A stretch of DNA of 64,000 nt from Flavobacteriia bacterium (GTDB taxonomy: Bacteria > Bacteroidota > Bacteroidia > Flavobacteriales_D > Crocinitomicaceae): NCBI GenBank assembly GCA_016178305.1, contig JACOTM010000073.1, positions 1-64,000 of the forward strand, in the 5' to 3' direction. A program made the position numbers and the translations under genes. This document shows, piece after piece, positions 1 through 64,000 of the stretch. The stretch's first letter is position 1; every line of letters begins with the position of its first letter. Under the pieces are notes generated by a model. The model saw nothing but the letters and a program-made list of their open reading frames with translations, did not search any database and was not told the DNA's origin.

Positions 1-2
1 CG

Positions 3-110
3 AATGCTATAGCCGAAAGTGTTAATGCTAAAATTAAAGATGCTATTAGACAAAATAAAGGATCAAGAGATTTGGACTTTTTTCATTATAGGATTGCAAT
101 AATTATTTAA
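3..110 (+). CDS. Transposase, C-terminal end only (IS element, cut by window edge)
   Basis: The reading frame is open from the window edge to a TAA at 108-110 and gives about 35 residues containing NAIAESVNAKIK, QNKGSRDLDFF and HYRIA. This resembles the extreme C-terminus of DDE transposases, where an N-A-x-E-S-x-N-x-K-I-K block is followed by a G-x-R-D-x-x-F-F block. The glutamate in AES would be the last residue of the catalytic DDE triad if the assignment is right. The rest of the element lies left of the window and its terminal inverted repeat could not be identified. The element ends next to the RiPP locus that reads toward it. The transposase-tail call is good; the exact IS family is uncertain (ISAon1/ISL3-like is a guess). 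Confidence 0.6.
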   Translation, partial: NAIAESVNAKIKDAIRQNKGSRDLDFFHYRIAIII

Positions 111-257
111 GCTCAGCACCTCAAAATAATTTTAACCCCATTTGGAATAAATACAAATTTTTCTCTTTGTAAATCGTAAATTATACTCCTATTTATTCCT
201 TTTACTGGAATGCAATTTGCATGTAAATACCAGTTGTTATTATTATTGCTAACCATT

Positions 258-446
258 TTAAATTAATTTTATTTTACTGATTAGTTTATAGGGTAAACAA
301 CAAAAAATATTTGAATTATGCTTTTGGGAATACTCTTTTAGGTAAAGTCTATATTTTGAAGAGTCTTTTACCTTCCTTTCAGTTATATTAACATAGTGAA
401 AAGGGATAGGAAGTTCATCCTCTATTTTTTTTAGTTTCTTCATCAT
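258..446 (-). CDS. Small ORF overlapping the end of the ATP-grasp gene, function unknown
   Basis: The 62-residue frame starts with two consecutive ATG codons inside the last 32 bases of the upstream ATP-grasp gene, in another frame. Such overlap suggests translational coupling. The product is basic, with a Lys-rich N-terminus (MMKKLKKIEDELP), a Lys/Tyr/Ser middle and an FCCLPYKL segment near the end. I recognise no domain. It lies between a peptide maturase gene and a transposase remnant, so it may be a RiPP accessory protein, the start of a gene truncated by the insertion, or a chance frame. The overlap and position are the only positive evidence. Confidence 0.35.
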   Translation of the reverse strand: MMKKLKKIEDELPIPFHYVNITERKVKDSSKYRLYLKEYSQKHNSNIFCCLPYKLISKIKLI

Positions 447-1380
447 GTGAAATTAGATAATTAGCAACTTTTTCTTCTAAATAATAATTACAGGGATAAG
501 ATATCATACCAAATTGTCCAACTGGATTAATCTCTAAAAAATAATATTGATCATTAGAAGAATAAATTAAGTCCACTGAACCAGTTGATAAATTCAACTC
601 TTTAAATAATTTAATTAATTTATCAGTAATAAATTCAGGTAGTTTATAAGGGGTGTTCCTATTTGGTCTATTCCAATCGTAATGTCGGAAATCCAATTTA
701 GTTTTTTCATTTTCTTGAGAAAATATTGCCATTGAATAGATTTTATTGTCAAGAAAAAAGGCTCTAATTTCAATTTTTTTTATTATTTCTTGTTGAAATA
801 AAGAATATGGGAAAAATGATGGTATCACTTCAATATTGTCAATTTTTGAAGTATACATCATATATAAGTTATCTTTATCTTGCATCATTATCCCATCAGA
901 CAATGGCTTACAAATTACATTTTTTTGATTTTTCAAAAAAATATTCAAGTTTTTTTTTGAATTTGTCACAATCGAATTTGGAATTTTTAATCCAATTTTT
1001 TCAGCTTTAGCAAGAACGTGTAATTTATCAAGTGTTGCATTTTCAGGATTAGACAACCAATTGGAGTTAGAATATTTATTAAAATACAAATTACTTGCAT
1101 GTTTAAACTCTTTAGTTAAAAATTCATAAGTAGAATGAAATACATTCTTATCTTTAAAAATTTTTGATTTTAAATTAGGCAAAGGTACTCCCCATTTTCT
1201 GTACCATACAGAATGATTTAATGAATCGTATTTTTTGTTGTTACTAATTCTTATTTCTCTTTGATATTCATAAAAATCTTCAAAGTTTATTCTTAAAAAT
1301 GGATGATCATACAAGTACAAATAGTCTACAACTTTATCGGTTGTTGTTTCTAAATCTTTTTTTGAAAAAATAATTACCAT
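415..1380 (-). CDS. gwsG: GwsG-like ATP-grasp peptide maturase (graspetide-type RiPP enzyme)
   Basis: The 321-residue protein matches the ATP-grasp enzymes that install ester or amide cross-links in graspetide-like precursors. The N-terminus (MVIIFSKKDLETTTDKVVDYL then FLRIN) has the family pattern of a short beta strand followed by D-x-x-T-x-x-V. A central NWLSNP block lies near residues 107-112, a likely ATP-contacting lysine near 158 (ICKPLSDG), and an E-x-R-A-F-F segment near 204. The C-terminal metal and phosphate region is DLIYS plus LEINPVGQ near 270-289. It lies 42 bases after two double-glycine precursor genes, as in grasp-with-spasm clusters. The usual SPASM-domain partner is not seen here; an IS element sits downstream where it might be. 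Family call strong, chemistry inferred. Confidence 0.8.
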   Translation of the reverse strand: MVIIFSKKDLETTTDKVVDYLYLYDHPFLRINFEDFYEYQREIRISNNKKYDSLNHSVWYRKWGVPLPNLKSKIFKDKNVFHSTYEFLTKEFKHASNLYFNKYSNSNWLSNPENATLDKLHVLAKAEKIGLKIPNSIVTNSKKNLNIFLKNQKNVICKPLSDGIMMQDKDNLYMMYTSKIDNIEVIPSFFPYSLFQQEIIKKIEIRAFFLDNKIYSMAIFSQENEKTKLDFRHYDWNRPNRNTPYKLPEFITDKLIKLFKELNLSTGSVDLIYSSNDQYYFLEINPVGQFGMISYPCNYYLEEKVANYLISHDEETKKNRG

Positions 1381-1422
1381 AAGCGTAATAAATAGGTTAC
1401 CCTAAAAAGGGTAACCAGATTT

Positions 1423-1602
1423 TTAATCACAATTACATGTCCAAGAAGCTGTTTCTTCATCTGCTGGACAATTCCACTTATCATAAGTGATTTCTGTAAG
1501 TTTAAATTTCGTAGGTTCTCCTCTTAGACCTCCATTTATTGAAGACATATCAATTGCCTTGCTTTCAAACTTACCAGAATTAATTTTTTCTAATTTTTTC
1601 AT
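1423..1602 (-). CDS. RiPP precursor peptide B, GG leader with Cys-rich core end
   Basis: The peptide has 59 residues. The start used is the ATG at 1602, directly after an (AAT)n run, because it gives the leader MKKLEKINSG that parallels the neighbouring precursor; an upstream extension to 1668 would overlap that gene. The leader ends in SSINGG at residues 24-25, a double-glycine cleavage site typical of peptidase-coupled ABC export. The core contains TEITYDKWNCPADEETASW and a terminal CNCD, so Thr/Ser donors and Glu/Asp acceptors are both present, as needed for omega-ester linkage by the adjacent ATP-grasp enzyme. The core shares no obvious sequence with precursor A beyond a short Cys-x-Cys end. 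Confidence 0.7.
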   Translation of the reverse strand: MKKLEKINSGKFESKAIDMSSINGGLRGEPTKFKLTEITYDKWNCPADEETASWTCNCD

Positions 1603-1612
1603 ATTATTATTA

Positions 1613-1798
1613 TTATTTAGTTGGACATGGACAACCATCACTGTTAATAGTTTTGGTTGAAGTTTCACGATCGTTATCAGTTGTGTAAACAGTTGTTACA
1701 ACAGTAGTTTCTGATCCATTTATACCACCAACAACTGTGAATAAAACTTTTTCATCTAACTGAAACTTCTTTAGTTTTAAACTTTCAAATTTTTTCAT
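1613..1798 (-). CDS. RiPP precursor peptide A, GG leader with repeated Thr-Thr core
   Basis: The peptide has 61 residues. The leader MKKFESLKLKKFQLDEKVLF is followed by VVGG at residues 22-25, the double-glycine processing site also present in precursor B. The core holds three spaced Thr-Thr pairs (TTVV, TTVY, TTDN) followed by acidic DNDRE, then TSTKT and a C-terminal CPCP segment. Regular Thr pairs next to Asp/Glu are the hallmark of graspetide cores, where an ATP-grasp ligase joins hydroxyl side chains to carboxylates. It is the first gene of the minus-strand locus, 10 bases before precursor B. The cross-link pattern cannot be read from sequence. Confidence 0.72.
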   Translation of the reverse strand: MKKFESLKLKKFQLDEKVLFTVVGGINGSETTVVTTVYTTDNDRETSTKTINSDGCPCPTK

Positions 1799-1840
1799 AT
1801 TAAATTTGAGTTATATATCGCCTACTCTAAAAAAATACCA

Positions 1841-1848
1841 TAACTTTG
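1841..1848 (+). promoter_or_regulatory. Promoter -7 box candidate TAACTTTG upstream of the structured non-coding element
   Basis: TAACTTTG fits the Bacteroidetes sigma-A -7 consensus TAnnTTTG exactly and faces the plus-strand structured element that ends in a strong terminator at 1929-1958. No convincing TTTG -33 box is seen at the usual spacing, so activity is uncertain. Confidence 0.3.
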
Positions 1849-1879
1849 AAATAGTGCATTTTCGGCATACTACACTATG

Positions 1880-1909
1880 CAAAGGTGCGCACGTAATCTG
1901 GTCGGCAAA
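1880..1909 (-). promoter_or_regulatory. Possible minus-strand promoter for the RiPP locus
   Basis: On the minus strand TTTG (1906-1909) is followed after 18 bases by CACCTTTG (1880-1887), close to the Bacteroidetes arrangement of TTTG, about 19 bases, TAnnTTTG. The first T of the -7 box is a C. It would give a leader of about 75 bases before precursor A at 1798. Suggestive only. Confidence 0.25.
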
Positions 1910-1928
1910 GCAGACTTTTTGCGTCTAG

Positions 1929-1958
1929 AAGGGGGTGTTGCCGCACTCCCTTTTTTCT
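1929..1958 (+). terminator. Strong intrinsic terminator
   Basis: AAGGGGGTG and CACTCCCTT form a 9-base-pair stem with one G-T wobble around the loop TTGCCG, followed immediately by a run of T ending near 1956. No plus-strand protein gene lies upstream within the window that it would serve, which argues for a short non-coding transcript. Confidence 0.7.
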
Positions 1959-2227
1959 TAACTATCTTAACTCTTCATAAACTTTTAAACATAAAAATCC
2001 ACTTAGAGCAACTATTATCATTTCCGTTCCGCACTGAAGAATAATTCTTCTCTCCTATAAAATCAAACTAATTAATTTAGTTTGTGGTTGGTCTTCGACC
2101 TAATTCAAATTTGCAGTAGAAAATTTAACTAGTTATTTTTTGGTTTTATGTTGTTTTCTAATTCAACACATTGATAAACACTCGATTTTTTGAAATGTTA
2201 AATTTTCGATGACAACCGCTTTTCAAA

Positions 2228-2269
2228 CGATGAAAGAGGTATTTTGATTGTTTTAAAATTCTTTCATCG
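2228..2269. repeat. Perfect 10-base inverted repeat with 22-base loop
   Basis: CGATGAAAGA (2228-2237) is repeated inverted as TCTTTCATCG (2260-2269), upstream of tlyA. It could be a hairpin in the tlyA leader, a protein-binding site or a small mobile-element remnant. No T-run follows, so it does not look like a terminator. Confidence 0.5.
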
Positions 2270-2442
2270 CAAAAAAGTTGTTTACCACATTCAAATATAA
2301 AACAACAAAATGATTGTTATTCCAAAACAAGATACTAGGCATAGAGGCATCATTCGTTAAAGTTTCTAAATCAATTTTAACACCTAAAGATTTGAAACTT
2401 ATTTTTTCTGCTGCATCAGAAATTTTCCCCTACCTTTACAAA

Positions 2443-3183
2443 ATGGAAGAGCGTTTGGATAAGATATTAGTACAAAGAAACTTAGTTCACTCAAGAATTA
2501 GAGCTGAACAAGTCATTCAAGAAATTGGCGTTAAAGTAAATGGAAAATTAATCCATAAACCTGGAAAGAAATTCCCAATAGCGTGTAAAATTGAACTTGT
2601 ATCTGAAGAAATACCTTGGGTTTCAATGGATGCTTTAAAACTTGAAGAAGCTTATAACAAATGGAAATTTGAAATAGAAAATGGAATCTTTTTAGATGTT
2701 GGCTGCTCTACTGGTGGATTTACAGAATTTTTACTTAGTGAAAAAGCATCTAAAGTTTTTGCGACTGACACTTCCAAGAATGCTTTGCATCCAAAAATCA
2801 AAGAAAATGAATTAGTAATCGATTTGACAGGAGGTCCAATTAGAGAAATCACTAAAAAAACAGCAACAGATGAATTAGACGGCTGTGTTATTAATGCCCC
2901 TTTTTTAGCGATGGAAAAAGTATTCCCTTTTATACACGGATTTTTAAAAGAAAATGGATTTGTTATAGCCCTTTTAAAACCAACTTTTGAAGCCGAAAAA
3001 GACTTCTTGAAACATGACGGAACTCTAAAAAATAATAAAGCCTTTCCGCTCATCATAGACAATATTAAAAAAATTGGAAATTTAAACAACCTTGATTATG
3101 TCGATTCGATTCAATCTCCAATCTTAGGAAATAATGGTCAACCTGAATTAATCGCATTTTTTCGTAAAAAAATCACTGTTTAG
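2443..3183 (+). CDS. tlyA: TlyA family S4-domain rRNA 2'-O-methyltransferase homologue
   Basis: The 246-residue protein has an N-terminal S4 RNA-binding domain (MEERLDKILVQRNL, then HSRIRAEQVI and VNGKLIHKPGKK) and an FtsJ-like Rossmann methyltransferase domain with SAM motif DVGCSTGGFTEFLL near 85-98 and LLKPTFEAEKD near 177-187. TlyA enzymes methylate ribosomal RNA in other bacteria. The start was placed at 2443 because MEERLDKILV is the normal family N-terminus; four bases before it is a TACCTTTA box. The middle motif where family members read DVSFI is CVINAPFLA here, so substrate or activity may have drifted. It precedes the sulfur-mobilising genes. Confidence 0.8.
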   Translation: MEERLDKILVQRNLVHSRIRAEQVIQEIGVKVNGKLIHKPGKKFPIACKIELVSEEIPWVSMDALKLEEAYNKWKFEIENGIFLDVGCSTGGFTEFLLSEKASKVFATDTSKNALHPKIKENELVIDLTGGPIREITKKTATDELDGCVINAPFLAMEKVFPFIHGFLKENGFVIALLKPTFEAEKDFLKHDGTLKNNKAFPLIIDNIKKIGNLNNLDYVDSIQSPILGNNGQPELIAFFRKKITV

Positions 3184-3207
3184 AATAAATCAAAATAAGG
3201 TATTTTG

Positions 3208-3215
3208 TATCTTTG
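3208..3215 (+). promoter_or_regulatory. Promoter -7 box TATCTTTG for sufS
   Basis: TATCTTTG matches TAnnTTTG exactly, 12 bases before the ATG at 3228. A TTG codon at 3213 lies inside this box and would therefore be upstream of transcription start, which decides in favour of 3228 as the sufS start. Confidence 0.6.
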
Positions 3216-3227
3216 TACCAAGGAATT

Positions 3228-4460
3228 ATGGAAGGACAAAAAAAATATTTTAATGTAAGAGAAATTCGAGAGCAATTTCCTGCACTTCGCCGTTTGATTT
3301 ATGGTAAAAATTTGATTTACTTCGATAATGGCGCAACATCTCAAAAACCTCAAATGGTATTGGATGCGATAAATATGTATTATTCAAAAGATAATGCAAA
3401 TATCCATCGCGGAGTGCATTACATGAGTCAAAAAGCTACTACTGGATACGAAGATGCTCGTATTACGATTCAAAAATATATCAATGCTGAAAAATCTGAA
3501 GAAATTATTTTCACAAAAGGAACTACAGACAGCATCAATTTAGTCGCTTTTTCTTTTGGACAAATGATGAACGAAGGTGATGAAATTGTTATTTCTGCAA
3601 TGGAACATCACTCTAACATTGTTCCTTGGCAAATGTTATGTGAAAGAAGAGGTTGTAAATTAAAAGTTGCTCCTATCAATAAAAAAGGAGAATTAATAAT
3701 GGCTGAGTTTGAAGCACTGTTAAACGAAAAAACTAAAATAGTTTCGGTTACTCACATTTCGAATACTTTAGGTACAATTAATCCAATTAAAGAAATCATT
3801 CAAAAAGCCCATGCAGTTGGAGCTAAAGTGTTCATTGATGGAGCTCAAAGCATTCAGCATAAACCAATAGATGTCAAAGACTTAGATTGTGATTTTTATG
3901 CATTCTCTAGCCACAAAGTATTTGGACCTACTGGTATTGGAGTGTTGTATGGAAAAGAAAAGCTCTTAGAAAAAATGCCGCCCTATCAAGGTGGTGGAGA
4001 TATGATTGCAAAAGTTACTTTTGAACGTACAACGTACAATGATCTTCCATATAAATTTGAAGCAGGAACACCTCATATTGCAGGAGGAATTTGCTTAGGG
4101 AAAGCCATTGAATTCTTATCCCAATTCGATATGGAGGCTTTGCAAAAACACGAATTAGATTTGACAGATTATGCTCAAGATATGCTATCTACTTTCGAAG
4201 GAGTCAATATTATCGGAGAGGCAAAAAAGAAAGCAAGTGTTGTTTCATTCACTGTTGACGGCTTACATCCCTTTGACATTGGTACTTTGCTAGACAAACA
4301 AGGCATCGCAGTAAGAACAGGGCATCATTGTACACAACCATTAATGGATTTTTACAAAATTCCAGGTACAGTAAGAGCATCTTTTGCTTTTTATAATACA
4401 AAAGAAGAAATTGATTTTTTCATCGAAGCTGTTGAAAAAAGTATCAATATGTTACGTTAA
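3228..4460 (+). CDS. sufS: Cysteine desulfurase SufS
   Basis: The 410-residue PLP enzyme takes sulfur from cysteine as an enzyme-bound persulfide for Fe-S cluster assembly. Visible features are YFDNGATSQKP near 31-41, the SAMEHHSNIVPW block near 123-134, the PLP lysine in FSSHKVFGPTG (K230) and the catalytic cysteine in RTGHHCTQP (C368), spaced as in group II SufS proteins. The length is normal. It is followed after 2 bases by sufE, its sulfur acceptor and activator. The Fe-S scaffold genes sufBCD are not next to it here. The ATG was chosen over an upstream TTG because of the promoter box position. Confidence 0.95.
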   Translation: MEGQKKYFNVREIREQFPALRRLIYGKNLIYFDNGATSQKPQMVLDAINMYYSKDNANIHRGVHYMSQKATTGYEDARITIQKYINAEKSEEIIFTKGTTDSINLVAFSFGQMMNEGDEIVISAMEHHSNIVPWQMLCERRGCKLKVAPINKKGELIMAEFEALLNEKTKIVSVTHISNTLGTINPIKEIIQKAHAVGAKVFIDGAQSIQHKPIDVKDLDCDFYAFSSHKVFGPTGIGVLYGKEKLLEKMPPYQGGGDMIAKVTFERTTYNDLPYKFEAGTPHIAGGICLGKAIEFLSQFDMEALQKHELDLTDYAQDMLSTFEGVNIIGEAKKKASVVSFTVDGLHPFDIGTLLDKQGIAVRTGHHCTQPLMDFYKIPGTVRASFAFYNTKEEIDFFIEAVEKSINMLR

Positions 4461-4462
4461 TT

Positions 4463-4879
4463 ATGACATTAGACGAAAAACAAAACGAAATAATCGAAGA
4501 CTTTTCTCTCTTTGAGGATTGGATGCAAAAATATGAGTATATCATCGAATTAGGTAAAGATTTGCCCTTAATAGAAGAAGAAAAAAAAACCGATGATCGC
4601 TTAATAGACGGATGTCAATCTAAAGTTTGGCTAGATTCAACAATAGAAAATGGTAAGATGAAATTGTCTGCTGATTCAGACGCAATAATAACAAAGGGAA
4701 TTATTGGGTTACTTGTTAGAGTTTTAAACAATGAAACTCCCGAGGTTGTAGCCAAAGCAGATTTGTTTTTCATTCAAGAAATTGGCTTACAAGAACATTT
4801 ATCTCCTACTCGTGCTAACGGTTTGTTGAGTATGGTTAAAAAAATAAAAATGAATGCCTTAACAGCTTTAAGTCGTTAA
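4463..4879 (+). CDS. sufE: Sulfur acceptor protein SufE
   Basis: The 138-residue protein carries the conserved DRLIDGCQSKVW motif with the persulfide-accepting cysteine at residue 51, and the later LSPTRANGLLSMV helix characteristic of SufE. It accepts sulfur from SufS and passes it to the Fe-S scaffold. It starts 2 bases after sufS and is followed after about 20 bases by the SufT-like gene, so the three are almost certainly one operon. Confidence 0.94.
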   Translation: MTLDEKQNEIIEDFSLFEDWMQKYEYIIELGKDLPLIEEEKKTDDRLIDGCQSKVWLDSTIENGKMKLSADSDAIITKGIIGLLVRVLNNETPEVVAKADLFFIQEIGLQEHLSPTRANGLLSMVKKIKMNALTALSR

Positions 4880-4898
4880 TGCCTTCACTAAAAACAAA

Positions 4899-5204
4899 AT
4901 GATGGAATTAGAAAATATCATAGTAGAGGTTTTAAAAACAATATACGACCCTGAAATTCCAGTAGATATTTACGAATTAGGACTTATCTATGAAGTGAAA
5001 GTGGACCAAGAAAACAATGTAGAAATTGACATGACCTTGACTTCTCCAAATTGTCCTGTTGCTGAAACTATGCCGAAAGAAGTAGAAGATAAAGTTGGGT
5101 TAATTGAGGGAGTAAACTCCTCCAAAGTAAACATTGTTTTTGACCCTCCTTGGGATAAAGATATGATGAGCGAAGAAGCAAAATTGGAATTAGGATTCCT
5201 TTAA
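4899..5204 (+). CDS. sufT: SufT-like MIP18/DUF59 Fe-S maturation protein
   Basis: The 101-residue single-domain protein has the family motifs YDPEIPVDIYELGLIY near 16-31 and TSPNCPVAETMP near 48-59 with the conserved cysteine at 52, then FDPPWDKDMMSE near the end. Members of this family help load Fe-S clusters onto target proteins; the paa operon has a related member (PaaD). The position right after sufS-sufE supports the SufT role. Either of two adjacent ATG codons (4899 or 4902) could be the start. Confidence 0.88.
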   Translation: MMELENIIVEVLKTIYDPEIPVDIYELGLIYEVKVDQENNVEIDMTLTSPNCPVAETMPKEVEDKVGLIEGVNSSKVNIVFDPPWDKDMMSEEAKLELGFL

Positions 5205-5225
5205 CATAATTTTGAATTTTAAGAT

Positions 5226-6470
5226 ATGAGAAGAGTTGTTATTACTGGTATTGGTGCATTAACACCTATAGGAAACAATTTAACCGATTATTGGAATGGA
5301 TTAAAAGAAGGAAAAAGCGGTGCAGCTCCAATAACAAAATTTGATACATCTAAATTTAAAACAACTTTTGCATGTGAATTAAAAAACTTTGACCCAAAAG
5401 CACATTTTGATGTCAAAGAATTAAGAAAATACGACCCTTTTTCTCAATATGCATTAATTGCCGTAGCAGAAGCTATATCCAATGGAAATATTAATTTTGA
5501 GCTATTAAATAAAGATCGAATTGGAGTCATCTGGGGTTCAGGAAATGGTGGAATTCAAACTTTCCAGGATCAAATGAAAGAATTTTGTCAAGGTGATGGA
5601 ACACCCCGTTTTACACCATATTTTATTCCAAGAATATTAGTTGATATTGCATCCGGTATTATTTCAATTAAATACGGTTTGAGAGGTGTCAATTTTTGTC
5701 CCGTTTCAGCTTGCGCAACTTCAAACACAGCTATTATTGAAGCTTTCAACTATATTAAATGGGATAAAGCTGATATGATTGTAACAGGTGGTTCAGAAGC
5801 CGCAATCAATGAATCTGCCATTGGTGGTTTTTCATCAGCTAAAGCATTATCTACGCGCAATGACGCACCCGAAAAAGCTTCAAGACCTTTTGATATACAC
5901 CGAGATGGTTTTGTTATGGGTGAAGGTGCAGGAGCACTAATCTTAGAAGAATATGAACATGCTAAAACCAGAGGAGCAAAGATATATGGCGAAATTGTAG
6001 GAGGAGGAATGGCTGCTGATGCTTACCATTTAACAGGTACACATCCAGAAGGAGAAGGTGCTGTTTTAGGAATGAAAGAAGCATTAAGAGAAGCTGGAAT
6101 TTCAGCAGATGAAATCGATTATGTTAATATGCATGCAACTTCAACTCCTCAAGGAGATAATTCTGAATTAATTGCTGCAAAAAGAGTTTTTGGAGACCGA
6201 AATCAATTAGCAATTTCTGCAACAAAATCAATGACTGGACATTTATTAGGAGCTGCTGGAGCAATTGAAGCAATTGCATGTATTATGGCTATCCAAGAAG
6301 ACATTGTGCCTCCAACAATAAACACAAAAGAAATAGAACCAGATTTTGCAGGAGTATATACTTTCCCTTTAGACAAGCCATTCGCTAAAAAAATAAATTA
6401 TGCGATGAGCAATACCTTTGGATTTGGTGGACATATTGCTTCCGTAATTTTTAAAAAAATTGAAAAATAA
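5226..6470 (+). CDS. fabF: Beta-ketoacyl-ACP synthase II (FabF-type)
   Basis: The 414-residue protein is a full-length condensing enzyme. The catalytic cysteine is in PVSACATSN (C163), with histidines in NMHATSTPQGD (H303) and KSMTGHLLGAAGA (H339) and the conserved lysine at 334. These are the elongating ketosynthase residues of fatty acid synthesis, so it should be active. It lies 21 bases after sufT and has no acyl carrier protein gene beside it, unlike the usual acpP-fabF pair. This suggests a second FabF copy or a relocated gene. Confidence 0.9.
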   Translation: MRRVVITGIGALTPIGNNLTDYWNGLKEGKSGAAPITKFDTSKFKTTFACELKNFDPKAHFDVKELRKYDPFSQYALIAVAEAISNGNINFELLNKDRIGVIWGSGNGGIQTFQDQMKEFCQGDGTPRFTPYFIPRILVDIASGIISIKYGLRGVNFCPVSACATSNTAIIEAFNYIKWDKADMIVTGGSEAAINESAIGGFSSAKALSTRNDAPEKASRPFDIHRDGFVMGEGAGALILEEYEHAKTRGAKIYGEIVGGGMAADAYHLTGTHPEGEGAVLGMKEALREAGISADEIDYVNMHATSTPQGDNSELIAAKRVFGDRNQLAISATKSMTGHLLGAAGAIEAIACIMAIQEDIVPPTINTKEIEPDFAGVYTFPLDKPFAKKINYAMSNTFGFGGHIASVIFKKIEK

Positions 6471-6777
6471 TAAGCCAAGGAATTCGAATATTATTTTAAC
6501 AAATCAATTCCTATACAAATTGAAATAAACAAACTCTTGAAATGAAATGTAATTTCTTATGATGATTTAATGACATTTAAATTTAAAGCTTCTCTTCCAA
6601 AAGAGATCTTAGATTTTAAAGAATTAGAAAGACTGAAAAAATAACTAAAAAAAGAAAATCAACGAAGTCACAATTGATTTTTTTCATATTGTTAATCACT
6701 TTTTCCTTTATTTTCAATTCTATTTCAAAATGAAAGGTTACTTTTAATAAAATCTGACATTAAAGAAGAAAAGAAGA
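6471..6777. other. Intergenic region between fabF and the sigma factor gene
   Basis: About 307 bases, very AT-rich. A short plus-strand frame at 6570-6644 (24 codons) is too short and unsupported to call. A TACTTTTA box near 6739-6746, about 30 bases before the sigma gene, could be its promoter -7 element. Nothing else is recognisable. Confidence 0.5.
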
Positions 6778-7347
6778 ATGACGGATATAGAAATCATTAA
6801 CGCTATTCGTAGGGGCGATTTGGAAAAACCTATTCAATCACTTTATAAAGAGTTTCCCAAAATAAGGGTTTTCTTACTAAAAGGAGGAGGAAATGATACA
6901 ATTATACCTGAAATATTCAACGATAGTTTAGTATTATTAATAGAGAAAATTTCAGACAACTCTTTTGAACTTTCTTCTAAACTTTCTACTTATTTATCAG
7001 GAATAAATCGTTTTTTATTAAAAAATGAACTCCGTAAAATTGCTAACAAACCATTAATATCCCTTGATTCTGACCGTAATTATTTAGAATTAGAGAATGA
7101 ATTTGGTTATGATTTTGAAAAAGAAGAAAAACTAAACGCCCTTGAAGGAATATTAAATACAATCTCTGAAAAATGTAAACAAATCTTAAGTTTATTCTAT
7201 TTTGAAAAAAAAAATATGGATTACATTGCTGATAATCTAGGTTTTTCATCTGTCAATTCTGCAAAAACACAAAAATACAAATGTCTAGAAAAAGCACATC
7301 AATTGGCAAATGAATCAATTATTCACGTTGAAAATTCTGTATTATGA
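6778..7347 (+). CDS. RNA polymerase sigma factor, ECF/sigma-70 family
   Basis: The 189-residue protein has the layout of a small alternative sigma factor. A region-2-like segment (FNDSLVLLIEKI, then STYLSGINRFLLKNELR) is followed by a C-terminal region-4 helix-turn-helix: SEKCKQILSLFYFEKKNMDYI, then ADNLGF and KTQKYKCLEKA. It would direct RNA polymerase to a specific promoter set. Its stop overlaps the next gene's start by 4 bases (ATGA), so a membrane partner is made in stoichiometric coupling, as for anti-sigma factors. The region-2 sequence is divergent, so the exact subgroup is uncertain. Confidence 0.8.
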   Translation: MTDIEIINAIRRGDLEKPIQSLYKEFPKIRVFLLKGGGNDTIIPEIFNDSLVLLIEKISDNSFELSSKLSTYLSGINRFLLKNELRKIANKPLISLDSDRNYLELENEFGYDFEKEEKLNALEGILNTISEKCKQILSLFYFEKKNMDYIADNLGFSSVNSAKTQKYKCLEKAHQLANESIIHVENSVL

Positions 7348-9983
7348 GATCCGAATTAAATATCCTTGAAAAAATAGATGCCTACATCAATCATTCCATG
7401 TCAAGTTCGGAAAGAATCTTATTTCAAAAAGAAATTGAAGCATCTCCCGAAATTAAAAAAACAATCGAAATCCAAAAATTAATTGCACAAGCAGTTATTC
7501 GTAAAAATATTAAAGCTCAAGTCCAATCATTTGCTCCTGTTATTCATTCAAAAATTACTTTTTGGAATAAATATAAATTACCTATCATATTCTCATCCTT
7601 TACAATCCTATTAATTACAGCAATAAGTATAATTAATCATTTTTCAACTGCTCATTCTATCGAAAATAGCTCCCGAAATAAAACATTTATAATTAAAAAT
7701 AAACCTCTTTCAATTACTCAATCATCGGTAACAAAAAATGTGAAAAAAGAAGTTATTTCATTTAAAAAAGATTCTATTCCATCGAACAACACTGGTGTAA
7801 AAAACATTTTAACCTCCTTGGTTCAACAAAAAAAATCAGTTGATCATAAAAATCCATTTATTGAAAACGAAAAGGATTTAGATGGCTTAAAACCTTGGAT
7901 TAACGTAAAAAGTCAACATTATCAGATTGATACCGAAACAGGGAAGACAATCATCTGTAATGAAGGTACATTAATTGTTATTCCTAAAAATGCTTTTTGC
8001 GATAAATTTGGAAAAAATATTACCGGAATAATAGATTTGGAAATTATTGAAGCTTTAGACATGGCAGATATGATTGCTTATAACTTAACGACAACAGCAA
8101 ATAACAATGCCTTACAATCAGGAGGAATGATTTATATTCAACCAAGAATAAATGGTGAAAAAATGTTTATTTCCCCTGAAAAACCAATTCATATCGAAAT
8201 ACCTACGAAAAAATATAATGCTCAAATGTTAGCATGGAAAGGAGAAGTAAATTCCGATGGAAATATCAATTGGACAAATCCAAAGCAACTCGATAAATTT
8301 CTAATACCCATTGATTTCAAAACATTAGATTTTTTACCCGATGGATTTAAAAATGCCGTAAAAACAATACTTCCCTATCATAATCACACAAAAGCAACTG
8401 ACGAATTGGTTGATAGCCTATACTATGCATTATCAACCGAAGGATTACAAAAAGCTTACGATCTAGAACTCCCCATAAAGGTTGACTTTTCCAATAAAAC
8501 TACATTAAAAAAAGATCGTTTCTTTCATAAATGGTCAAGTCGATATTTTATCAATCAAATTGATTTGCGACAAAATCATGCTTTTAAAATACTAAACCTA
8601 ACACCTAATGAAATACAAACAGCAACGATAAAGGTACAAGCTGGCAAAACGAATATTACACCATCAATTGATCAAAGTGGAATTGTATATTTCCCAATTA
8701 ATACCATAAAAACATTTAAAAACATTAATATCTCTATTCAAACAATTTGTTCTAATATTATCATTTACAAAAACATAAAATTAAAAAGGAAAAAAATAAA
8801 TACACTGTCTTTTACAGGAAAAAAATGCATGATAAATGAATCGATAAATTCAACATCCCAATCCAATCAAATTGTATCTAAACATTGTTATATTGACCCT
8901 ATCATTATCAAAACAATAAAATCAACTATTTATAAAAATACGTTTATTGCTACAAAAGAATTTGAAGAACGATTGAAACAACTTCATAAAATACCAAATG
9001 GGGAAATTTATTTAAACTTATATATCCAAAATTTGAATAAAAATCTATTTGAAATCGATCAATTAATCTCAAATCAAATCGACACAAAATACAAAGCTAT
9101 ATTTCAAGAATTTGCCAATCAAAAATGCACAAATATTGACAACAATGATGTTAATATCGCAGAACTTAAAAACTTTTACAATAAAACTAGAAATCAATAT
9201 CAGCAAGAAATCGAACGCAATCAAGCAATTTATAACAAATTAAATAATCAGCAAATGAATTTTATAGAGAATAAAATTAATACCTTAAATTCTCTATTTA
9301 AAACACAAACATTTTCGAGACAATCTTTTCAAAAAGCAACAACAATTGAAAAAGAAAGTTACGGGAATGAAAACACAATTAACATCACAATCCTTCCTAT
9401 TTCTCAAACACCTTCTTACAATGTATCATGGAATTCAACTGGATGGATGAATATTGATGCTTATCTTCATTTATTAAGCTCTGGTGAAAAGATTGTTTCA
9501 ATAATACCTGCTACCGAACAAGGAGATCAACATATTTATCAATGTATCAATACATTAAAAACTATCATTCCATTAAATCAAGTGAACCAAAAATGTGAAG
9601 CCCATTTTCCAATTGAAGGAAATGAAGGCTCACTCGAGATGAAAGATACATATTGTGTCGGAATTCATAAAGAAAATAATCTCCTTAGTTATTCTGAAAA
9701 ATGTTACAACCCTTATACCATTTCAGAAATAAAATTGAATTGGATAAACGTAACAGAAAAAGAATTACTTGAAAAGCTAAAATATCTTTCTCCTTCAAAT
9801 GATGTTTTAATACAATCTATGAACAATGAATTAGTACGATTAGATAAAGAAAAAAAGCAACAAGAAGAATATGCAAAAATCCAAGCACGTATTAATCTCA
9901 TTAATGAAAAAATTCTATTCGAACAAGAAATAAAAAACATCTTAATCAATTCTATTAATTCATGTATTGATATCGGAAATTAA
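7344..9983 (+). CDS. Large single-pass membrane protein, putative anti-sigma partner with extracytoplasmic region
   Basis: The 879-residue protein has a cytoplasmic N-terminus of about 78 residues (ILEKIDAYINHSMSSSER, resembling anti-sigma N-termini), one transmembrane helix near 79-99, and a long outer part. Near 200-300 a beta-rich segment contains GTLIVIPKNAFCDKFG, then GIIDLEIIEALDMADMIAY and ALQSGGMIYIQP, like a carboxypeptidase-regulatory or ZU5-like fold seen in Bacteroidetes envelope proteins. The C-terminus is rich in Lys, Glu and Gln and probably coiled coil. It overlaps the sigma gene start-to-stop. Known anti-sigma factors are much shorter. I infer that it senses an envelope signal and holds the sigma factor; its ligand is unknown. 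Confidence 0.6.
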   Translation: MRSELNILEKIDAYINHSMSSSERILFQKEIEASPEIKKTIEIQKLIAQAVIRKNIKAQVQSFAPVIHSKITFWNKYKLPIIFSSFTILLITAISIINHFSTAHSIENSSRNKTFIIKNKPLSITQSSVTKNVKKEVISFKKDSIPSNNTGVKNILTSLVQQKKSVDHKNPFIENEKDLDGLKPWINVKSQHYQIDTETGKTIICNEGTLIVIPKNAFCDKFGKNITGIIDLEIIEALDMADMIAYNLTTTANNNALQSGGMIYIQPRINGEKMFISPEKPIHIEIPTKKYNAQMLAWKGEVNSDGNINWTNPKQLDKFLIPIDFKTLDFLPDGFKNAVKTILPYHNHTKATDELVDSLYYALSTEGLQKAYDLELPIKVDFSNKTTLKKDRFFHKWSSRYFINQIDLRQNHAFKILNLTPNEIQTATIKVQAGKTNITPSIDQSGIVYFPINTIKTFKNINISIQTICSNIIIYKNIKLKRKKINTLSFTGKKCMINESINSTSQSNQIVSKHCYIDPIIIKTIKSTIYKNTFIATKEFEERLKQLHKIPNGEIYLNLYIQNLNKNLFEIDQLISNQIDTKYKAIFQEFANQKCTNIDNNDVNIAELKNFYNKTRNQYQQEIERNQAIYNKLNNQQMNFIENKINTLNSLFKTQTFSRQSFQKATTIEKESYGNENTINITILPISQTPSYNVSWNSTGWMNIDAYLHLLSSGEKIVSIIPATEQGDQHIYQCINTLKTIIPLNQVNQKCEAHFPIEGNEGSLEMKDTYCVGIHKENNLLSYSEKCYNPYTISEIKLNWINVTEKELLEKLKYLSPSNDVLIQSMNNELVRLDKEKKQQEEYAKIQARINLINEKILFEQEIKNILINSINSCIDIGN

Positions 9984-9997
9984 AAAAACATAAAATT

Positions 9998-10017
9998 AAA
10001 TACAAGAAATTGTATTT
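9998..10017. terminator. AT-rich hairpin between convergent genes
   Basis: AAATACAA and TTGTATTT form a perfect 8-base-pair stem around a GAAA loop, between the ends of the convergent 879-residue protein gene and the Dph6-like gene. No proper T-run follows on the plus strand, so termination efficiency is doubtful. Confidence 0.35.
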
Positions 10018-10061
10018 CAATCAACTAAAATAAAAATACAGCTATTAGAATTATTATAATT

Positions 10062-10781
10062 TTACACCAAATCCAGTTCACAAAACCAAAATCCTTTTGT
10101 TTGATATTCGCTTTGAGAACTGCAAATGGAAGAACTAACTTTTAATTCTAAAGGCTTATATACTTTCTCCTTGATTTCAATTTTTATCGGTTTTTTAAAG
10201 ATTGGTCCTGCAAAACAATACGTATGATATTCGCCATTTTCACCACATGGATCTACATGCGAAGGTAATTCCTTTATGAAATTTGAATCAATTTTTTTCC
10301 CAACCCACTTCTCATCAAAATACGCATCGTTAATACAACAAGTAACCGTTTCAAAACCCTTTTCAATAAAATCTTGAATTAAAAATGAAGTGTCTGTTTT
10401 CCAAATTGGAAATTCTGCTTTCATTCCAACTTTTGCCATATTCTCTTCTCTGTATTTTCTTAAATCTTCTAAAAATATGTCCCCAAAAAGAACTGTTTCA
10501 ATTCCTTCAGATTTAGCTTTCAACAACATTTCACTCATTTGCAGCTCATATTCTTCATTAGTCCCTTGACCAACCCACACCTTTAATTGTGGGACTCCAA
10601 TTGATTGAGATTGAGCATCCAACAACTCTTCCTTCACACCATGCATCGAAATTCGTTTAAATTCAGTATTCAAAGTCGTTAATAAATAAACAACTTCATA
10701 CGTGGGATCATTCAACACTTTATACAAACAATAAGAAGAATCTTTTCCTCCACTCCAACTAAAAATCACTTTTTTTCTCAT
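10062..10781 (-). CDS. Dph6-like ATP pyrophosphatase (diphthine-ammonia ligase family)
   Basis: The 239-residue protein begins MRKKVIFSWSGGKDSSYCLY; SGGKDS near 10-15 is the PP-loop of adenylating N-type pyrophosphatases. FGDIFLEDLRKYREE near 100-114 and GENGEYHTYCFAGP near 190-203 are characteristic of the Dph6/MJ0570 family. In eukaryotes and archaea this family amidates diphthine on EF-2; bacteria lack diphthamide, so the bacterial substrate is unknown. The start at 10781 was chosen because the SGGKDS motif then lies at its usual distance and because a TATATTTG box lies 4 bases upstream. Confidence 0.8.
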   Translation of the reverse strand: MRKKVIFSWSGGKDSSYCLYKVLNDPTYEVVYLLTTLNTEFKRISMHGVKEELLDAQSQSIGVPQLKVWVGQGTNEEYELQMSEMLLKAKSEGIETVLFGDIFLEDLRKYREENMAKVGMKAEFPIWKTDTSFLIQDFIEKGFETVTCCINDAYFDEKWVGKKIDSNFIKELPSHVDPCGENGEYHTYCFAGPIFKKPIKIEIKEKVYKPLELKVSSSICSSQSEYQTKGFWFCELDLV

Positions 10782-10785
10782 TCTA

Positions 10786-10793
10786 CAAATATA
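10786..10793 (-). promoter_or_regulatory. Promoter -7 box TATATTTG, 4 bases before the Dph6-like start
   Basis: On the minus strand TATATTTG matches TAnnTTTG and ends 4 bases before the ATG at 10781. With the usual distance to the start of transcription the mRNA would begin at or next to the ATG. Confidence 0.5.
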
Positions 10794-10892
10794 TTTAAAA
10801 CTTTTGTTACAATCCTTCAAACCTTTTATGTCTTTTAAACGTTAATTATCTAGCTAGGTAAGTATTTTTATACTAACGATTTTTAAAAAAAC

Positions 10893-11354
10893 ATGAAATT
10901 TTCTACAATTATTCTAATCGGTTTTATTTTTTTTGCATTTGGTTTATCAATAAACAGTTGCAAAAAAAATGGTAGCTGTAAACAGAAAAATATCAGTTCT
11001 TCCTCCAAAGACAGTCATAATTCAGGTCAATCTTGTACACAATGTCACACCAGTGGCGGACAAGGAGAAGGTTGCTTCAATGTTGCCGGTTCAGCTTTTA
11101 CAAATACAGCAACTGCTCTTACAGGTGGAACAGTAGATTTATACACCGGTCCAAATGGAACTGGAAACGTGAAATATTCAATAATAATCGACAAATCTGG
11201 AAATTTTTATTCTACAGCTAGCATGGATATTAATGATTTATATCCTGTAGTTACTGGTCCAAATGGCACAAAAAAATACATGAGTACTCCCATTTCTTCA
11301 GGATCATGTAATTCATGTCATGGCAACTCTACAAATAAAATCTGGAGCAATTAA
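10893..11354 (+). CDS. Lipoprotein with two CxxCH heme-type motifs (copy 1)
   Basis: The 153-residue protein has a lipoprotein signal (hydrophobic stretch ending LSINSC, lipidated Cys near 23) and two CxxCH motifs, CTQCH near 48-52 and CNSCH near 139-143, the covalent attachment site of c-type heme. Between them is an Ig-like beta region with a G-x-V-D-L-Y-T-G-P-N-G repeat-like pattern. The likely site is the periplasm or outer membrane surface. A paralogue follows 144 bases downstream. No cytochrome partner gene is adjacent. Heme binding is inferred; the motifs could instead bind metal or be redox-active dithiols. Confidence 0.6.
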   Translation: MKFSTIILIGFIFFAFGLSINSCKKNGSCKQKNISSSSKDSHNSGQSCTQCHTSGGQGEGCFNVAGSAFTNTATALTGGTVDLYTGPNGTGNVKYSIIIDKSGNFYSTASMDINDLYPVVTGPNGTKKYMSTPISSGSCNSCHGNSTNKIWSN

Positions 11355-11498
11355 CTTTAAATAATTATCAACCATTTATTTAGATTATCATTCACAAGAT
11401 GTTAACATTTCAACGCTAATAACAAGACCAAACCACCCATTAATCCATTAGATATTTTCATTAACTTAATGAGTAGCTTCTTATTAAATACTAGTATT

Positions 11499-11972
11499 AT
11501 GAAAACATCTGTCTTTTATTTATTCATTTTTTGTTTTATTTCATTAGGAATCAGCATAAATAGTTGTAACAAAAACAACAATCGCAACTGCAAAAAATTC
11601 AATGTAAGTGCAAGTTCAAAATCAAGTCATTACAACAGTCAGTCATGTATCCAATGTCATACTTATGGAGGAAAAGGAGAAGGATGTTTTAATATCGCTG
11701 GCTCTATGTATGAATCTAAAGATGGAGAAAAACCTTTGAAACAAGGATACATTAAACTATACACCTTGCCAAATGGTGAAGGGGAAATGAAAGCAAAAAT
11801 AAATGTAGATGCGTCTGGAAATTTCTACAGTTCTGAACTAGGTGATGTAACTCATTTGTATGCTTCAATCACTGGTCCCAAAGGAGAAACAATGTATATG
11901 AAAGCACCGTTAACATCAGGTGATTGTAATTCTTGTCATGGAAGCATTACAAATAGTATTTGGACGAAATGA
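11499..11972 (+). CDS. Lipoprotein with two CxxCH heme-type motifs (copy 2)
   Basis: The 157-residue protein is a paralogue of the preceding one, with the same order: signal ending ISINSC, CIQCH near 51-55, a GEGCFN(I/V)AGS block, the Y-T-x-P-N-G-x-G segment, SGNFYSS, and CNSCH near the end. The start at 11499 puts MKTSVFYLFIFCF at the front as a proper signal peptide; an earlier ATG at 11469 would add ten residues before it. The Cys and His spacing is conserved between the copies while much of the rest has diverged, so those residues are under constraint. The 3' end lies 3 bases from the convergent uvrA stop. Confidence 0.6.
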   Translation: MKTSVFYLFIFCFISLGISINSCNKNNNRNCKKFNVSASSKSSHYNSQSCIQCHTYGGKGEGCFNIAGSMYESKDGEKPLKQGYIKLYTLPNGEGEMKAKINVDASGNFYSSELGDVTHLYASITGPKGETMYMKAPLTSGDCNSCHGSITNSIWTK

Positions 11973-11975
11973 ATA

Positions 11976-14816
11976 TTAACCTACCAATGATGTATTTTTC
12001 AATTCAGATTCAAGATACTTTGCTGTATGTGATATTTTTTTAGCTTTTTTCACAATCTCTTCAGGTGTTCCTTGACAAACTACCGTACCACCACCCTTTC
12101 CTCCTTCCGGTCCAATATCAATGATATAATCAGCTACCTTAACGATATCTAAATTATGCTCAATAACTAAAACCGTATTTCCCTCATCAACTAATCGTTG
12201 TAAAACCGTCATTAACATGTTAATATCCTCAAAGTGCAAACCAGTTGAAGGTTCATCTAAAATATAGATTGTTTTTCCTGTACTTCTTTTGGCTAATTCA
12301 GTTGATAATTTTATTCGTTGCGCTTCACCTCCTGACAAGGTAGTTGAAGATTGCCCTAATTTCACATACCCTAAACCTACAGAAACCAATGTGTCCAAGG
12401 GTCTAAATATTTTGGGGATTTTTTCAAAAAAGACAGCTGCATCTGCAATTGTCATATCCAATACATCGCTAATTGATTTTCCTTTATACCGAACTTCTAA
12501 AGTTTCTCTATTGTATCTTTTTCCATTACATGTTTCACATTCTACATAAACATCAGGTAAAAAATTCATTTCAATAATTTTTAAACCTCCGCCACCACAA
12601 GTCTCGCATCTTCCACCCTTCACATTGAATGAAAAACGTCCCGGTTTGTATCCTCGAATTTGAGCTTCTGGTAAAGTTGCAAAAAGCGAACGAATTTCCG
12701 TAAACATGTTGGTATAAGTTGCTGGATTTGAACGTGGCGTTCTACCAATTGGACTTTGATCAATTTCAATTATTTTATCTAAAAATTCCAGTCCTAATAT
12801 TTTCTTATAAGGAAGTGGTTTTTTAACTCCATTATAAAAATGCTGTAATAAAATGGGATACAATGTTTGGTTAATCAAAGAAGACTTTCCGCTCCCTGAA
12901 ACCCCTGTAATACAACACAATGTATTTAATGGAAATTTAACAGATACATTTTTTAAATTATGTCCTGTAGCTCCAACTATTTCCAAATAATTACCATTTC
13001 CTTTTCTTCTATGTTTAGGGATTTCAATTTTTTTCTCTCCTTTCAAATATTTTGTAGTCAATGAATCAACTGATGTTAAGTTTTCGAATGTTGCTGCATT
13101 CACAATTCCACCTCCATGAACACCTGCTCCTGGACCAATATCAACGATAAAATCGGCTGCTTCAATCATTTCTTTATCATGTTCCACCACAATGACAGAA
13201 TTACCAGTATCTCGGAGCTTTTTTAATGAATTAATCAATCGCGTATTATCTCTTTGATGCAACCCTATACTTGGTTCGTCCAAAACATATAAAACATTCA
13301 TTAATTCCGTTCCAATTTGTGTTGCCAACCGAATACGTTGAGCTTCTCCACCAGAAAGTGTCTTAGCCGAACGATGCAACGTTAAATAATCCAAACCTAC
13401 ATCTAAGATAAATGTTAACCTAGAATTTATTTCTTTTAAAATTTCAGAGCCTATTTGCAATTGAGAATTGTTTAATTTAGTCTCTATATGATCAAACCAT
13501 GTTTTCAATTCACTCAAATCCATGCGCGCTAAATCTCCAATATGTTTTTCATCAATTTTAAAATAATGTGCTTCTTTTCTTAAACGAGTTCCCTCACAAA
13601 TAGGACAAAGTTGTTTATTCATAAAACTCAAAGCCCAACGTTGAATTGACGCTGAACTTTCCTCGGAATGTCTCGAAATAAATGATATAATTCCTTCAAA
13701 AATAATTTGATTACTCTTTTTAGAACGTTCAAGATCTTCATTTCCATACAAAATAACATTCATTACTTCTTCTGAAATTTCTTCTAATGGAGTTGAAATT
13801 GAAAATCCTTCGTGAGTTAAATAAGATTCCAGTTTATCATAAATCCATCCATTTTTATATTCTCCTAAAGGAGCTAAACCACCTTTTTTTATAGATAATT
13901 TTGGATTTGGTATAATTTTATCAATATCTGCTTCCGAAACTTCCCCTAAACCACTACATGTTTGACAAGCTCCATAAGGCGAATTAAAAGAAAACAAACT
14001 TGGTTCTGGTTCTGGGTAGCTGATTCCAGTTGAAGGACACATTAACAACCGACTAAAATGACGAACTTCATTTGAATCAAAATCCATTACCATCATTGCT
14101 TTATTTCCATGTTTCATTGAAGTAATGACAGAATCATAAATTCGTTTCCGATCGTCTTTCGAAATTAATAACCTATCAATAACTAGCTCAATATCATGAA
14201 TTTTATACCGATCAAGTTTCATTCCGTTCTCAATATCCAGAACTTCTCCATCAACGCGTACTTTTGTAAAACCTTGCTTTAATATTTGGGCAAATAACTC
14301 CCGATAATGGCCTTTTCTTCCTTTAATTTTAGGTGCTAAAAGGATTACTTTTTTACCCTCAAATTTTTCAATAATTAAATCAACTATTTGATCATCTGAA
14401 TATTTTACCATTTCTTCACCTGAAGAATAAGAAAAAGCAATTCCAACTCTCGCATAAAGCAATCGTAAAAAATCATAAACTTCAGTAATCGTACCGACGG
14501 TTGATCTAGGACTTCTAGATACTGTCTTTTGTTCAATAGCAATTACAGGGCTTAAGCCTTCTATTTTATCAACATCAGGTCTTTCCAATCCACCTAAAAA
14601 TTGGCGAGCATACGCTGAAAAAGTTTCAATGTATCTACGCTGTCCTTCTGCAAAAATAGTATCAAATGCTAACGATGATTTTCCACTCCCGCTTAAACCA
14701 GTAAAAACGACCAATTTATTTCGAGGAATTTTTAAGTCAATATTTTTGAGATTATGTTCACGTGCCCCAAATACTTCAATAGCACCATATTCAAATAAAT
14801 CTTTTTCGTTCGACAT
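11976..14816 (-). CDS. uvrA: Excinuclease ABC subunit A (UvrA)
   Basis: The 946-residue DNA-damage recognition ATPase has duplicated ABC modules with Walker A motifs GLSGSGKSSLAF near 44 and GVSGSGKSSLIN near 642, ABC signatures LSGGEAQRIRLA near 490 and LSGGEAQRIKLS near 832, and Cys zinc modules (CPICEGTRL near 405; CETCGGGG with CETCNG near 739). The length is normal. The start ATG at 14816 overlaps the upstream lytic transglycosylase stop as TGATG; a TTG three bases earlier is less likely. It is the last gene of a polysaccharide and cell-wall operon, an unusual neighbourhood for a DNA repair gene. Confidence 0.97.
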   Translation of the reverse strand: MSNEKDLFEYGAIEVFGAREHNLKNIDLKIPRNKLVVFTGLSGSGKSSLAFDTIFAEGQRRYIETFSAYARQFLGGLERPDVDKIEGLSPVIAIEQKTVSRSPRSTVGTITEVYDFLRLLYARVGIAFSYSSGEEMVKYSDDQIVDLIIEKFEGKKVILLAPKIKGRKGHYRELFAQILKQGFTKVRVDGEVLDIENGMKLDRYKIHDIELVIDRLLISKDDRKRIYDSVITSMKHGNKAMMVMDFDSNEVRHFSRLLMCPSTGISYPEPEPSLFSFNSPYGACQTCSGLGEVSEADIDKIIPNPKLSIKKGGLAPLGEYKNGWIYDKLESYLTHEGFSISTPLEEISEEVMNVILYGNEDLERSKKSNQIIFEGIISFISRHSEESSASIQRWALSFMNKQLCPICEGTRLRKEAHYFKIDEKHIGDLARMDLSELKTWFDHIETKLNNSQLQIGSEILKEINSRLTFILDVGLDYLTLHRSAKTLSGGEAQRIRLATQIGTELMNVLYVLDEPSIGLHQRDNTRLINSLKKLRDTGNSVIVVEHDKEMIEAADFIVDIGPGAGVHGGGIVNAATFENLTSVDSLTTKYLKGEKKIEIPKHRRKGNGNYLEIVGATGHNLKNVSVKFPLNTLCCITGVSGSGKSSLINQTLYPILLQHFYNGVKKPLPYKKILGLEFLDKIIEIDQSPIGRTPRSNPATYTNMFTEIRSLFATLPEAQIRGYKPGRFSFNVKGGRCETCGGGGLKIIEMNFLPDVYVECETCNGKRYNRETLEVRYKGKSISDVLDMTIADAAVFFEKIPKIFRPLDTLVSVGLGYVKLGQSSTTLSGGEAQRIKLSTELAKRSTGKTIYILDEPSTGLHFEDINMLMTVLQRLVDEGNTVLVIEHNLDIVKVADYIIDIGPEGGKGGGTVVCQGTPEEIVKKAKKISHTAKYLESELKNTSLVG

Positions 14817-15751
14817 CAATTGTACGCTTTATAAGGCTTTAAATTTTCTAAAGATGAAGGTAACAAAAGTTTATAATGTTTTTTACGAATTGTTAATTTA
14901 TTTCCTTTAAGCCAAGGATTCAGTTTTGTTATTATTTTAAAATTACACCCTTTTTCAATAGCCCATTTTGCAATATTGTGGATTGATTCTGTAATAATGA
15001 TGCTTTTCGTTTTAAAAGGTTCATACATTTCAATATTATCCACGTCAAAACCATACGCTTTTGGATTTTCCATGATTAATTTCATTGCCAATATCCGAAA
15101 CGTATATCTTCCAGTTTCACTATTCATATCCGTATCAAAATAATGATCCGTTCCTTGCCAGCGCATATCACTCCGAACTCCTCCAATTCCTCTGTTATAT
15201 GACGCAGCTGTTAGCAACCAATCTTTTAAAGTATCTTGAGCATGTCTCAAATAACCACATGCCGCATACGTACTTTTTTCAATGTTTAATCGCTCATCAA
15301 CTTCAACAGACATTTCCAAATTAAATTCTTTCGCAGTAAAAGGCATAAATTGCCAAAAACCTTGTGCTCCAGCAGGACTTACAGCTTGATTTAAACTACT
15401 TTCAATACACGCTAAATATTTAAAATCTGTCGGAATATTTTCCTTTTTTAAGATTCTTTCTATTTGAGGAAAAAATCGATGAGCTCTTTTCATAATACCG
15501 ATTGTAGCACTATGATAATAAGCATTTAAAAGTACTTCTTTATCTAATCTTTCGCGAATATCTTCATCATCTAAAATAATCTTTTCTCCACAAAAAATCA
15601 TTTCATGAGGTAATTTTGGAATGGAGAATAAGATTGGTTGAGCGCTTTTTACAGAATCATCTTGAGAATTTTTCAATACCTTATTAGGTGAACAAGAAAT
15701 TAGTAATATCTGATAAAAAACTACTAAAAGTAAAATTATTTTTGAATTCAT
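14816..15751 (-). CDS. Lipoprotein lytic transglycosylase (MltD/Slt-like)
   Basis: The 311-residue protein has a signal with lipobox LLISC (Cys 20) and an SLT domain: CIESSLNQAVSPAGAQGFWQF with the catalytic glutamate, then AACGYLRHAQD and TAASYNRGIGGV. Such enzymes cut peptidoglycan with 1,6-anhydro product formation at the outer membrane inner face. No LysM repeats are seen, unlike classical MltD; the C-terminal about 80 residues may hold one degenerate module (KKHYKLLLP). It sits between a WecA-like gene and uvrA on one transcript. Confidence 0.85.
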   Translation of the reverse strand: MNSKIILLLVVFYQILLISCSPNKVLKNSQDDSVKSAQPILFSIPKLPHEMIFCGEKIILDDEDIRERLDKEVLLNAYYHSATIGIMKRAHRFFPQIERILKKENIPTDFKYLACIESSLNQAVSPAGAQGFWQFMPFTAKEFNLEMSVEVDERLNIEKSTYAACGYLRHAQDTLKDWLLTAASYNRGIGGVRSDMRWQGTDHYFDTDMNSETGRYTFRILAMKLIMENPKAYGFDVDNIEMYEPFKTKSIIITESIHNIAKWAIEKGCNFKIITKLNPWLKGNKLTIRKKHYKLLLPSSLENLKPYKAYN

Positions 15752-15756
15752 TTCAG

Positions 15757-16845
15757 CTAATCATTAATAGATTTTTTGGGTGTCTGAAATTTAATTGTAT
15801 TTCTATAAAGCATCCAAAAAACGATGCCAAAATAAATAATAGAGAACAATATTGGAATTAGAATACCCAATTTCACCAAATTAATTAAACTCACAGCTAA
15901 CAATGAAGACATAGCACCCAACGACACAAAAACATACCAAACACCTTTGTCATTAAATCCTGCATAAACTAAATGATGTGTCGTATGATCTTTTCCTCCA
16001 ACCATTGGTGAAGATCCTTTTTTCAAACGATTAATAACAACTGTTAATGTATCAACTGCTGCTGGTGTAAAAGCAATTAAAGTTACAACAGCCCCAGCCC
16101 ACCAAGAACATTCATAATGACCGACTCCATGACCAACGCTCCATAAACTTTCAATCGAATAGAATGCAACAAATAAGCCAATAAATTGACTACCAGCATC
16201 TCCCATAAAAAGTTTCGATGGATGAACATTATAGAATAAAAAACCAACTACAGCTCCAAGCATTGCAATCAATGAAACAGTCCAAATATTTGAATTAAAA
16301 TCTAATACAATCCAATTGGAAGCTAAACATGTTAATAAAATAAAGAAGACAGTTGTCCCCGTAATTCCATCCATATTATCCAACATATTTAACGAGTTCA
16401 TGATTCCGACAACCCAAATAATCGTAATTAAGCTATCTAGGTAAATATTATGAAACAAGTTTATATTTACATCTGTAGTTGTCAATATGATGCCACAAAC
16501 AATTTGAATTATTAATTTGGCATAAGGTCTTGTATTGTAAGCATCATCTGCTAACCCCATTAAAAAAGCGATTGAACCAGCTAAAATTAAGCCAATATAT
16601 TTTTGATTATGAAATATATTATCCTCAAAAACAATTGAATAACCAATTGCTGTAAAAACAAATACCACAAAAAAACTTACTCCCCCCAAAGAAGGTTTCG
16701 ATTCATTACTCCAACGAACAATAACATCATTTTTATTTCGAATCCCTAAAGATTTGGAAAAACGTAGCAAAAGTTCATTACAAAGTGCAGAGACAACTAC
16801 ACCTCCTAAGCAAAAACATATTAATTGAATTATTTTCAGTATCAC
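15757..16845 (-). CDS. Undecaprenyl-phosphate glycosyl-1-phosphate transferase (WecA/MraY family)
   Basis: The 362-residue integral membrane protein has about ten hydrophobic segments and the family motifs KPSLGGVSFF near 50, GLADDAYNTRPYAK near 97, NMLDNMDGITG near 155 and HPSKLFMGDAGSQFIG near 207, including the catalytic aspartates. It transfers a sugar-1-phosphate to the lipid carrier, starting a surface polysaccharide. The polysaccharide export genes upstream favour a WecA role over cell-wall MraY. Confidence 0.88.
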   Translation of the reverse strand: MILKIIQLICFCLGGVVVSALCNELLLRFSKSLGIRNKNDVIVRWSNESKPSLGGVSFFVVFVFTAIGYSIVFEDNIFHNQKYIGLILAGSIAFLMGLADDAYNTRPYAKLIIQIVCGIILTTTDVNINLFHNIYLDSLITIIWVVGIMNSLNMLDNMDGITGTTVFFILLTCLASNWIVLDFNSNIWTVSLIAMLGAVVGFLFYNVHPSKLFMGDAGSQFIGLFVAFYSIESLWSVGHGVGHYECSWWAGAVVTLIAFTPAAVDTLTVVINRLKKGSSPMVGGKDHTTHHLVYAGFNDKGVWYVFVSLGAMSSLLAVSLINLVKLGILIPILFSIIYFGIVFWMLYRNTIKFQTPKKSIND

Positions 16846-16853
16846 AATGAATA

Positions 16854-17402
16854 TTAATCAAATTGGGAAACAAATGTAACAAAATCTTGACCGATTTCAT
16901 CTTTTTCTGAAACAAATGGTGTAGCAAGAGGCCAATTAATATTCAAATTTTCGTCATTCCATTTTATACAACGCTCAGAATTAGGATTGTAATAATTCGT
17001 GCATTTATAATTAAAAATTGTATTTTCTTCTAAAGAAAGAAAACCATGGGCAAAACCTGGAGGGATCCAAAACATCAACTTATTTTCAGATGAAAGTTCA
17101 ATCATTTGATATTTCCCATAAGTAGGTGAAGATTTACGGATATCAACAGCTACATCCATTGCTTTCCCTTGCACAACTCGAACGAGCTTACCTTGAGAAA
17201 AGGGTGGATTTTGAAAATGTAGTCCTCTCAAAACATTTATATGAGAAATAGATTCGTTATCTTGACAGAAATTTAAATTTAACCCTGTAATTTCTTGAAA
17301 CTTCAAGACATTAAAACTTTCAAAAAAAGAACCTCGATTATCAACGAAAACTCTTGGCTTAATAATTAACAATCCCTCTATATCGCATTTAATTATTTCC
17401 AT
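16854..17402 (-). CDS. rfbC: dTDP-4-dehydrorhamnose 3,5-epimerase
   Basis: The 182-residue cupin-fold epimerase has RGLHFQNPPFSQGKLVRV near 60 with the catalytic histidine, the VDIRKSSPTYG stretch near 95 and IPPGFAHGFLSLEE near 120. It makes dTDP-4-keto-L-rhamnose for rhamnose-containing glycans. Its start overlaps the end of the Wzc-like gene by 10 bases. rfbA, rfbB and rfbD are not in this window, so they must lie elsewhere. Confidence 0.93.
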   Translation of the reverse strand: MEIIKCDIEGLLIIKPRVFVDNRGSFFESFNVLKFQEITGLNLNFCQDNESISHINVLRGLHFQNPPFSQGKLVRVVQGKAMDVAVDIRKSSPTYGKYQMIELSSENKLMFWIPPGFAHGFLSLEENTIFNYKCTNYYNPNSERCIKWNDENLNINWPLATPFVSEKDEIGQDFVTFVSQFD

Positions 17403-19801
17403 CTTTTTAAGAATTTAGTAAAGATATTCTGCTTGGACTCATCTTTAAAATAACCTGAATTATCCGAATAACCATAGCCATAACCGTAGCCATAACCGTA
17501 ACCATAACCATAACCATAAGCACCATTTCTTTTACTTCTTTTTACACCATTTAAAATAACATTTAAGTTTTTCAATTGTTGCATTTCAAACAATTCTTTG
17601 ATTTTATAAATAAACGTCCGTTTTGAATAATGTGATTTAAAAACATAAATTGGGATATCGGCTTCCGTTAAGTTTCTCACACCATCAGAAACCAAACCAA
17701 CAGGAGGGTTATCAATAATAATAATGTCATAAATCCCCTTTAACTCTTCGATAATTTCTTTAAATCTAGCACTCAAAATCAACTCAGAAGGATTGGGAGG
17801 TATTGGTCCTGCGGTTATAAAATCGAGAGTATCAATTGGTGATTTATGGATACATTCCTGTAAAGTATTTTGGTTTATTATCAACCCACTCATCCCTTTA
17901 TCATTCGTTGTATTAAATCCTAAATGAATTTTAGGTTTCCGTAAATCTAAATCAATTACAATTGTTTTTTTACCTGACATTGCGATGATCCCAGCTAAAT
18001 TTAAAGCTACAAAAGTTTTACCTTCTCCTGAAATCGATGAAGTAATTGCTATTGTTTGATAATTCGGATTGATATAACTTAAATTCGTTCTGATATTTCT
18101 AAAAGCCTCTGCCAACATTGATTTAGGGAAATCATGCGCTAACAATTGAGAAAATTTCATATCTTTTTTGACCAAAGGAATTCCGCCTAAGTTTGTAACA
18201 TTTTCAGGCAATAATTTATTTAAATCATCTATTAAATTAATTTCATTGAATGTCAAATATTTCACAAACAAAATACCAATTCCGATAATGAATCCAATAA
18301 AGAAAAAAGAAATGTAAACTAATTTCCTATTTGGACTTACAGGCGTATTATTAACTGTTGGTGAACTTAACATTTTATTCTCAGTGGTATAACCTGCATC
18401 AGAAATCGAATATAAAAATTTGTTTTCTTGCAATAAATTAAAATACTTTTCATTCAATTCTTGCAATCGACTCAATCTCCCAAATTCCATTTTTTTACCT
18501 GGGATACCGCTTAATTTAACTTCATATTTTTCTATTCGTCTATTTAAAAATGAAACCTCATCCTTTAATCTTTCTTCGATAGTTTTTATACTTTTACGGA
18601 CAGACTGGACTTTCAACGTTATTTTTTGATTTAATAACTTAACACCGCTATGTTCGTTAGTAACTTCGAATAATAAATCTTCCTTCTGCTCTAATAATTC
18701 TAATAATTCATCGATTTTTTTACTTAAATATTCTTCAAAACTTTTACCCAACATTTCTGGAAGAAGTTTGTAAACTTCTAGGCGATTGGGTTCATTTGTA
18801 AGTTTCGTATTAGCATATTCCAAAACACGTATTTCATCATTAATTGTCATAACTGTTTCTTGTAAATCAGAAACATTTGTAAACAACTTATCTTCAAACT
18901 CTTCAGGTCCAAAATATTCAGAACTACTTTGAAGCATCATCAAACTATCTTTCGACTCTTTTAATTTATCTGATAAATACGAAATTTGTTCATCAATAAA
19001 TTTAATAATATTTTCATCTCCTTTTCTTTTGGCTTCTTCATCATAAAGTAAAAAAGTATTAGCCACTGCAAGCACTATGTCATTACATAATTGTGGATTA
19101 TGCCCTTTATACAATATCTGAATTGTTTTCGCTGCCTCATTGATAGGCATAACTTGCAAGTCAGGCAATAACCTAGAAGACAAACTATTAATACTATTAA
19201 AAACGAAATAAAATTCATTTGTTTGAAAGTTGTTTTTTAACTGATTAATATCTGGCACTTTAACAATTATATCAAAATGTTGGTTTATAAAATGCTGATT
19301 AATTCTTCCTACTGTTTCATATTTAATACCATTGTGGACATATTTTAAATAAATACGATTATGCTCCATTGTAATTGATATCGGAACATCGATTAGCGTT
19401 GAATCTTTTAATTGAAAGGGCATTACATTCAATACTCCAGATTTATATCTTTCTTCTGTTAAAACTGATCCTTTTGCAAAGATGCTTACATGCATATTCA
19501 AACTTTGAATTGCTTTATTAAATAAAAGTTGTGATCTTAATAATTCGATATCGGAAGACATATCATCGGTTTTAGTTCCGATATGCTCAATATCCATTAC
19601 TTCTTTTGCCTGATCTTTACTTTCAATCTGAATTAATGCCTGAGCCTCATATACTGATTTAGTATAGCGAAGATAAAAAAATGCAAAACTACAGAATATT
19701 AAAACAAAAAAAACTGGCCACCACCAATTACGCTGTAATGTGGTTAAAAGTATCTGTGGATCATACTCTTTATTAATTATTTTAGAATTTTTTTCGTTCA
19801 A
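17393..19801 (-). CDS. Wzc-like polysaccharide co-polymerase / BY-type tyrosine kinase
   Basis: The 802-residue inner membrane protein has a first transmembrane helix near 27-45, a Wzz/coiled-coil periplasmic part, a second helix near 497-517, and a cytoplasmic kinase with Walker A SSISGEGKTFVALNL near 590, Walker A' DLDLRKPK near 617 and IIIIDNPPVGLV near 697. This class controls chain length and export through autophosphorylation of a C-terminal tyrosine cluster. Here that tail is a run of alternating Tyr-Gly (about residues 762-778). It is followed by rfbC and preceded by the Wza-like export lipoprotein. Confidence 0.92.
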   Translation of the reverse strand: MNEKNSKIINKEYDPQILLTTLQRNWWWPVFFVLIFCSFAFFYLRYTKSVYEAQALIQIESKDQAKEVMDIEHIGTKTDDMSSDIELLRSQLLFNKAIQSLNMHVSIFAKGSVLTEERYKSGVLNVMPFQLKDSTLIDVPISITMEHNRIYLKYVHNGIKYETVGRINQHFINQHFDIIVKVPDINQLKNNFQTNEFYFVFNSINSLSSRLLPDLQVMPINEAAKTIQILYKGHNPQLCNDIVLAVANTFLLYDEEAKRKGDENIIKFIDEQISYLSDKLKESKDSLMMLQSSSEYFGPEEFEDKLFTNVSDLQETVMTINDEIRVLEYANTKLTNEPNRLEVYKLLPEMLGKSFEEYLSKKIDELLELLEQKEDLLFEVTNEHSGVKLLNQKITLKVQSVRKSIKTIEERLKDEVSFLNRRIEKYEVKLSGIPGKKMEFGRLSRLQELNEKYFNLLQENKFLYSISDAGYTTENKMLSSPTVNNTPVSPNRKLVYISFFFIGFIIGIGILFVKYLTFNEINLIDDLNKLLPENVTNLGGIPLVKKDMKFSQLLAHDFPKSMLAEAFRNIRTNLSYINPNYQTIAITSSISGEGKTFVALNLAGIIAMSGKKTIVIDLDLRKPKIHLGFNTTNDKGMSGLIINQNTLQECIHKSPIDTLDFITAGPIPPNPSELILSARFKEIIEELKGIYDIIIIDNPPVGLVSDGVRNLTEADIPIYVFKSHYSKRTFIYKIKELFEMQQLKNLNVILNGVKRSKRNGAYGYGYGYGYGYGYGYGYSDNSGYFKDESKQNIFTKFLKRWK
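17468..17518 (-). repeat. Hexanucleotide repeat encoding an alternating Tyr-Gly tract
   Basis: Seventeen codons alternate TAT or TAC (Tyr) with GGT or GGC (Gly), giving nine tyrosines, near the C-terminus of the Wzc-like kinase. Both wobble positions vary, so the tract is not a pure short repeat, although GGTTAT units recur. It lies in the region where autophosphorylation of these kinases normally occurs. Confidence 0.85.
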
Positions 19802-19802
19802 T

Positions 19803-20603
19803 TTATTTTGTTGTTTGAATGATTCTTACAATTACAAATACACTCGATATTATTGATAATACAGGTGCTATCTCCTTTACTAATTCTTTGGCTAAATCAG
19901 GTTTAGGCTCAATATAGATATAATCGTTTCCTTGCACAATCATATCTGTATAAACCAAACCTTCCATTGTTGATAAATCAATTAAATAAACTTCACGACT
20001 GCCATTTACCCTACGCATTAATTTAATAATTTTCGATTGACCTCTAGAATCTATCCCCCCTGCTTGAGCAATAATTTCCATTAAAGTTGTATTATTATTC
20101 ATAATAGGAACAATTTTAGCAGCACTTCCTTGTCCCGAAAAAACAATACAACGTTGATTTGTAATTTCAACTTTTATAAAAGGGGTATTATATTGAGTAG
20201 CGTATTTCTTTTTTAAACTGTCTTGAAATTCAGACAATGTTAATCCTTCAGCTTTTACATTCCCTACAATTGGCAACTCAACATTACCATCACCTTTTAC
20301 AATATATTGGAAATTTGTAAAAATATTATTGTTATTATTACCAAATAAGATATTATCTTCCTTAACATTTGTTCCACTAATTGATTCAATCAACTTCTCA
20401 CCTGCATTGGGATACAAATAAAAATTAAACTTATCATCTTTTGAAATTGTGTATTCTGTAGCTGGTCTCATTGGTATCGAATCATATTTAAAACTCCCGC
20501 CTTTTGGGGTCTTAAACATAATACTACTATTAATACCACAACTACCTAAAACAATTAACAATGGCGATAAAAATATTAACTTGTAAAATTTATTATTTAT
20601 CAT
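19803..20603 (-). CDS. Outer membrane polysaccharide export lipoprotein (Wza-like)
   Basis: The 266-residue protein has a lipobox LGSC with Cys 22, a poly_export N-terminal domain (ATEYTISKDDKFNFYLYPNAG, then YIVKGDGNVELPIVG) and an SLBB-like segment (AQAGGIDSRGQSKIIKLMRR). A hydrophobic C-terminal stretch (APVLSIISSVFVIVRI) fits the membrane-spanning helix of Wza-type channels. It forms the outer pore that pairs with the Wzc-like protein encoded directly downstream. Its start overlaps the glycosyltransferase stop by 4 bases. Confidence 0.9.
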   Translation of the reverse strand: MINNKFYKLIFLSPLLIVLGSCGINSSIMFKTPKGGSFKYDSIPMRPATEYTISKDDKFNFYLYPNAGEKLIESISGTNVKEDNILFGNNNNNIFTNFQYIVKGDGNVELPIVGNVKAEGLTLSEFQDSLKKKYATQYNTPFIKVEITNQRCIVFSGQGSAAKIVPIMNNNTTLMEIIAQAGGIDSRGQSKIIKLMRRVNGSREVYLIDLSTMEGLVYTDMIVQGNDYIYIEPKPDLAKELVKEIAPVLSIISSVFVIVRIIQTTK

Positions 20604-21775
20604 AGAATCTTCTTTTTTTCTAAAAGCGTTTTATAATAATTATTCATATTTTCAACTAAAGTTGTATAATGAAACTTATTTTTCACAAAGTCCCAGCCAT
20701 TAATTGACATTTTATGACGCAATTCATTATCTTCGACCAAAAGTAATAATTTTTCAGTAAACATTTCAACATTATTCTTCGGAACAATAAATCCTGTTTC
20801 ATTATCTAAAACAATATCTCTCACCCCACCTACATCTGTCGAAATAACGGGTAAGTTTCCTGCTTGAGCTTCTATTAAACTAACCGGTGTGCCTTCGTTA
20901 TCTGATGTGAGACACAATATATCCATTCCTGAATTAAATGCATCTATTTCTTTTATCCATGAAGTTAGTTGAATTTTTCCATTAAAAATATTATTGAGAT
21001 TTTTAACCTTTTCCTCTATCCGAAACCTTTCTTCACCATCACCTACAATGAAAATTCTAATTTTTTTAGTCGTTTTTTGCAATAGCGCTTCGACAACTTT
21101 TAAAAACATTGTATGATTTTTAATTGGTGCTAATCTACCTACAATTGCAATAGCGATTTCATCTTCTTTTATATCATATTCATTTCTTGTAATTAATCGT
21201 TTCTGATTTCTGTTTTCATGAAATTTTTCTAAATCAAACCCCAAAGGAATCACTTTAATTTTATTAGCTGGACATATTTTATGTATTTCAGATAATTCTT
21301 TTTTTTGTAATTCGGAAATAGCAATAATACCATCCGATTTAAGCGCTAATTGTCTTTCGATAAATTTAAAAATATATGTTTTTAATTTCCCAAAATAAGA
21401 ATGGAAAACATGTCCATGAAATGTATGAACAATGACAGGAACCTTACAAGAAATAGCAGCTCTCCGCCCTAATGCTCCTGCTTTTGAAGCATGTGTATGT
21501 ACAATATCTGGTTTAAATTCTTTAATAATATTCTTAATTTTTTTATATGCTTCTCTATCACTTTTAAAGTTAGGTGTTCTTTGTATTTCTGTAACCAGCA
21601 AAGGTTCAACTCCATATTCTTCTAATATATGTAATGAATCTGATTCATCTTTTTCTGGAAGTCCACCAATTAATAAAGTTTCATATTCTTCTCCCATAAA
21701 ACGAGTCAAAAATGTTGCATTGTAAGTTGGACCTCCAATATTAAAGCGATTGATAATTCGAAGTATTTTTGGCAT
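20600..21775 (-). CDS. Glycosyltransferase family 4
   Basis: The 391-residue GT-B enzyme has the N-terminal pattern IINRFNIGGPTYNATFL, a nucleotide-sugar domain with GRLAPIKNH near 212 and the E-x7-E motif in DNEGTPVSLIEAQAG near 290, then GGVRDIVLDNETGFIV. Sugar donor and acceptor cannot be told from sequence. It is the first gene of the minus-strand polysaccharide operon, divergent from the PBP4-type gene. Confidence 0.9.
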   Translation of the reverse strand: MPKILRIINRFNIGGPTYNATFLTRFMGEEYETLLIGGLPEKDESDSLHILEEYGVEPLLVTEIQRTPNFKSDREAYKKIKNIIKEFKPDIVHTHASKAGALGRRAAISCKVPVIVHTFHGHVFHSYFGKLKTYIFKFIERQLALKSDGIIAISELQKKELSEIHKICPANKIKVIPLGFDLEKFHENRNQKRLITRNEYDIKEDEIAIAIVGRLAPIKNHTMFLKVVEALLQKTTKKIRIFIVGDGEERFRIEEKVKNLNNIFNGKIQLTSWIKEIDAFNSGMDILCLTSDNEGTPVSLIEAQAGNLPVISTDVGGVRDIVLDNETGFIVPKNNVEMFTEKLLLLVEDNELRHKMSINGWDFVKNKFHYTTLVENMNNYYKTLLEKKKIL

Positions 21776-21972
21776 TATTATATATAAAATTTAATCATTA
21801 TTCTTACCATTTTTTCTTTTTAGATTTCTATCTTTTTTCTATACGTCTTGGTCTCATTTTTGTTCCTTTAATTATAGTTTTTCTTCTGTTTATGTTTAAA
21901 AGTTTTTGAAAATATTAAAAAACACTTCTTTTTTATCTTGATTTTTACAAATTATTATTCTCAAATTCAAAT

Positions 21973-23433
21973 ATGAAACTCATTTATATCTATATTCTTT
22001 TATTGACAACTTCAAGTGTATTCACCCAAAACCAAGTATGTGATGCGTTAAACAATTTTGTTAATATTCCTTCACTTTCAAATGCTTCGATTTCTTTTTA
22101 TGCTATTGATGTTAAAACAGGTGAATTAGTTGCTGAACATCATCCAATTTTATCATTACCAGCTGCTTCAACTATGAAATTGTTTTCAACGGCAACTGCA
22201 ATCGAAATTCTCGGTCCAAATTATCGACCTGAAACAAGAATTTATGTCGATGGCGAAATAACAAAAGATAGTATTTTAAAAGGAAATTTGTGGATTAGAG
22301 GAGGCGGGGACCCAACTTTAGGCAGTATGTATTACAATAATGATGGTTATGAAAAATCATTTTTATACACGTGGGCTGATACTTTGATTAACTTAGGAAT
22401 TAAAACTATAACGGGAAACATTATTGCTGATGCATCAGAATTTGGGTACAATGGAATTCCAGATGGTTGGAGTTGGTCTGACATGGGTAATTATTATGGC
22501 GCAGGAGTTTCTGGCTTAACCATTTATGATAATATGATCAAATATTATTTCAGAACCAGTTCAATACCCGGAAGCCTATCACAACTCATCTATTCAACTC
22601 CTAAAATAGAAAATCTACAATTTCATAATTATATAGAGGCTTCAAAAGTAAACAGTGACAATTCTTATATTTATGGTTCTCCTTATTCCCTAGATCGATT
22701 TGGCACAGGTGCTTTGCCTTTAAATTCAAATTCATTTCTTGTGAAGGGAAGTTTACCTGATCCTGAATTTCAATTCAGCTATGAATTATATACCGTTTTG
22801 AAAGAAAAAGGAATTGTTTTAAATGGAATTTATCAGTCTGCTAGAAAATTAGACCTATCATCAATTAAAACGAAATATGATTCTTCGTATAAATTAATTT
22901 ATACCCATTATGGAGAAACAATTCAATCTATATCCAATCTAACAAACAAAAAAAGTATTAATTTATTTGCTGAACATTTGCTCTGCCTTAGTGGATACAA
23001 AGCGAACAACAATGGAAGTATTGCTAATTCATTAAAACAAATGGAAAAATTTTGGGAATCAAAATTTGATTTTACAGGTTTATACATTAAAGACGGAAGT
23101 GGTTTATCACGATCAAATGCCGTGAGTGCAAAGCATTTTTGTAATTTATTAATTGAAATGAGCAAATCACCAAATTACAATGTTTTTCTTAACACTTTAC
23201 CAGTTGCAGGAATTAGCGGAACATTAGCTAGTGTTTGTAAAAATCAACCTGGAGAAGGACGAATCAAAGCTAAAAGCGGTACAATCAACCGAATCAAAGC
23301 GTATTCTGGATATGTTGAGACAACTACTGGTAAAACAATTGCTTTTGCTATTATTGTCAATAATTACAATTGCTCCTCATCAACTCTTGTAGATGCAATG
23401 GAAAAAATATTTAATACAATGGTTTATTATTGA
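21973..23433 (+). CDS. dacB: D-alanyl-D-alanine carboxypeptidase / endopeptidase PBP4 family
   Basis: The 486-residue protein has a signal peptide (MKLIYIYILLLTTSSVFTQN) and the three penicillin-binding motifs of peptidase family S13: S-T-M-K with catalytic serine near 66, SGLSRSNAV (SxN) in the middle, and K-S-G-T near 436. The insertion between the first two motifs is typical of PBP4. It trims peptidoglycan crosslinks in the periplasm. It is divergent from the polysaccharide operon and followed by ExbB/ExbD. Confidence 0.9.
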   Translation: MKLIYIYILLLTTSSVFTQNQVCDALNNFVNIPSLSNASISFYAIDVKTGELVAEHHPILSLPAASTMKLFSTATAIEILGPNYRPETRIYVDGEITKDSILKGNLWIRGGGDPTLGSMYYNNDGYEKSFLYTWADTLINLGIKTITGNIIADASEFGYNGIPDGWSWSDMGNYYGAGVSGLTIYDNMIKYYFRTSSIPGSLSQLIYSTPKIENLQFHNYIEASKVNSDNSYIYGSPYSLDRFGTGALPLNSNSFLVKGSLPDPEFQFSYELYTVLKEKGIVLNGIYQSARKLDLSSIKTKYDSSYKLIYTHYGETIQSISNLTNKKSINLFAEHLLCLSGYKANNNGSIANSLKQMEKFWESKFDFTGLYIKDGSGLSRSNAVSAKHFCNLLIEMSKSPNYNVFLNTLPVAGISGTLASVCKNQPGEGRIKAKSGTINRIKAYSGYVETTTGKTIAFAIIVNNYNCSSSTLVDAMEKIFNTMVYY

Positions 23434-23505
23434 TAATCCAAATCACATTATTGAATTAAAATAGAAAAAAAAGTATAATTTCACATAAAATTTAAGATCA
23501 AAGAA

Positions 23506-24249
23506 ATGAAAAAACATATTGGATTAGTAATGATGTCATTTTTGTTCACGACAATTCTAAATGCTCAAAATACAAATGCAGCTGTAGGATCTCATGTGAA
23601 AAAAGCAATGGTCAACGAAGAAATTTCTGCTTTTGATTTTTTTATTAAGGGTGGTGTATTTTTAATTCCAATAGCTATATTATTGTTCTACACAATATTC
23701 GTAATCGTTGAAAGATATTTATACATAAAAAAAACAACCAAATACAACGCTAATTTACTTAAGGAAGTAAAGAATTGTATGAACGATGGCAATTTAGAAA
23801 AAGCATTAACAGTTACTTCAAAAAATCATTCCGCATTTGGCAAGATTATCAATGAAGGTATCTTAACTGTTGGGAGACCCATGAGTGAAGTTGAATCTAA
23901 CATGGAAAAAGTAGCAAATATTGAAGTTGGTAACTTAGAAAAAAAAATAGGACATTTAGGATTAATTTCAGGAATAGCTCCTACTTTAGGTTTTATTGGA
24001 ACAATTTCAGGAGTAATTAAAATATTTTATAGCATCTCAATTTCTGAAGATATTAGCATTGGAAATATTTCAGGCGGATTATATGAAAAAATGATTAGCT
24101 CTGGTTCAGGTTTAATTGTCGGAATAATTGCTTTTGCAGGATATCATTTATTAAATGGAATGATTGATAATTTTACCTTGAACGCTCAAAAAAGTGTTTT
24201 AGAATTTATTCAAATTTTACAAAGACCAAATGGCGATAAAACGAAATAA
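23506..24249 (+). CDS. exbB: ExbB/TolQ/MotA-family proton channel protein
   Basis: The 247-residue protein has an N-terminal signal-like segment, a first transmembrane helix near 46-68 (FLIPIAILLFYTIFVIVERY), a cytoplasmic loop, and two more helices (GLISGIAPTLGFIGTISGVI and SGLIVGIIAFAGYHLL). The conserved TLGFIGTISG is the proton channel helix. ExbB energises TonB-dependent transport. ExbD overlaps its end by 20 bases. No tonB gene lies in this window. Confidence 0.9.
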   Translation: MKKHIGLVMMSFLFTTILNAQNTNAAVGSHVKKAMVNEEISAFDFFIKGGVFLIPIAILLFYTIFVIVERYLYIKKTTKYNANLLKEVKNCMNDGNLEKALTVTSKNHSAFGKIINEGILTVGRPMSEVESNMEKVANIEVGNLEKKIGHLGLISGIAPTLGFIGTISGVIKIFYSISISEDISIGNISGGLYEKMISSGSGLIVGIIAFAGYHLLNGMIDNFTLNAQKSVLEFIQILQRPNGDKTK

Positions 24250-24640
24250 ACGATTTCATGTTGAAGTAGCTACTTCAGCATTGAGCGACATCATGTTCTT
24301 TTTACTTCTATTCTTTTTAATTATTTCTACTTTAGCGAACCCTAATGTCATTAAAATGACCTTGCCTAAAGCTGAAGAACCTGGAAAATCAAATAAACAA
24401 ATGATTTCCTTGTCTGTGAATTTTGATACAGATACTGAAGAAAAACATTATTTTATTGATAAAGAAGAAGTTTCTTTAGACAAATTAGAATCTAAATTAT
24501 TAATTAAACTTGGGGGACGTAAAGACCAATCAATCGTCGTCAGAGTCCCTTTTAATTTACAAGTTCAAGATTTAATCGATGTCTTACAAATTGCAGTGAA
24601 AAATAACCTCAAATTCGTTATTGCGACGACACCAAAGTAA
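24230..24640 (+). CDS. exbD: ExbD/TolR-family protein
   Basis: The 136-residue protein has one N-terminal transmembrane helix (LSDIMFFLLLFFLIISTLA) containing the conserved aspartate used in proton transfer, and a periplasmic domain ending VLQIAVKNNLKFVIATT. It works with ExbB. The 20-base overlap with exbB is larger than the usual 4. An intrinsic terminator follows. Confidence 0.9.
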   Translation: MAIKRNKRFHVEVATSALSDIMFFLLLFFLIISTLANPNVIKMTLPKAEEPGKSNKQMISLSVNFDTDTEEKHYFIDKEEVSLDKLESKLLIKLGGRKDQSIVVRVPFNLQVQDLIDVLQIAVKNNLKFVIATTPK

Positions 24641-24663
24641 ATATAAAATTGAAGAATATAGCT

Positions 24664-24693
24664 AATAGCCTCTGTAAGTAGAGGCTATTTTTA
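24664..24693 (+). terminator. Intrinsic terminator after exbD
   Basis: AATAGCCTCT and AGAGGCTATT form a perfect 10-base-pair stem around a GTAAGT loop followed by T residues, directly after exbD and before the convergent adenosine deaminase gene. Confidence 0.85.
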
Positions 24694-24730
24694 CTTGAAA
24701 ATTTTTCCCAAATTCAAGAATCTATTTATC

Positions 24731-26185
24731 CTAAAAATAAACCTCTAAAGCAGCCATCTCTTTTTCAAAGATGATAAATTCGGCATCTAATTTTCGATAT
24801 AACTCCTCTTTAACACTTTCTTCTAAAAAAGCATACCGAATACTATTATAAACCAACTCTTTTATTTTTTTATAGCTTATTTTATATCGGCTTGCTAACA
24901 AAACATATTCATTACTTAAATTATTTCTAGAAACTCCAGAATCATCTGTGCAAATAACCATAGGCACCCCCATTTTAGAATAAATTAAGTATGGGTGTTG
25001 ATTGCCTTTAACTCCCAGAATAAATTCATTACTTGTCAAATTTATTTCAATAGCAGTGTTATTTTTCTTCATATACTTTAACAATTCTATAGAGTTTTGT
25101 TCGTATGAAATATCGACACCATGTCCTATTCTTTGTGCATGCGCCACCTTAATTGCTTCATAGATATGAGATTGCAAATCAGACGGCTCAACCATTCCCA
25201 ATGTTAGTTCTCCTGCATGAAGCGCACGATTAACTGTCGGAAATTTACGATTTAAATAATTAAACATTTTCATGTGCAAAGCATAATCTTGTAAGGAAAC
25301 ATAATTGTTTTCAGGAGCAACAATATTCACACCAACAACTAAGGGGGAAACTGACGAAACCATAAATCCAGATAATAACTGCGTATAAACGGTTAATGGA
25401 TCTAAAACACGTGCACAATATGTTTGAAAACGAATTGTGAAATTTGAATCATCTAATCCTTGATGCAAACTATCAACCATAGCAACATAAGCTTTAATTG
25501 ATTTTTGAAAATTCTCTTGTGCTAAATAGTTTTGGTCAATTTCACTTAATATCCGATCTACTTCATCTTGAGATTTAGCTGATCTTAATTGAGAAATTAT
25601 TGTCTCTTTATTTAAAATTTTGACAGAAGAAGTGTTAACAATAGTGAGCATCGTTTCAATATACTGGACATTCTCCTTAACTGCACGTTCCTTGATTTTA
25701 ATTAATCCTTTTTTAATATTTGAAGAGGAGGCTGTGGAAAAATATCCAAAAGTATTAAAGAAATTTTGATCAGGAGCCAATTCATTATGAAAATGATTAT
25801 GATAATCTAAATCAGACCATAATGATAACAGTTGACGATAAAGTATGTTATTTTGTAAAACTTGGTCAACTGTTAAAAGTGAACAATTCCCTTTTTGATT
25901 ATTTGCAACGATTTTCAGTGAACAACTGTCAATTTTCCAATTATTTTCTTTGACCCACTCTAAATACGTTTCGGCATAAATAGAACCTGAATAGTGATGA
26001 TGAATATCCCCTCCTTTAGGCATTTGTATCATAAAAAGATTTAAAAAAGCTTCGTTTATTTGACCTTTTTTAGTGACTTCATCAAATAATTCCGAAGTCA
26101 CTTCATAATTTTTCTTTTCAGATTTATTTTGTGTGAAGCAAAAGAAATTTAAACTAATTGCAATTGAAAACAATAATACTTTCAT
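24731..26185 (-). CDS. Secreted adenosine deaminase (ADGF-like)
   Basis: The 484-residue protein has a signal peptide (MKVLLFSIAISLNFFCFT) and a deaminase barrel: GGDIHHHYSGSIY with two zinc-binding histidines near 62-64, RALHAGELTLG near 335, RIGHGVDISY and TDDSGVSRN. It would convert adenosine to inosine outside the cytoplasm, the arrangement of eukaryotic adenosine-deaminase growth factors and their bacterial relatives. Convergent with exbD. Confidence 0.85.
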   Translation of the reverse strand: MKVLLFSIAISLNFFCFTQNKSEKKNYEVTSELFDEVTKKGQINEAFLNLFMIQMPKGGDIHHHYSGSIYAETYLEWVKENNWKIDSCSLKIVANNQKGNCSLLTVDQVLQNNILYRQLLSLWSDLDYHNHFHNELAPDQNFFNTFGYFSTASSSNIKKGLIKIKERAVKENVQYIETMLTIVNTSSVKILNKETIISQLRSAKSQDEVDRILSEIDQNYLAQENFQKSIKAYVAMVDSLHQGLDDSNFTIRFQTYCARVLDPLTVYTQLLSGFMVSSVSPLVVGVNIVAPENNYVSLQDYALHMKMFNYLNRKFPTVNRALHAGELTLGMVEPSDLQSHIYEAIKVAHAQRIGHGVDISYEQNSIELLKYMKKNNTAIEINLTSNEFILGVKGNQHPYLIYSKMGVPMVICTDDSGVSRNNLSNEYVLLASRYKISYKKIKELVYNSIRYAFLEESVKEELYRKLDAEFIIFEKEMAALEVYF

Positions 26186-26380
26186 GATTTTATTTTTTGT
26201 AAAAATAGTTTTTTAATGCCAAGAACAACATAAAAACAAACTAAAACAACAGTTATTTGTAATCCTCAAAAAAGTAAAGCATCAATAAATACTAATCCTA
26301 AGAACTAAAAACGTTGTTCCACTCAAATTTTCACTATTTCTCATTCAAGCGATATTCTAAGAATCTTCTATGTTAAAATT

Positions 26381-29300
26381 CTAAATCTTTTTAAGTCCTT
26401 TTAAACCAATTAAGGTAATATCATCTGTTTGTTGCGTATTTGTTACCCAACGATCAAATTCATCTGTTATCATTACTTTTTGATTATTTAATGAAAACCG
26501 TTTATTGTCATTTAACATTTCAAATAATCTTTTAAAAGAAAATTTCTTGTCTCTAAAACCTCCAAATTGATCTTGAATACCATCACTGAAAAAATAAATT
26601 ATATCCTCTGAGCTTAATGAGATTTGAAATGTTTCATACCCCTCAAAATCGTTTTCAGCTTTATCTCCTATATGCTTATTACTTCCTTTGATTATTTTAA
26701 ATTCGTTTTTAGTGGAAAGTATAAATTTTGATCCTGCACAACCATATTTTAATTCGAATGTTCGGTGATTAAATGTACAAATAGTAATTTCCATTCCATC
26801 TATGACGGAATTTAATCCAGTATTTCGAGGTAATATTGTTTTAACTTGATGATCCAATTCATTTAATATTATTGATGGCTCAATGATGTTTTTCTCTAAC
26901 ACAATAGAATTTAACATATTAATCCCCAACAAAGTCATAAAAGCACCTGGAACACCATGTCCTGTACAATCAGCAACAACAAATACCGTTACTTCTTCTA
27001 TTTTTTCACACCAATAAAAATCACCACTTACAATATCTTTTGGCTTATAAATAATGAAACTTTCATCAAAAGAAGATTGTATTTTTTCTATTTTCGGAAG
27101 CAAGCTCAATTGAATATTTAAAGCGTAATTTATACTTGATTTTATTCCCTCACTTTGCTCTTTAATCAACTCTTGTTGCACTCTTTTTTCAGTAATATCT
27201 CGTCCAACAGCAAGCAATCTTTTTATTAATTTATTAGCTCCGAGGTGAAAAACAGATGTCACATGTAATCCGACCCAAATTACTTCACCTTGCTTGGTAC
27301 AAAGAGGTAATTCGTAATAAGACGATTCAAATTTATTTAAAATGTGCTTTTTATAAAATCCATTTACTTCATCAATATATTTAGGATGGACGATTTCAAG
27401 TGTACTTTGCCCTATCAATTCTGTTTTTGTATATCCTAATCTTGAAATAAATTTATTATTCACAAATTGAAAATTTCCTTGAATATCAAACTGAAAGATT
27501 AAATCCTCAGCATTTTGAACAATTAATTCATAGGTTGATTCAAGCTCTATTCTATTCGTTACATTTTGACCAATAATAACCTTAACATCTTTTGAAAAAA
27601 CTTTACAAAGCCATTCAATCCAAATTACAGTCTCATCTTCTTGAATCATTGGAACAAGATATTTCTGTCCATCTATAAAATTTTCATTCAAATTCACTTT
27701 TCGATAATCTCCGTAAAGAGGTACTTTTTCATTTAATATTTTAATTTTTTTATTAATCAGATACTCGGAAGTAAAATTCATGAAATTTGAAATATTTTCA
27801 CTAACATAAATCATAAGTCCTTCACTATCAAAAGAAATAACGGGCACATCCCCTTTATTAATCACACCTGAAATAAAAAATAATTTGGAAAGGGAATCAA
27901 ATCTCAGAAAAGTAATAAATAAAGAAATAGAAACCGCTAAAACAATTGACAATAAGAATAAATACCTATTAAACAATTCTATTTCAAGAAAAAACACAGC
28001 AAACAAACAGAAAAGTATGATAAATAAAAAAAAGATTAGATGATGCTTAATTTTATCAAAAACAAAAGGAGATAATGTTGTAAAAATAAGAGTTATAATA
28101 ATGAAATATGGATGTAACGAAGAATAAATAGATTCTAATAAATTATGAGTTACGATGATTAAAAAACTAAGAATTAATATTTTTTTTAATTTATGAGATA
28201 ATTTATTACGAGATAAAAAAAGTGTCGTTAAAAATAGTATGAAAATCAATAAACTAACAGCAAATGTCAAATTTAAAAAAACGGGTATTCGCTGATCAAT
28301 CTTTGATATTACTGTATTCACTATAGCATTAATTATACCTCCATATAAAATAATTTTAGGAGTCAAATTACGTGTTATTGATACATCATTGTTGCTAAAT
28401 AATTGTTTCGGATCAAACGTTTTAAATCGATTTAGAAAAAAGATATTAATTCCAATAAAAACTACAATCAAAGCAATGATGAACCAATTTGATTTCCAAA
28501 AAGGATAACTTATTTTTATCTGACATGATTTAATTTTACTAAAGACATTCCCGTTTATTGTTGCTTTGACTTCAAAAATATAATGACCACTATATAAATT
28601 ATTAAACTCAGCCAGATTATTAGTAGAATAATTAGACCATTCATTTGAATGCCCTTTTAATCTATACGTATAAAATATGCGCTCAATTTTAGGGTTATTA
28701 ACAAAAAAGTTAAACGAAACCGAATTATTTTGAAAACCATCTTTTTGATTCGACATTTTTACCACTCGAACTGTGGGGATATTTAATTTATAAATTTTCG
28801 GTAATTCTTCTGTGTCAATTAAAAACAATCCTTCAATTGTGCCAACATATATTTTATTCTCTTGTTGAAATTGAGAACGCATGTGTGTTTCGAATCCAGA
28901 AAATCCAGAATCTCCAGAAAATGTGTTTTGATTTAAGACATTTCCCGACGCATTAATTTCTAGAATCGTAATTCCTTTATTTGTTCCAATAATTAAATTT
29001 CCCAACAAATCAGAATTCAGAGTGTAAAACAGTGTCGATTTAAAATATTTGGGGTTATTAATAATATAATATTGATTATGTTTCGAAATACCAACAATAC
29101 CTGATTCAAATGTAAACCAATTCGTACCATAAATATCTTTGCTTGATAAACCACAATATGTCCCTAATTTATGAGGGTAATTATTTTTTAAACTCTTAAA
29201 TGTTTCCGTTTGAATATCAAAGCGATGTAATCCAAAATTACTCCCAAAAATAATTGAGGAACCATCATAACTAATTTGAGCTGTATAAAAAAATCTAGGA

Positions 29301-30667
29301 AAATCTTTATATAACTCTTTATAAATTTTACATTTTTTAGTTTTAGGAAAATATTGTACCAAGCCTAAATCACCTACTCCTAACCAAATCGATTCTTTAA
29401 ATGGTAAAATGAAATTTATTTTTTTATTTTTTATACTCGGTACAATTATATCTATAATCTGATTTGATTCTAAATCAAACTTTTTCAGTCCATTTTCAGT
29501 TCCTAGTATTAATTCATTGTTAAATTTACAAGTAGCGTAGGTTTTTATTTTTACCTTCTTGAAATCTCGACCATTCAAACTAAACGAAGTCATCCCATCC
29601 ATCGATGAAAGAATCGTCGTTCCTTTTTGATCTTTATAAAAAGTATTAATTAGTGGATTTTTATATTCTTCTGCTATTTCTATTTTAGTGAATAATTCTC
29701 TTGAAATTTTATAAACTCCTTTTGCAGCTGAGCAAATCCAGATGTCCCCATAATTATCAATAAAAATAGATTTACAAGCTAAAATTTCAGTTGAATTATT
29801 GATTTCTATTTGTCTAAACGATAAACCCTTTTTACTGAAAAGTCTATTTTTATTCGTTATCACTACAAACATTCTACGAGTTTGATTATACGCTGATGCT
29901 ATTATTTCTTCACTATTTTTAAGGAATTCTTTGTTCTTTTTTACTTTTTTAGATAAAATATCATCTTTTTTATTTATTGTGATGGAAAATGAACGTGTCA
30001 AATCTTTTGAATAAAGAAATAAAACATCATCTTGAATATAACCAGCTTTTATATTTGAAATTTCACTCTTATTGCATTTAATATAATCCTGAAGCAGCAT
30101 TATTTGATTGTTGAAATTCACATAATAATGGTTTGTTTTTGACAAGATGATAAAACCATGATTCAACTCAATTATTTGCTCAATTTTTATTTTAGGTTCA
30201 TTGATATATTTTAGCGCAATAACCTCATCCTTTTTTTTTATCGATACAAATAATTCTTGGACATTATAAATTGTAGAATGATGTATAACAAAATTATAAC
30301 TATCTGATTTAAATTTTTTATTTTTAAAGAGATGTTGGAAGCCTTTGTTTGTTATTTTATAAATCCCTTTGTATTTTGAAACAAAAAATAAATTATTTTT
30401 CTTATCCTTGAATATTTCAGTTATATGATGATAATTATCTGTTTTAGGTAATTTAACCTCTGTTACTTTTCGTCCATCATACTGCAATAGTCCATCTCCA
30501 TCAGTCCCAAACCACATCATACCATCATTTGACTGATTTGCACACGTAATGTTTATCATGGACAATCCGTCCGTATGGTTTAGATTTTTAAAAGTATAAA
30601 GCTGTGCCTTTACTGAAAAAATAAAGCAAAAGATAAAAGAAATAAAAAACAGAAGTTTTATTTTCAT
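26381..30667 (-). CDS. Sensor: beta-propeller/Y_Y_Y, transmembrane, PAS and SpoIIE-type PP2C phosphatase
   Basis: The 1428-residue protein has a signal peptide, two-component-type propeller repeats (NDGMMWFGTDGDGLLQYDG; DIWICSAAKGVYKIS), a Y_Y_Y domain near 636-722, a transmembrane helix near 729-750, several more hydrophobic helices at 755-930, PAS domains near 945-1040 and 1052-1165, and a SpoIIE phosphatase at about 1187-1425. Its metal aspartates are visible in VSGDFYW, VADCTGHGVPGAF, FFSDGIQDQFGG and QTDDITLIG. It likely reads an extracytoplasmic signal and dephosphorylates an anti-anti-sigma protein. Normally this propeller module precedes a histidine kinase. Confidence 0.85.
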   Translation of the reverse strand: MKIKLLFFISFIFCFIFSVKAQLYTFKNLNHTDGLSMINITCANQSNDGMMWFGTDGDGLLQYDGRKVTEVKLPKTDNYHHITEIFKDKKNNLFFVSKYKGIYKITNKGFQHLFKNKKFKSDSYNFVIHHSTIYNVQELFVSIKKKDEVIALKYINEPKIKIEQIIELNHGFIILSKTNHYYVNFNNQIMLLQDYIKCNKSEISNIKAGYIQDDVLFLYSKDLTRSFSITINKKDDILSKKVKKNKEFLKNSEEIIASAYNQTRRMFVVITNKNRLFSKKGLSFRQIEINNSTEILACKSIFIDNYGDIWICSAAKGVYKISRELFTKIEIAEEYKNPLINTFYKDQKGTTILSSMDGMTSFSLNGRDFKKVKIKTYATCKFNNELILGTENGLKKFDLESNQIIDIIVPSIKNKKINFILPFKESIWLGVGDLGLVQYFPKTKKCKIYKELYKDFPRFFYTAQISYDGSSIIFGSNFGLHRFDIQTETFKSLKNNYPHKLGTYCGLSSKDIYGTNWFTFESGIVGISKHNQYYIINNPKYFKSTLFYTLNSDLLGNLIIGTNKGITILEINASGNVLNQNTFSGDSGFSGFETHMRSQFQQENKIYVGTIEGLFLIDTEELPKIYKLNIPTVRVVKMSNQKDGFQNNSVSFNFFVNNPKIERIFYTYRLKGHSNEWSNYSTNNLAEFNNLYSGHYIFEVKATINGNVFSKIKSCQIKISYPFWKSNWFIIALIVVFIGINIFFLNRFKTFDPKQLFSNNDVSITRNLTPKIILYGGIINAIVNTVISKIDQRIPVFLNLTFAVSLLIFILFLTTLFLSRNKLSHKLKKILILSFLIIVTHNLLESIYSSLHPYFIIITLIFTTLSPFVFDKIKHHLIFFLFIILFCLFAVFFLEIELFNRYLFLLSIVLAVSISLFITFLRFDSLSKLFFISGVINKGDVPVISFDSEGLMIYVSENISNFMNFTSEYLINKKIKILNEKVPLYGDYRKVNLNENFIDGQKYLVPMIQEDETVIWIEWLCKVFSKDVKVIIGQNVTNRIELESTYELIVQNAEDLIFQFDIQGNFQFVNNKFISRLGYTKTELIGQSTLEIVHPKYIDEVNGFYKKHILNKFESSYYELPLCTKQGEVIWVGLHVTSVFHLGANKLIKRLLAVGRDITEKRVQQELIKEQSEGIKSSINYALNIQLSLLPKIEKIQSSFDESFIIYKPKDIVSGDFYWCEKIEEVTVFVVADCTGHGVPGAFMTLLGINMLNSIVLEKNIIEPSIILNELDHQVKTILPRNTGLNSVIDGMEITICTFNHRTFELKYGCAGSKFILSTKNEFKIIKGSNKHIGDKAENDFEGYETFQISLSSEDIIYFFSDGIQDQFGGFRDKKFSFKRLFEMLNDNKRFSLNNQKVMITDEFDRWVTNTQQTDDITLIGLKGLKKI

Positions 30668-30763
30668 TTTAATAGTTCAATAAATAGTGTTTGCCTAACG
30701 AAAATACTTTTAATAAAGATATTTTCAATCAATTTACTACATTTTTTTTGAAATAAAAACGAA

Positions 30764-31909
30764 TTAAGCTTTGGCTTTTAAATTGTTTTGAACTTCTCGG
30801 GCAATTTTTTTTGCTGAATCTAATGATTTATTTGCAATGGTTACGTGCCCCATTTTTCGAAAAGATTTTGTTATCTGTTTTCCATATAAATGAACTTTTA
30901 CTCCTTCCATCGACAAAATGTTCTCTAACCCTTCGTATATAACATTTCCCTCATACCCTTTTTCACCTAAAAGATTAATCATCACACCACTTTGCACCAA
31001 AGTTGTTGAACCCATAGGTAAATTCAAAATTGCTCTCAAATGCTGTTCGTACTGAGAAGTTACATTGCACTCAATTGTTTGATGTCCACTATTATGTGGT
31101 CTTGGAGCAATTTCGTTCACTAAAATTTCACCACTATCTAAAAGGAATAATTCGACAGCTAAAATACCAACCATTTGTAATTTTTCAATAACATTGATTG
31201 CGATTTTTTTAGCATTTTCTTCTGTTTCTATCGAAATATCTGCTGGAGAAAATAAAAACTCTACTAAGTTTGCTTCCGAATTAAATTCGCATTCAACAGT
31301 TGGGAAAACGGCAATTTCCCCCTTTTCATTTCGTGCAACAATTACTGAAAGTTCTTTTGTAAAAGGAATCATTTTTTCTAAAACAGAAGGCATTTCAAAA
31401 GCATTTACAATATCCAATTCTGTTTTTAAAGGTTGTACTCCTTTTCCATCATAACCACCTGTTCTTAGTTTTTGCATATAAGGAAAATTCGAAATGTACT
31501 TTTTAATTTCGTCCTTATTTTCGACTAATTCAAACGGAGCTGTTGGAATATTATTTTCAAGATAAAATTGTTTTTGTAGTCCTTTATCTTTAATAATTTT
31601 TAATATATGGGGTTGCGGAAATATTTTTTTTCCTCTTTTTTCTAATTCTTCCAATGCCTCTATATTCACATTTTCAATTTCAACAGTCAAAACATCTTTG
31701 TCTAAACCAAAATTCAGAAGTGTTTCATAATCTGTTAATTTCCCAACTGTAAAACTAGTCGCAATTGATTTGCAAGGCGCGTCATTATCGGGATCTAGGG
31801 AATGAACTTGAACATCCAAATTGATTGCTTCCTGAATAAACATTCTTCCTAATTGTCCCCCTCCAATCATCCCTAATCGAAAAGAATTTCCATACCATTT
31901 ATTTTGCAT
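30764..31909 (-). CDS. purK: N5-carboxyaminoimidazole ribonucleotide synthase
   Basis: The 381-residue ATP-grasp enzyme of purine synthesis has LGMIGGGQLGRMF near the start, QKLRTGGYDGKGVQPL near 146 and VNEIAPRPHNSGHQTIE near 266. It carboxylates aminoimidazole ribonucleotide using bicarbonate and ATP; purE is not in this window. It is divergent from hpt. The promoter box TATCTTTG ends 4 bases before the start codon. Confidence 0.96.
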   Translation of the reverse strand: MQNKWYGNSFRLGMIGGGQLGRMFIQEAINLDVQVHSLDPDNDAPCKSIATSFTVGKLTDYETLLNFGLDKDVLTVEIENVNIEALEELEKRGKKIFPQPHILKIIKDKGLQKQFYLENNIPTAPFELVENKDEIKKYISNFPYMQKLRTGGYDGKGVQPLKTELDIVNAFEMPSVLEKMIPFTKELSVIVARNEKGEIAVFPTVECEFNSEANLVEFLFSPADISIETEENAKKIAINVIEKLQMVGILAVELFLLDSGEILVNEIAPRPHNSGHQTIECNVTSQYEQHLRAILNLPMGSTTLVQSGVMINLLGEKGYEGNVIYEGLENILSMEGVKVHLYGKQITKSFRKMGHVTIANKSLDSAKKIAREVQNNLKAKA

Positions 31910-31913
31910 GGCA

Positions 31914-31921
31914 CAAAGATA
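31914..31921 (-). promoter_or_regulatory. Promoter -7 box TATCTTTG for purK
   Basis: Exact TAnnTTTG match on the minus strand, ending 4 bases before the purK ATG at 31909, predicting a near-leaderless mRNA. Confidence 0.55.
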
Positions 31922-31988
31922 ATCGGATATTTTATTGAAAAAAACAGTTTTGCATGAAATATTTTAGCGATAATTTTTAAGATTTTTA

Positions 31989-31996
31989 TATTTTTG
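31989..31996 (+). promoter_or_regulatory. Promoter -7 box TATTTTTG for hpt
   Basis: Exact TAnnTTTG match about 22 bases before the hpt GTG start; it faces away from the purK box at 31914-31921. Confidence 0.5.
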
Positions 31997-32018
31997 TACT
32001 TTGTAATTCTACTAAATA

Positions 32019-32552
32019 GTGATTCAATTAAACGACAAGTTATTCGAAACCTTTATTCGTAAAGAGGAAATTAACGATAAAATAGCAGTTTTAGCTTCTG
32101 AAATTAATTCGGAATTTAAAAACCAAGATGTGATTTTTATTGCAATTTTGAATGGCTCGTTTATGTTTGCTTCTGATTTAATGAAAAAAATTGACTTGAA
32201 TTGTGAAATTTCATTCATTAAAGTTTCTTCTTACGTTGGGACAACTTCAACAGGAAGAGTTGATGAAATCATAGGGTTGAACACTTCGATTGCAAATAAA
32301 AATGTGATTATTGTAGAAGATATTGTAGATACAGGAATCACAATGGATAAAGTAATTACACTTTTATCAAATGAGAAGCCTGCATCTTTGAAAATTTGTA
32401 CACTATTATACAAGGAAGAAGCTTTTAAGGGAAAAAACATCCCTCATTACATCGGATTTAATATCCCTAACAAATTTGTTGTTGGATATGGATTGGATTA
32501 CAATGAAAAAGGACGAAACCTCGATGAAATATATCAATTGAAAGAAAATTAA
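32019..32552 (+). CDS. hpt: Hypoxanthine phosphoribosyltransferase (GTG start)
   Basis: The 177-residue type I phosphoribosyltransferase has the PRPP-binding loop NVIIVEDIVDTGITM near 90-105 and the FIAILNGSFMFASDLM stretch near 40. It salvages hypoxanthine or guanine. The start is a GTG codon directly followed by IQLNDKLFE; no in-frame ATG lies nearby upstream. It is followed after 14 bases by adk. Confidence 0.94.
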   Translation: MIQLNDKLFETFIRKEEINDKIAVLASEINSEFKNQDVIFIAILNGSFMFASDLMKKIDLNCEISFIKVSSYVGTTSTGRVDEIIGLNTSIANKNVIIVEDIVDTGITMDKVITLLSNEKPASLKICTLLYKEEAFKGKNIPHYIGFNIPNKFVVGYGLDYNEKGRNLDEIYQLKEN

Positions 32553-32566
32553 ATTTTAGGGTAGTT

Positions 32567-33136
32567 ATGTTAAATATCGTATTATTCGGACCTCCAGGAG
32601 CAGGAAAAGGAACACAATCTGAAAGACTTATAGGTAAATATGGATTAATTCATTTATCTACTGGTGATATTTTTCGTGCAAATATCAAAGGAGAAACAGA
32701 ACTTGGAGTTTTAGCCAAAAGTTATATGGATAAAGGTCAACTTGTTCCAGATGAAGTAACTATTAACATGTTACGCTCAGAAGTTTTAAATCATCCTGAA
32801 GCAAAAGGATTTATTTTTGATGGATTCCCAAGAACAAATGCGCAAGCTTCTGCATTGGATGCTTTTTTAGAAGAACAAAAAACGGCAATAACAGTAATGC
32901 TTGCTTTGGAAGTCGAAGAAAATGAATTAAAAACACGTTTGGCTAAAAGAGCTGAAATTAGTGGGAGAATTGATGATGCAAATCCAGAAGTTATTGCAAA
33001 CAGAATTCACGTTTACAACAATGAAACTGCACCCGTAAAAGATTTTTATCAAGCACAAAATAAATTTGTATCAATTAATGGAATTGGTACAATTGATGAA
33101 ATCACAAATAGGTTATTTGCCGCAATTAATAATTAA
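32567..33136 (+). CDS. adk: Adenylate kinase
   Basis: The 189-residue kinase has the P-loop FGPPGAGKGTQSERL near 7-21, HLSTGDIFRA near 35 and FDGFPRTNAQA near 84. It lacks the long LID domain (RAEISGRIDDANPE is the short form), a known variant. The ATP:AMP exchange maintains the adenylate pool. An intrinsic terminator follows. Confidence 0.96.
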   Translation: MLNIVLFGPPGAGKGTQSERLIGKYGLIHLSTGDIFRANIKGETELGVLAKSYMDKGQLVPDEVTINMLRSEVLNHPEAKGFIFDGFPRTNAQASALDAFLEEQKTAITVMLALEVEENELKTRLAKRAEISGRIDDANPEVIANRIHVYNNETAPVKDFYQAQNKFVSINGIGTIDEITNRLFAAINN

Positions 33137-33161
33137 TTCTTAAATATCGTATTTAAATCAA

Positions 33162-33188
33162 ACGAGAGGCAAATGCTTCTCGTTTTTT
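33162..33188 (+). terminator. Intrinsic terminator after adk
   Basis: ACGAGAGGC and GCTTCTCGT form a 9-base-pair stem with one G-T pair around an AAAT loop, then a run of six T. It ends the hpt-adk transcript before obg. Confidence 0.85.
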
Positions 33189-33202
33189 CATTAAAATAAT
33201 CG

Positions 33203-33210
33203 TAACTTTG
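33203..33210 (+). promoter_or_regulatory. Promoter -7 box TAACTTTG for obg
   Basis: Exact TAnnTTTG match 15 bases after the adk terminator and about 60 bases before the obg ATG. Confidence 0.55.
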
Positions 33211-33269
33211 TGCCCTATTTTGATTGATAGAGATTCTATTTTTGAATTTACTTTACAAATAAAAAACTT

Positions 33270-34259
33270 ATGGCTTCTGACAATTTTGTTGATTACGTAA
33301 AAATACATTGCCACTCTGGAAATGGTGGCGGTGGCTCTGCACACTTCCGACGAGAAAAATATATTCCTCAAGGTGGTCCAGATGGTGGTGACGGTGGTCG
33401 TGGTGGGCATATTATTTTAAAAGGAAATAGTCAACTTTGGACTTTATTACATCTTAAATTCAATAAACACATCAAAGCGGGGCATGGCGGGCATGGAAGT
33501 GAGGCTTTAAAAAAAGGAAAACAAGGAGAAGACAAATACATTGAAGTGCCTGTTGGAACTTTAGCTAGAGATCCTGAAACAAATGAGATTCTATTTGAGA
33601 TAACAGAAAACGGTCAAGAACATATTTTGGTTCCTGGTGGTCGTGGTGGTCTCGGAAATAATAATTTCAAATCATCTACTTTTCAAACTCCTAGATATGC
33701 TCAACCAGGGGAGTCTGGAATTGAAGGATGGCAAATTTTAGAATTAAAAATCTTAGCAGATGTTGGTCTTGTTGGTTTCCCAAATGCAGGGAAAAGTACA
33801 TTATTATCCGTGCTTACGACTGCAAAACCAGAAATTGCAAATTATCCTTTTACGACTTTACGCCCCAATTTAGGAATTGTAAAATACCGAGATTATCGTT
33901 CTTTTATTATGGCAGACATTCCTGGTATTATTGAAGGAGCTCATAAAGGTAAAGGATTAGGATTACGTTTTTTAAGACACATTGAACGAAACTCTTTATT
34001 GCTTTTCATGATTCCAGCTGATAGCGATGATATTCATAAAGAGTATAAAGTCTTAATTAATGAATTAAAACAATACAATTCAGAATTACTATTGAAAGAC
34101 AAGATATTAGCTATTACAAAATCTGATATGCTGGATGATGAATTAAAGGAAGAAATTGCAAAAGACTTGCCAAATATTCCATTTATTTTCATATCTTCGG
34201 TTGCAGAACAAGGACTTACTGAACTGAAAGACTTAATTTGGACAAAATTGAATGATTGA
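33270..34259 (+). CDS. obg: Obg family GTPase
   Basis: The 329-residue GTPase has the glycine-rich Obg fold ([41 protein letters not shown]) and a G domain with [11 protein letters not shown] near 169, switch and G3 [14 protein letters not shown] and G4 TKSD. It is needed for large ribosomal subunit assembly. The usual C-terminal OCT domain is absent, as in many Bacteroidetes. The following PAP2 gene overlaps its stop by 8 bases. Confidence 0.97.
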
Positions 34260-34845
34260 TTTTCTTGAAAAGATAGACCACTACATTGTTCTGTCCGTTA
34301 ACGGATGTTATACACCAATATTAGGGCAATGTATGTGGTTTCTTTCTGGAAAGTTTACCTGGATTCCTCTTTACATACTATTAGCCTACCTTGCTTTTTC
34401 AAAATTAAATCGAAAACAATTTTATTTATTCCTATTTTCAGTCATTGTTATTATAGCTTTGAGTGATTTAACATGTACCTATGGTTTCAAATATGTTTTT
34501 CAACGTTACAGACCATCTCATAATTTTCTATTAGAATCTAAACTACACTTTTACGAAATAACAAAAGGAAATTTTTATAAAGGTGCAAAATATGGTTTTA
34601 TCTCATCTCATGCTGCGAATTTTTTTGGCTTTGCCATTTTTATAGGGTTGGCTTTAAAAAAACAGTTTCCAAAATTAATTTTTATTTTACTTTTTATTGC
34701 CATTCTTGTAAGCTTTTCAAGATTGTTTTTAGGGGTGCATTACCTATCTGACTTACTAGTAGGAGCTGCTATTGGAACAATTTATAGTTTATTAATTTAC
34801 AAATTAATTTTTCTTAAATATTTCAAGAAATTAGAAACAAAATGA
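34252..34845 (+). CDS. PAP2-family membrane phosphatase
   Basis: The 197-residue integral membrane protein has the acid-phosphatase motifs [12 protein letters not shown] near 83, [11 protein letters not shown] near 120 and [16 protein letters not shown] near 158, with the essential Arg, His and Asp present. It may act on undecaprenyl pyrophosphate or phosphatidic acid; the substrate is not decidable. It overlaps obg upstream and crcB downstream (4 bases). Confidence 0.88.
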
Positions 34846-35207
34846 CAACTGTTTTATACATATTTATCGGTGGCGGATTAGGCAGTTTGGCTCGCTATGG
34901 ATTTGGAATTGCAACAAAAAAAATGCTTGATACAAACTTACCTATTGGAACTTTTTTAGCAAACCTCTTTTCCTGTCTCATCGTTGGAATTGCTTTTTAC
35001 ATTTTAAAAGACAAAATTCAAGAAAACACTTGGATTCAACCCTTTGTTCTAATTGGATTTTGTGGTGGTTTAAGTACTTTTAGCACTTTTAGTAATGAAA
35101 CGGCCCAAATGATTCAGGAAGGAAATTGGTTTTGGGCTATTTTAAACATTGTTATTTCTATTTCATTTGGTGTCGGAATGATATTTTGGTTAAGGTATAA
35201 AAACTAA
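34842..35207 (+). CDS. crcB: Fluoride ion channel CrcB/Fluc
   Basis: The 121-residue four-helix membrane protein has GGGLGSLARYGFG near 10-22, LANLFSCLIVG near 39 and GFCGGLSTFSTFSNE near 72-86; the last carries the pore phenylalanines of Fluc. It exports fluoride as a dual-topology dimer. No fluoride riboswitch is visible, and it is carried on the obg transcript. Confidence 0.93.
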   Translation: MTTVLYIFIGGGLGSLARYGFGIATKKMLDTNLPIGTFLANLFSCLIVGIAFYILKDKIQENTWIQPFVLIGFCGGLSTFSTFSNETAQMIQEGNWFWAILNIVISISFGVGMIFWLRYKN

Positions 35208-35917
35208 GTCTTAAATACCCAGGGTAAAATAACAGGTATTTGATTCAAATATTGAACATGAAAATCTCCTTTTCGTTGTCTTCTAATTTTATCTGGATCA
35301 AAAAGAATAGCCTTTAATCCAGCATTTTGTGCACCATAATAATCAACATGTAAATCGTCACCTATCATCACACTATTTTCGGCTAAAGCATTCGCTTGTT
35401 TTAAAGCATAATGAAAAACTTCAGGAGCTGGCTTGTTTACGCCAACTTCTTCTGAGCAAATGATAACATCAAAAAAAGGTTCAAATCCACAATTTTTTAA
35501 TTTTCTGTATTGAACTTCTTTAAAACCGTTTGTAATAATATGCATATTAAATCCTTGTTTTTTTAAGTAAGTCAAAGTTTCTATAGCATGAGGAAAAATA
35601 TGGGTTTGATTAGGGGAAATTTCGATATACCCATGATTGAGTTTTTCATTCAATAATTCATCAAAAATTTCAAATTTTGCTAATGTCAATCTAAAACGTG
35701 TTGTTCGCAATTCCTCTTTTGTAATTTTCTTTTTCCCATAAGCAATCCATAAATCATTATTAATGCGTTTGTAAGCATGGAAAAAGTCATAGAAATTAGC
35801 TATTTTTTGGTTCAAATCTAATTCTGTATATAAAATACGTAAAGCTTGTTGCGAATTTTTTTCAAAATCCCAAAGTGTACGATCTAAATCGAAAAATATA
35901 TGTCGGCTTGAATTCAA
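35204..35917 (-). CDS. HAD-superfamily hydrolase (YjjG-like)
   Basis: The 237-residue protein has the HAD motif I FFDLDRTLWDF near 8-18, motif II ITNGFKEVQ, and motif III/IV KPAPEVFHYAL plus MIGDDLHVDYYGAQNAG. It belongs to the group that includes the YjjG pyrimidine nucleotidase. The 3' end overlaps the convergent crcB by 4 bases. Substrate unknown. Confidence 0.88.
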   Translation of the reverse strand: MNSSRHIFFDLDRTLWDFEKNSQQALRILYTELDLNQKIANFYDFFHAYKRINNDLWIAYGKKKITKEELRTTRFRLTLAKFEIFDELLNEKLNHGYIEISPNQTHIFPHAIETLTYLKKQGFNMHIITNGFKEVQYRKLKNCGFEPFFDVIICSEEVGVNKPAPEVFHYALKQANALAENSVMIGDDLHVDYYGAQNAGLKAILFDPDKIRRQRKGDFHVQYLNQIPVILPWVFKT

Positions 35918-35925
35918 AATATAAA

Positions 35926-36396
35926 CTAAAACAAACTACCTGCGAAATAAGCTATTCCACAAAGTATCAAACCATTCATAACTATTCCCATTAATATAAT
36001 TGGATAAGTGCTTTTTTCTTTACCGTAAAATTTAGCCGTAATAATAGTTCCTAAAGGAATTGATAAAAATAAAGGAGCAAAGATTGCTACACCATAAATC
36101 CCTAATTTCAATTTCATTTTAACAACAAATTTATTCGTTTTAGTGAACTTATTTTTATGCGGCAATTCAATTCCATTTTGAATAGCTTCATGAATTTTTT
36201 GATGTCTTTTTTCATGCGCTTTCTTTAAAAAATATTCACTCATAAAATAAAAAATGGAAGCGCTTATGATTGCTCCAGCAATACATGAAATATACGTTTC
36301 AAAAAATGTCAATCCTGAAGCTGGTCCTCCAAATGGAGCAAACAAAAACTTCACCATTGAAAGCAAAAAGAAAATGCTATATTTTCCTAAATCCAT
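35926..36396 (-). CDS. Small integral membrane protein, function unknown
   Basis: The 156-residue protein has about four hydrophobic segments, near 10-28, 33-53, 93-118 and 132-153. A charged loop between the second and third is rich in His and Lys (KKAHEKRHQKIHEAIQNG). I do not recognise the family. It follows upp on the minus strand and precedes the HAD gene by 8 bases, so it is probably cotranscribed with the latter. Confidence 0.6.
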   Translation of the reverse strand: MDLGKYSIFFLLSMVKFLFAPFGGPASGLTFFETYISCIAGAIISASIFYFMSEYFLKKAHEKRHQKIHEAIQNGIELPHKNKFTKTNKFVVKMKLKLGIYGVAIFAPLFLSIPLGTIITAKFYGKEKSTYPIILMGIVMNGLILCGIAYFAGSLF

Positions 36397-36488
36397 ATCT
36401 TATTTATTTTTAAATTAAAATCTTATTTTTAAGTGCTGAACAAATCTCTAAAATAAGCTTATTAAAAGTGACTAAAACGAAATCGAAA

Positions 36489-37136
36489 TTAACATTTGAT
36501 GCCATAAGCTAAATCTCCTGCATCTCCTAATCCAGGTACAATATACGATTGAGCTGTCAATTCATCATCTATTGACCCTACCCAATATTCCGTAGTTTCT
36601 GGTAAATGTTGCTTTAAAAACTCTAATGCTTCTGGAGCTGCTATTGCTGAAACAATAATTATTTTTGCTGGCCTTCCTTGGTTTAACATTGCTTTATATA
36701 CCATAAGCATTGAGGTCCCAGTTGCCAACATTGGATCACTTATTATTAATGTTTTATTTGAAATATCAGGAGAAGCTAAATACTCAACATGTACATCAAA
36801 ATCTTCTAATGTTGTATGCTTTCTATATGCTGAAATAAAAGCACTATCCGCTTTATCAAAATAATTTAACAATCCTTGATGCATGCCTAATCCAGCTCTT
36901 AAAATTGTTGCCAAAACAGGTTGATTTTTTAATTTATTAACTTTTGCTTGCCCTAAAGGAGTTGTAACAAAATCTTCATAATAATCCATTTTTTTTGACA
37001 ATTCATATCCTAATATCTCTGCTATTCTTTCCAAATTTTTTCTAAAACGCATTGAATCTTTTTGAATTTGAACATCTCGTAATTCGGCTAAAAATATTCC
37101 GAATATAGAATTGGTTTTGGATAAATCGTGAATCAT
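36489..37136 (-). CDS. upp: Uracil phosphoribosyltransferase
   Basis: The 215-residue phosphoribosyltransferase has ATILRAGLGMHQGLLNYF near 76-93, ISDPMLATGTSMLM near 131 and SYIVPGLGDAGDLAYG near the C-terminus, the uracil-binding end. It salvages uracil to UMP. A TAACTTTA box on the minus strand (37153-37160) is a plausible promoter. Confidence 0.94.
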   Translation of the reverse strand: MIHDLSKTNSIFGIFLAELRDVQIQKDSMRFRKNLERIAEILGYELSKKMDYYEDFVTTPLGQAKVNKLKNQPVLATILRAGLGMHQGLLNYFDKADSAFISAYRKHTTLEDFDVHVEYLASPDISNKTLIISDPMLATGTSMLMVYKAMLNQGRPAKIIIVSAIAAPEALEFLKQHLPETTEYWVGSIDDELTAQSYIVPGLGDAGDLAYGIKC

Positions 37137-37313
37137 TATTTGTGTTTTTTGTTAAAGTTAATAGATTTTTTTATAAGCTCCTTGGAAACTTTGGTTTTTT
37201 TGAACTTTTAACCTTTTTCGATGATTTTTCACAAATAACAATGTCCAATTAAGTTTAACACACTGTTCCTTCTTTTTTCAGATAAACAACGATTATCATC
37301 TCGTTTTTGTTTG

Positions 37314-37321
37314 TATTTTTG
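37314..37321 (+). promoter_or_regulatory. Promoter -7 box TATTTTTG, 4 bases before the ABC exporter start
   Basis: Exact TAnnTTTG match 4 bases before the ATG at 37326, the same spacing as for purK and the Dph6-like gene. A frame beginning upstream at 37311 overlaps this box, so the ATG at 37326 was preferred. Confidence 0.5.
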
Positions 37322-37325
37322 TGAT

Positions 37326-39095
37326 ATGTCAAATAAGACAAAAGTAAATATTTCTATTTTCAAGCGTTTATTACAATACGCAAAGTCCTATAAAAAAAGT
37401 TTAGGTCTTGCATTGTTTTGTACGATTTTACTTGCTTTATCTGGCCCAACAAGACCTCTATTTATAGGACATTTTATTGTTCAGAAATATATTATTTCCA
37501 CACAAGACTCCTCTAAACTCCTTTTTTGGTGCTCAATATTAATTATTTGGCTGATTTTAGAATACATCCTTCAATTTGTTGCAACCTACTTAAGCAATCT
37601 TGTCGCTCAAGGTATTATTTTAACGATTCGTAAAAACCTCTTTAAGCACTTGTCAAATTTTAAAATGCATTATTTTGACAAAACGCCAATAGGTACAATT
37701 GTGACTCGACTTGTTTCTGATTTGGAAGCAATTACAGATGTTTTTGCTTCAGGTTTAATTGAGATTTTAGGGGACTTAATTTCGTTGGTTTTTATTATTT
37801 TGATAATGCTTTTTGTTAATTGGAAATTGACACTTTTAACCTTAATACCTATTCCTCTTCTAATTATCGCCACCAAAATATTCGCCAAAGCAATGCAACG
37901 TTCTTTCCAATTGGAAAGCAAACAAGTCACGAAACTCAATACGTTTGTCCAAGAAAGATTAACAGGGATGGCGATCGTTCAATTATTCAGCAGGCAAAAT
38001 CAAGAATTTGAAGCATTCAAAGAAATAAATAAAGGACACCGCCAAGCACATATCAATGCTGTTTGGGCATTTTCAATTTTCTTCCCTTTGGTTGAAATAT
38101 TAAGTTCTATTTCAGTAGCTTTTTTATTAGTTTTTATAGCTTTTCAAATTGATGGTGTTGCTCCAGAGAATCCTCAATCTAAATATGTTGAAGTCATTGA
38201 ATTTACTTTCTGGATCAATATGCTATTTAGACCAATCAGGCAACTTGCTGATAAATTCAATGTGCTACAAAGAGGTGTTGTCAGAGCTGAACGCGTATTT
38301 GAAGTACTGGATTTACAAGATAACATTCAAGATAACGGTACAAATACCGTCTGTGAATTCGACCAAATTATTCAATTTAAAAATGTATATTTTGCTTACC
38401 AACAAGAAGAATGGGTCTTAAAAAACATCAATTTGACCATTGATAAAGGAGAAACAGTTGCTTTTGTTGGAGCTACAGGTTCTGGAAAATCTTCCATTGT
38501 AAACTTACTTGGCAGGTTTTACGAATTTCAAAAAGGTGATATTTTTATCGGTAATTTTAACGTTAAAGACATCGAATTATCTTACCTCCGAAATAATATT
38601 GCAATTGTTTTACAAGATGTTTTTTTATTCTCAGACACGATACACAACAACATAACTTTAGGAAATAATGAAATTTCAAGAGAACAAGTGATTAATGCTT
38701 CTAAAGCCGTTGGGGCACATGAGTTTATTGAAAAATTACCAGGACAATATGATTACAATATTGGTGAACGTGGAGGTGTTTTATCTTCTGGTCAACGTCA
38801 AATATTAGCCTTCATTAGAGCCTATGTTTATAACCCTACAATTTTAATATTGGACGAGGCCACATCCAGCATAGATAATGAATCTGAATTAATGATTCAA
38901 AAAGCAACAGAAAAACTAACAAAAGGACGTACATCTATTGTTATTGCCCATCGTTTATCAACGATACAAAGCGCAAATAAAATAGTTGTTTTAGATAAAG
39001 GAGAAATAATCGAGCAAGGTTCTCATACGGAATTACTCCAAATGAACGGAGCATATAATCGTTTGTATGAAAAACAGTTCACAGAACACAAATAA
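37326..39095 (+). CDS. ABC exporter, MsbA/multidrug type (fused membrane and ATPase domains)
   Basis: The 589-residue half transporter has six transmembrane helices in the first 310 residues and an ATPase domain with Walker A VGATGSGKSSIVNLL near 385, signature LSSGQRQILAF near 486 and Walker B ILILDEATSSIDNES. Such proteins export lipids (lipid A core) or drugs. It is followed after 1 base by a gene for a substrate-binding-like protein. Confidence 0.93.
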   Translation: MSNKTKVNISIFKRLLQYAKSYKKSLGLALFCTILLALSGPTRPLFIGHFIVQKYIISTQDSSKLLFWCSILIIWLILEYILQFVATYLSNLVAQGIILTIRKNLFKHLSNFKMHYFDKTPIGTIVTRLVSDLEAITDVFASGLIEILGDLISLVFIILIMLFVNWKLTLLTLIPIPLLIIATKIFAKAMQRSFQLESKQVTKLNTFVQERLTGMAIVQLFSRQNQEFEAFKEINKGHRQAHINAVWAFSIFFPLVEILSSISVAFLLVFIAFQIDGVAPENPQSKYVEVIEFTFWINMLFRPIRQLADKFNVLQRGVVRAERVFEVLDLQDNIQDNGTNTVCEFDQIIQFKNVYFAYQQEEWVLKNINLTIDKGETVAFVGATGSGKSSIVNLLGRFYEFQKGDIFIGNFNVKDIELSYLRNNIAIVLQDVFLFSDTIHNNITLGNNEISREQVINASKAVGAHEFIEKLPGQYDYNIGERGGVLSSGQRQILAFIRAYVYNPTILILDEATSSIDNESELMIQKATEKLTKGRTSIVIAHRLSTIQSANKIVVLDKGEIIEQGSHTELLQMNGAYNRLYEKQFTEHK

Positions 39096-39096
39096 A

Positions 39097-39960
39097 ATGG
39101 AGAAATTACTTGGATTAAAAGTTGGTGGAGTTCCCGAACATTTTAATTTACCTTGGAGATTAGCAATTGAAGAAGGACTATTTCATAATATTGGATTAAG
39201 CATTCATTGGAGCGATATGACTGGCGGTACTGGTCAAATGGTCAGAGGATTAGAAAGCGGATCTTTAGATGTCGCAATTTTACTGACTGAAGGAATCACT
39301 AAAGCAATTTTAGAAGGATTAAATTGTAAAATAATTCAAGTGTATGTTCAAACACCTTTACACTGGGGAGTTCATGTACCTTTTAAATCCGAAATTAAAA
39401 ATATTCAAGATTTAAAAGGAAAAACGTATGCTATTTCAAGAATGGGGTCTGGTTCACATCTAATGTCTTACGTAATGGCCGACCAAGCTGGATGGAATAC
39501 AAACAATTTAAAATTCAATGTCATAGGTGATGTATATGGTGGACTTTGGGCATTGGAAAACAATGAAGCTCAAGCATTTTTATGGGAGAAATATACCACT
39601 CATCCTTTTACAGAACAACAAAAATGCAGATACATCGATGAAGTAGTAACGCCATGGCCTTGCTTTGTAATTGCTGTTCGAAATGAAGTATATGAATTAC
39701 ATAAAGAAGCTATTGACTCAATGTGTAATTTAGTCAATTTAAAAGCAACAGAGGTGAAAAATTCCAAAGAAACCATCGATATTATTAGTTGGAGATATAA
39801 TTTAAAAAAAGAGCAAGTTGAAAAATGGCTAAGTGAAACAGAATGGAATTATACAGGCGAGCAATTTATAGATGAATTTCAAAAAACAGTCGATTATTTA
39901 ATTCAGCTGAATTTACTCACCGATAAAAATGCCGAAAATTGGCAAGAAAAATTATTTTAA
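39097..39960 (+). CDS. NMT1/SsuA-like substrate-binding domain protein without signal peptide
   Basis: The 287-residue protein resembles periplasmic binding proteins of nitrate, sulfonate and thiamine-precursor importers: KVGGVPEHFNLPWRLAIEEG, then GSLDVAILLTEGITKAILEG and GKTYAISRMGSGSHLMSY. It starts MEKLLGLKVGG with no signal or lipobox, so it should be cytoplasmic. The start at 39097 lies 1 base after the ABC exporter stop. The paired importer permease and ATPase genes are absent. A cytoplasmic ligand-binding or enzymatic role is likely, but the ligand is unknown. Confidence 0.75.
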   Translation: MEKLLGLKVGGVPEHFNLPWRLAIEEGLFHNIGLSIHWSDMTGGTGQMVRGLESGSLDVAILLTEGITKAILEGLNCKIIQVYVQTPLHWGVHVPFKSEIKNIQDLKGKTYAISRMGSGSHLMSYVMADQAGWNTNNLKFNVIGDVYGGLWALENNEAQAFLWEKYTTHPFTEQQKCRYIDEVVTPWPCFVIAVRNEVYELHKEAIDSMCNLVNLKATEVKNSKETIDIISWRYNLKKEQVEKWLSETEWNYTGEQFIDEFQKTVDYLIQLNLLTDKNAENWQEKLF

Positions 39961-39993
39961 GAAATTCTTTACTATTTTTAGCATTTAAGAGCA

Positions 39994-41016
39994 ATGAAAA
40001 AAACAGGTGTATTATTAATTCAATTAGGAACCCCTGATAGCCCAGGCGTAGAAGATGTTCGTTTGTATTTAAAAGAGTTTTTAAATGACCCTCGCGTTAT
40101 TGACATCTCTTGGCTTGGACGAAAATTACTTGTCAATGGTATAATAGTTCCTTTTCGTTCTCCTAAATCAGCAAAAATATACAAACAATTATGGGAACAA
40201 GGAAATGGAATTTCTCCATTATTAACCTATACTCAAAATGTTGTCAAATTATTACAAGAACGCTTCATTGAAAGCAATATTGTGATTGAAATGGCTATGC
40301 GTTATCAATATCCATCCATGGAAACAGTATTGGAGCGGATGCATAAAGCAAATTATGATGAAATAATTATTTTACCGTTATTTCCGCAGTATGCAAGCGC
40401 ATCAAGTGGTTCTGCAATTGAAAAAGCGATGAACATTATTCGTAAATGGTGGGTCATTCCAGATTTGAAAATTATCAGTCAATTTTACGATAATTCATTA
40501 TTCATCGATGCGATTGTTGAAAAAGCAAAAAAGTTTGATTTCAAAGAATACGATCATATATTATTTTCATACCATGGCTTGCCTGTTCGACAAGTTGATA
40601 AAGTGTATGAAGAAGATGGTTTGTGCCAAGATCAACCTTGTGAATCTGAAATCAATACCCATAATAAATTTTGTTACAAAGCAACTTCTTATGCCACTAC
40701 AAGATTAATCGCGACCAAACTAGGATTAAGTGAATCGGATTATACAGTATGCTTTCAATCGCGATTAGATAAAAACTGGCTAGAACCATTTTCAGATAAA
40801 GTTGTTGAAGAATGGGGAAAAAAAGGAGCAAAAAAACTACTTGTATTTAGTCCAGCTTTTGTTGCTGACTGTTTAGAAACAATTATTGAAATCGGGGAAG
40901 AATATCAAGAAATATTCAAAGCAAACGGAGGAGAAAAAGTTCAATTAGTCCCGAGTACAAATGATTCCCCTAAGTTTATTGATTGTTTAGAAGACATTAT
41001 TCGAAAGAAAATTTAA
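39994..41016 (+). CDS. hemH: Ferrochelatase
   Basis: The 340-residue enzyme has the N-terminal LIQLGTPDSPGVEDVRLYL, the PLFPQYASASSGSA block near 127-140, FSYHGLPVRQV near 190 and QSRLDKNWLEPF near 255. The histidine in YHGLP and a glutamate near the C-terminal half form the iron insertion site. It inserts iron into porphyrin to make heme. A terminator follows directly. Confidence 0.96.
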   Translation: MKKTGVLLIQLGTPDSPGVEDVRLYLKEFLNDPRVIDISWLGRKLLVNGIIVPFRSPKSAKIYKQLWEQGNGISPLLTYTQNVVKLLQERFIESNIVIEMAMRYQYPSMETVLERMHKANYDEIIILPLFPQYASASSGSAIEKAMNIIRKWWVIPDLKIISQFYDNSLFIDAIVEKAKKFDFKEYDHILFSYHGLPVRQVDKVYEEDGLCQDQPCESEINTHNKFCYKATSYATTRLIATKLGLSESDYTVCFQSRLDKNWLEPFSDKVVEEWGKKGAKKLLVFSPAFVADCLETIIEIGEEYQEIFKANGGEKVQLVPSTNDSPKFIDCLEDIIRKKI

Positions 41017-41020
41017 AATG

Positions 41021-41044
41021 AGGAAGTGAAAGCTTCCTTTTTTT
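41021..41044 (+). terminator. Intrinsic terminator after hemH
   Basis: AGGAAG and CTTCCT form a 6-base-pair stem around TGAAAG, followed by a run of T. It lies immediately after the hemH stop. Confidence 0.7.
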
Positions 41045-41127
41045 ATGCAAATTTAAATGAGAATACAATTCACCGAAAAATATCAACAATTCACCGAAAT
41101 AACAACCCTCTTTTCGCAAGATACATT

Positions 41128-41135
41128 TACCTTTG
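41128..41135 (+). promoter_or_regulatory. Possible -7 box TACCTTTG upstream of the TetR gene
   Basis: Exact TAnnTTTG match about 150 bases before the TetR start. It would give a leader that contains the palindrome at 41234-41251. Whether it is used is unknown. Confidence 0.35.
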
Positions 41136-41160
41136 TTGAACATTTAATACAATAGCGTAA

Positions 41161-41175
41161 AACATTGATAATGTT
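41161..41175. promoter_or_regulatory. Inverted repeat AACATT-GAT-AATGTT
   Basis: Perfect 6-base arms with a 3-base spacer in the region upstream of the TetR gene. It may be a second regulator-binding site; not necessarily linked to the palindrome at 41234. Confidence 0.35.
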
Positions 41176-41233
41176 ACATTTTAAATTAAAACACTAATTA
41201 AAATCAATAATTTTTCATTTTTTTACACTACTT

Positions 41234-41251
41234 TTTAAACAAGTGTTTAAA
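41234..41251. promoter_or_regulatory. Candidate TetR operator TTTAAACA-AG-TGTTTAAA
   Basis: The two 8-base arms are perfect reverse complements around AG, the size and symmetry expected for a TetR-family dimer. It lies 34 bases before the TetR start at the head of the efflux operon, so autoregulation and efflux control are likely. Confidence 0.55.
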
Positions 41252-41284
41252 TTTTGAATTATTTTTACTCAAAATTAGAAAGAG

Positions 41285-41896
41285 ATGGAAAGAGATTTAA
41301 CAACTGAAGCAAAAATAATGGAGGCAGCCACACGCGTTTTCATAGCGAAAGGATTTAACGGTTGTTCCTCAAGAGAAATAGCAAGGGAAGCTGGTTTAAA
41401 TGTCGCATTAGTAAATTATCATTTCAAAAGTAAAAGCAATTTATTTGACATTGTTATTGCAAATGTGATTAAAGGATTTACATTATCCATTTTAGATGTA
41501 TTTAAGAGTAACCTTTCGTTGGAAAATAAAACACGCATATTAATTGAAAAAGAATATGATTTTCTTACAAAACACCCCGATGTTCCCAATTTTATTATAA
41601 ATGAATTAGGAAAGAAAGACAAATCTTTTTTTGATTGTTTAGATGTTGCAAACGAATTTATCGAGGCAAAAATATTTGAACAAGTTGAAAATGCACAAAA
41701 AAATGGAGAACTAAGAAATATTGATTTGGTAAGCATAATGTTACTTATTATGTCGAATTGTCATTTTCCATTTATGGCTAAACCAATGATTCAAACAATC
41801 CATTCATTAGAAGACAGTAAATATCAAGAACAATTGACTTTACACAAACAATATGTTACAGAAATGTTAATCAATTATTTATTCCCTAAAAAATAG
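41285..41896 (+). CDS. TetR-family transcriptional regulator
   Basis: The 203-residue protein has an N-terminal helix-turn-helix (IMEAATRVFIAKGFNGCSSRE, then IAREAGLNVALVNYHFKSKSN) and an all-helical ligand domain. It heads the efflux operon, with 27 bases before the TolC gene, and probably represses that operon through the palindrome just upstream. The inducer is unknown. Confidence 0.92.
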   Translation: MERDLTTEAKIMEAATRVFIAKGFNGCSSREIAREAGLNVALVNYHFKSKSNLFDIVIANVIKGFTLSILDVFKSNLSLENKTRILIEKEYDFLTKHPDVPNFIINELGKKDKSFFDCLDVANEFIEAKIFEQVENAQKNGELRNIDLVSIMLLIMSNCHFPFMAKPMIQTIHSLEDSKYQEQLTLHKQYVTEMLINYLFPKK

Positions 41897-41922
41897 TACG
41901 AACAAGTTTAATAATCAAAAAT

Positions 41923-43221
41923 ATGAAAAAAGTTGCACTAATAAATTTTCTAATTCTGATTGCTTTTGCTTCAAATGGACAAACGCTTGATTTAGAAAGC
42001 TGTTTAAAAATGGCTGACACAGCCAACTTAACTATTCGAAATGCGCGTATTGATATCGCTATGAATAAAAAACAAATAGATGTCTATGAAGCTGCTCGAT
42101 TACCTAAATTAAATTATGTTGCCGATTATAAATACAATGCAGTTATTCCAGGACAAGTTGTTCCAGGAATGTTAGCAGGAGGGCCTCCTGGAACTTTTAC
42201 AACCGTTCAATTTGGAGTTCCATGGGTTTTAAGTAACACGATGCAGTTGAATCAAGTTGTTTATAATCCGCAAGTAAATTACGGAATTTCAGCATTAAAA
42301 ATAAATCAAGAAGTCGTAGAATTACAAGCTGGTTTAACAACTCAAAATATTAAATATCAAGTTTCACAAACCTACTTTAACTTACAAGCAGTTAAAAAAC
42401 AAATTCAATTTGCACAAGAAAACTTAATGAATTTAGATAAGTTAATACACAATATGCAAGCACTTGTTGATCAAAAAATGGTTGTTTCAACAGAAGTTGA
42501 CAAATTGAATATTACGAAATTAACTTTAAAAAATCAAGAACAAACATTGATTGCAACCAAAGAGAAAATTGAGAATCTGCTAAAGATATTAATTGGCAAA
42601 GATATTTCTGACAAAATAGATGTAACAGTAGATGCAACCGTTGAAAAATCAATTTTAGTAGATGCAAACACAAATAATCAAATTGAATTACAATTAATTG
42701 ATGCCCAAAAACGACTAAATCTTGCCGAAAAAAATGGAATTTACATGGCTTATTTACCAAGTTTAGCATTTTATGCCGCTTATAATTACAGCTATAATAT
42801 TCGTCCAGAATCAAATTATGGAAAAGGAATTAATGGTGCTTTTTTAGGCTTGAAATTAGAATGGACTTTGTTTGACGGTTTTGAAAAGTATAATAAATCA
42901 AAAGTCAATAAATTGAACAGCGAGAAAATCAATCAACAAATGGAATTGACAAAACAGCAATTGGACATGTCTGTTGAAAATGCTAAAAAACAAGTTGAAA
43001 TTCAAAAAAACTCACTAGCAATCAGTCAAGAACAATTGAAATTAGCCTTAACTGTAAATCAACAATTAAAAACATCTTTTGAACAAGGAGTAATTAGTTC
43101 AAACGATTTAATCAAAAATGAAACAGATTTATATCAAGCTCAAACCAATATCGTCGTAGCATACCTACAACTACGTCAAGCAGAATTAGATTTATTAAAA
43201 GCAACAGGTAATATTAAATAA
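41923..43221 (+). CDS. TolC-family outer membrane efflux protein
   Basis: The 432-residue protein has a signal peptide (LINFLILIAFASNG, cut near residue 20), the LDLESCLKMADTANL start typical of the family, and two long helical coiled-coil halves of an outer membrane channel. It couples with the MFP and RND genes that follow in the same order and orientation. Confidence 0.92.
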   Translation: MKKVALINFLILIAFASNGQTLDLESCLKMADTANLTIRNARIDIAMNKKQIDVYEAARLPKLNYVADYKYNAVIPGQVVPGMLAGGPPGTFTTVQFGVPWVLSNTMQLNQVVYNPQVNYGISALKINQEVVELQAGLTTQNIKYQVSQTYFNLQAVKKQIQFAQENLMNLDKLIHNMQALVDQKMVVSTEVDKLNITKLTLKNQEQTLIATKEKIENLLKILIGKDISDKIDVTVDATVEKSILVDANTNNQIELQLIDAQKRLNLAEKNGIYMAYLPSLAFYAAYNYSYNIRPESNYGKGINGAFLGLKLEWTLFDGFEKYNKSKVNKLNSEKINQQMELTKQQLDMSVENAKKQVEIQKNSLAISQEQLKLALTVNQQLKTSFEQGVISSNDLIKNETDLYQAQTNIVVAYLQLRQAELDLLKATGNIK

Positions 43222-43228
43222 TTAAATT

Positions 43229-44287
43229 ATGAATAAGAGAATAATAACAATAATAGGCGTCACAATCGTGTTGATTGTTTTAGGAGCTTTCAAATTGAAA
43301 AAAAACAAAGCAGATGTTGAAGGTAAATTATATATCCACGACACTTCAGCTGCTATATTGGTAGATGTCAATTCACCAAGCTACCATTCATTTGAAAATT
43401 CATTTTCCTATTTAGGAACTTTTGATCCATTCAGACAAAATATCATCGGTGCAGACGGTGCAGGAAAAGTAATTAAACTTGGTTTCCAAGAAGGAGATAA
43501 AATTTCAGAGGGGCAATTTTTAGTTAAACTGGATGATGAAATGGCAAACATTCAATTGGAGAGCGCTGAAATAAATGTTGAAACTCAACGAAATGACGAT
43601 GTTCGAAATTCAAATTTATTAAAAGACAATGCTATTTCTGGTGTTCAACATGAAAAAACAAAATTGGCTTTAAAATCAGCTGAGACACAAGTAAAACAAA
43701 TCCGAAAACAAATCAAAAATGCAACTATTTCTGCTCCATTTTCAGGTATTGTAACCCGTAAAATGATTGACTTAGGAAGTGTATTAAGTACAGGTGCGCC
43801 TATTTTAGAATTGACAGATATTTCTTCTTTAAAATTAAACATTTCTGTTCCAGAAAGAGATATTTTAAAATTTAAAATTGGACAAGCAGTAACAATCAAT
43901 GTAGATGTTTACGACAACAAGCCTTTTTCTGGAAAAGTATCTAACATTTCTGTAAAAGCAGATGCTAGTCATAATTTCAAAGTCGAGATATTAATCAAAA
44001 ACACAACTGAAAACCCTATAATGGCTGGGATGTATGGATCTGTAATTTTAAATAATTCTAAAGCAATAAACGCACTTTCTATTCCTCGCAAAGCATTAAT
44101 TGGATCTTCCAAAGCTCCTAAAGTTTACGTTGTTAGAAATGGGAAAGCAAAATTAATTTCTTTTACAGCAGGTACCAGCGATGGTGATTTTATTGAAGTT
44201 GTTGATGGAATTTCTAAAAATGATAAAGTAATTGTTAAAGGACAAATTAACATCCAAAACAATTCAAATGTAATTACAAACAAGTAA
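43229..44287 (+). CDS. Membrane fusion protein (HlyD/AcrA family)
   Basis: The 352-residue periplasmic adaptor has an N-terminal membrane anchor (RIITIIGVTIVLIVLGAF), a lipoyl-like half motif (GAGKVIKLGFQEGDKISEGQ), a coiled-coil hairpin, the second half (ISAPFSGIVTRKMIDLGSVL) and a beta-barrel. It bridges the RND pump and the TolC channel. It lies 7 bases after the TolC gene. Confidence 0.92.
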   Translation: MNKRIITIIGVTIVLIVLGAFKLKKNKADVEGKLYIHDTSAAILVDVNSPSYHSFENSFSYLGTFDPFRQNIIGADGAGKVIKLGFQEGDKISEGQFLVKLDDEMANIQLESAEINVETQRNDDVRNSNLLKDNAISGVQHEKTKLALKSAETQVKQIRKQIKNATISAPFSGIVTRKMIDLGSVLSTGAPILELTDISSLKLNISVPERDILKFKIGQAVTINVDVYDNKPFSGKVSNISVKADASHNFKVEILIKNTTENPIMAGMYGSVILNNSKAINALSIPRKALIGSSKAPKVYVVRNGKAKLISFTAGTSDGDFIEVVDGISKNDKVIVKGQINIQNNSNVITNK

Positions 44288-44298
44288 TACGTAAAATT

Positions 44299-47200
44299 AT
44301 GTCAATTACAGAATTAGCAATAAAGAGACCCTCTTTAATTATAGTGATATTTACTATACTTATCGGTGGAGGATTATTAAGTTATAATCAACTTAGTTAT
44401 CAATTATTACCCAATTTTTCACCCCCTATTTTAACTATCACTACCCCATATCCGGGTGCTTCACCTTCGATTGTTGAGTCACAAGTATCTGAACCAATGG
44501 AGGATGCGGTTAGTGGCTTGGAAAACATCAATGAAGTAACTTCCTTTTCTTTGGAAAATGCATCAATTGTCCTAATGGAATTTAATCATTCAGTTGATTT
44601 AGAAACTGCCATGCAAGATGCTCAACGAAAAATAGAAAGCATTAAAAGAGTATTGCCTGATGGTGCTGAAACACCTGTAATTGCTAAAATAGAACCAAAT
44701 GCTGCTCCTGTTTTACAAGTAAGTGCTACGTGTAAAAACATAGATGACCGCGCATTTTATGAAATGATGAAAGAAGAGATTCTTCCTTTATTAAAACAAA
44801 CGAAAGGGGTTGCAGAAATTAATGTTTTAGGAGGAGAACAACGTGAAATCCGAGTGAATATTGACAAAGAAAAAGCAAAACTTCTAGGATTGTCGCTGGA
44901 ATCCATTAATCAAGCAATTGCATCTGCAAATATAGAGTTTCCAACAGGTAAAGTGAAAGATTTAGAAGAACAAATGACTGTTCGTTTGGCTGGAAAATAT
45001 AAAACAGTAGATGATTTAAAAAATTTGATTTTAATGTCCAATGGAACATCAACCATACGCTTAAAGGATATTGCAGATGTTTACGACGGTAATGTTGATC
45101 AATTAACAGTGAGTAGATACAATGGAATCAATGGAATTGGTTTACGAATCAAAAAACAATCTGATGCAAATGCCGTTAATATGGCTAAATTGACGCGTGA
45201 AAAATTTAAAACTTTAGAAGAAAAATACAAAAAAGAAGGACTGAAATTCACAGTTGCAACCGACACTTCAATTCCTACTGTAGAAGCGGTAAATGCCGTA
45301 TTCCATGACTTAGAATTGGCTATTCTTTTAGTTGCTATTGTGATGTTACTCTTTTTACATAGTTTAAGAAATTCATTTATTGTTTTGGTTTCTATTCCAG
45401 CTTCATTAATTACCACTTTTATCGCCATGTATTTATTAGGCTATACGTTAAACTTAATGACGCTTTTAGCAATGTCGCTTGTAATTGGTATTTTGGTTGA
45501 TGATTCCATTGTGGTTTTAGAGAATATATACCGTCACCTTTCGATGGGAAAAAACAGCAGACAAGCCGCACTGGATGGTCGAAATGAAATTGGATTCACA
45601 GCCTTAGCAATTACGTTTGTCGATGTTGTAGTTTTTACTCCTGTGGTTTTCGTACAAGGAACTATTTCAGATATTTTACAACAATTTTCAATTGTAGTTG
45701 TAATTTCTACTTTGATGTCTTTATTTGTTTGTTTTACACTAACACCTTGGTTGGCATCTCGATTTGCAAAAGAAACAATTTTAAGAAAAGAGAATCCTTA
45801 TCATCGTTTTTTAATTTGGTTTGAACATAGAATTGAGATTTTCACCAATCAATATGTCAAATTAGTTGCGTGGTCCTTGAAACATAAATTAATTGTTGGA
45901 TTCTCAATTCTGTTAATTTTCTTTGGTTCTATGGCAACAATGGGATTGGGAATTGTTGGTCAGGAATTTGTTTCTCAAGGAGATCAAGGGAAATTCATGG
46001 TGAAATTAAAATATGATAAAAGCACACCATTTGCTGAAAATAATGCTACAACGTACGCCATTGAGCAATTTATTTTAGCACAACCAAGTGTAGAAATGGT
46101 CTTTTCAAATGTTGGAGGTCCTAGTGCAGGTATGGGAGCAGCATCGTTTGGAAATGAATCTCGTTCAGAGTTAACGGTAAAACTGAAACCTCATGTTCAA
46201 GACACACTACCAACAGCAACCTATATGAATGAAATTCGAAAAGAATTAGAACATCAATTTACAGGTATCGAAATAAAAACGATTAATATCGGAATGGTGG
46301 AATCGGAAGAAGCTCCAATAGAAATTTTCTTATCTTCTAATGATGTAGATGTATTAATATCTGAAGCAAGAAGGTTAAAAGAAGCTATTTTAGTAACTCC
46401 AGGAGCTAAAGATCCTACTGTTTCTACGGACGATATTACACCTGAAATTAGAATTGAGTTGGACCGTGAAAAAATGGGGCAATTAGGACTTCCAATAGCA
46501 ATCGTTGGAATGCAATTACAGAATGCTTTGACAGGAAATACAGCATCTAATTTTGATGATAAAAGCAATGAATACGATATTCGCATCATGATGGATCAAA
46601 GTGACCGTAAGAATATTCGTGACATCAAAAACATGAGTTTCACAACAAACAAAGGAGCAACTGTTGAATTGGAAGAATTTGCAACAATTACAATTGGAAA
46701 TGGCTTTGCATCATTGGAACGTAAAAACAGATTAAGCTCTACAACAATAAAAGCTTACGTTTTAGGTTCTGCAGCTGGTACTGTTGCTTCAAAAATTGAT
46801 GATTATTTAGCTAAAAAGCCTTTAGACAAAAATGTGAAAATGACATGGGGAGGCGAAGTGAAACGTCAAAAAGAAGGTATGGGAGCCATGGGAAGCGCTA
46901 TGCTGATTGGATTAGTGTTGGTTTATTTAATAATGGTCGCACTTTATGATAACTTTATTTATCCCTTCGTTGTTTTATTTTCCATCTTAGTAGCATTAAT
47001 TGGAGCAATTTTAGCATTAAACTTCTCCTCTTCAAACATTGGAATATTCACCATGCTAGGAATGATCATGTTATTAGGATTAGTCGCTAAAAATGCCATA
47101 TTAATAGTCGATTTCACAAACCACTTAAAAGCTGAAGGAAAAACAACTTATATGGCATTGCTTGAAGCGGTGAGAGAACGTATGCGACCAATCTTAATGA

Positions 47201-47409
47201 CAACAATCGCAATGGTAATCGGTATGATTCCAATTGCAATCGCCAAAGGATCTGGAGCTGAATGGAAAAATGGATTAGCCTGGGTACTAATTGGAGGCTT
47301 AATTAGTTCTATGTTTTTAACAATAATTTTAGTTCCTATGATGTATTATGTTGTAGATAGAATAAAAGATAAAATCCGCATCAGGAGAGAAGAAAAAGCA
47401 TTGATCTAA
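44299..47409 (+). CDS. RND efflux transporter (HAE1/AcrB-like)
   Basis: The 1036-residue pump has N-terminal IKRPSLIIVIFTILIGGG, two large periplasmic loops, twelve transmembrane helices and the conserved VIGILVDDSIVVLENIYRH near 393 carrying the proton-relay aspartates, then GMIMLLGLVAKNAILIVDF near 918. It exports hydrophobic compounds in exchange for protons. It is the last gene of the TetR-TolC-MFP-RND operon. Confidence 0.95.
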   Translation: MSITELAIKRPSLIIVIFTILIGGGLLSYNQLSYQLLPNFSPPILTITTPYPGASPSIVESQVSEPMEDAVSGLENINEVTSFSLENASIVLMEFNHSVDLETAMQDAQRKIESIKRVLPDGAETPVIAKIEPNAAPVLQVSATCKNIDDRAFYEMMKEEILPLLKQTKGVAEINVLGGEQREIRVNIDKEKAKLLGLSLESINQAIASANIEFPTGKVKDLEEQMTVRLAGKYKTVDDLKNLILMSNGTSTIRLKDIADVYDGNVDQLTVSRYNGINGIGLRIKKQSDANAVNMAKLTREKFKTLEEKYKKEGLKFTVATDTSIPTVEAVNAVFHDLELAILLVAIVMLLFLHSLRNSFIVLVSIPASLITTFIAMYLLGYTLNLMTLLAMSLVIGILVDDSIVVLENIYRHLSMGKNSRQAALDGRNEIGFTALAITFVDVVVFTPVVFVQGTISDILQQFSIVVVISTLMSLFVCFTLTPWLASRFAKETILRKENPYHRFLIWFEHRIEIFTNQYVKLVAWSLKHKLIVGFSILLIFFGSMATMGLGIVGQEFVSQGDQGKFMVKLKYDKSTPFAENNATTYAIEQFILAQPSVEMVFSNVGGPSAGMGAASFGNESRSELTVKLKPHVQDTLPTATYMNEIRKELEHQFTGIEIKTINIGMVESEEAPIEIFLSSNDVDVLISEARRLKEAILVTPGAKDPTVSTDDITPEIRIELDREKMGQLGLPIAIVGMQLQNALTGNTASNFDDKSNEYDIRIMMDQSDRKNIRDIKNMSFTTNKGATVELEEFATITIGNGFASLERKNRLSSTTIKAYVLGSAAGTVASKIDDYLAKKPLDKNVKMTWGGEVKRQKEGMGAMGSAMLIGLVLVYLIMVALYDNFIYPFVVLFSILVALIGAILALNFSSSNIGIFTMLGMIMLLGLVAKNAILIVDFTNHLKAEGKTTYMALLEAVRERMRPILMTTIAMVIGMIPIAIAKGSGAEWKNGLAWVLIGGLISSMFLTIILVPMMYYVVDRIKDKIRIRREEKALI

Positions 47410-47477
47410 AATTTTATTTCTTCTGAACATAACTAAATTAAGAATCTTGTTTATTTTTTATTTCAAAAGGAGTTTTG

Positions 47478-47485
47478 TAAATTTG
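47478..47485 (+). promoter_or_regulatory. Promoter -7 box TAAATTTG for ahcY
   Basis: Exact TAnnTTTG match about 26 bases before the ahcY ATG at 47512. Confidence 0.5.
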
Positions 47486-47511
47486 CATTGTAAAAAAGAA
47501 AAATTTAATTT

Positions 47512-48825
47512 ATGAATAATACAACTGAGAAAGTGAGTTACAAAGTAAAAGACATCAGTTTAGCTGAATGGGGGCGTAAAGAAATTATGCTAGCGGAAGC
47601 AGAAATGCCAGGTTTAATGTCATTGCGTAAAGAATTTGGTGCATCAAAACCATTAGCTGGCGCACGTATTGCAGGATGCTTACACATGACAATTCAAACT
47701 GCTGTTTTAATAGAAACATTAACAGCTTTAGGAGCTGAAGTTTCTTGGTCTTCTTGTAATATTTTCTCAACTCAAGATCAAGCTGCTGCTGCTATTGCTG
47801 CTACAGGTGTTCCCGTTTATGCTTGGAAAGGAATGAACGAAGAAGAATTTGATTGGTGTATTGAGCAAACGATTTTTGCATTTAGCGATGGTCAACCATT
47901 AAACATGATTTTAGATGACGGTGGTGATTTAACAAATATGGTTTTCGACCGCTTCCCTGAATTAACTGCTGGAATTAAAGGTTTATCTGAAGAAACGACA
48001 ACTGGTGTTCATAGATTATATGAAAGAGTGAAAAATGGAACTTTGGTAATGCCTGCTATCAATGTAAATGATTCAGTTACAAAATCTAAATTCGATAACA
48101 AATACGGATGTAAAGAGTCTTTAGTGGATTCTATTCGTCGTGCTACAGATGTAATGATGGCTGGTAAAGTAGCTGTTGTTTGTGGTTATGGAGATGTTGG
48201 AAAAGGCTCTGCAGCTTCATTGAAAGGTGCTGGAGCAAGAGTTATCGTTACTGAAATTGACCCTATTTGTGCTTTACAAGCTGCAATGGACGGATTTGAA
48301 GTGAAAAAATTAGATACAGTGGTTGGATTAGGTGATATTATCGTTACAACAACTGGTAATAAAGACATCGTTGTTGGTCGTCATTTCGAAAATATGAAAG
48401 ACAAAGCAATCGTATGTAATATTGGTCACTTCGATAATGAAATCGATATGGCTTGGTTAAACAAAAATCACGGTGCAACAAAAAATACAGTAAAACCACA
48501 AGTTGACATTTACACAATCAATGGTAAAGACATTATCATTTTAGCTGAAGGTCGCTTAGTGAACTTAGGTTGTGCAACAGGACATCCATCATTTGTAATG
48601 TCAAATTCATTTACAAATCAAACATTGGCACAATTGGAATTATGGCAAAACAGTGCAAATTATGAAAACCAAGTTTATATGTTGCCAAAACATTTAGATG
48701 AAAAAGTTGCTCGTTTGCATTTAGCAAAAATAGGTGTTGAATTAGAAGTTTTATCTGAAGACCAAGCAAATTACATTGGTGTAAAAGTTCAAGGTCCATT
48801 TAAAGCAGAACATTATAGATATTAA
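47512..48825 (+). CDS. ahcY: S-adenosylhomocysteine hydrolase
   Basis: The 437-residue enzyme has [20 protein letters not shown] near 52, the [19 protein letters not shown] stretch near 184 with catalytic Lys and Asp, the NAD fold [18 protein letters not shown] near 224 and [17 protein letters not shown] near 352. It hydrolyses S-adenosylhomocysteine after methylation. A strong terminator follows. Confidence 0.97.
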
Positions 48826-48859
48826 ACGTAAAGTAAATTACAGATTATTAATCTATTAA

Positions 48860-48889
48860 AAAGGAATCTCAATTGAGATTCCTTTTTTT
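48860..48889 (+). terminator. Intrinsic terminator after ahcY
   Basis: AAAGGAATCTC and GAGATTCCTTT form a perfect 11-base-pair stem around AATT, followed by a run of T. Confidence 0.88.
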
Positions 48890-49015
48890 ATATCTAAAAA
48901 TATTCCTAATTTATATTTATTCTTGTTAAAACATTGTGAATATTAATCATACACCTATATATGATAATTAATAGAACAATATTCTATAATAATTATTAAT
49001 TTAAATATATGAACA

Positions 49016-49023
49016 TATATTTG
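49016..49023 (+). promoter_or_regulatory. Promoter -7 box TATATTTG upstream of the T9SS protein gene
   Basis: Exact TAnnTTTG match ending 8 bases before the ATG at 49032. Confidence 0.45.
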
Positions 49024-49031
49024 GGATCAAA

Positions 49032-51215
49032 ATGGCTAAATTTATTTTTTTTATTTTAAGTATTTTCCTTATTAATTATGTTGCTATTGCTCAAACTTTA
49101 ACAATTGCAAATAATGCAACGCATACAACTTCAGGAAATGCAACTTATACAGCATTATCAATGGGAAATAATGCTCATCTCGTAGTTTCTACTGGAAATA
49201 CGCTTACTATAAATGGAACTGCAACATCAAATAATGGATTAGGAATTACAGTACAATCAGGAGGTACATTGGTTATTACAGGTTGTTTAAATGGGAATAA
49301 CAACTTCAATTTAGATATCGCAGGAACAATCACAATTGGTTGCGTCGATGTAGATAATAATGGTGTATTAACCGTTGAAGGAACCGGAAATGTGAATGTT
49401 ACAGGAAATTTAACTACTGGAACTAATTCAGCAATTTCAGTAAATTTAGGTGGTGGGCTTGATGTTGGTGGTTCTTTAACTGTTGGAGGAGGCTCAAGTA
49501 CAATTACAGTAAATGGTTCTTTAACTGTTGATGGAGCATATAGTGGCCCTACAGCAACAGGAACAGGTTCTATGTCAACGTCTGGTCAAATAAATTTATG
49601 TCCCTCGTCTTTTACTTCTAATTTTTCAGTCGGGGACTATTTATGGAAAGGAGGGCAAACAGGTGTTACTACCAATTGGTCAACTGCCGCTAATTGGTTT
49701 GTTTACGACGGAACTATTTTTTCTTTAGCTTCTACTGCCCCTGTTTCCACAGACAATGTATTTATTGCTACAAGCACTTGTTATCAAAATACATATTTTC
49801 CCGATTTATCTTCAGGAACTTTAACATCAAAAAACATTGACATCAAATCTGGATCTACATTAACAGTAGGTTCGGGAACTATTTCCACAAGCGATATGAA
49901 TATTGAATCCGGTGCTACATTATCTATTACGACAGGAACGATTAATGTTACTGGAAACTGGACAAATAATGGTACTTTCACAGCTAATTCAACCTCTACA
50001 GTTGTATTTAACGGAACAGCTTCACAAGGAATTTCAGGGGCAAATTCACCTTCTTTTGGCAATTTAACATTGAATAATTCCAACGGAATTAACTTATCAA
50101 AATCTGTTACTATCAATAGCACCTTAACGTTAACAAATGGAAAAATCACATTGAACTCCTACGATCTTATCATAGGCACAGGAATTTCAGGTGGTTCATC
50201 ATCAAGTTTTATCATTACCAATTCAACGGGTGTTTTACAGCAAAATTCAATTGGATCTGGAGCTTCAGCAAATAAAACAAATTTTCCTATTGGTTATAGT
50301 AGCACTTCTTACACCCCGATGACATTAACGAATAGTGGAACAATTGATAACTTCTCTGTTCGTATGTTAAATCAAGTTTTAGCGAACGGTACAACAGGCG
50401 TTGTATTATCCAATGAATTTGTAAACCGAACATGGTTAATAGAAGAAGGAACCGTTGGAGGTTCAAATGTTTCTTTATTATTAAAATGGAATGCAGCAGA
50501 GGAACTAAGTGGTTTTGACAGAACAAATTGCAACGTTGCCCACTACACAAATAGTACTTGGGACACCGATGTTTCATCAAGTGCCAGTGGAAATCCATAT
50601 CAAATGCAACGAACAAATATTACTTCATTTTCCCCATTTACTGTAAATGGAAGTACTCCTTTATCTGTAAAACTTATGGACTTTAGTGCGAAAATAAAAA
50701 AAGAAAGAGAGATAGAAATTTTATGGACAACAGCAACAGAAGTAAATTCGAGTTATTTTAAAATTGAAAAATCGATAGATTCTAAAAGCTGGACAACTAT
50801 AAGTACGATGGAAGCTGCGGGAAAATCTACATCTCCCATAAATTACGCTATAACTGACTTTGCCGATGCATCTGAAGTCATATATTACCGTTTATTACAG
50901 TTTGATTTAAATGGTGTCTATGAAACCTATGGACCAATTGCTGTAAATTACATCCAAGAAAGTGAAAATATCAAAGTATATCCAAATCCTGTAAAAGATA
51001 AATTTTATGTCGAATTAAAAGATAGTAAATTTACAGGAAATTCTCAATTAATAATATTGGATGAAAAAGGTGTGATGGTACATCAACAAGATTTACTTGT
51101 AAATGCACAATTTAATAATTTCATTATAGATAATTTAGAGCTAAAACCAGGAATGTATTATCTCAAAATAATAAACGAAAACGGTGATGTAAAAATTACT
51201 TCATTCGCTAAATAA
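49032..51215 (+). CDS. Secreted beta-solenoid-like surface protein with T9SS type A sorting domain
   Basis: The 727-residue protein has a signal peptide (FIFFILSIFLINYVAIAQ) and a long, repetitive Thr/Ser/Gly/Asn-rich region of short beta turns (NGSLTVDG, GSLTVGGGSSTITV). The end is a classical T9SS sorting domain: VYPNPVKDKFYVEL, then DEKGVMVHQQDL and LKPGMYYLKI. It is exported and attached to or released from the cell surface by the type IX system. A likely adhesin or matrix protein; specific function unknown. Confidence 0.88.
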   Translation: MAKFIFFILSIFLINYVAIAQTLTIANNATHTTSGNATYTALSMGNNAHLVVSTGNTLTINGTATSNNGLGITVQSGGTLVITGCLNGNNNFNLDIAGTITIGCVDVDNNGVLTVEGTGNVNVTGNLTTGTNSAISVNLGGGLDVGGSLTVGGGSSTITVNGSLTVDGAYSGPTATGTGSMSTSGQINLCPSSFTSNFSVGDYLWKGGQTGVTTNWSTAANWFVYDGTIFSLASTAPVSTDNVFIATSTCYQNTYFPDLSSGTLTSKNIDIKSGSTLTVGSGTISTSDMNIESGATLSITTGTINVTGNWTNNGTFTANSTSTVVFNGTASQGISGANSPSFGNLTLNNSNGINLSKSVTINSTLTLTNGKITLNSYDLIIGTGISGGSSSSFIITNSTGVLQQNSIGSGASANKTNFPIGYSSTSYTPMTLTNSGTIDNFSVRMLNQVLANGTTGVVLSNEFVNRTWLIEEGTVGGSNVSLLLKWNAAEELSGFDRTNCNVAHYTNSTWDTDVSSSASGNPYQMQRTNITSFSPFTVNGSTPLSVKLMDFSAKIKKEREIEILWTTATEVNSSYFKIEKSIDSKSWTTISTMEAAGKSTSPINYAITDFADASEVIYYRLLQFDLNGVYETYGPIAVNYIQESENIKVYPNPVKDKFYVELKDSKFTGNSQLIILDEKGVMVHQQDLLVNAQFNNFIIDNLELKPGMYYLKIINENGDVKITSFAK

Positions 51216-51262
51216 TTCAGTTAAAAAACTAACAAAAACAAGTTAATACAGATTCAAAAAGA

Positions 51263-52585
51263 CTATGCTTCCTCAACTAACTCATGAATTCGCACAATCA
51301 ATTCTGAGCGTTTAGAAATGATTTTCGTTAAATCCATTTTTCCAACAATGCCTTTTCGTTTAAAGGTTTGATAATTTAACATATACTTATAAGCAATTAA
51401 ACTGAAAAATGGCGCCACACATAAATAGTAAGTAAATCCTAACCAGTAACTTGGGTAAATAACATGATAAAAAATAAAAATTGCAGGAATGTTTAAAATT
51501 CCCCATACCAATTTCCCCATCATCATTTTAACAGAACTCCAAAAAACTCTTCTTTTAAACGTTTTTTCAGCAAATTTCTTAGTGATTAAATAAGGGATAA
51601 TTCCATGAAGAGCTCCTAAAATAGCAAGAGGCCAAAGTAAAAGTAAAAATAATAATTCTTTTCTGCGAGACACTTTAGAGAAAGCATCGTAAACATAATT
51701 TTCTTTTAATTTAAACCTTTTTAAAAGGGAAAAATAACCTTCCAAATCTTTTTTCAACTTTACTAACTGTTCTTTGTTTTCAAGATCTATTCCATTCATC
51801 CATAGAGCTAATTTTCTCGAATACTCCCATCTTTTTTTCAATGATATAGAGTCGTCATGAGAATCTGCATTCATTCCTTTTCGAGTTAATATCATAATAT
51901 TTTCATGAAAAGGAGCCCAATCTTTATTCGCAACATGCGTAATTTGCTCTTGCATTAATTTTTCGATTTGTTTTGTTAAACTATTAATAACAAGATTTGG
52001 ATTATTTGCATACTCTTCTTTATAATCATTCAAGCAGATTTTATTAGAAGCAGAAACTAAGATTTCGCTTTGCATTTGGCTTGGTTCTGTATAATTACAT
52101 CCAATCGCAGCAATATACACCTTCTTTTTCCAATTCATATCTTCTAAAGCCATGAATCCAATTCTAACGGCTCCTTTTTTAATAGGTTTCAACCTTCTAA
52201 TAAAGACATCATCTGTGAATCCTTCTCCAAAAATCAATAAATTCCGCCCAAACGACAAAATCCTCGAACATCTTTTAAAAACAGCCTCATTTTTACCTTT
52301 GGTATCATCTCCATCTAGTTGCCGATAAATAGGCAGCATGTGAGAAGCCCATAATACAGGCTTTAGAAACCCTTTAAAAACATCTGATCTTGTCATAAAA
52401 AAAACAATTGGTCTAAAACTTGTCGCGACAACTAAAGGATCCATAAAAGATGCCGCGTGATTACTAACATAAATGGTACGTCCATAAAATCCTTTAGGAG
52501 GATTGTTTTTAGCTCTTCGTTTATAATAAAAAGGCATTGAAATTCTCAAAGTAAAGAACAATAAAAAATAAAAAAAGCGCATCAT
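51263..52585 (-). CDS. PlsC-like 1-acyl-glycerol-3-phosphate acyltransferase family protein
   Basis: The 440-residue protein has the acyltransferase N-H-x5-D motif (VSNHAASFMDPLV near 40-52) and a second block LLIFGEGFTDD near 117 in place of the usual FPEGTRS. Several hydrophobic segments at the C-terminus suggest a membrane protein. It would acylate a lipid precursor; substrate unknown. The length is longer than typical PlsC, with an extra C-terminal membrane part. Confidence 0.8.
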   Translation of the reverse strand: MMRFFYFLLFFTLRISMPFYYKRRAKNNPPKGFYGRTIYVSNHAASFMDPLVVATSFRPIVFFMTRSDVFKGFLKPVLWASHMLPIYRQLDGDDTKGKNEAVFKRCSRILSFGRNLLIFGEGFTDDVFIRRLKPIKKGAVRIGFMALEDMNWKKKVYIAAIGCNYTEPSQMQSEILVSASNKICLNDYKEEYANNPNLVINSLTKQIEKLMQEQITHVANKDWAPFHENIMILTRKGMNADSHDDSISLKKRWEYSRKLALWMNGIDLENKEQLVKLKKDLEGYFSLLKRFKLKENYVYDAFSKVSRRKELLFLLLLWPLAILGALHGIIPYLITKKFAEKTFKRRVFWSSVKMMMGKLVWGILNIPAIFIFYHVIYPSYWLGFTYYLCVAPFFSLIAYKYMLNYQTFKRKGIVGKMDLTKIISKRSELIVRIHELVEEA

Positions 52586-53099
52586 GAATTCATCAAATTT
52601 GATTGTAAAAATAAGAAGAAAAAATCATGTCTAGTTTTAGAACCTGTGTTCGATTAAAATTTTCACTCAAATTTTTAATTAAATCTGAAAAGATGAAGTG
52701 TATTCTCATAGACTTAATGCGGTGGATTGAATCTGTCGAAAGAATCAAAATCAAAAAGACATAGCTAATTTTTTTGCACATTTTACCTCTTTAGACAATT
52801 CCTGAAAACAATCTGAGAATAAAATTTGAATTAAACTTAGTAACTAAAATTATTTGATAAAAAGATTTTATTGGATTTTTTACTCAAAAAAGGCAAGATT
52901 TTCAGTAATAATGGATCTTTATTTCTTAAAAACTTAACGCGTTTTGAAAGGAAAAGACTTAAAATATTGAAATCATAATAAATTTAGACAGACTTAGATT
53001 CAGACTTCAGAAGTTAATAAAAAAGTAGTATTGAAAACATTTTAGAATTCCATGAAAAAGTGAATAAATCTATTTTAATTTCGTTAAAAATTAATTTGA
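52586..53099. other. Intergenic region between the acyltransferase and ddl
   Basis: About 514 bases between divergent genes, very AT-rich. A minus-strand frame of 62 codons at 52593-52781 shows no domain or homology-like pattern and is not called. A TTAATTTG box ends 1 base before the ddl ATG and is a weak promoter candidate. No repeat or RNA was recognised. Confidence 0.5.
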
Positions 53100-54074
53100 A
53101 TGAAAACAATAGGAATATTTTGTGGTGGATATTCATCTGAATATGAAATATCGATCAAAAGTGCAACAACTATATTAAACAATTTCCCTTCTGGATACAA
53201 TGTTTTTTTAATCACTGTTTCAAAAGATAACTGGAAAGCTCAATACAAAAATGCAGAATATATTATTGATTTAAATACAATTAGTTTCGAAACAGCTGAT
53301 GCAACAATCAAACTTGATTTTGGATTAGTTTATATTCATGGAAATCCAGGTGAAAATGGAAAAATGCAAGCTTTTTTAGAAATGAAGGGAATTCCATGTA
53401 TTAATTCAGGCGCATTAGCTTCCGGACTTTCATTTGACAAATGGTATTGTAACCAATTTTTAAAAGGATTTGATATTCCAGTAGCAAAATCATTATTTAT
53501 GAGTTCTCCTTTGGATTTTACTCCTGAAAAAATAATAGAAGAATTAGGTTTACCCGTATTTGTAAAACCTTCAGACTCTGGCTCAAGCTATGGTATTTCT
53601 AAGGTTAAAACAATGGAAGAATTAACTCCTGCAATCGAATTTGCATTTAATGAAGGAAAAACAATCATCATTGAATCTTTTTTAAATGGTACAGAAGTAA
53701 CATGCGGTGTTTATCGAAGTAATGGAAAATTAAAAGCTTTGCCATTAACGGAAATTTACACTGAAAATGAATACTTTGATTACGAAGCCAAATACCTGGG
53801 ACAATCTCAAGAAATCACCCCCGCTCGCGTTTCTCCTCAAATAAGTTTAAAAGTTCAAGAAATTGCACAAAAAGTTTATCAATTATTACAATTAAAATCA
53901 ATTTCAAGAATCGATTTCATGATTGTTAACGAGATTCCTCATGTGATTGAAGTCAATACAACACCAGGGTTTTCACCAGCGAGTATTGTTCCTAAAATGA
54001 TTGCATGTGAAGGTAAAACAATTCAAGAATTTTGGACAGAAATTTTAACAAGCGAATTAAGTCATTTAAATTAA
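53100..54074 (+). CDS. ddl: D-alanine-D-alanine ligase
   Basis: The 324-residue ATP-grasp ligase has FCGGYSSEYEISIKSA near 8-23, YIHGNPGENGKMQAFLEM near 79, VFVKPSDSGSSYGISKV near 154 and EVNTTPGFSPASIVPKM near 286. It makes the D-Ala-D-Ala dipeptide for peptidoglycan. It stands apart from the usual mur cluster. The TPR gene starts about 17 bases after its stop. Confidence 0.95.
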   Translation: MKTIGIFCGGYSSEYEISIKSATTILNNFPSGYNVFLITVSKDNWKAQYKNAEYIIDLNTISFETADATIKLDFGLVYIHGNPGENGKMQAFLEMKGIPCINSGALASGLSFDKWYCNQFLKGFDIPVAKSLFMSSPLDFTPEKIIEELGLPVFVKPSDSGSSYGISKVKTMEELTPAIEFAFNEGKTIIIESFLNGTEVTCGVYRSNGKLKALPLTEIYTENEYFDYEAKYLGQSQEITPARVSPQISLKVQEIAQKVYQLLQLKSISRIDFMIVNEIPHVIEVNTTPGFSPASIVPKMIACEGKTIQEFWTEILTSELSHLN

Positions 54075-54091
54075 TCCTTATCAAACATAAA

Positions 54092-55150
54092 ATGGAAAAA
54101 ATTATCCTTTTATATATTTTTTTAGCAATCAACATCCTAACGATTGCGCAAAATGAAACGAAAGAAAAAGAAGCTTTTGAATTATCTCAAAAAGCAATGG
54201 ATTTTATTGATTTCGGAAAACCAGACAAAGCAATCGAATGCTTAGAACAGAGCATAAAATTAGACCCAACTAATTTTAACTATCCTTATGAATTAGGATA
54301 TGTTTACAAATTACAAAAAGACTTCACGAATGCAATTTTAATCTATAAAAAAGCAATTAAATACAAAGAAACTTCTGACCAATGTTTTCAAATGCTTGGC
54401 AATGTATATCTTGAAGCAGGTCAAAAAGAAAACGCTATTAAAATATATAAAAAAGGACTGAAAAAATTTCCAAATTCAGGAAAACTGTATTTTGAATTAG
54501 GAAACTGCAAGGACAACGAATCCGAAAAAGTAATTCAATATGAAAGAGGAATAGCTGTTGATCCAACTTATCCTACAAATTATTATGTCGTGACCAAATA
54601 TTATCTTGAAAAAACAGATAAAGAAATGTGGGGATTGATCTATGGTGAATTGTTTTTAAACATTGAAAGAGGGTCTGCACGTACAGAAGAAATAAGTAAA
54701 TTAATTTATGACAAGTATAAAAGCGAAATCAAATTCAATTCAAAAAACTCTTTTTCAATTAGTTTTTATAATGCGACTCTTTCACCTGAAAAAACAACAA
54801 TCCCTTTTGGTTTAAAAATTTATGAACCTTTAATTACAATAGCTATTCTTGGTGTTGATTCAATCCAAATAGCTTCATTGAATTCAATTCGAACCAAATT
54901 TAACAACACTTATTTTGAAAAAAATCACAATAAAGAATATCCAAATATCTTATTTGATTGGCAAAAATTATTAATCGAGAACGGATATTTTGAATGTTAT
55001 AATTATTGGTTACTCATGAAAGGGAATCCGACAGAATTCCATGCTTGGTACACCTTAAATATAAAAAAATACGACGAATTCATTAATTGGTTTGCAAAAA
55101 ACAAATTGCTATTAACTGATAAAAATAAATTTGTTCGATTCGAAGATTAA
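54092..55150 (+). CDS. Secreted tetratricopeptide-repeat protein
   Basis: The 352-residue protein has a signal peptide (MEKIILLYIFLAINILTIAQ) and about three TPR units: FGKPDKAIECLEQSIKLDP, then YKLQKDFTNAILIYKKAIKY and YLEAGQKENAIKIYKKGLKK. The C-terminal half has no recognised domain. It probably scaffolds protein contacts in the periplasm. The start at 54092 gives the signal peptide; an earlier in-frame ATG would add 20 residues inside ddl. The next gene starts 10 bases after its stop. Confidence 0.75.
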   Translation: MEKIILLYIFLAINILTIAQNETKEKEAFELSQKAMDFIDFGKPDKAIECLEQSIKLDPTNFNYPYELGYVYKLQKDFTNAILIYKKAIKYKETSDQCFQMLGNVYLEAGQKENAIKIYKKGLKKFPNSGKLYFELGNCKDNESEKVIQYERGIAVDPTYPTNYYVVTKYYLEKTDKEMWGLIYGELFLNIERGSARTEEISKLIYDKYKSEIKFNSKNSFSISFYNATLSPEKTTIPFGLKIYEPLITIAILGVDSIQIASLNSIRTKFNNTYFEKNHNKEYPNILFDWQKLLIENGYFECYNYWLLMKGNPTEFHAWYTLNIKKYDEFINWFAKNKLLLTDKNKFVRFED

Positions 55151-55160
55151 AAAGTCAAAA

Positions 55161-55547
55161 ATGGATGAAACTTTCAAAATTAGTACTAAGCTAAGGAAGA
55201 TTGAAAACTTACACATTCTATTTTGGCTATTTAAGGATATGAGTTGGTGTATGCTGTGGAAAGAACTCGGAATAATTATGATCTTACCAACTATACTCGT
55301 TTCGATATATTTAATCTACAAAACACGAACTCAAAGTTCTGAATTCTTTCATAATTTAGCTATAACTTTTTGGATTATTGCCAATAGTATTTGGATGATT
55401 AGTGAATTTTACGGCTTTGACAATAAACCCTTATTCTTCAATTTCAATGGTAAAAATTTTGCATTCATAGCATTTATGATAGGCGTTTCCATACTTTTGA
55501 TTTATTATTTACGAATTAAAAAGAAGAGTATAACCTGTAAAAACTAA
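55161..55547 (+). CDS. Small membrane protein, function unknown
   Basis: The 128-residue protein has a charged N-terminus (MDETFKISTKLRKIENLH) and about three hydrophobic helices, near 37-53, 62-82 and 96-115. I do not recognise it. It lies 10 bases after the TPR gene, so it is probably cotranscribed. The start ATG at 55161 was preferred to an upstream one inside the TPR gene. Confidence 0.6.
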   Translation: MDETFKISTKLRKIENLHILFWLFKDMSWCMLWKELGIIMILPTILVSIYLIYKTRTQSSEFFHNLAITFWIIANSIWMISEFYGFDNKPLFFNFNGKNFAFIAFMIGVSILLIYYLRIKKKSITCKN

Positions 55548-55849
55548 AACCCTCCTAAATATATTATAATTTCCATATTTTAAGTTTTTTAAATTGCCGT
55601 AAAAAATTAGTCTAAAAACAAAAAACTAATTTGTTAACCGAACTAAATAGTTAATAATGAATATCTTGTTAATTTTCTTGAAAATCAATAAAAAACATGA
55701 CTAAAAGTTCGACCAAGCCGTGTTAATATTCATTTAGAGATGCTGAGAGTTCATTAATCCCAAAATCACAAGATAAATATCGTAAATTTAGTTTAGATAA
55801 TAATTATACTTCTTATTCATTTATGAGAAGTATAAAATTGTTTTAAACT
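55548..55849. other. Intergenic region upstream of the surface-protein gene cluster
   Basis: About 302 bases, AT-rich, with no clear gene, terminator or exact promoter box. A TATAAAATTG stretch about 10 bases before the next start is only a weak promoter candidate. Confidence 0.4.
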
Positions 55850-58108
55850 ATGAAGAAACTACTACTATTAAGGATTAATCTCCTTATGAAATTAAGCTCT
55901 TATGCTTATGCTAATTTATTTACAAAAAATTTATCACCGTTTGTTTTATTGTTTTCAATTTTCATTGTAAACAATCATGCAAATGCCTTAACTTTAAGAA
56001 CATGGGATGGAGGTGCAGGCACTTCAAATTTCAATACGGCAGCAAATTGGTCTGGCGATATTTTACCCTCTTCTAGTGACTCTGTAGTTATCAATGTAAC
56101 TTCAGACAAGACAATTGTTTTGTCTGGCTCTATTACAGTTGGTGCCTTATATTTGTTTTCGAATGGTTCAAATGTCAATTTATATGTAGATTGTGTTTCA
56201 TACCTGCTTACTATTAACGGAAATTTACACATGAAAGCAACTGGTAATACGAACACTGATTTAAATTTAGATTTAGGATCATCAGCTGGTGGTGTTTCTA
56301 TCGGAAGACATGCCTATATAGACGATGGAGGTGCGCAACAATCTTTCATTATTTCTGATTTATCATCTCCAGGAATGTTTAAATTATACGGTAATTTAAT
56401 TTTAGGTGCACACGGAAGAACTTTAGCAACTTATGAACCAAATGTTATTCTAGACGGTACAAGCACACAAACAATTACAATCAATAATACAGACACCTAT
56501 TTTTTAGGAGAAAATGTAACTATTGGCTCAACTAATAACCCAACCGTTACACTTACAGGTTCTGGTTTAATTGCAGGTTTTGGTTGTTATGATGGTAATT
56601 TCACTTTAAATGGTAGCTCAATTTTAGATATTGCAGCCTTTACAATTGACCGAATTGCTAGTTCTGGCGGAACTTTTATCATGAATTCTACCTCTTCATT
56701 AAAAATTGGAAGTACTGCCGATTTCCCTGCTAGTTATGGCTCTTATTCTTTAAATTCAACTAGTAAAACTTATTATTACGGTACTTCTCAATCTGTAACA
56801 GCACTTACTTATGGTAATTTATACTTACAAACTAGTGGTACAAAAACAGTGAGTGGCTCAACAGTTGTCAATGGTGAAATGGCTACTTCTGGAACTGTAA
56901 CCTTAGATGCAAATGCTGTAATTGATTTCAATGGTAATGTTACTATTGGTTCAGGTACAACCTTTTTAGGTGGTGCAACTACAAATACTGTAGCTGGCAA
57001 TTGGATTAATAATGGAACATTTACAAGAGAAACTTCTACATACTCATTTGATGGTAGCTCATTACAAGATATAAGCGGAAGTTCGGTTACAACATTCAAT
57101 AATCTGACTGTCAATAATACAAGTAATGTAAACATTACCCAAGGACCAACAGTGAATGGTATCCTAACTTTTACAAATGGAAATATTTTAGCATCAAGCA
57201 TTTCTGAACCAATTGTAATTGAAACAACAGGATCAACAACAGGAGCAGCAAATACAAAATGTGTTGTTGGTTATTGTCAAAAAAACACCGTATCAACAGC
57301 TAAATTTACATTCCCTATTGGTAGCTCTACATTATATCGTCCAATGGCTGTAACTCCATCTGGAGCAGGTGCAACGAGTTGGTTAACAAAATACTTCCCT
57401 GCTGGATATGGAGATTATACCGTTGTTGATGTCACAAATATTACTCATGTTGAATATTGGACTTTAGACAGATCAGGAGCTTCACCAGTTAACTCTACTA
57501 TTGAATTAAGTTGGAATACAAACACTGATATAGGAACTTATTATGCTAACTTTGTTGTAGCGCATTTCAATGGTACAGATTGGGAATCAGCAGGAGGCAA
57601 TAACATTACTGGAAATTCTTCTTCAGGAACCTTATCTTCAAATGCAAACTGGAATAGCTACAGTCCTTTTACGATAGCAACAAATACAAGTATTCCATTG
57701 CCTATTGAATTATTGAGTTTTGAAGCAATAAAAAACGATAAACACATTGGCATTCATTGGAGTACTGCAAATGAACTAAACTCAGATTATTTTACAGTTG
57801 AAAGAAGTTTTGACGGACATCATTTCTCCCCATTAACAAGAGTTGATGCCGCAGGAACTTCAAACATAACTTTGAATTATAACACCAACGATTATGATTA
57901 CGTTGCAGGGATAAATTATTACAAATTAATTCAAACTGATTTCAATGGAGATGAAATCGTTTCAAAAATAATTTCTATTGACATGTCAAATATTAAAATC
58001 GTAAAAATCAACACGGTTAACTCTCTCGGACAAGTTGTTAATGATCATTATGTAGGAGTTGTTTTTGATGTATATTCAGATGGAACATCATTAAAAAGAA
58101 TGCAATAG
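55850..58108 (+). CDS. Secreted surface protein 1 with non-classical C-terminal tail
   Basis: The 752-residue protein has a signal segment (LFTKNLSPFVLLFSIFIVNN to ANA) and repeated Gly/Thr/Asn-rich beta-helix-like sequence. Near 580-690 lies a Bacteroidetes domain (VEYWTLDRSGASPVNSTIEL; AHFNGTDWESAGGNNITGN) and then a beta sandwich (PLPIELLSFEAIKNDKHIGI; ANELNSDYFTVERSFDG). The last 35 residues contain TVNSLGQVVNDHYVGVVF and DVYSDGTSLK, not the usual T9SS PNP...GVY...K pattern. A close relative follows. Probably type IX secreted or surface attached. Confidence 0.75.
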   Translation: MKKLLLLRINLLMKLSSYAYANLFTKNLSPFVLLFSIFIVNNHANALTLRTWDGGAGTSNFNTAANWSGDILPSSSDSVVINVTSDKTIVLSGSITVGALYLFSNGSNVNLYVDCVSYLLTINGNLHMKATGNTNTDLNLDLGSSAGGVSIGRHAYIDDGGAQQSFIISDLSSPGMFKLYGNLILGAHGRTLATYEPNVILDGTSTQTITINNTDTYFLGENVTIGSTNNPTVTLTGSGLIAGFGCYDGNFTLNGSSILDIAAFTIDRIASSGGTFIMNSTSSLKIGSTADFPASYGSYSLNSTSKTYYYGTSQSVTALTYGNLYLQTSGTKTVSGSTVVNGEMATSGTVTLDANAVIDFNGNVTIGSGTTFLGGATTNTVAGNWINNGTFTRETSTYSFDGSSLQDISGSSVTTFNNLTVNNTSNVNITQGPTVNGILTFTNGNILASSISEPIVIETTGSTTGAANTKCVVGYCQKNTVSTAKFTFPIGSSTLYRPMAVTPSGAGATSWLTKYFPAGYGDYTVVDVTNITHVEYWTLDRSGASPVNSTIELSWNTNTDIGTYYANFVVAHFNGTDWESAGGNNITGNSSSGTLSSNANWNSYSPFTIATNTSIPLPIELLSFEAIKNDKHIGIHWSTANELNSDYFTVERSFDGHHFSPLTRVDAAGTSNITLNYNTNDYDYVAGINYYKLIQTDFNGDEIVSKIISIDMSNIKIVKINTVNSLGQVVNDHYVGVVFDVYSDGTSLKRMQ

Positions 58109-58194
58109 CCAAAAAATTATTAACACTAAAACGGTATAGTTAACTTTTTTTGTTGATATTGTTATTTTTTTAAAAAACATAGCGCTTTCTTTTG

Positions 58195-58202
58195 TAGTTT
58201 TG
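58195..58202 (+). promoter_or_regulatory. Promoter -7 box TAGTTTTG upstream of surface protein 2
   Basis: Exact TAnnTTTG match about 26 bases before the ATG at 58229. Confidence 0.4.
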
Positions 58203-58228
58203 TTACGCAAACAACTATTACTACAATT

Positions 58229-61200
58229 ATGCAAACTTTATTATTCAATAAATTTTGGCACAAATTGTCATATTTCAATATGGTAATGATGTGCCTTTTT
58301 TTTCAAACACTTTCTTTTGCTACAACCTACACCATGGGTACAACAGGTTCACAATCAGCTACAGTTACAGCAACTTCAGCTTCTCCTGATAAATTTTATG
58401 ACAATGGAGGTAGTGGTAGTAATTATAGTTCTAGCGTATCTGCTACTTACACGTTCAATTGTGCTGCAGGAAGTTATCTAAGAATAAAAATCAATACATT
58501 AGTAACAGAATCTGGAATAGATTTATTTTATGTCTATGACGGAACTAATACATCTGCAAGATTAACTGGTGAGCAAACCTTCTCCGGAACTGCTTCTGCA
58601 GGATATATGTATGTTGCTACATCAGGAAGTTTAACGGTCAAATTTACATCCGATGGAAGTTTAAATTATGCTGGATGGAATGCGGATGTATGGATTGCTA
58701 GTTCCCCTGGACAAATTTGGGACGGATCAACAAGTACAGAAATAACTACTGCAACAAATTGGGAAGGAGATGTTCTTCCTTACGATGGATTTACAAGTAT
58801 TTATGTACCTTCAGGATTAACTAATTATCCAATATTATCAGATGCTTCATCACAGCAAATGTCATTTTATGATTTCAGAATTCCAGCTGCTGCTACATAT
58901 TATTTTTCATCTGGCACAAATGTGATGTCAATCTACGGAAATTGCATCGTTGATGGAACTTTTAATAAAACCTCTTCTTTATATGTCAATTTCGAAGGGG
59001 GGAATTCAGGGAATTATGCTACTATTTCTGGAACTGGAGATTACACAACAATAAGTATTGGAGTTGGTTTAAATCGAATTTCTTATTATAAAATATTAAA
59101 TTCACTCCTAATCAAATCATTTATGTTAAACAATGATATTGGCGCATCCTATTTCGACATGAATACGTACGATTTAAGAACTCTAAGTTTTACAGTAGAA
59201 TCAGGAACAACTTTTTACCAAAGAACGGGCTTATTAAAAATAGAAGGTTCAACTATTTCAATAGACGATACTGGTTTTATTGAAGCTACGGGGACAACTT
59301 TCTTTACTCCTGGTTTAGATTGGACAGCGTTGAACCAAACAATTCCTTCTATTTCTTATTACAATTTACAAATTAGAACAAATAATGGCTATACAGAAAC
59401 AATTGGATCAGGATCAACAGTTACGGTTTTAAATGATTTGACTATTTCAAATCCAAGTACTGCTGGTGGAATTGTAACCAATGTAAATGATATTACTGTA
59501 GCTGGGAATTTTTATTTAGGCGCAACAGGAAATGCTTTAACATTAAATATTGCCAACCGCATCTATAGAGCAAGTGGTTCGGGTGTATTTACAATGGGAA
59601 ATATCATTGCTCATGCGATTAATAACACTTATACTAGTTCCACAAATTATGTGATTTCAGGTTTTGATGCTGTTCCAACTTTTTACGGTACATTTACTTA
59701 TAATAGTGGCAGTGCTCAAAAAGTAATTCCTGCAAATTATTATAACCTAACAACAAATGGCACAGGAACTAAAACAATGTACGGAAATATTGATGTAAAT
59801 AATGATATTACCTTGTCAAATGGCTCTTTAGTTCAAGGCACATACACCATAAACATCGGTAGAAATTGGACAAGTACTGGAAACTACTATGTTGAAGGAA
59901 CTGGAAATGTAACTTTTGATGAAACAAACAATGCTACAATAACCGGGGCTAGTGCATCCATTGGAGCATCAACTGGAGTTAGCTTAGCTTCTGAGAGCTT
60001 TGAAAATGCAGGAAGTATTCCCTCAGGCTGGGCAAGCTCTACAATCGTTTCTTCGGGTACAGCTCCAAGTTTAACTTATGTCTCATCAAATTCTAATCCA
60101 ACGGTATCCGCAGCTTCTAATGGAACTTATATGGTGAAGTTTAATTCTTACACTTGCGGTTCAAGTAGTCAGATACGTTTAAGTAAAACTAGTAGCTTTT
60201 CAACTACCGGATACACAAATATTACAGTAAATTTTGATTGGTATAAAGACAATGGTTATTCAAGTTCAAACGATTATGTAAATGTTCAATATTCTACAAA
60301 TGGCTCTACTTGGACAACGACAGGTTCAGCAATTTATAGATATTCAGCTACAAATGGTTGGACAGCACAATCGGTAACTTTACCTGTAGGAGCTGAAAAT
60401 CAAGGAACATTGTATATTGCTTTATTATTCACATCTGCTTATGGAAACAATTGCTCTTTTGATAATCTCAGAATAACAGGAGATTACACAGGAGAAACTT
60501 ATACGGGAGAAGCTTTTAACAAAGTGATTATTTCAAAAACTGGTAGTGCAACAGTTACTTTAGGTTCAAAAGTGATGATTCAAACAAGCCAAACATTTAC
60601 AAATGGTATTGAAAACACTACCGCATCCTATTTTTTAGAATTTGATGAAGATGCTACCGCTGCAACAGCATCAGATGCTTCACATGTAAATGGTTATGTC
60701 GCAAAAAGAACAAACACTACTACAAAATTTACTTTTCCTATTGGCGATGCAACAACTTATAGAGAATGTGCAATTACACCAACAAATACTAATTCAACAA
60801 CTTGGACTTCAAAATATTTTGGGACTGCTTATTCAGATTTAAGCACTATCGACGTATCTAATGTTAGTACCGTAGAATATTGGACTATTGATCGTTCAGG
60901 AACAACACCTTCCAACTCAACCATTGAACTTTCATGGAACTCTAATAGCAATATGGGATCAAATTACGCTACGGCATTAGTCGCTCATTACAACGGAGCA
61001 GATTGGGAATCAGCGGGAGGAAACAACATTACAGGAAATGCAACTAGCGGAACAATTAATTCAAATGCAAATTGGGGAAGTTACAGTCCTTTTACTTTAA
61101 GTCAACCTTCTGTTCCTTTACCGATTACATTATTATCTTTTAAAGCCAAACAAATAAATCAAGATGTGAAATTAATTTGGGAAACAGCAACTGAAATTAA

Positions 61201-61531
61201 TAATGATTATTTCACCATTGAAAAAAGTACTGACGGCTATCAATTCACATCAATTGGACAAATCGATGGAGCAGGTAATTCGAATACTAAAATTTCATAT
61301 AATTTAATCGACAATAGAACTTTCAATGGAGTTAATTATTACCGACTAATCCAAACCGATTTTAATGGTAAAGAAACTATAACACCTATCATTTCAATTG
61401 ATTTATCTCGTAACAATCTTATTTTAATTAAAACCGTGAACTCACTCGGTCAAGAAGTAACGGAAAATTATAAAGGAATTATTTTTGAAATCTATTCTGA
61501 CGGATCTTCTATTCAAAAATTCAATAATTAA
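58229..61531 (+). CDS. Secreted surface protein 2 with CUB-like and MAM-like domains and the shared tail
   Basis: The 1100-residue protein has a signal peptide, a CUB-like domain near 30-150 (DKFYDNGGSGSNYSSSVSATY; LFYVYDGTNTSARLTG; VKFTSDGSLNYAGW), a long repetitive beta region, and a MAM/choice-of-anchor domain near 585-750 (SLASESFENAGSIPSGWAS; FDWYKDNGYSSSNDYVNV; NCSFDNLRITG). The C-terminal part parallels surface protein 1 (VEYWTIDRSGTTPSNSTIEL; PLPITLLSFKAKQ), ending TVNSLGQEVTENYKGIIF then EIYSDGSS. It is a tandem paralogue of the preceding gene. A terminator follows. Confidence 0.78.
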   Translation: MQTLLFNKFWHKLSYFNMVMMCLFFQTLSFATTYTMGTTGSQSATVTATSASPDKFYDNGGSGSNYSSSVSATYTFNCAAGSYLRIKINTLVTESGIDLFYVYDGTNTSARLTGEQTFSGTASAGYMYVATSGSLTVKFTSDGSLNYAGWNADVWIASSPGQIWDGSTSTEITTATNWEGDVLPYDGFTSIYVPSGLTNYPILSDASSQQMSFYDFRIPAAATYYFSSGTNVMSIYGNCIVDGTFNKTSSLYVNFEGGNSGNYATISGTGDYTTISIGVGLNRISYYKILNSLLIKSFMLNNDIGASYFDMNTYDLRTLSFTVESGTTFYQRTGLLKIEGSTISIDDTGFIEATGTTFFTPGLDWTALNQTIPSISYYNLQIRTNNGYTETIGSGSTVTVLNDLTISNPSTAGGIVTNVNDITVAGNFYLGATGNALTLNIANRIYRASGSGVFTMGNIIAHAINNTYTSSTNYVISGFDAVPTFYGTFTYNSGSAQKVIPANYYNLTTNGTGTKTMYGNIDVNNDITLSNGSLVQGTYTINIGRNWTSTGNYYVEGTGNVTFDETNNATITGASASIGASTGVSLASESFENAGSIPSGWASSTIVSSGTAPSLTYVSSNSNPTVSAASNGTYMVKFNSYTCGSSSQIRLSKTSSFSTTGYTNITVNFDWYKDNGYSSSNDYVNVQYSTNGSTWTTTGSAIYRYSATNGWTAQSVTLPVGAENQGTLYIALLFTSAYGNNCSFDNLRITGDYTGETYTGEAFNKVIISKTGSATVTLGSKVMIQTSQTFTNGIENTTASYFLEFDEDATAATASDASHVNGYVAKRTNTTTKFTFPIGDATTYRECAITPTNTNSTTWTSKYFGTAYSDLSTIDVSNVSTVEYWTIDRSGTTPSNSTIELSWNSNSNMGSNYATALVAHYNGADWESAGGNNITGNATSGTINSNANWGSYSPFTLSQPSVPLPITLLSFKAKQINQDVKLIWETATEINNDYFTIEKSTDGYQFTSIGQIDGAGNSNTKISYNLIDNRTFNGVNYYRLIQTDFNGKETITPIISIDLSRNNLILIKTVNSLGQEVTENYKGIIFEIYSDGSSIQKFNN

Positions 61532-61550
61532 TTGGATTAGAAAAATTATT

Positions 61551-61581
61551 AAGAGGAATTCACTACAATTCCTCTTTTTTT
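61551..61581 (+). terminator. Intrinsic terminator after surface protein 2
   Basis: AAGAGGAATT and AATTCCTCTT form a perfect 10-base-pair stem around CACTAC, with a T-run following. Confidence 0.88.
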
Positions 61582-61784
61582 GTTTAGTAACATTAATTTA
61601 TAAATTTGTTAATAAAAAAATAACATCTTTCAATTCCTTAACTAAACCGTTTATGCTTTCAATTTATTCTTTTACAGCAATATAACATACTTAAAAATAA
61701 AATATTTATCTTATTTTTGAATTGTTTTAGTAAGTAATTATAAAATATGACACATATAAAATAGTTTGTCATTAGATTATTAAA

Positions 61785-61800
61785 ACTTAAACGTTTAAGT
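61785..61800. promoter_or_regulatory. Perfect 16-base palindrome ACTTAAACGTTTAAGT
   Basis: The sequence is identical to its own reverse complement and lies 79 bases before the start of the third surface protein gene, after the terminator of the second. It is a candidate regulator-binding site, chance occurrence at this AT content being possible. Confidence 0.45.
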
Positions 61801-61878
61801 AAAAATAAAGTGAGCATCCTTGATGGTGGTATATCCACACTGAAACCGCTTTTAGAATATATTTTAATACAATATAGA

Positions 61879-64000
61879 ATGAAAGTTAAAAAAGGATTAT
61901 TTAAGAAAAAATCTATCACTTGTTTCTTATTATTTATTATTTCTTCATTTCAAGGATATGCCACAAACATCACGACAACTCGAACAGATGTCACCGGTTA
62001 TAGTTCATGGACCGATGTAAATGTGAATGGAACTACTTATTTACAATTATATCAGGCTACATCAAATACAATTACTCCAGCAATGGACTTCACAGCATAT
62101 ACTAGTCAAACACTTGATTTTAAAGCGAGAACTTTCGGAGGTGTAAATGCAGCAAACAATTGTATTACTGTATCAATTTCTACAAATAACGGAACTTCAT
62201 GGACTGTTTTAGGCACAAGAACTCCTTCCTCTTCAACTCTAACAAGTCAAACACAATTTGACCTTTCAGCTTACACATCAACTCAAGTAAAAATAAAATT
62301 TGAAACACTAGGTGCAAATTCTTCTATCGGAGCAGGAATAGATGACATCACGATAGCTGGAACAATTATTTCGTGCACTCCCCCAACTACTCAATCATCT
62401 TCCATGTCTTTTTCAAGTATCACATCAAATTCAACAAACGTTAATTGGATTCGAGGAGATGGAAATGGTGGTGTTATTGTTGTTGTAAAATCTGGCAGTT
62501 CTGTGAATACAGATCCGACAAGCGGAACGAATTACACCGCAAATTCAACAATGGGAACAGGAACACAAATAGGAACAGGAAATTACGTAGTTTACCAAGG
62601 TACAGGAACAAGTGTAAATGTAACTGGACTATCAAGCGGCACAACTTATTATTATGCAGTTTATGAATACAACTCTAGCGGGACTTGTTACAACCTAACT
62701 GAATTATCTGGAAATCAAGCCACCATTGGTTCTTTACCTACAGATTATTTTAGGTCATTAACTACCGGAAATTGGAACACAACTAATTCATGGCAATCCT
62801 CTTCAGATAATTCTTCATGGATTAACTCATCATTAGTTCCCTCAAACAGTGCTAGTTCAATATTAATTCAAGCAGGTCACACAATCACTATAAATGAAGA
62901 TGCTACAGCATCAACAGTATTAATAAATGGAACTTTAAGCTTTGATAGTTTCGATGGAAGACTTTTTGATGTCACAGGCGATATAACCATTTCCTCAACT
63001 GGAACTTTTAACGCCCCAAACGCAACAGGTTATGCCTATATGTCAACAACAGGAAATCTAATAAATAACAACATATTGGATTTTTATACAATTGGTGCTT
63101 GTGATGTAACTTTTAATAAAAATGGAAATCAAACCATTTCAGGTACAGGAGGAACTACTAAATTTAATGTCATGACAGTTGATATGGGGACTTCAAACTC
63201 CAACATTCTTGAAATCATGCCAAGTAATTTCTTTACAAACACAGAATTTTTGCATTATGCAGCAAATACTGCAAATGAACTGCTTAATGGAACCGTAAAA
63301 TTTTCAGGTACATATACGTATGCAAATGAAATATTTTACACAGGAAAATCACACGATATATTAGCAAATTGTGGAATCTGGTTAAATAATCCAAATGTAA
63401 CAATCACAGCAAGTGCCGATTCCTGGGACTTAACAGGTCTATTAAGAATTACACAAGGAACTATGAATATCGGAACTTCTTCAGGAAACAGCTTAAGAAC
63501 AAAAGGGTCGAACGCACAGATTATTATTGAAGGAGGTGCATTAAACATTGCAGGAAGATTAACACCAACTACAGCAAACTCAAATCCATTCAGCTATACT
63601 CAAAGTGGAGGAACAGTTACATTGAATACCGTTGGAAGTGCTTCTGGAACTTTGGCTGCTTTTGACATGTCATCAACCTCCTCTTCGTTTACTATGTCAA
63701 ACGGCACGATTATTATTCGAAGAAAAACCAGCAATTCAAAGGATTATAACAACTCATCAAATACATACAATGTAACAGGTGGAACAATTCAATTTGGCGA
63801 TGCCAGTACACCTACAGCTCAAACATTCAACATTTACAGTACGGCTGATATGCCTAACCTTATTGTTTCAAATGCAACTTCCCAAGCAACGAAACCAACC
63901 GTACAATTAACTTCAAATATCAATGTAAAAGGAAGTATCACGATCATGTCTGGAACAACTTTGGATGTTAGTTACAATGGTGGTACTTCAAATTATGATA
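61879..64000 (+). CDS. Secreted surface protein 3, truncated by the window edge
   Basis: An uninterrupted frame from the ATG at 61879 to the end of the window gives at least 707 codons; I checked every line for stops. It starts with a signal peptide (KKKSITCFLLFIISSFQGYA), then a choice-of-anchor-like domain (SISTNNGTSWTVLGTRT; GAGIDDITIAGT), a fibronectin III-like module (VTGLSSGTTYYYAVYEYNSS) near 235-260 and repetitive beta sequence (GNWNTTNSWQSS; ISSTGTFNAPNATGYAYMS). It continues beyond the window, so the C-terminal tail cannot be seen. It is the third of a row of surface protein genes. Confidence 0.85.
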   Translation, partial: MKVKKGLFKKKSITCFLLFIISSFQGYATNITTTRTDVTGYSSWTDVNVNGTTYLQLYQATSNTITPAMDFTAYTSQTLDFKARTFGGVNAANNCITVSISTNNGTSWTVLGTRTPSSSTLTSQTQFDLSAYTSTQVKIKFETLGANSSIGAGIDDITIAGTIISCTPPTTQSSSMSFSSITSNSTNVNWIRGDGNGGVIVVVKSGSSVNTDPTSGTNYTANSTMGTGTQIGTGNYVVYQGTGTSVNVTGLSSGTTYYYAVYEYNSSGTCYNLTELSGNQATIGSLPTDYFRSLTTGNWNTTNSWQSSSDNSSWINSSLVPSNSASSILIQAGHTITINEDATASTVLINGTLSFDSFDGRLFDVTGDITISSTGTFNAPNATGYAYMSTTGNLINNNILDFYTIGACDVTFNKNGNQTISGTGGTTKFNVMTVDMGTSNSNILEIMPSNFFTNTEFLHYAANTANELLNGTVKFSGTYTYANEIFYTGKSHDILANCGIWLNNPNVTITASADSWDLTGLLRITQGTMNIGTSSGNSLRTKGSNAQIIIEGGALNIAGRLTPTTANSNPFSYTQSGGTVTLNTVGSASGTLAAFDMSSTSSSFTMSNGTIIIRRKTSNSKDYNNSSNTYNVTGGTIQFGDASTPTAQTFNIYSTADMPNLIVSNATSQATKPTVQLTSNINVKGSITIMSGTTLDVSYNGGTSNYD

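Follow-up and report, generated by a model that had tools for sequence, protein, structure and literature searches.

The window, as we call the whole 64,000-nucleotide stretch of DNA analysed here, carries on its minus strand two genes for GG-leader precursors and one for a GwsG ATP-grasp ligase, according to its ORF list, the translations and profile searches (Table 1). The sequence-only reading had described positions 258 to 1798 as two tandem GG-leader peptides with a GwsG-like enzyme. These ORFs are present as described, but the picture of a three-gene locus was incomplete: an LPL-family gene, a gwsS gene split by an insertion sequence (IS) and a truncated exporter gene also belong to it. 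The stretch 258-1798 stops just before the start of gwsS (256) and the end of the IS (1-138); the remainder of gwsS and the exporter gene piece lie on a second contig of the assembly, C12.

Table 1. Coordinates of the features at the locus, in the window unless contig C12 is named.
Feature	Position	Strand	Details
Right end of ISL3/ISAon1-type insertion sequence	1..138	+	transposase C-terminus at 3-110
Target duplication CATTTGGA	139..146	.	8 bp; same 8-mer adjoins the IS on C12
gwsS, 5' piece	139..256	-	codons 1-39 plus one base; ORF 256-113; TIGR04193 positions 2-35
gwsS, remainder	contig C12, 18775-19674 (or to 19683)		located by TIGR04193
LPL-family small protein	258..446	-	62 aa; between gwsG and gwsS
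gwsG, ATP-grasp ligase	415..1380	-	321 aa; TIGR04192
Precursor B	1423..1602	-	59 aa; INGG leader end at residue 25; core ends C-x-C
Precursor A	1613..1798	-	61 aa; VVGG leader end at residue 25; Thr-pair core, C-x-C end
Repeat of C12 17376-17807 (C39 stub plus tail)	2085..2416	.	direct orientation once the contigs are joined at the IS
Second C39 exporter gene remnant	2256..2423	-	78% identical to the C12 stub over 59 residues (tblastn); profile positions 52-96

The leaders of the two precursors end alike, as had been noticed from the sequence, and their local alignment score was equalled by none of 1000 shuffles. The cores had been called different, one with repeated Thr-Thr pairs (precursor A) and the other ending in CPADEETASW-CNCD (precursor B). 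The sequences are as quoted, but the difference was overstated, since only 18 of 1000 shuffles equalled the core/core score and the C-x-C end, a pattern found in 1 of the 81 cores of relatives (a sample including the best 80 of 551 loci), is common to both; the cores may thus have a weak common skeleton rather than being fully unlike. Core A contains 10 Thr, 3 Ser, 2 Lys, 3 Asp, and 2 Glu, and core B 5 Thr, 1 Ser, 3 Lys, 3 Asp, and 4 Glu, so that each combines the Thr/Ser/Lys and Asp/Glu residues of a graspetide core. For precursor B, an 81-aa form with a GTG start was rejected as over-long in favor of an ATG start, with which the leader has its usual form.

The comparison of the precursors with family profiles, proposed along with the sequence-only reading, gave a divided answer. 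A leader profile made from the upstream ORFs of relatives, with the window peptides left out, scored precursor A at 20.8 bits and precursor B at 23.1 bits, above all of 1709 antisense control ORFs (best 19.6 bits, next 15.9; the threshold of this strict filter was set on these ORFs at 15.9 bits). The curated precursor models, however, stayed below their cut-offs, with 15.2 bits versus 25 for precursor A (TIGR04149) and 17.6 bits versus 25 for precursor B (PF14406). Searches of the relatives' regions outside the window with phmmer returned nothing strong (best E 0.029 for A and 0.081 for B); therefore, the two cores are not common to the sampled relatives.

GwsG scored 275.7 bits against TIGR04192 (cut-off 230, E 5.1e-82), an equivalog-level match, and fell under the cut-off for the MvdC and MvdD models. 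All residues invariant in 15 aligned GwsG proteins are kept in it, including K119, K158, E204, R206, D230, R232, D270, E283, and N285, and its predicted structure (pLDDT 88.4) found its best PDB matches in the graspetide ligases CdnC (7mgv), MdnC (5ig9), and AMdnB (7m4s). The graspetide-type class proposed from family knowledge is thereby confirmed at the level of the enzyme. CdnC, the best match (full length, 22% identical), belongs to the chryseoviridin system, which resembles the window locus in having several precursors; unlike those of the window, its precursors carry a microviridin-type leader motif according to the part of PMC8939145 available. The LPL ORF (446-258) reached 23.5 bits (E 3.2e-6) with a profile of the relatives' proteins at the same position, against 13.2 bits for the best of 1000 shuffles, and has the LP motif and the YKxISK end of many of these proteins. 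A C-terminal YKxISK-like end is seen in many LPL proteins; a mention of it was not found in the available text of PMC8939145.

The left end of the IS forms the end of contig C12, and the remainder of gwsS lies near this contig end. By itself, this piece scored 267.5 bits against TIGR04193 (cut-off 175) and 27.7 bits against PF13186 (cut-off 21.5). The left end occurs, always at 100% identity, at 12 places, one of them C12, with eight of the 12 identical over all 125 bases, and a terminal sequence is common to all 12 left ends and all seven right ends compared. The 35-aa transposase end gave family matches below cut-off only (NF049917 28.2 bits, PF01610 18.5 bits). When the flanks in the window and on C12 were joined with one copy of the 8-mer, the gwsS frame stayed open through FIPNDLFDIL, which resembles FIPNDLFDFI of locus L066. 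The insertion point is codon 40, in the N-terminal domain. A partner 8-mer was likewise present for five of the seven right ends compared. The sequence TAATTTTA was also considered as the target duplication and rejected, as the comparison of 12 left and seven right ends places it within the element. The only full-length TIGR04193 match in the assembly is the split gwsS, so that the intact GwsS above the TIGR04193 cut-off that marks a grasp-with-spasm locus is lacking here. This high-copy ISL3-type element stands at many contig ends of the assembly (12 left ends and at least eight right ends), and its 8-bp duplications pair several of the contigs.

The exporter gene is reduced as well. C12 carries a 110-aa stub covering positions 3-94 of the 133 of the C39 peptidase profile PF03412, and this profile had no other match over the assembly. 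Relatives with a C39 gene in view commonly have a full exporter of about 730 aa, while the full C39-ABC exporter expected near a grasp-with-spasm locus is represented here by the stub alone. The second C39 remnant and the repeat of the stub and its tail lie upstream of the precursors in the window; both C39 pieces of the genome end at profile position 96, and a genome search with the repeat, at E up to 0.001, gave no further match. Joining C12 to the window at the IS places the operon between direct repeats holding the C39 stub. Between gwsS and the stub, a 271-aa ORF (L005:17970-18785, minus strand, contig C12) matched no Pfam or NCBIfam family and has a lipobox-like start. It might be of the cluster 23 type of PMC8939145.

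TIGR04192 was matched in 40 of the 240 genomes of the family, above cut-off in 18, and a query with a single protein of the window locus (P0003) found no relative among the genome contigs. The sample of relatives comprised 100 regions, 80 of which were the best 80 of 551 loci given by an alignment query. Since the relatives were selected by gwsG, their frequencies are biased. In this sample, including the best 80 of 551 loci, gwsS lies at most 700 bp downstream of 99 of the 106 gwsG-like ORFs; among the 103 distinct gwsG, 96 have gwsS, with a small ORF between the two in 94. The precursor-like homologues foreseen beside related ATP-grasp genes were indeed found: by the leader profile, in the same sample with its best 80 of 551, at least one precursor accompanies gwsG in 59 of the 103 distinct loci and at least two in 16, both figures being lower bounds owing to the strict filter. 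Chitinophaga loci, L084, L087-L089, and L091 among them, have tandem precursor pairs with like leaders and different cores. A single ligase serving two such cores had been thought notable, yet branch 5 graspetide loci often encode several unrelated precursors, as already described in the accessible part of PMC8939145.

As far as that text goes, the window locus shares with the branch 5 loci the ATP-grasp ligase and SPASM protein (TIGR04192/TIGR04193), the dissimilar GG precursors, the C39 exporter, and the LPL protein directly before the SPASM protein; unlike them, it has an IS-split gwsS and a mere stub of the exporter. It may belong to graspetide group 14 of PMC13097080. Taken together, the locus is very probably a Bacteroidota-type graspetide operon with the grasp-with-spasm pair GwsG/GwsS, now decaying; its host is probably one of the Crocinitomicaceae. 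As such it is one more member, and a probably decaying one, of a large graspetide group, no characterised product of which was found in the literature available. This headline finding is ordinary; the parts worth a second look are the pattern of exporter stubs and the missing radical-SAM motif.

The C39 genes were surveyed in 120 regions of relatives, in C12, and in the window up to 12 kb. The survey gave 63 full C39-ABC genes (three gwsG loci being counted twice). Of the partial genes that do not lie at a sequence end, 19 were N-terminal stubs and none was a C-terminal piece alone. Four stubs were left out, two taken as other C39-domain proteins (L085 and L113, the latter with a frame of 527 aa) and two near contig ends (L098 and L122); L071, with a degraded C39 gene, was not among the 19. 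The remaining 15 short 5' stubs occur in 10 genomes including that of the window, and in nine of these gws genes lie on the same contig (C12 and the window being taken as joined), the exception being L196 on a 3.3-kb contig. Within arrays, the C39 5' ends have 67-100% DNA identity, at least 80% in 11 of the 13 pairs, versus a between-locus median of 61.8% and 95th percentile of 70.6% (n = 1569). The two pairs below 80% (72.6 and 67.4) both involve the outer stub of L056, and five pairs span less than 240 bp (81, 81, 231, 88, and 132 bp), the last being the window pair at 82.6%. Full gwsG or gwsS pairs within the same arrays are 26-41% identical, and fragments 19% to 59%. Some units bounded by stubs have no gwsG and consist of a GG-leader peptide and a membrane protein of 164-168 aa (L194:15799-17917, L197:1683-2705); perhaps these are another peptide system using the same exporter.

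The 15 5' stubs without a 3' remnant suggest a recombination anchor. GG-peptide cassettes might be swapped in Bacteroidota by homologous recombination at the C39 5' end and the preceding gwsS 3' end, with a 5' stub closing each unit and a single full exporter, at the 3' end, common to the whole array. A cassette would comprise either the precursors together with GwsG, LPL, and GwsS or a peptide and a membrane protein, and the window operon would be a cassette left between two stubs after loss of the full exporter. Plain tandem duplication ending in C39, or chance decay, would instead give the stubs no role in cassette exchange, and we give this alternative about an even chance of being right. 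Duplication, too, would leave stubs of the 5' end and nothing of the 3' end; no stub lies between the cassettes of L062, L066, L101, L143, L086, and L154, six of the seven loci with at least two gwsG; and the repeats in L120, L159, and L066 also take in the gwsS 3' end, so that the shared part is wider than C39. Against it, the full genes of the stub-bearing arrays are as unlike each other as those of different loci (gwsG 40.7% and gwsS 28.4% in L056, gwsS 35.6% in L197), although the C39 5' ends in these arrays reach 85.8% and 93.2% DNA identity, and the units of GG peptide and membrane protein are bounded by stubs too. Since most tandem gws loci have no stub, the repeats are wider, the sample is biased toward gwsG, and duplication is an alternative, we regard cassette exchange as possible rather than probable. 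If true, it would help to explain why similar ligases stand beside unrelated precursors, and exporter 5' ends serving as anchors would both account for precursor diversity and offer a simple signal by which to search for it. No description of such stubs was found in the available portions of the literature on graspetides, cassette recombination, and RiPP transporters.

The second point concerns the nature of GwsS. CX3CX2C is the cluster motif of radical SAM enzymes. It was absent from all 96 distinct GwsS of the relatives (a sample including the best 80 of 551 loci) and from the window genome's own C12 fragment, while the same pattern search recovered a MiaB-like control. Another same-strand ORF of 250-600 aa with the motif was found within 4 kb of gwsG in only one of 95 loci (L159, upstream of a C39 stub). 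Four cysteines are common to all 96 GwsS and also occur in the fragment. The GwsS of locus L085, modelled with 35 sequences (pLDDT 91.2), matched TbiB1 over residues 1-83 (Z 9.2, rmsd 3.0, 80 residues) and, with lower scores, MccB and TruD, in regions that we take to be RRE domains. From residue ~92 onward it matched PqqE (Z 12.1, rmsd 5.6, 198 residues), TigE (Z 11.9 over 291 residues), and SuiB (Z 11.3). Foldseek scores over the whole length were modest (best TM 0.42), and the GwsS profile had weak matches only among PDB sequences (best E 0.005, a designed barrel). The relative's model thus has the RRE-like, barrel, and SPASM parts of SuiB, TigE, and PqqE, and PF13186 is matched in the window genome's own fragment; unlike these radical SAM/SPASM maturases, GwsS has no CX3CX2C.

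The accessible text of PMC8939145 names a radical SAM enzyme in branch 5 and applies the term to the GwsS-type protein, and it supposes thioether or carbon links to core cysteines. A true radical SAM maturase of this kind would fit the likeness of the model to PqqE, TigE, and SuiB and the presence of Cys in 48 of 81 cores of relatives (sample including the best 80 of 551); but with CX3CX2C, in that spacing, in none of the 96 GwsS and in another nearby ORF at only one of 95 loci, we consider it unlikely. On these data, the name pseudo-radical-SAM protein with an RRE suits GwsS better. The available part of PMC10352776 mentions pseudo-rSAMs from a different family, and partner-dependent ligation has a precedent in that of PMC13097080. 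Our guess is that GwsS is an RRE-bearing adaptor presenting the leaders to GwsG. Should GwsS have no radical-SAM cluster, there would be no basis for the proposal of radical or thioether chemistry at these loci, and the question to pursue would be partner-dependent ligation.

In an intact system, both precursors would be bound through their alike leaders, and GwsG, with GwsS and LPL as partners, would use ATP to activate the Asp/Glu side chains of the cores, which would be closed onto Thr/Ser/Lys to form lactone or lactam rings. Cleavage behind the GG and export of the product would then fall to the C39-peptidase ABC exporter. In the window genome, the IS splits gwsS within what appears to be the leader-binding-like N-terminal domain, and with the 110-aa stub as the sole C39 match the pathway probably cannot finish. 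Intact ORFs remain for the precursors, gwsG, and LPL, which recent decay would leave, but so would partial use. A gap between the 124 contigs of the assembly might also hide a gene, though completeness is given as 99.99. The operon might still work, with GwsG, perhaps together with LPL, modifying both peptides without GwsS and export being supplied in trans. The kept invariant residues of GwsG and the intact ORFs would fit this; yet gwsS accompanies gwsG in 99 of 106 relatives' ORFs (sample including the best 80 of 551), and the assembly holds neither a further PF03412 match nor a full-length TIGR04193 match other than the split gene, which makes this very unlikely. That the split is an assembly effect or a population polymorphism rather than a fixed break is highly improbable, for although both contigs end in the high-copy IS and their junction is therefore not assembled, both flanks carry the same 8-bp duplication at the element ends, the frame continues across them, and five of seven right ends pair likewise. 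Further along the window, an 879-aa ORF lies at 7344-9983 (plus strand), after a 189-aa ORF at 6778-7347.
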